Assembly (NCBI GenBank): GCA_003149555.1
Contig: QCWE01000013.1
Span: 1,961 to 13,874 of the forward strand
DNA: 11,914 nucleotides
DNA from: Candidatus Aquiluna sp. XM-24bin5
GTDB lineage: Bacteria > Actinomycetota > Actinomycetia > Actinomycetales > Microbacteriaceae
Reading direction: 5' to 3'
The position numbers and the translations under genes were made by a program. Shown here in pieces: positions 1 through 11,914 of the stretch. Within the stretch, counting starts at the first letter, position 1. Every line of letters starts with the position of its first letter. Under the pieces are notes generated by a model. The model was not told where the DNA came from, searched no databases, and saw only the letters and a list, made by a program, of their open reading frames with translations.

Positions 1-1
1 C

Positions 2-325
2 AAGCGCAAGGCTTTCCTGCGCAAATGGCGCCTCAAGTGTAGAGCTGTTGCCGACAGCCTTGAGGAAGCCGGTGACCGCCTCTTTGCCTTCACGCGGCTC
101 GATCCGTCGCAATGGAAGTCTGCAAGGACGACCAACGCCATCGAGCGCCTCAACGGCGAGTTCCGCCGTAGGATCAAAACACAGACCGTGCTGCCATGCC
201 CAGAAACCGTGCCAATGCTGCTCTGGGCGCTGCTCGTTTCAGGGCAAATCCAGATGCGTAAAGTCGACGGATGGCAGACCATCAACCAACCGATCGAACC
301 CATGACACTTGACCTCGCCGCCTGA
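2..325 (+). CDS. IS256 (Mutator)-family transposase, C-terminal part, cut by window start
   Basis: An open frame enters from the left edge and encodes about 107 residues ending in a TGA stop at 323-325. It contains the segment RTTNAIERLNGEFRRRIKTQ followed by a hydrophobic stretch with a Trp (LLWALLVSGQIQMRKVDGWQTI region). This is the conserved C-terminal block of IS256/Mutator-type DDE transposases, which surrounds the third catalytic acid; full-length members have roughly 400 residues, so about three quarters lies outside the window. The first in-frame ATGs are internal to the gene. The terminal inverted repeat should lie in the 170 bp after the stop, but its partner is outside the window and cannot be matched. 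Family assignment is from the recalled motif; confidence is good for the family, not for the subgroup or for activity. Confidence 0.85.
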   Translation, partial: KRKAFLRKWRLKCRAVADSLEEAGDRLFAFTRLDPSQWKSARTTNAIERLNGEFRRRIKTQTVLPCPETVPMLLWALLVSGQIQMRKVDGWQTINQPIEPMTLDLAA

Positions 326-495
326 TCAGGCACAAATCAAAACACTCGGAGAGCGCTGCTGGAGAATTTCCACAACTTTCGAGACACAACCCGAAAACGT
401 CATGCGTCAAATGGCAAATAGGACTCACCCCAAAACCGACCGACAATCCGCGAGGGGGTGCTTGGGAGTTACACTTTACCCTCAAATCGACTGAA
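326..495. other. Gap between IS256 gene and BLUF gene, probable IS right end
   Basis: This short stretch holds no convincing gene; overlapping reading frames of about 60 codons on both strands have no recognisable content. It should include the right inverted repeat of the IS256-family element, perhaps the segment near 350-390 just after the transposase stop, but without the left end this cannot be tested. The BLUF gene converges on this region from the right, and no clear terminator hairpin with a T-run is visible. Confidence 0.3.
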
Positions 496-942
496 TCAGC
501 GGACTAGAGTAGACTGATGCTGTGTGACCAGTTTCTCAAGGACAGTCACCATGTTCCTGCCCTGCTCAGCCATGGCTAGTTCATCCTTCGAGCCTTTGAT
601 CGACTGTATGTCAAAGCGCATCGTTTCCTCCACACCCGCGAACGCCATCGCCCACTCGTCAAAACCACGTTCTTCGATGGGTTCGAAGTGGAGGACTGTC
701 ACCTCCCCGTGGCGATCATCCATCTGGATACTCTCGAACAGTTCTTCCAACGCTTCTTCAGGCCCTTCAATCACCTGACAAAAGTAGCCTCCGGAATAGA
801 GTAGCGCCCCGGTGATGTTCTTGGATGGATTGTTCGTATGGGCGACTTCCAGGATTTGTCGGATCTGCGCTTCGACCTCAGATCGACCGCCAGGAATAGT
901 GTTCTTGCTGATGTAAGCGAGATGATAGAGCTGGGACATCAT
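496..942 (-). CDS. Stand-alone BLUF-domain blue-light photoreceptor
   Basis: The product (148 aa) is a single BLUF domain (about residues 4-97) plus a short C-terminal helical extension, like the small BlrB/PixD proteins. BLUF proteins bind FAD and sense blue light by rearranging hydrogen bonds around the flavin. The expected residues are visible: the flavin-contacting Tyr10 (LYHLAYIS), Asn38, the pivotal Gln56 in FCQVIEG, and Trp97/Met99 in the FDEWAMAF segment. The signature NITGALLYSGGYFCQVIEGP is present. Two ATG codons lie in tandem at 942 and 939; an AAAGG motif at 950-946 is spaced 3 nt from the first and 6 nt from the second, so the second may be used. The gene starts 11 bp after the stop of the EAL gene, and its ribosome site fills that gap, which indicates co-transcription. 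It has no output domain, so it probably acts by protein contact, most simply with the neighbouring EAL phosphodiesterase. Confidence 0.93.
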   Translation of the reverse strand: MMSQLYHLAYISKNTIPGGRSEVEAQIRQILEVAHTNNPSKNITGALLYSGGYFCQVIEGPEEALEELFESIQMDDRHGEVTVLHFEPIEERGFDEWAMAFAGVEETMRFDIQSIKGSKDELAMAEQGRNMVTVLEKLVTQHQSTLVR

Positions 943-953
943 TAACCTTTTGT

Positions 954-2321
954 TTAAATGGATACCTCGGCAAGATAGTCAGCTATGGCATCTGCCGCCA
1001 TTGGTTTGGAATAGAAATAGCCTTGGATCAGATCTCCGCCCCATTCTCGGATACTTTCGACCTGCTGTGCGGACTCGACGCCTTCAACGATCGAGGTCAT
1101 ATTGAGGGCCGTAGCGCAAGCCAAGATAGAGCGTGTTAAAAGCTTGAATTGATCGGCCTTCTCCTCGTCCCTTTGCTCCGAGCCACGCATAAAGGACTGG
1201 TCGATTTTGATGTAATCTAATGGCAAAGTAAGGATTTGGGTCAGCGACGAATAGCCGGTTCCGAAGTCGTCCAGAGCAATCTGGCAGCCCCGCTTCCGTA
1301 AGATGTGCAACTGTTCCGCAATATGAACGTCGGATGCTACGGCCTCAGTGACTTCCAACTTGAGGCGGTTTGGAGCCAATCCACTCTCGATCAGTGCCTG
1401 ATCGAGCGCATGCTCAAACAGTCGGCTTTCTTCAAGCTGTGTTGGGCTGACATTGACGCTCACACTTGGTGCCGGACCACCATCAACCGCCTGCCACGTC
1501 GTCGCGTCGGCGCAAGCGCGTCGTAGGACCCAAGCGCCTAGCACATCCATCACCCGGATCTCCTCCGCGATAGGAATGAACTGCGCCGGGGAAACGACCC
1601 CCAGTTGGGGATGGTTCCAGCGCAGCAGGGCTTCGAAGCCGTGTACGCGTCTTGTCAAGATGGAGATGATGGGCTGATAGCACAGGAAGAACTCGTCATT
1701 GGCGATCGCACTGTGAAGGGCCGCTGCTTTCGTGACAAGTGAGACCCGCAGATCGTTTTCAAGACGATGCGCCGCGCGGGCATCATCTATCATGGCAGCA
1801 TTGAAGTAGGAGATCTTGGCAAGTTGCAATTTAGCTCGGTGGAGCGCTACTTCGGCGGCATGCAGCAGATCAGAGGCACTCTCAGCATGGCAGCTTGGAT
1901 CAGCGACCCCAACTCGTATGCTGAGGACAATTATTTCGCCCCGTACGACAAGTGGGCGCTGTGTGAAATCTAAGAGTTTCTTAATCGCTCCGTCTAGATC
2001 GACAGACTTGTCAAAGGCCATACAGAAGTGATCGCCGTGCATTCGTCCGGTCATCAGTGCGTCCGGAAAGGTCTTCAGAAGACGCTTTGCAGTCATAGCG
2101 ATTATCTTATCGCCTAAAGAAGCTCCGATGCTGTCATTTATCGATCCGAAGCGACTAATTTCAACGGTGACTACCGATAGGGAGCTCAATTCCCGATGCT
2201 CAGCAATACGCGCCAATTCTTCGATTGCGCCACCCCGGCTGAACAGACCAGTAAGTGGGTCAAGTGCCGGAATTCCAGTCTTAGATTCTGTCCCGTCAGA
2301 TGGTGATTTGTCTGCGGGCAT
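954..2321 (-). CDS. c-di-GMP phosphodiesterase: degenerate GGDEF plus intact EAL domain
   Basis: The product (455 aa from the chosen ATG) has a GGDEF domain at about residues 20-160 and an EAL domain at about 205-450, with no membrane segment or signal peptide. The GGDEF signature is HGDHF at 95-99, so diguanylate cyclase activity is unlikely; this half may be regulatory. The EAL half keeps the catalytic set: EALLRW (E230), N290 in VNVSP, E323 in LEVTE, D351-D352 in LDDFGTGYSS, K372 in YIKID, E413 in IVEGVES and Q433 in QGYFYSKP. It should hydrolyse c-di-GMP to pGpG. The open frame can be extended to a TTG at 2354, but the ATG at 2321 is preceded by a very strong GGGGGGA ribosome site 4 nt upstream, which decides the start. 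It is the first gene of a two-gene unit with the BLUF photoreceptor. No sensory domain of its own is present, which fits control in trans by light. Confidence 0.93.
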   Translation of the reverse strand: MPADKSPSDGTESKTGIPALDPLTGLFSRGGAIEELARIAEHRELSSLSVVTVEISRFGSINDSIGASLGDKIIAMTAKRLLKTFPDALMTGRMHGDHFCMAFDKSVDLDGAIKKLLDFTQRPLVVRGEIIVLSIRVGVADPSCHAESASDLLHAAEVALHRAKLQLAKISYFNAAMIDDARAAHRLENDLRVSLVTKAAALHSAIANDEFFLCYQPIISILTRRVHGFEALLRWNHPQLGVVSPAQFIPIAEEIRVMDVLGAWVLRRACADATTWQAVDGGPAPSVSVNVSPTQLEESRLFEHALDQALIESGLAPNRLKLEVTEAVASDVHIAEQLHILRKRGCQIALDDFGTGYSSLTQILTLPLDYIKIDQSFMRGSEQRDEEKADQFKLLTRSILACATALNMTSIVEGVESAQQVESIREWGGDLIQGYFYSKPMAADAIADYLAEVSI

Positions 2322-2453
2322 CTTTCCCCCCTTGCACTCGGTTCTATCTGACAAAAGTGAAAGCTAGTCTTCAAGTGCCGCGCACTCAAGCCGTAAGTGA
2401 GGGTCGGCTTAATGGGCTGAAGCCGCCGGTTTCTAGCTCGGCCACTTTCACAA

Positions 2454-3008
2454 GTGTCTACGCGCGGCAGGTCGCTGCGCTCTTATCTGAGGCGCTGCAA
2501 GGGAGAGCGTGGCTTTACCGCAACTCTGCCACCCAAAGCAGGCCAGCCCGCTCTTGATCTGCATTTTGGGGCAAAGCGCATCAAGGGGGGTGAGCTACTG
2601 ATCGTAGCCTGCTCCGAGCCGCTGCGTGGCAAACGCATCCTGCGGTACTACAGCTGGCGATGGTTCATCGAATGCATGTTCGCTGACTGCAAGACAAAGG
2701 GGCTGACTCTCGAGGATACGAGGATAAAACTCTCCAAAAGGTTGAGCCGTTTGATTGGTATCTCCGCCATCGTCCTCGCTATGGCCTGCCATACGGCGTC
2801 CAAGCTCATGGGCACAAAATATCCCGCCCGCAAAAAGCACGGGTACTGTTCAAAGTCGTGGTTCAGGACCGGTTTCGACGAGTTACGACGCCGCCTCAGA
2901 ACAATTGAGGGCATACCAGTCTTCGGTAGGAAATTAGCCATCAAGAAGCAATTGAGGATCAGAGATGCCGTAACAGGGCTTGGCCCGACTGGCATCGTTG
3001 TGCGTTGA
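2454..3008 (+). pseudogene. IS4-family transposase, 5'-truncated remnant
   Basis: The frame encodes the C-terminal 184 residues of an IS4-family DDE transposase. It contains the family's Y-(2)-R-(3)-E-(6)-K signature exactly: Y, then R, E and K in YSWRWFIECMFADCK, followed by GLTLEDTRI and the KSWFRTGFDELRR tail typical of the family. Members normally have about 350-400 residues, so roughly the first 200, with the two catalytic Asp residues, are missing. Family-like sequence begins at about the SLRSYLRRCKGE segment near 2470, so the break lies around 2450. The GTG at 2454 is an accidental start with no ribosome site. The remnant is sandwiched between the promoter side of the EAL gene and the leader of the IS110 element; its right inverted repeat was not identified. 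It is not expected to be active. Confidence 0.85.
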
Positions 3009-3117
3009 TTGACCGTTTGATGTGAGGTGTCGTTGCCCTTGGCACGCTGTGCGGCGTGTCTACGGGGTCGTGCTGTGAGGCGCGCCCCAAGATATCTACA
3101 ACAGAAAAGGCAACGAC
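3009..3117 (+). ncRNA. Structured leader of the IS110 gene, candidate bridge RNA or translation-control hairpin
   Basis: The 109 bp between the IS4 remnant and the IS110 start codon are rich in complementary segments. A perfect 10-bp inverted repeat joins TGTCGTTGCC (3028-3037) to GGCAACGACA (3109-3118), the second arm covering the end of the AAAAGG ribosome site and the A of the start codon. Inside it, GCAC (3042-3045) can pair with GTGC (3049-3052), or GCACG (3042-3046) with CGTGC (3069-3073), and GGGG (3064-3067) with CCCC (3085-3088). It is established that IS110-group elements encode their bridge RNA in the noncoding left end, and that many insertion sequences sequester their start site in a hairpin. 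Either reading fits. The loops that would pair with target and donor DNA cannot be assigned, because the element's exact ends are unknown. Confidence 0.35.
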
Positions 3118-4158
3118 ATGGATGTGTATATCGGATTGGACGTCTCACTCGCAAGCACGGCAATCTGCGCGGTGAGTGCGCAGGGCGAGATCGTGAAGGA
3201 AATGACCGCTGCCAGCGAGCCAGAGGACCTTGTTGCGACCCTGAAGGCGATGCCGGGTGACGTTATTGCGGTTGGTCTGGAAGCTGGTCCCCTCTCGCAA
3301 TGGCTATATCGGCATTTGACCAATGCAGGCTTTGCTGCGGTCCTGATGGAGACGCGGCAGGTCAAGGGTGCACTGAAAGCGATGCCCATCAAGACGGACC
3401 GTCGGGATGCAGAGGGGATTGCGCGGCTCGTGCAAATGGGCTGGTACCGACCTGTCCATTGCAAATCGATATCAGCTCAAGAGATGCGCGCCCTTCTGTC
3501 CACGCGCAAGACTGTCCAGCAGGCGGTGATCAATCTCGAACTATCGATCCGCGGCGTGCTCCGGAACTTTGGGCTGAAGATGGGACGTGTTGCGAAGGGT
3601 CGCTTTGAAGCACGGGTGCAAGAGTTGGCCGAAGGCAATCCCATGTTGGAGGCGGCTGCAAACCCGATCCTCGCCGCACGACGGATGCTGCGACAGGAGT
3701 TGGCCAGCTTGGAGAAGCTTCTGCGCAGCCACGCTAAGGAAGACCGGGTTTGTCATACGCTCATGACGATGCCCGGGGTTGGCGCTCTCATTGCGCTGAC
3801 CGTCAAGGCGGTCATTGATGATCCCGATCGGTTCCGATCCTCCAAGGACATCGGTCCGTGGGTCGGGTTGACGCCGAGGCGTGAACAGTCCGGCGAGCGC
3901 GACATCATTGGCCAAATCTCCCGGGCTGGCGATGTCGGATTGCGCACGGCGTTGTACCAGGCCGCGACAGTCATGCTGCAAAGGGGCCGCAAGAACTGGC
4001 TGACTGCATGGGCGCTGAATGTCGCCAAGCGGCGAGGGAAAAAGCGCGCTACTGTCGCGCTCGCCCGACGGATCGGGGTGGTTCTGCATCGTATGTGGAA
4101 GGACGGCACAGACTTCCGCTTCACCCGGGAAAAGGCCGCACACGTTGCTGCTGCATAA
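3118..4158 (+). CDS. IS110-family RNA-guided DEDD recombinase (transposase), apparently intact
   Basis: The product (346 aa) matches the usual length and layout of IS110-family transposases. The N-terminal RuvC-like DEDD domain (about 1-155) shows D8 in YIGLDVS, E55 in GLEAG, and D94 and D97 in KTDRRDAEGIARL. The C-terminal Tnp domain (about 210-310) carries the MPGVG helix-hairpin-type motif (218-222), the GLTPRREQSGE block and S268 in GQISRAGD, the probable nucleophilic serine. A coiled-coil region lies around 185-205. The start ATG has an AAAAGG ribosome site 7 nt upstream. The family inserts DNA by recombination guided by a bridge RNA from a noncoding end and leaves no classical terminal repeats, so the element's borders are not obvious here. 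No frameshift or missing catalytic residue is seen, so the gene could be active. Whether it belongs to the IS110 or the IS1111 subgroup is not settled by what I can see. Confidence 0.93.
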   Translation: MDVYIGLDVSLASTAICAVSAQGEIVKEMTAASEPEDLVATLKAMPGDVIAVGLEAGPLSQWLYRHLTNAGFAAVLMETRQVKGALKAMPIKTDRRDAEGIARLVQMGWYRPVHCKSISAQEMRALLSTRKTVQQAVINLELSIRGVLRNFGLKMGRVAKGRFEARVQELAEGNPMLEAAANPILAARRMLRQELASLEKLLRSHAKEDRVCHTLMTMPGVGALIALTVKAVIDDPDRFRSSKDIGPWVGLTPRREQSGERDIIGQISRAGDVGLRTALYQAATVMLQRGRKNWLTAWALNVAKRRGKKRATVALARRIGVVLHRMWKDGTDFRFTREKAAHVAAA

Positions 4159-4203
4159 CGCCAATTCCTGATGCACGCCCAAAACAAGATTGAAACATAG
4201 GAG

Positions 4204-4220
4204 ATCAGGCCGCGCCTGAT
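4204..4220. other. Perfect hairpin after the IS110 gene
   Basis: ATCAGGC (4204-4210) and GCCTGAT (4214-4220) form a 7-bp GC-rich stem with a CGC loop, 46 bp after the recombinase stop. No T-run follows, so a standard rho-independent terminator is not supported. It could be part of a structured RNA or of the element's end. Confidence 0.5.
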
Positions 4221-4458
4221 GGCGCTGGTTTACCGATGTCCCAACCCGGGACGCGGTCCCCGACGATGCCGGTACGCGACTAGCTACCAGACACACTGTT
4301 TGAGTGCGCATTAGAGATAGGCACGCGGGAACCGCTCTTGGACTAGGCATAATGTGGCAGCCACAGCGCTGACCACGGACAGATGCGGGACAACACTCGG
4401 TGGCCAGAGAAATCGGCAACGCCCTCATGCAAAAAGATATCAAAGATGCAAACCTCGC

Positions 4459-4481
4459 TGGCCAATCAAACTGGTTGGCCA
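4459..4481. other. Hairpin TGGCCAA...TTGGCCA in the IS110 right flank
   Basis: TGGCCAA (4459-4465) pairs perfectly with TTGGCCA (4475-4481) around a 9-nt loop. A further TGGCCA at about 4403 could compete for pairing. It is a candidate structural element of a right-end guide RNA of the IS110 element, but no promoter or RNA boundary can be shown. Confidence 0.4.
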
Positions 4482-4666
4482 CTGGCTTCGCTTTGAAATT
4501 TTCTCTTGACCTCAAACGCCCTGTTACAGAAGTCGCGTAGTGTGCACTCAGCAATGAATTTTCAAAAAATCCTTACAAAGAATTGATAATGTAAAGGGGA
4601 TCTCTATAAATTGCCGGTTTGTCTGTGAGCGGGTATAAATTTGCTAAGGATAGCAGCCTGGAGAAC

Positions 4667-4720
4667 GTGAACTACTCCCACCTGAAGGAAGGAGCTTCTG
4701 GCATCCCCGCAAGCTGGCAT
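4667..4720 (-). ncRNA. omegaRNA scaffold / right end of an IS200/IS605-type (TnpB) element
   Basis: Just past the stop of the TnpB-like gene and in the same sense lies a block reading GCGGGGATG, then a hairpin CTCCTTCC-TTCA-GGTGGGAG, then TAGTTCAC. On the minus strand the stem forms with one G.U pair and one mismatch; on the plus strand it would have two mismatches, so RNA in the gene's direction is favoured. The same block occurs, nearly identical, as an orphan copy at 9751-9794. In one frame it encodes LAGMPEAPSFRWE followed by TAG, parallel to TAGMVEAPSFREE in the orphan copy. omegaRNAs of TnpB elements are known to overlap the 3' end of tnpB and the right end, with the guide being the flanking DNA. 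The TTCAC at the end (4671-4667) resembles right-end cleavage pentamers of this family, as I recall them. The exact RNA 5' end is unknown. Confidence 0.6.
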
Positions 4721-4751
4721 TGAGTCATCTGGCGGCGACTTGAAACATTTG

Positions 4752-6578
4752 TCACTCAGCAGCCAGACCAAAGGCCTGACTGACTGTTTCTTTAGGCTTG
4801 AGGAAGAGCCAGCGTCCGATCATTTCGGCGCCGTGCATATCGGCATCCCAGGTCTTTCCATCTGCTGCAGACTTGAAGATCGGCCCACGTCGCTGTGCCT
4901 TATCGACAAGGCCGTGACGCCAGTCCGTGCTGCTGGTGAAGAAGCTGGGTATTTTGATCTGCGGGAGTCCTTTCCAAGCCAATTTGTCGTCAGCGCGGGA
5001 TGTATACTGCGATCGCGCGCCATTATTGATCATGCGGTTGAACGTCCGACCTTTGTAGCCGGCATCGTCGGTGGGAATGGTGACGTAATCGAGCTTCTCA
5101 CTCACCACCATTGCGTCATATTTCTGCGCCAGGCGCATGCGGATATTGGACACGTATCCAAACCAGCTCTTTTTCAAGCCTGCAATCGTGCGGTAGATGC
5201 CGCGACGACGCTCCTTAAGCTTTCCGATAGCGGCAAAAAGCCGGAAAAACCGGACATGCATCGAGGTCAGGCGCTTTGAATCTACCTCATTCAGCTCGCT
5301 CGGCACGCCCGCCAAAGCCTCATCCACAAATGCGTCATGATCGCGACGCAGGAGGATGTTGATTTCGCGTCGCAGGCGCGACAGGCGGGTATAGCCGAGA
5401 TCAATCTCTGAGCGGAGGCGATCGATCTTGCCCGCCAATTCGTTGATGCGGGCAAGGAAGTTGCGGCCGGAAAGCTGTAAGCTTTCAACAACCTCAATCT
5501 CCTCACCCGACACGTGAGAACGAAGATATTTCTCCGCTTTGGGTTTTGTCATCCCGGTGTCAGGAAGGGACGCAGGATCAACCGGTCTTGGAAGCTTCAA
5601 AACCACCAGGCTTGATGTGTTCACAACGCCAAAATCTTCCGCCACAACATGGGTGATTTGGGATAGATCGTCCTGAGCCTCTGGGCGCGCCAGCACGCCC
5701 CGGACCTGTGCTGTCTCAGGCCCCAGCTCAATCGCGAGACCACTCAGGCGGACTGGGCGATCGCTGTCCTGATGCTTGTGGATATCCCGCGCAACAGATC
5801 GTTCCAGGTTGATATCAAGATCGATACCGCGGCCACGCGCAGTGTGCGAGGCAATGGAAATGCGGTGGCCTGCTGACTTTCCTTCGCCGAGGCGCGCTCC
5901 GATCTTGTCCAAAGTCGAGGTGAGCGCAGCCTTTGTTCCCTTGATGCAACGATAGTCCAGGTGAAACTGTATCACAGCCTCACTGTCCCACTCGGGACAC
6001 TGAAACCGCTCCTGCACCTGATCCATCATTGCCAGAAGCGCGTCGCGCTGGAGATCAGATACCTCGCCTGTGTCCTCTCCGCCCCGGAGCTTGCGAAAGA
6101 ACGCCATCGCCTCATTGAAGTCGAGAGGCTCAGCCAGCGCTTTCATCGCCGACACATCCGCCTCGCCCAGTCGTCGCGACCACTCTTCGGGAAGATTCAC
6201 CAATCGCTTGGTTCCGTCTGAAAGCGGCCTATCTCCGACGGTATCAATATGCTTGAAGCAACCAAACAGATTTTTCTGCCGGCGCTTCATCTGCTCGATG
6301 ATTGCGGGTTTTGCGAGAAGGCGGCACTTCTCTGCCCAGACGACATTGAGAAATTTCTCCTCCGATACGGATTTTTGCTCCCGTAGCATGATCTCGTCGA
6401 GGGATTTTAGATCAGGGATTGGATCGGTCACATGCGTCGTGAAACCGGACCTAGCCATGCGACTTGTAACGACAAGGCATCGCGCGCGCAGCTCAGCAAG
6501 ATCATGCGACAAGGCGGGGCGGCCGAGATCGGCCATCCGCTTCAACATGTCTTTGGTTTTTCCATTGCCGTACGCCAA
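4752..6578 (-). CDS. Divergent TnpB/Cas12-like RuvC nuclease (TnpB-related protein), zinc ribbon lost
   Basis: The product (608 aa) ends in a split RuvC fold like that of TnpB and Cas12. RuvC-I is VVAEDFGVVNTSSLVVLKL with D315; RuvC-II is YDAMVVSEKLD with E494; RuvC-III is WDADMHGAEMIGRW with D580 (D578 also acidic), closer to the DADxxGA form of large Cas12 proteins than to the DxNAA form of TnpB. Between RuvC-II and RuvC-III the TnpB landmark TSxTCxxCG appears as TSSTDWRHG (548-556), and the second CxxC pair is also gone, so no zinc site remains. The N-terminal half (1-310) is much longer than in ISDra2 TnpB (408 aa in total) and unrecognised. A basic coiled coil (about 372-412) and more helices are inserted between RuvC-I and II. 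The frame opens with TTG at 6578; ATGs at 6548 and 6536 are alternatives, and no strong ribosome site settles it. A TnpB-type right end follows the stop; no tnpA and no CRISPR array is visible. The three acids suggest an RNA-guided nuclease; this is inference. Confidence 0.75.
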   Translation of the reverse strand: MAYGNGKTKDMLKRMADLGRPALSHDLAELRARCLVVTSRMARSGFTTHVTDPIPDLKSLDEIMLREQKSVSEEKFLNVVWAEKCRLLAKPAIIEQMKRRQKNLFGCFKHIDTVGDRPLSDGTKRLVNLPEEWSRRLGEADVSAMKALAEPLDFNEAMAFFRKLRGGEDTGEVSDLQRDALLAMMDQVQERFQCPEWDSEAVIQFHLDYRCIKGTKAALTSTLDKIGARLGEGKSAGHRISIASHTARGRGIDLDINLERSVARDIHKHQDSDRPVRLSGLAIELGPETAQVRGVLARPEAQDDLSQITHVVAEDFGVVNTSSLVVLKLPRPVDPASLPDTGMTKPKAEKYLRSHVSGEEIEVVESLQLSGRNFLARINELAGKIDRLRSEIDLGYTRLSRLRREINILLRRDHDAFVDEALAGVPSELNEVDSKRLTSMHVRFFRLFAAIGKLKERRRGIYRTIAGLKKSWFGYVSNIRMRLAQKYDAMVVSEKLDYVTIPTDDAGYKGRTFNRMINNGARSQYTSRADDKLAWKGLPQIKIPSFFTSSTDWRHGLVDKAQRRGPIFKSAADGKTWDADMHGAEMIGRWLFLKPKETVSQAFGLAAE

Positions 6579-6761
6579 ATGGCCAATCTCAACCTGCTGC
6601 GTGAAAATGTTTCATTTCCATATATTCTGAATAGTTGCATTTACAATGAACTGTCCAAAATATCTAAGAATATTGCGAGGTCGAAGACCTCAAGTTGCCG
6701 CGCAGCCGCACATCCCGGCCATAAAGAGACCGGGTTTCCGTGCGCGGAGGATAAGGCTTAG
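6579..6761. promoter_or_regulatory. Upstream region of the TnpB-like gene, with hairpin at 6677-6691
   Basis: This stretch separates the TnpB-like gene from the IS5 fragment. It contains a perfect hairpin GAGGTC-GAA-GACCTC (6677-6691), about 100 bp from the gene start, which could be the subterminal left-end hairpin expected of an IS200/IS605-type element. The AT-rich segment 6605-6680 probably holds the gene's promoter; TATATG on the minus strand at about 6622-6617 could be a -10 box. A ten-codon reading frame starting with ATG lies just upstream of the TTG start but has no clear meaning. The segment from about 6726 to 6761 probably belongs to the left end of the IS5 remnant, since it leads directly into its start codon. 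Confidence 0.4.
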
Positions 6762-6863
6762 ATGTGTTTCTTTGACCTTTCCGACCGATATGCCAGCTTG
6801 TACGCGGAGAAAGACCCCCTACTGGAAATTGACCGAATTGTCCCGTGGGAGGACTTCCATTAA
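6762..6863 (+). pseudogene. IS5-family transposase, N-terminal 33-codon fragment
   Basis: The frame starts with ATG at 6762 and reads MCFFDLSDRYASLYAEKD, then [15 protein letters not shown] and TAA. This is the N-terminus typical of a group of IS5-family transposases (a start with FxDLSDRYASL and an IVPWEDF block at residues 27-32). Full proteins have about 300 or more residues, so the copy is cut almost at once. An AGG-rich leader (GCGGAGG at 6744-6750) gives a plausible ribosome site, and the preceding 35 bp look like the element's left end. The break coincides, within a few bases, with the stop codon of the convergent fcl gene: the two TAA codons overlap on opposite strands. It marks a past insertion or deletion at the end of the fucose operon. 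The fragment is surely inactive. Confidence 0.75.
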
Positions 6864-7819
6864 GCCCTAAACTGCCCTTCTTGCTTGCAGAACCAAGTGT
6901 ATGTCTGCTGAATACCCTCCTCTAGGTCGATGGAGGCTTGCCAACCAAGGCGTTTCAACCGGCTTACATCTAATAATTTGCGCGGTGTGCCGTCCGGTTG
7001 TGAAGGGTCAGTTTTGATCGTACCTTTAAATCCAGTGATATCAGCAACCATCTGTGCAAGTTCCAAAATCGAGATATCATTACCAGTGCCAATATTGATG
7101 TGGCTCAACATGGGGTCTGTCTCGCGGGCATAGATTTCTACGTCCAAGTCCAGCACGAACAGGGAGGCCTCCGCCATATCATCAACATGCAAAAACTCTC
7201 GCCGTGGTGTGCCCGTCCCCCAAATTGTCACACTCTCTCGACCACTTTGTTGCGCTTCGTGAAACCGTCGGATCAATGCTGGTAGCACGTGAGAGTTGTC
7301 TGGATGAAAATTGTCGCCCGGCCCATAGAGATTGGTCGGCATTACAGAACGGTAGTCGACACCATACTGCCGATTATAGCTTTCACACAGCTTGATCCCG
7401 GCGATCTTGGCTATGGCATATGGCTCATTCGTTGGCTCAAGAATTCCAGTAAGCATCGCGTCTTCCGACATCGGTTGCACAGCATGTTTCGGGTAAATGC
7501 AGCTTGATCCCAATTGTAGTAGTCGCGTGACCCCGGATCGGTAAGCCTCGTGGATCACGTTGGCTTGGATCATCAAATTTTCATGGATGAACTGCGCCGG
7601 ATAAGTGGTGTTGGCCAGAATGCCTCCAACTTTCGCAGCAGCGAGTATGACAAGATCGGGACGCTCTTGGTCAAAAAAGTCCCGTACAGCTTCCTGATTA
7701 GTTAGATCGAGTTCGGCGTGGGTGCGTGTGACGATTTCAGCATTGTTTGCTTCCAGCCGACGTAAAATCGCACTGCCAACCATACCGCGGTGACCAGCAA
7801 CGTAAATTTTGCCGTCCAC
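6860..7819 (-). CDS. fcl: GDP-L-fucose synthase (GDP-4-keto-6-deoxy-D-mannose 3,5-epimerase-4-reductase)
   Basis: The product (319 aa) is a short-chain dehydrogenase of normal length for Fcl/WcaG. The NADP-binding Rossmann motif is GHRGMVG (9-15). The catalytic set lines up with the E. coli enzyme at an offset of two: S105 and C107 in LGSSCIYP, Y134 and K138 in [10 protein letters not shown], and H177 in [24 protein letters not shown] (206-216) is also typical. It epimerises C3 and C5 and reduces C4 of the Gmd product, giving GDP-L-fucose in the cytosol. The start is GTG at 7819, 6 bp after the gmd stop, with GGGTAGG upstream overlapping the end of gmd, which implies translational coupling. 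The last residues run into the IS5 remnant, yet the length is normal, so at most a few terminal codons are altered. Confidence 0.96.
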
Positions 7820-7825
7820 GCCAAC

Positions 7826-8947
7826 CTACCCTTCGACTGCCACTGGGAGATCATAGCCATGCGATTTGAGAAATGCATGACGCTCAGCTGTTTTGAGATC
7901 CTCTGCAACCATTTCAGCGCACATTTCTCGTGCGGTGATTTCCGGCTCCCAGCCCAGCTTGGTCTTGGCCTTTGAGGGATCCCCCAACAAGGTTTCTACC
8001 TCTGCTGGCCGGAAATACTTTGGGTCGATCCGCATGATTTCTTGTCCCAGATGCACACCGGGCGCTTTGCTGCCGATAATTGCGGTCACGCGGGCCACTT
8101 CTGAAACGCCCTTCCCTTCAAAGGCCACGGTCATACCCAGATCCTGTGCCGCCCAGGTGATGAACTCTCGCACAGAATATTGTTTGCCGGTTGCGATGAC
8201 AAAGTCTTCTGGCGTCTCTTGCTGCAGCATCATCCACTGCATACGCACATAGTCCTTGGCGTGCCCCCAATCCCGCAACGCATCAACATTGCCCATGTAG
8301 AGACACTCTTCTAACCCCTGCGCAATGTTTGCCAGACCGCGCGTGATCTTGCGTGTGACAAATGTCTCCCCACGGCGGGGACTCTCGTGATTAAAAAGAA
8401 TGCCGTTGCACGCATACATCCCGTAAGCTTCACGATAGTTCACCGTGATCCAGTACGCATACATCTTTGCCACAGCATAAGGTGAGCGCGGATGAAACGG
8501 AGTGGTTTCAGTTTGTGGTGTTTCCTGCACCAAGCCATAGAGCTCTGATGTCGACGCCTGGTAAAACCGAGTTGTCTTTTCCATGCCAAGAAATCGAATG
8601 GCCTCTAGAAGCCGTAATGTGCCAATCGCATCGACATCGGCGGTGTATTCTGGGCTTTCAAAGCTCACCGCGACATGAGACTGGGCGCCCAAGTTGTAAA
8701 CTTCATCCGGTCGGATTTCGGCGAGGAGACGCGTCAAATTTGAGGTATCTGTCAGATCACCGTAGTGTAGGCGCAGTTGGGGATTAACCTCATGCGGGTC
8801 CTGATAAATGTGATCGATCCGCTGGGTGTTAAACGCGGAGGCACGGCGCTTTATGCCGTGCACTTCATAACCTTTATCCAGCAGAAATTCCGCAAGATAG
8901 GAGCCGTCTTGACCGGTAATACCGGTTATCAATGCGCGTTTGCTCAT
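7826..8947 (-). CDS. gmd: GDP-mannose 4,6-dehydratase
   Basis: The product (373 aa) matches bacterial Gmd over its whole length. It has the NADP-binding motif GITGQDG (9-15), the RRAS segment (34-37), T133 and E135 in STSELYG, and Y157/K161 in [12 protein letters not shown], equivalent to E. coli T132, E134, Y156 and K160. [17 protein letters not shown] is also diagnostic. It converts GDP-D-mannose to GDP-4-keto-6-deoxy-D-mannose, the substrate of the next gene's enzyme. The ATG has an excellent AAAGGAG ribosome site 9 nt upstream that lies inside the end of the glycosyltransferase gene, 5 bp separating the two genes. The product could also feed GDP-rhamnose or GDP-perosamine pathways, but the adjacent fcl makes GDP-fucose the likely end point. 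Confidence 0.97.
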
Positions 8948-8952
8948 GTGGC

Positions 8953-9702
8953 CTACTCCTTTCTGAAGAACTGCCCGATCTTACTGGTGTTCTTTGCAAT
9001 CAATGTCCCTATCCCACCTACCCCATGCATCCTCATGGCGCGATAATCTTCGCGATTTTTCTGCAAGATACGACCAAGAGACCGGTTACTTTCGCCGCCC
9101 ACACGCATGCGCACCATGACCTCTGGGAGGTAAGCGAGGCGAATTTTCCCTTTAATCAGGTACCGTAACATCGCTTCATAATCAGCTGCGATCTGAAACG
9201 ACGTGTCATACAAACCAAAGTGGTCGAAAACATCGCGACGTAGGTAGAGGGTTGGATGTGGTGGCATCCATCCTTTACGCAGTCTTGTCTGATTGTAACC
9301 ACCTGATTTCCAGTAGCGGATTACCCGGTTAGGATCATTTGCAGCGACATAAACCAAGTCGCCGTACACCCCATCAGCGTTGGTCTGGTTCATGGTCTCT
9401 GCCACACGAGACAAGACATGCTCGTCTGAAAAGATATCATCGGAATGCATGAGTCCAACAACGTCTCCCGTGGCACGTCTAATGCCGCGGTTGATGCCGT
9501 CATAAATGCCTGTGTCGGGTTCCGATCTTAACTTGATCGGAGGACCGCCATCGCGCTGCAAAACTGCCAAAGTGCCATCGCTGGACGCCCCGTCTTGCAC
9601 AATATGCTCAACATCTGAGTGGGTCTGCTGCGCAACGGATTGAAGGGCCTCATTGACCATATCCACACGATTAAACACTGATGTTACAACAGAAATTTTC
9701 AT
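8953..9702 (-). CDS. Family 2 glycosyltransferase
   Basis: The product (249 aa) is a GT-A-fold family 2 glycosyltransferase without membrane segments. Visible are the N-terminal nucleotide-binding strand ISVVTSVFN (3-11), D37 in [10 protein letters not shown], the metal-binding HSDD (86-89) in place of a Dx[10 protein letters not shown] (147-155), and the acidic AADYEAML segment (172-179) at the position of the catalytic base. This pattern resembles WcaE-like enzymes of exopolysaccharide clusters. It probably transfers a sugar, possibly fucose given its neighbours, to a lipid-linked polysaccharide precursor at the cytosolic face of the inner membrane. The ATG at 9702 has only a weak GAAAG site. 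It is the first gene of the three-gene operon with gmd and fcl, and mobile-element debris begins immediately before its start codon, so the original upstream genes or promoter may have been lost. Confidence 0.93.
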
Positions 9703-9789
9703 ACGGCTTTCAGTTTATCTCTCTCCTCCCGGGAAACCCCGTCGTTTACGGCGGGGATGGTAGAAGCTCCTTCCTTCAGGGAGGAGTAG
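9703..9789 (+). pseudogene. C-terminal tail remnant of a TnpB (IS200/IS605-type) gene
   Basis: In the frame ending at the TAG of 9787-9789 the sequence reads LSSRETPSFTAGMVEAPSFREE. As I recall, tails of the form ETPSFxAGxxEAPSxRE are common at the C-terminus of IS1341-type TnpB proteins, where the coding end doubles as the omegaRNA scaffold. The homologous tail after the TnpB-like gene reads LAGMPEAPSFRWE. Only about 20-28 codons remain; everything upstream has been replaced by the divergent glycosyltransferase gene, whose start codon is at 9702. The exact left border cannot be set. Confidence 0.45.
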
Positions 9790-9794
9790 TCCAC
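9737..9794 (+). ncRNA. Orphan omegaRNA scaffold / right end of a TnpB element
   Basis: Two strong hairpins stand in tandem: CCCCGTCG-TTTA-CGGCGGGG (9737-9756, one G.U pair) and CTCCTTCC-TTCA-GGGAGGAG (9767-9786, one G.U pair), followed by TAGTCCAC (9787-9794). From 9751 on the block is nearly identical to the one after the TnpB-like gene (4710-4667), but in opposite orientation. Here both stems are intact, whereas the other copy has lost the first one. No tnpB or tnpA lies next to it, so it is a remnant, though the RNA could still be made if a promoter lies within the overlapping start of the glycosyltransferase gene. The DNA after 9794 would be the guide if it were transcribed. Confidence 0.6.
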
Positions 9795-9826
9795 TAGCTC
9801 TTCAGAGCAACTTGAGCTTGTCGCTT

Positions 9827-9864
9827 GCGTGCACTCGCAGCGTGGAAACCACGGGATTGCACGC
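9827..9864. promoter_or_regulatory. Nested inverted repeats before the TOTE remnant
   Basis: An outer pair GCGTGCA (9827-9833) and TGCACGC (9858-9864) encloses an inner hairpin CGTGG-AAA-CCACG (9841-9853). All pairs are perfect. The structure lies 65 bp before the probable GTG start of the primase/helicase remnant and may be an operator or leader structure of that gene. No -35/-10 pair can be assigned with confidence. Confidence 0.45.
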
Positions 9865-9928
9865 CGGACCAATGCCATCGTATTCCTTGCTGATGGGCAG
9901 AACGGAAGAGACCGGGTGGAAATCACGA

Positions 9929-10309
9929 GTGACCGACAAGAGCTCTATTCAGGCGACCCTAGCCCGGGTTCGAGAGCGCCTAGCCGATCTGGACGACGAG
10001 CGGTGTGAGCTTCAGCGCGAGATGGAGGCACTTGAGGCTCGCCTCGCTTCAGAGCCCTCGCCAGCTGTGAAACAGCCGGCTTTCGAGAACGCCACCATCA
10101 CGAGCGCCTCGCCGTCGCACGAAAAAGTTGATTTGTTTCGCCGCCTGTTCGCCGGTCGCCCTGAAGTGTTTCCGCTGCGATGGAAAAACAGAAAGACTGG
10201 TCGCTCACTCACTCTGAGCAAGAGCCCCGTGACGGGCAGTCACCGCCACCCGCGCAGGGGGACAGGGGTGCAGGGGAGTGTCAACGACGCCCTGCCCGCA
10301 GGTGTATGA
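9929..10309 (+). pseudogene. TOTE-type conflict protein (archaeo-eukaryotic primase/helicase), N-terminal stub
   Basis: From GTG at 9929 the frame encodes a heptad-rich coiled coil (about residues 5-41, with LARVRERLADLDDERCEL), a linker, and then HEKVDLFRRLFAGRPEVFPLRWKNRKTGRS (64-93, described by its key residues F-R-L-F-G-R and R-K-T-G-R-S). This is the characteristic start of proteins annotated as TOTE conflict system archaeo-eukaryotic primase domain proteins, where a GYxPACxNEW segment should follow. Instead the frame continues for about 33 unrelated residues to a TGA at 10307-10309, so homology stops near 10207. Full proteins are many hundreds of residues and include a helicase. The open frame extends upstream to an ATG at 9812, but the extra residues look unlike protein. 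The stub shows that a conflict or mobile-element defence gene was once here. Confidence 0.7.
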
Positions 10310-10322
10310 ATATATTCATACA
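10303..10322. promoter_or_regulatory. Perfect 20-bp palindrome, possible operator
   Basis: TGTATGAATATATTCATACA is exactly self-complementary over 20 bp, AT-rich, and stands out from its GC- and G-rich surroundings. The symmetry and length fit the binding site of a dimeric repressor or a partition/replication protein. No regulator gene is next to it, so the protein is unknown. It overlaps the TGA at which the TOTE stub frame ends. Confidence 0.6.
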
Positions 10323-10440
10323 TCGAGGAAGGGGGGGTTTCGGAAGGGGGGCGGCGCCTCTCTTTCGTCTCCATGAAATGGCTCAATGGAGATTTTGGGG
10401 TGGCGCGTAGCGGCGGGGTCCACAAAGTCTCCATATAAGC

Positions 10441-10465
10441 AAAGACACTCCAACGAGTGGTCTTT
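10441..10465. other. Strong hairpin in the gene-free region
   Basis: AAAGACACTC (10441-10450) pairs with GAGT plus GTCTTT (10455-10458 and 10460-10465), with one bulged G at 10459 and a CAAC loop. A T-run follows only after a 10-nt gap, so a terminator is possible but not typical. Confidence 0.45.
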
Positions 10466-10527
10466 GGTCTTACACTTTTTCGGAGTATCATCCGATCATC
10501 ATTTTTTCAATTTTCCAGTCAGAGAGG

Positions 10528-10662
10528 GACTTCATAATTTTAAAAATGACGAGATCAGGTTGTGGGTTGGATGACAGATTTTTCAGAATTTTGGGACGAG
10601 ATTTTGGGTGTGAGTAGGACTTCAAACATCTGGAAAACACAGGATCAGGTTGGAGGTTTTGA
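10528..10662. repeat. Three degenerate tandem repeats of 45 bp
   Basis: Units begin with GAC at 10528, 10573 and 10618. Units 1 and 3 are in exact 90-bp register, sharing GACTTCA at the start and GATCAGGTTGxxGGTT from position 26. Unit 2 is more divergent but shares GACGAGAT with unit 1 and the GxGGGTGTGAG-like end. The repeats end about 20 bp before the IS3 left end. Iteron-like binding sites are one possibility; decayed duplicated sequence is another. Confidence 0.4.
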
Positions 10663-10732
10663 GTGTGAAGGGATCACCAGTTTGAAGCGCCCCGGGTTTA
10701 CCGGAGGGTAAAACTCTCGAAGGATGACCCTC

Positions 10733-11065
10733 ATGGAAGAGAAAAAGCACACCCCGAAATACACTGCCGAATTTCGCGATCGCGGCGTCCGGCTTTATCG
10801 TGAGCATCGCTCGGATTACGCGAGTGATAACGCGGCTTACAAAGCGATTGCCGATAAGCTCGGCTGTTCGCATGACACGCTGCGCAGCTGGTGCATTCAA
10901 GCCTCGCGAGACGCTGGAGAGCGCGATGGTTTGAGCAGCGAGCAGAAGGCCCGGCTCAAGGCGCTGGAACGTGAGAACAAGGAACTTCGCACGGCCAACG
11001 AGATTCTGAAAAAAGCGTCAGCATATTTTGCTCAGGCGGAGCTCGACCGCCCGTTCCGCAAATGA
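10733..11065 (+). CDS. IS3-family OrfA (DNA-binding subunit)
   Basis: The product (110 aa) carries a helix-turn-helix of the HTH_Tnp_1 type (about 36-58, with AIADKLGCSHDTLRSW) that binds the inverted repeats, and a leucine zipper (about 75-97, LKALERENKELRTANEILKK) that mediates multimerisation. OrfA alone usually represses transposition. Two in-frame ATGs occur, at 10724 and 10733; the GAAGG at 10719-10723 touches the first but is 9 nt from the second, so the second is chosen. The gene overlaps orfB by 4 bp (ATGA at 11062-11065), and an A-rich slippery site lies near its end. Confidence 0.92.
   Translation: MEEKKHTPKYTAEFRDRGVRLYREHRSDYASDNAAYKAIADKLGCSHDTLRSWCIQASRDAGERDGLSSEQKARLKALERENKELRTANEILKKASAYFAQAELDRPFRK
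11009..11015 (+). promoter_or_regulatory. A6G slippery site for -1 frameshift (OrfAB)
   Basis: Six A residues followed by G lie within orfA, read AAA AAA GCG in its frame. A -1 shift here continues without a stop through 11016-11061 into the orfB frame, giving the OrfAB transposase. The phase is not the most usual A-AAA-AAG, so efficiency may be low, and reinitiation at the overlapping ATG of orfB is an alternative. Confidence 0.55.
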
Positions 11066-11914
11066 TCGCGTTCATTAACGATCACCGAGAGGAGTTTGGG
11101 GTCGAGCCGATCTGCCGCGTTCTGCCGATCGCTCCATCTACCTATTACGTTCACATAGCCATTGCCCGGAACCCTGAGCGGGCCTCGGACCGCGCGAAAC
11201 AGGACGCGAAGGATCTGGAGGACATCAAGCGTGTCTATGACAAGAGCAAAGGCCGATACGGGACCCGCAAGGTCTGGCATCAGCTCCGGCGAGAAAAGAA
11301 GGATATTGCGCGCTGCACGGTCGAAAGGCTGATGCGAGAACATGGATTGCAGGGGGTTACGCGTGGTAAGAAGCGCACGACAATCGCAGATCCAGCGCAG
11401 GCCTGCCCGGATGACAAGGTCAACCGAGAGTTCACGGCCACAGCCCCCAATCAGCTCTGGGTCTCAGATTTTACCTACGTGTCAACTTGGATGGGGATGG
11501 TCTACGTCGCTTTTGTTATCGACGTCTTCGCTCGCAAGATCGTCGGGTGGCGTGTCTCGACGTCGATGACCACGAGCTTTGTTCTCGATGCCTTGAACCA
11601 GGCTATCTGTCAGCGCTGTCCGGCAGAGGGGAGCGGACTGATCCACCATTCGGACCGCGGCAGCCAGTACCTGTCGATCCGCTACACCGAGCGCCTTGCT
11701 GATGCCGGCATCGATACATCGGTCGGCAGCGTCGGCGACAGCTATGACAATGCCCTAGCCGAGAGCATCATTGGCCTGTTCAAGACCGAAGTCATCGCGT
11801 TCTTCGGGTCTTGGAAATCCGTCGGTCATGTCGAGTGGGAGACCCTGCAATGGGTCAGTTGGTACAACACCGAGCGGCTACATGGCGCAATCGGCCATCG
11901 GCCGCCACAGGAAA
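11062..11914 (+). CDS. IS3-family OrfB (DDE integrase domain), cut by window end
   Basis: From the ATG overlapping the orfA stop, 284 codons are visible without a stop. The N-terminal part has the HTH_21-type region with GRYGTRKVWHQL (65-75), and the rve integrase core carries D136 in LWVSDFTYV, D198 in HHSDRGSQY and E234 in NALAESIIGLFKTE. The 35-residue spacing between the second D and E is the classic DD(35)E pattern. The segment WYNTERLHGAIGHRPP near the end is also typical and normally lies a few residues before the C-terminus, so nearly the whole gene is present. It supplies the catalytic part of the OrfAB transposase. Confidence 0.92.
   Translation, partial: MIAFINDHREEFGVEPICRVLPIAPSTYYVHIAIARNPERASDRAKQDAKDLEDIKRVYDKSKGRYGTRKVWHQLRREKKDIARCTVERLMREHGLQGVTRGKKRTTIADPAQACPDDKVNREFTATAPNQLWVSDFTYVSTWMGMVYVAFVIDVFARKIVGWRVSTSMTTSFVLDALNQAICQRCPAEGSGLIHHSDRGSQYLSIRYTERLADAGIDTSVGSVGDSYDNALAESIIGLFKTEVIAFFGSWKSVGHVEWETLQWVSWYNTERLHGAIGHRPPQE

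Follow-up and report, generated by a model that had tools for sequence, protein, structure and literature searches.

What kind of protein is encoded by the 608-codon reading frame on the reverse strand of this 11,914-nucleotide stretch of DNA (the whole of what we analysed, hereafter the window), and what carries it? CRISPR Cas12 descends from the TnpB enzyme family, and the original prediction read the protein as a TnpB/Cas12-like enzyme with intact RuvC acids, no zinc ribbon and a large new N-terminal half. That interpretation is partly supported: the observations on the triad and on zinc loss stand, the novelty of the N-terminal half does not. The locus is probably an IS200/IS605-type element without tnpA (IS1341-like) whose product is an RNA-guided nuclease, TnpB-like but enlarged and zinc-free, its activity being predicted. 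Observed are the family and its fold, a conserved triad, ends reused across copies and across genomes, conserved right-end structure in sister copies, TNAT beside the left end, and no nearby CRISPR array. The reading frame is present as claimed and its coordinates are right for the gene, but the mobile element around it is wider:

4752–6578, reverse strand: gene of the 608-amino acid TnpB-like protein, with a TTG start and its stop codon at 4752–4754
4667–6750, reverse strand: whole IS200/IS605-type mobile element, 2,084 bp, without tnpA, its ends common to the copies on contigs C10, C12 and C7 (right end only in C7)

The reading frame goes beyond chance, because a search with the window protein returned 63 relatives at E ≤ 1e-3, mostly near 600 amino acids long, because the genome holds another full-length copy with 84% amino-acid identity to it, and because dN/dS between the window and C10 copies is 0.22. 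In copy pairs of two other genomes dN/dS is 0.37 and 0.35, giving values below 1 in 3/3 pairs overall; one member of the 0.37 pair, a Gemmobacter copy, has an in-frame stop. The 63 relatives include sources named as Celeribacter, Pseudosulfitobacter, Paracoccus, Cereibacter, Agrobacterium, Sinorhizobium, Rhizobium, Microvirga, Methylobacterium and Halomonas, and searches from the Halomonas relative and from an alignment returned overlapping sets of 116 and 33 proteins, respectively. The window's genome, searched in an assembly that differs from the window's source (contig C2 of 10,466 bp against the window's 11,914 bp), also carries one interrupted and one truncated copy.

Counting against our main reading, the window protein matches no curated family model at its cut-off, scoring 21.3 bits with NCBIfam guided_TnpB (cut-off 100 bits). 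Among the 54 relatives of alignment A2, guided_TnpB is the widest NCBIfam match (52/54 at E ≤ 0.1) and the TNB domain PF07282 the widest Pfam match (54/54 at E ≤ 0.1). The PADLOC matches of these relatives are weak, mainly to Cas12f and Cas12u2, u3 and u4 with one Csx1 model (best 9.4e-9), and assignment to a known Cas12 subtype by sequence was rejected. Their PADLOC, NCBIfam and Pfam matches include no Cas12m model, a result compatible with kinship to Cas12m. Full-text searches, whose reach stopped short of the main TnpB/Cas12 classification, found no account of such a family; its novelty is provisional, as the clade may already be described in that classification, and it is possibly a compact effector without a name in present curated models.

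The three catalytic residues lie where they had been predicted:

5634–5636, reverse strand: codon of D315 (RuvC-I); D in 139 of 140 aligned rows, N in one
5097–5099, reverse strand: codon of E494 (RuvC-II); E in 139 of 140 rows, a gap in one
4839–4841, reverse strand: codon of D580 (RuvC-III); D in 136 of 140 rows, gaps in four

Of the 163 family proteins collected, this alignment takes the 140 that reach 480 amino acids, and the homologues keep the triad: 136 rows are free of gaps at the three positions, and 135 of them read D/E/D, the exception being the N at the first position. None of the three residues varies in a 28-row alignment or among 54 rows from the wider family. Structural comparison with TnpB and Cas12 agrees with the predicted RuvC fold, so that the window protein has the fold and D-E-D triad expected of a TnpB. 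The degenerate RuvC triad of an inactive TnpB regulator (TldR) is not seen here, D/E/D being intact.

The triad is no proof of cleavage, because Cas12m orthologues with D-E-D are reported not to cleave dsDNA (PMC11013384). It is conceivable, if quite improbable, that the window protein is no nuclease but binds or silences DNA under RNA guidance, working like Cas12m or an inactive TnpB regulator. Its dimensions nearly equal those of Cas12m, which binds without cutting (PMC10442227, PMC11013384), D-E-D orthologues included; against this, the family has D/E/D in 135/136 rows, whereas the Cas12m triad is often changed, to H-D-D or N-D-D (PMC11013384), and conservation of the element ends suits a nuclease whose role is to retain the element.

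Size sets the family apart from ordinary TnpBs. The predicted spacing of about 179 residues from RuvC-I to RuvC-II is exact (D315 to E494), close to the family median of 172.5 (range 162–184 in 136 rows) and beyond the 71–104 of 16 ordinary TnpBs, where it is 84 in 12 and doubtful in the two whose aligned residue is not E. Ahead of the first aspartate the family has a median of 315 residues (136 rows). By comparison, TnpB has about 400 amino acids, and ISDra2 TnpB has 191 residues before RuvC-I and a D-to-E distance of 87 (PMC10097598), against 608, 315 and 179 here. The N-terminal half had been called new, which it is not: it matches the WED-REC lobes of TnpB and Cas12. Between the first two catalytic residues lies a helical segment:

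5118–5459, reverse strand: long helices between RuvC-I and RuvC-II (residues 374–487) in the model secondary structure, with 25 K/R and 13 D/E in 114 residues

Both enlargements are present in zinc-bearing as well as zinc-free relatives, and are thus not tied to the zinc change described below.

In these dimensions the family resembles published Cas12m. The Cas12m triad positions are 317/485/579 in Cas12m2 (PMC10442227) and 322/497/590 in GoCas12m (PMC11013384), so that the family medians of 315 and 172.5 nearly equal the 317 and 168 of the former and the 322 and 175 of the latter, a likeness in size. Might the family, then, be a transposon-borne sister or ancestor group of Cas12m instead of an independent enlargement? 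We consider this unlikely, although the near-equal N-terminal length and D-to-E distance speak for it, as does the number of aligned residues, which among the TnpB, Cas12f and Cas12m rows compared is highest with Cas12m (424). Profiles rank the candidates differently: PDB sequence profiles place Cas12f first (7e-9) and Cas12m4a lower (1.4e-4), in the C-terminal region only, and another profile comparison gives 1.2e-7 against 1.1e-5. The zinc ligands also differ, being CxxH in the relatives here and HxxC in Cas12m2 (PMC10442227). Cas12m has a CRISPR array with a short crRNA, an HCCC zinc finger and an often altered triad, whereas here the triad is D-E-D and the gene belongs to a mobile element that has a right end of its own; Cas12f is a CRISPR effector, shorter, and has a zinc-binding TNB domain.

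At the site where TnpB has its CCCC zinc finger, the window protein has TSxTDxR in its place:

4845–4946, reverse strand: zinc-free TNB region (residues 545–578), beginning with TSSTDWR (549–554), without cysteine and with conserved residues

As predicted, both cysteine pairs are lost, the segment having no cysteine at all, and the four-cysteine TNB zinc finger typical of TnpB is absent. At the position of CxxC...CxxC the window protein reads TSSTDWRHG...DGKT, and the zinc-bearing relatives TSxxCxxH. TSSTDWRHG does stand at the former zinc site; it had been taken for a relic, but is a conserved replacement, with D552 in all 60 zinc-free rows, alongside S549 in 60, T551 in 58, R554 in 59 and D573 in 58. 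Altogether 153 rows were scored: the site is missing from 60, 74 combine CxxH with two more cysteines, three are partial and 16 are ordinary TnpBs; three truncated rows were left out and proteins found later were not added. A row counted as lacking the site when its first ligand position was not C, and 10 of the 60 have a stray cysteine elsewhere in the segment. The 16 outgroup TnpBs provide no independent zinc count, because they were chosen by a pattern requiring CxxC...CxxC. On a tree of 95 of the 153 scored rows (thinned at 78% identity, zinc columns excluded, SH-aLRT support only), the zinc-free label takes two changes; rooting with distant TnpBs places the zinc-free rows at the base, with a program warning of long branches. 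From the usual state of TnpB we infer that zinc was lost rather than gained. The conserved TSxTDxR residues may hold the TNB domain together in zinc's stead. Lacking two TnpB hallmarks, the zinc finger and the curated score, the protein is a divergent, enlarged relative and not a standard TnpB; it most likely works like TnpB, yet is to be classed in this way.

The gene is the sole long reading frame of the element, whose boundaries are given by its copies. All four copies in the window's genome share the right end (window position 4667), and three share the left end (6750). In the C10 copy, 2,933 bp long, an IS5-family insertion separates the left end from the gene; the C12 copy is interrupted and, with deletions, 1,468 bp long; the C7 copy is 5′-truncated and has the right end only. 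Elements in other genomes measure 2,007, 2,007, 2,035, 2,039 and 2,143 bp. Two features mark the left end:

6751–6755, reverse strand: CTTAT, the presumed target/TAM motif beside the left end; TNAT here in 8/8 left ends
6706–6747, reverse strand: left-end hairpin, by folding, with the same stem type in six other element left ends

The eight motifs are CTTAT, TTTAT (twice), TTCAT (four times) and CTGAT, and TNAT lies 15–16 nt ahead of the ACC that opens the hairpin. Boundaries were set by the copies in the window's genome and, in other genomes, by the TNAT motif and hairpin, a procedure that favours the match. As with TnpB elements, the mobile unit is precise, has hairpins at its ends and comes with a T-rich target motif. 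There is no tnpA inside it, a point against our main reading; six Y1 transposase matches lie elsewhere in the window's genome, on contigs C3, C5 and C10, and these transposases may act in trans. The window holds a further piece of the same kind, which may be a remnant moved in trans:

9719–9794, forward strand: mini-element of 76 bp, left end fused to right end, preceded by TTTAT and ending in AGTCCAC; 44 bp are 88.6% identical to the window's right end

Beside it, at 9812–10309 on the forward strand, is a fragment with a weak match to a TOTE primase-polymerase (Pfam 5.8e-5; PADLOC PrimPol 5.4e-7).

The right end is where a guide RNA would be expected:

4667–4755, reverse strand: right end and presumed omegaRNA core, ordered GTGACAAA, stem-loop 1, stem-loop 2, GTTCAC; the same plan in 10/10 right ends
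4647–4666, reverse strand: presumed guide, the 20 nt flanking the right end, by analogy with ISDra2 (PMC8612924)

This noncoding core starts with GTGACAAA and finishes with GTTCAC in all ten right ends, each of which folds into two stem-loops between them. The octamer overlaps the stop codon in the window, whereas its placement after or across a TAG stop is different in genomes G777 and G780; coding therefore does not account for it. Stem-loop 2 differs in sequence between genome groups with its pairing kept (by eye). Against shuffled sequences the right end folds with z of -4.96 in the C10 copy, -2.4 in G777, -5.8 in G778 and -2.6 in G779, and the right ends of three sister copies reach -36.5 to -43.8 kcal/mol. 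The window's own right end, unlike that of its C10 sister, reaches only -24.9 kcal/mol (z -0.27, 76/200 shuffles as good), which counts against our main reading. Each left-end hairpin looks like stem-loop 2 from its own genome, the pattern to be expected were a TnpA to bind both ends, so that conservation may serve DNA, RNA or both; the right-end stems could accordingly be DNA hairpins for TnpA and not RNA. Rfam has no match within the element.

Mismatches in its stem-loop 1 suggest that the window copy may be losing its RNA. Could it be a decaying, non-working member of an active family? We regard this as the less probable state, while giving it more weight than the other alternatives: much of stem-loop 1 is lost, and the C12, C7, C10 and Gemmobacter copies (the last with its in-frame stop) are damaged, but the frame is open over 608 codons with a dN/dS of 0.22 to the C10 copy, the triad and the conserved motif are intact, and both ends are present.

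On the preferred reading, a nuclease serving its own element, the 3′ end of the gene and the right end would give rise to an omegaRNA whose guide is the flanking 16–20 nt, following the ISDra2 model, in which the RNA comes from the gene's 3′ end and right end with about 16 nt of flank (PMC8612924). TnpA acting in trans would move the element, the protein–RNA complex would cut the emptied site (TNAT plus guide match), and repair from a sister copy would restore the element; the TSxTDxR residues would do structurally what the zinc site did. Apart from a tnpA in the element, everything that this scheme needs is present.

The surroundings bear out the prediction that the protein lies outside a CRISPR locus: no exact 21-mer recurs three times at 45–90 nt spacing in 20 stretches (171,482 bases, some overlapping). 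Of the points to be checked in homologues, no array was found in these stretches and the right ends are conserved (10/10). Four of five genomes have no Cas1 match; the fifth has a single one, at 28 bits against a cut-off of 22.3. The invaded site is recognizable on one side:

6756–6860, forward strand: left side of the invaded site, the 5′ part of an IS5-family transposase gene and its leader, with an 83% match across the junction to the insertion sequence copy on contig C8

Joined, the flanks of the window copy match C8 across the junction at 151/183 positions (83%); the transposase is intact on C8, without the element, and the window keeps only its 5′ part. A 3-nt indel at the junction and the absence of a clear TNAT there count against our main reading, and the match supports insertion without target duplication while not giving the exact original target. 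No clean empty site was found among 198 genomes of G778's family (short partial matches only), in plasmids for two sites searched, or for the IS5-joined site in a further search (transposase part only).

Among 397 genomes of its family and 385 of its class, the profile matches only the window's own genome; among 398 of the phylum that genome is the one strong match, and weak C-terminal matches occur in 18 others, of which the best, L047, is a 621-amino acid reading frame with four cysteines. In G777's family (394 genomes) G777 matches strongly and one other weakly, and a search of genome contigs gives six loci in four genomes. Plasmids and phages have no match to the window protein; of two zinc-bearing relatives searched against plasmids, one has a weak match covering 13% and the other none, and viral contigs gave one partial locus in one search and none in another. 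The Gemmobacter copy L102 (G778:C2:335000-346000) lies among reading frames that resemble, by eye, tellurium-resistance TerD-type proteins.

A broader reading, which we advance tentatively and hold to be nearly as probable as its opposite, is that a transposon-borne lineage of RNA-guided nucleases has, without a CRISPR array, both the enlarged REC lobe and the helical RuvC insert, features that have been read for Cas12m as first steps toward adaptive immunity, and that part of it replaced the zinc site by TSxTDxR; it would then have been a mobile element's needs that gave rise to Cas12-like size, and the superfamily would be able to do without the zinc finger. With Cas12m-like dimensions, zinc-bearing and zinc-free members and its own right end in one mobile-element family, the passage from TnpB to Cas12 becomes partly testable: one may ask what the enlargement is for, e.g., a guide–target duplex longer than the 12 bp of TnpB, and whether the zinc finger can go without loss of activity.

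Finally, the window contains other mobile and cellular genes. An IS110-family transposase (3118–4158, forward strand; NCBIfam 237.6 bits) lies 508 bases from the element's right end, and an ALIL pseudoknot (11020–11136, forward strand; Rfam RF01497, 111.8 bits) lies in an IS3-type element whose first reading frame is 10724–11065. At 496–2354 on the reverse strand, a BLUF blue-light sensor gene adjoins a 466-amino acid reading frame that is, by eye, GGDEF/EAL-like.
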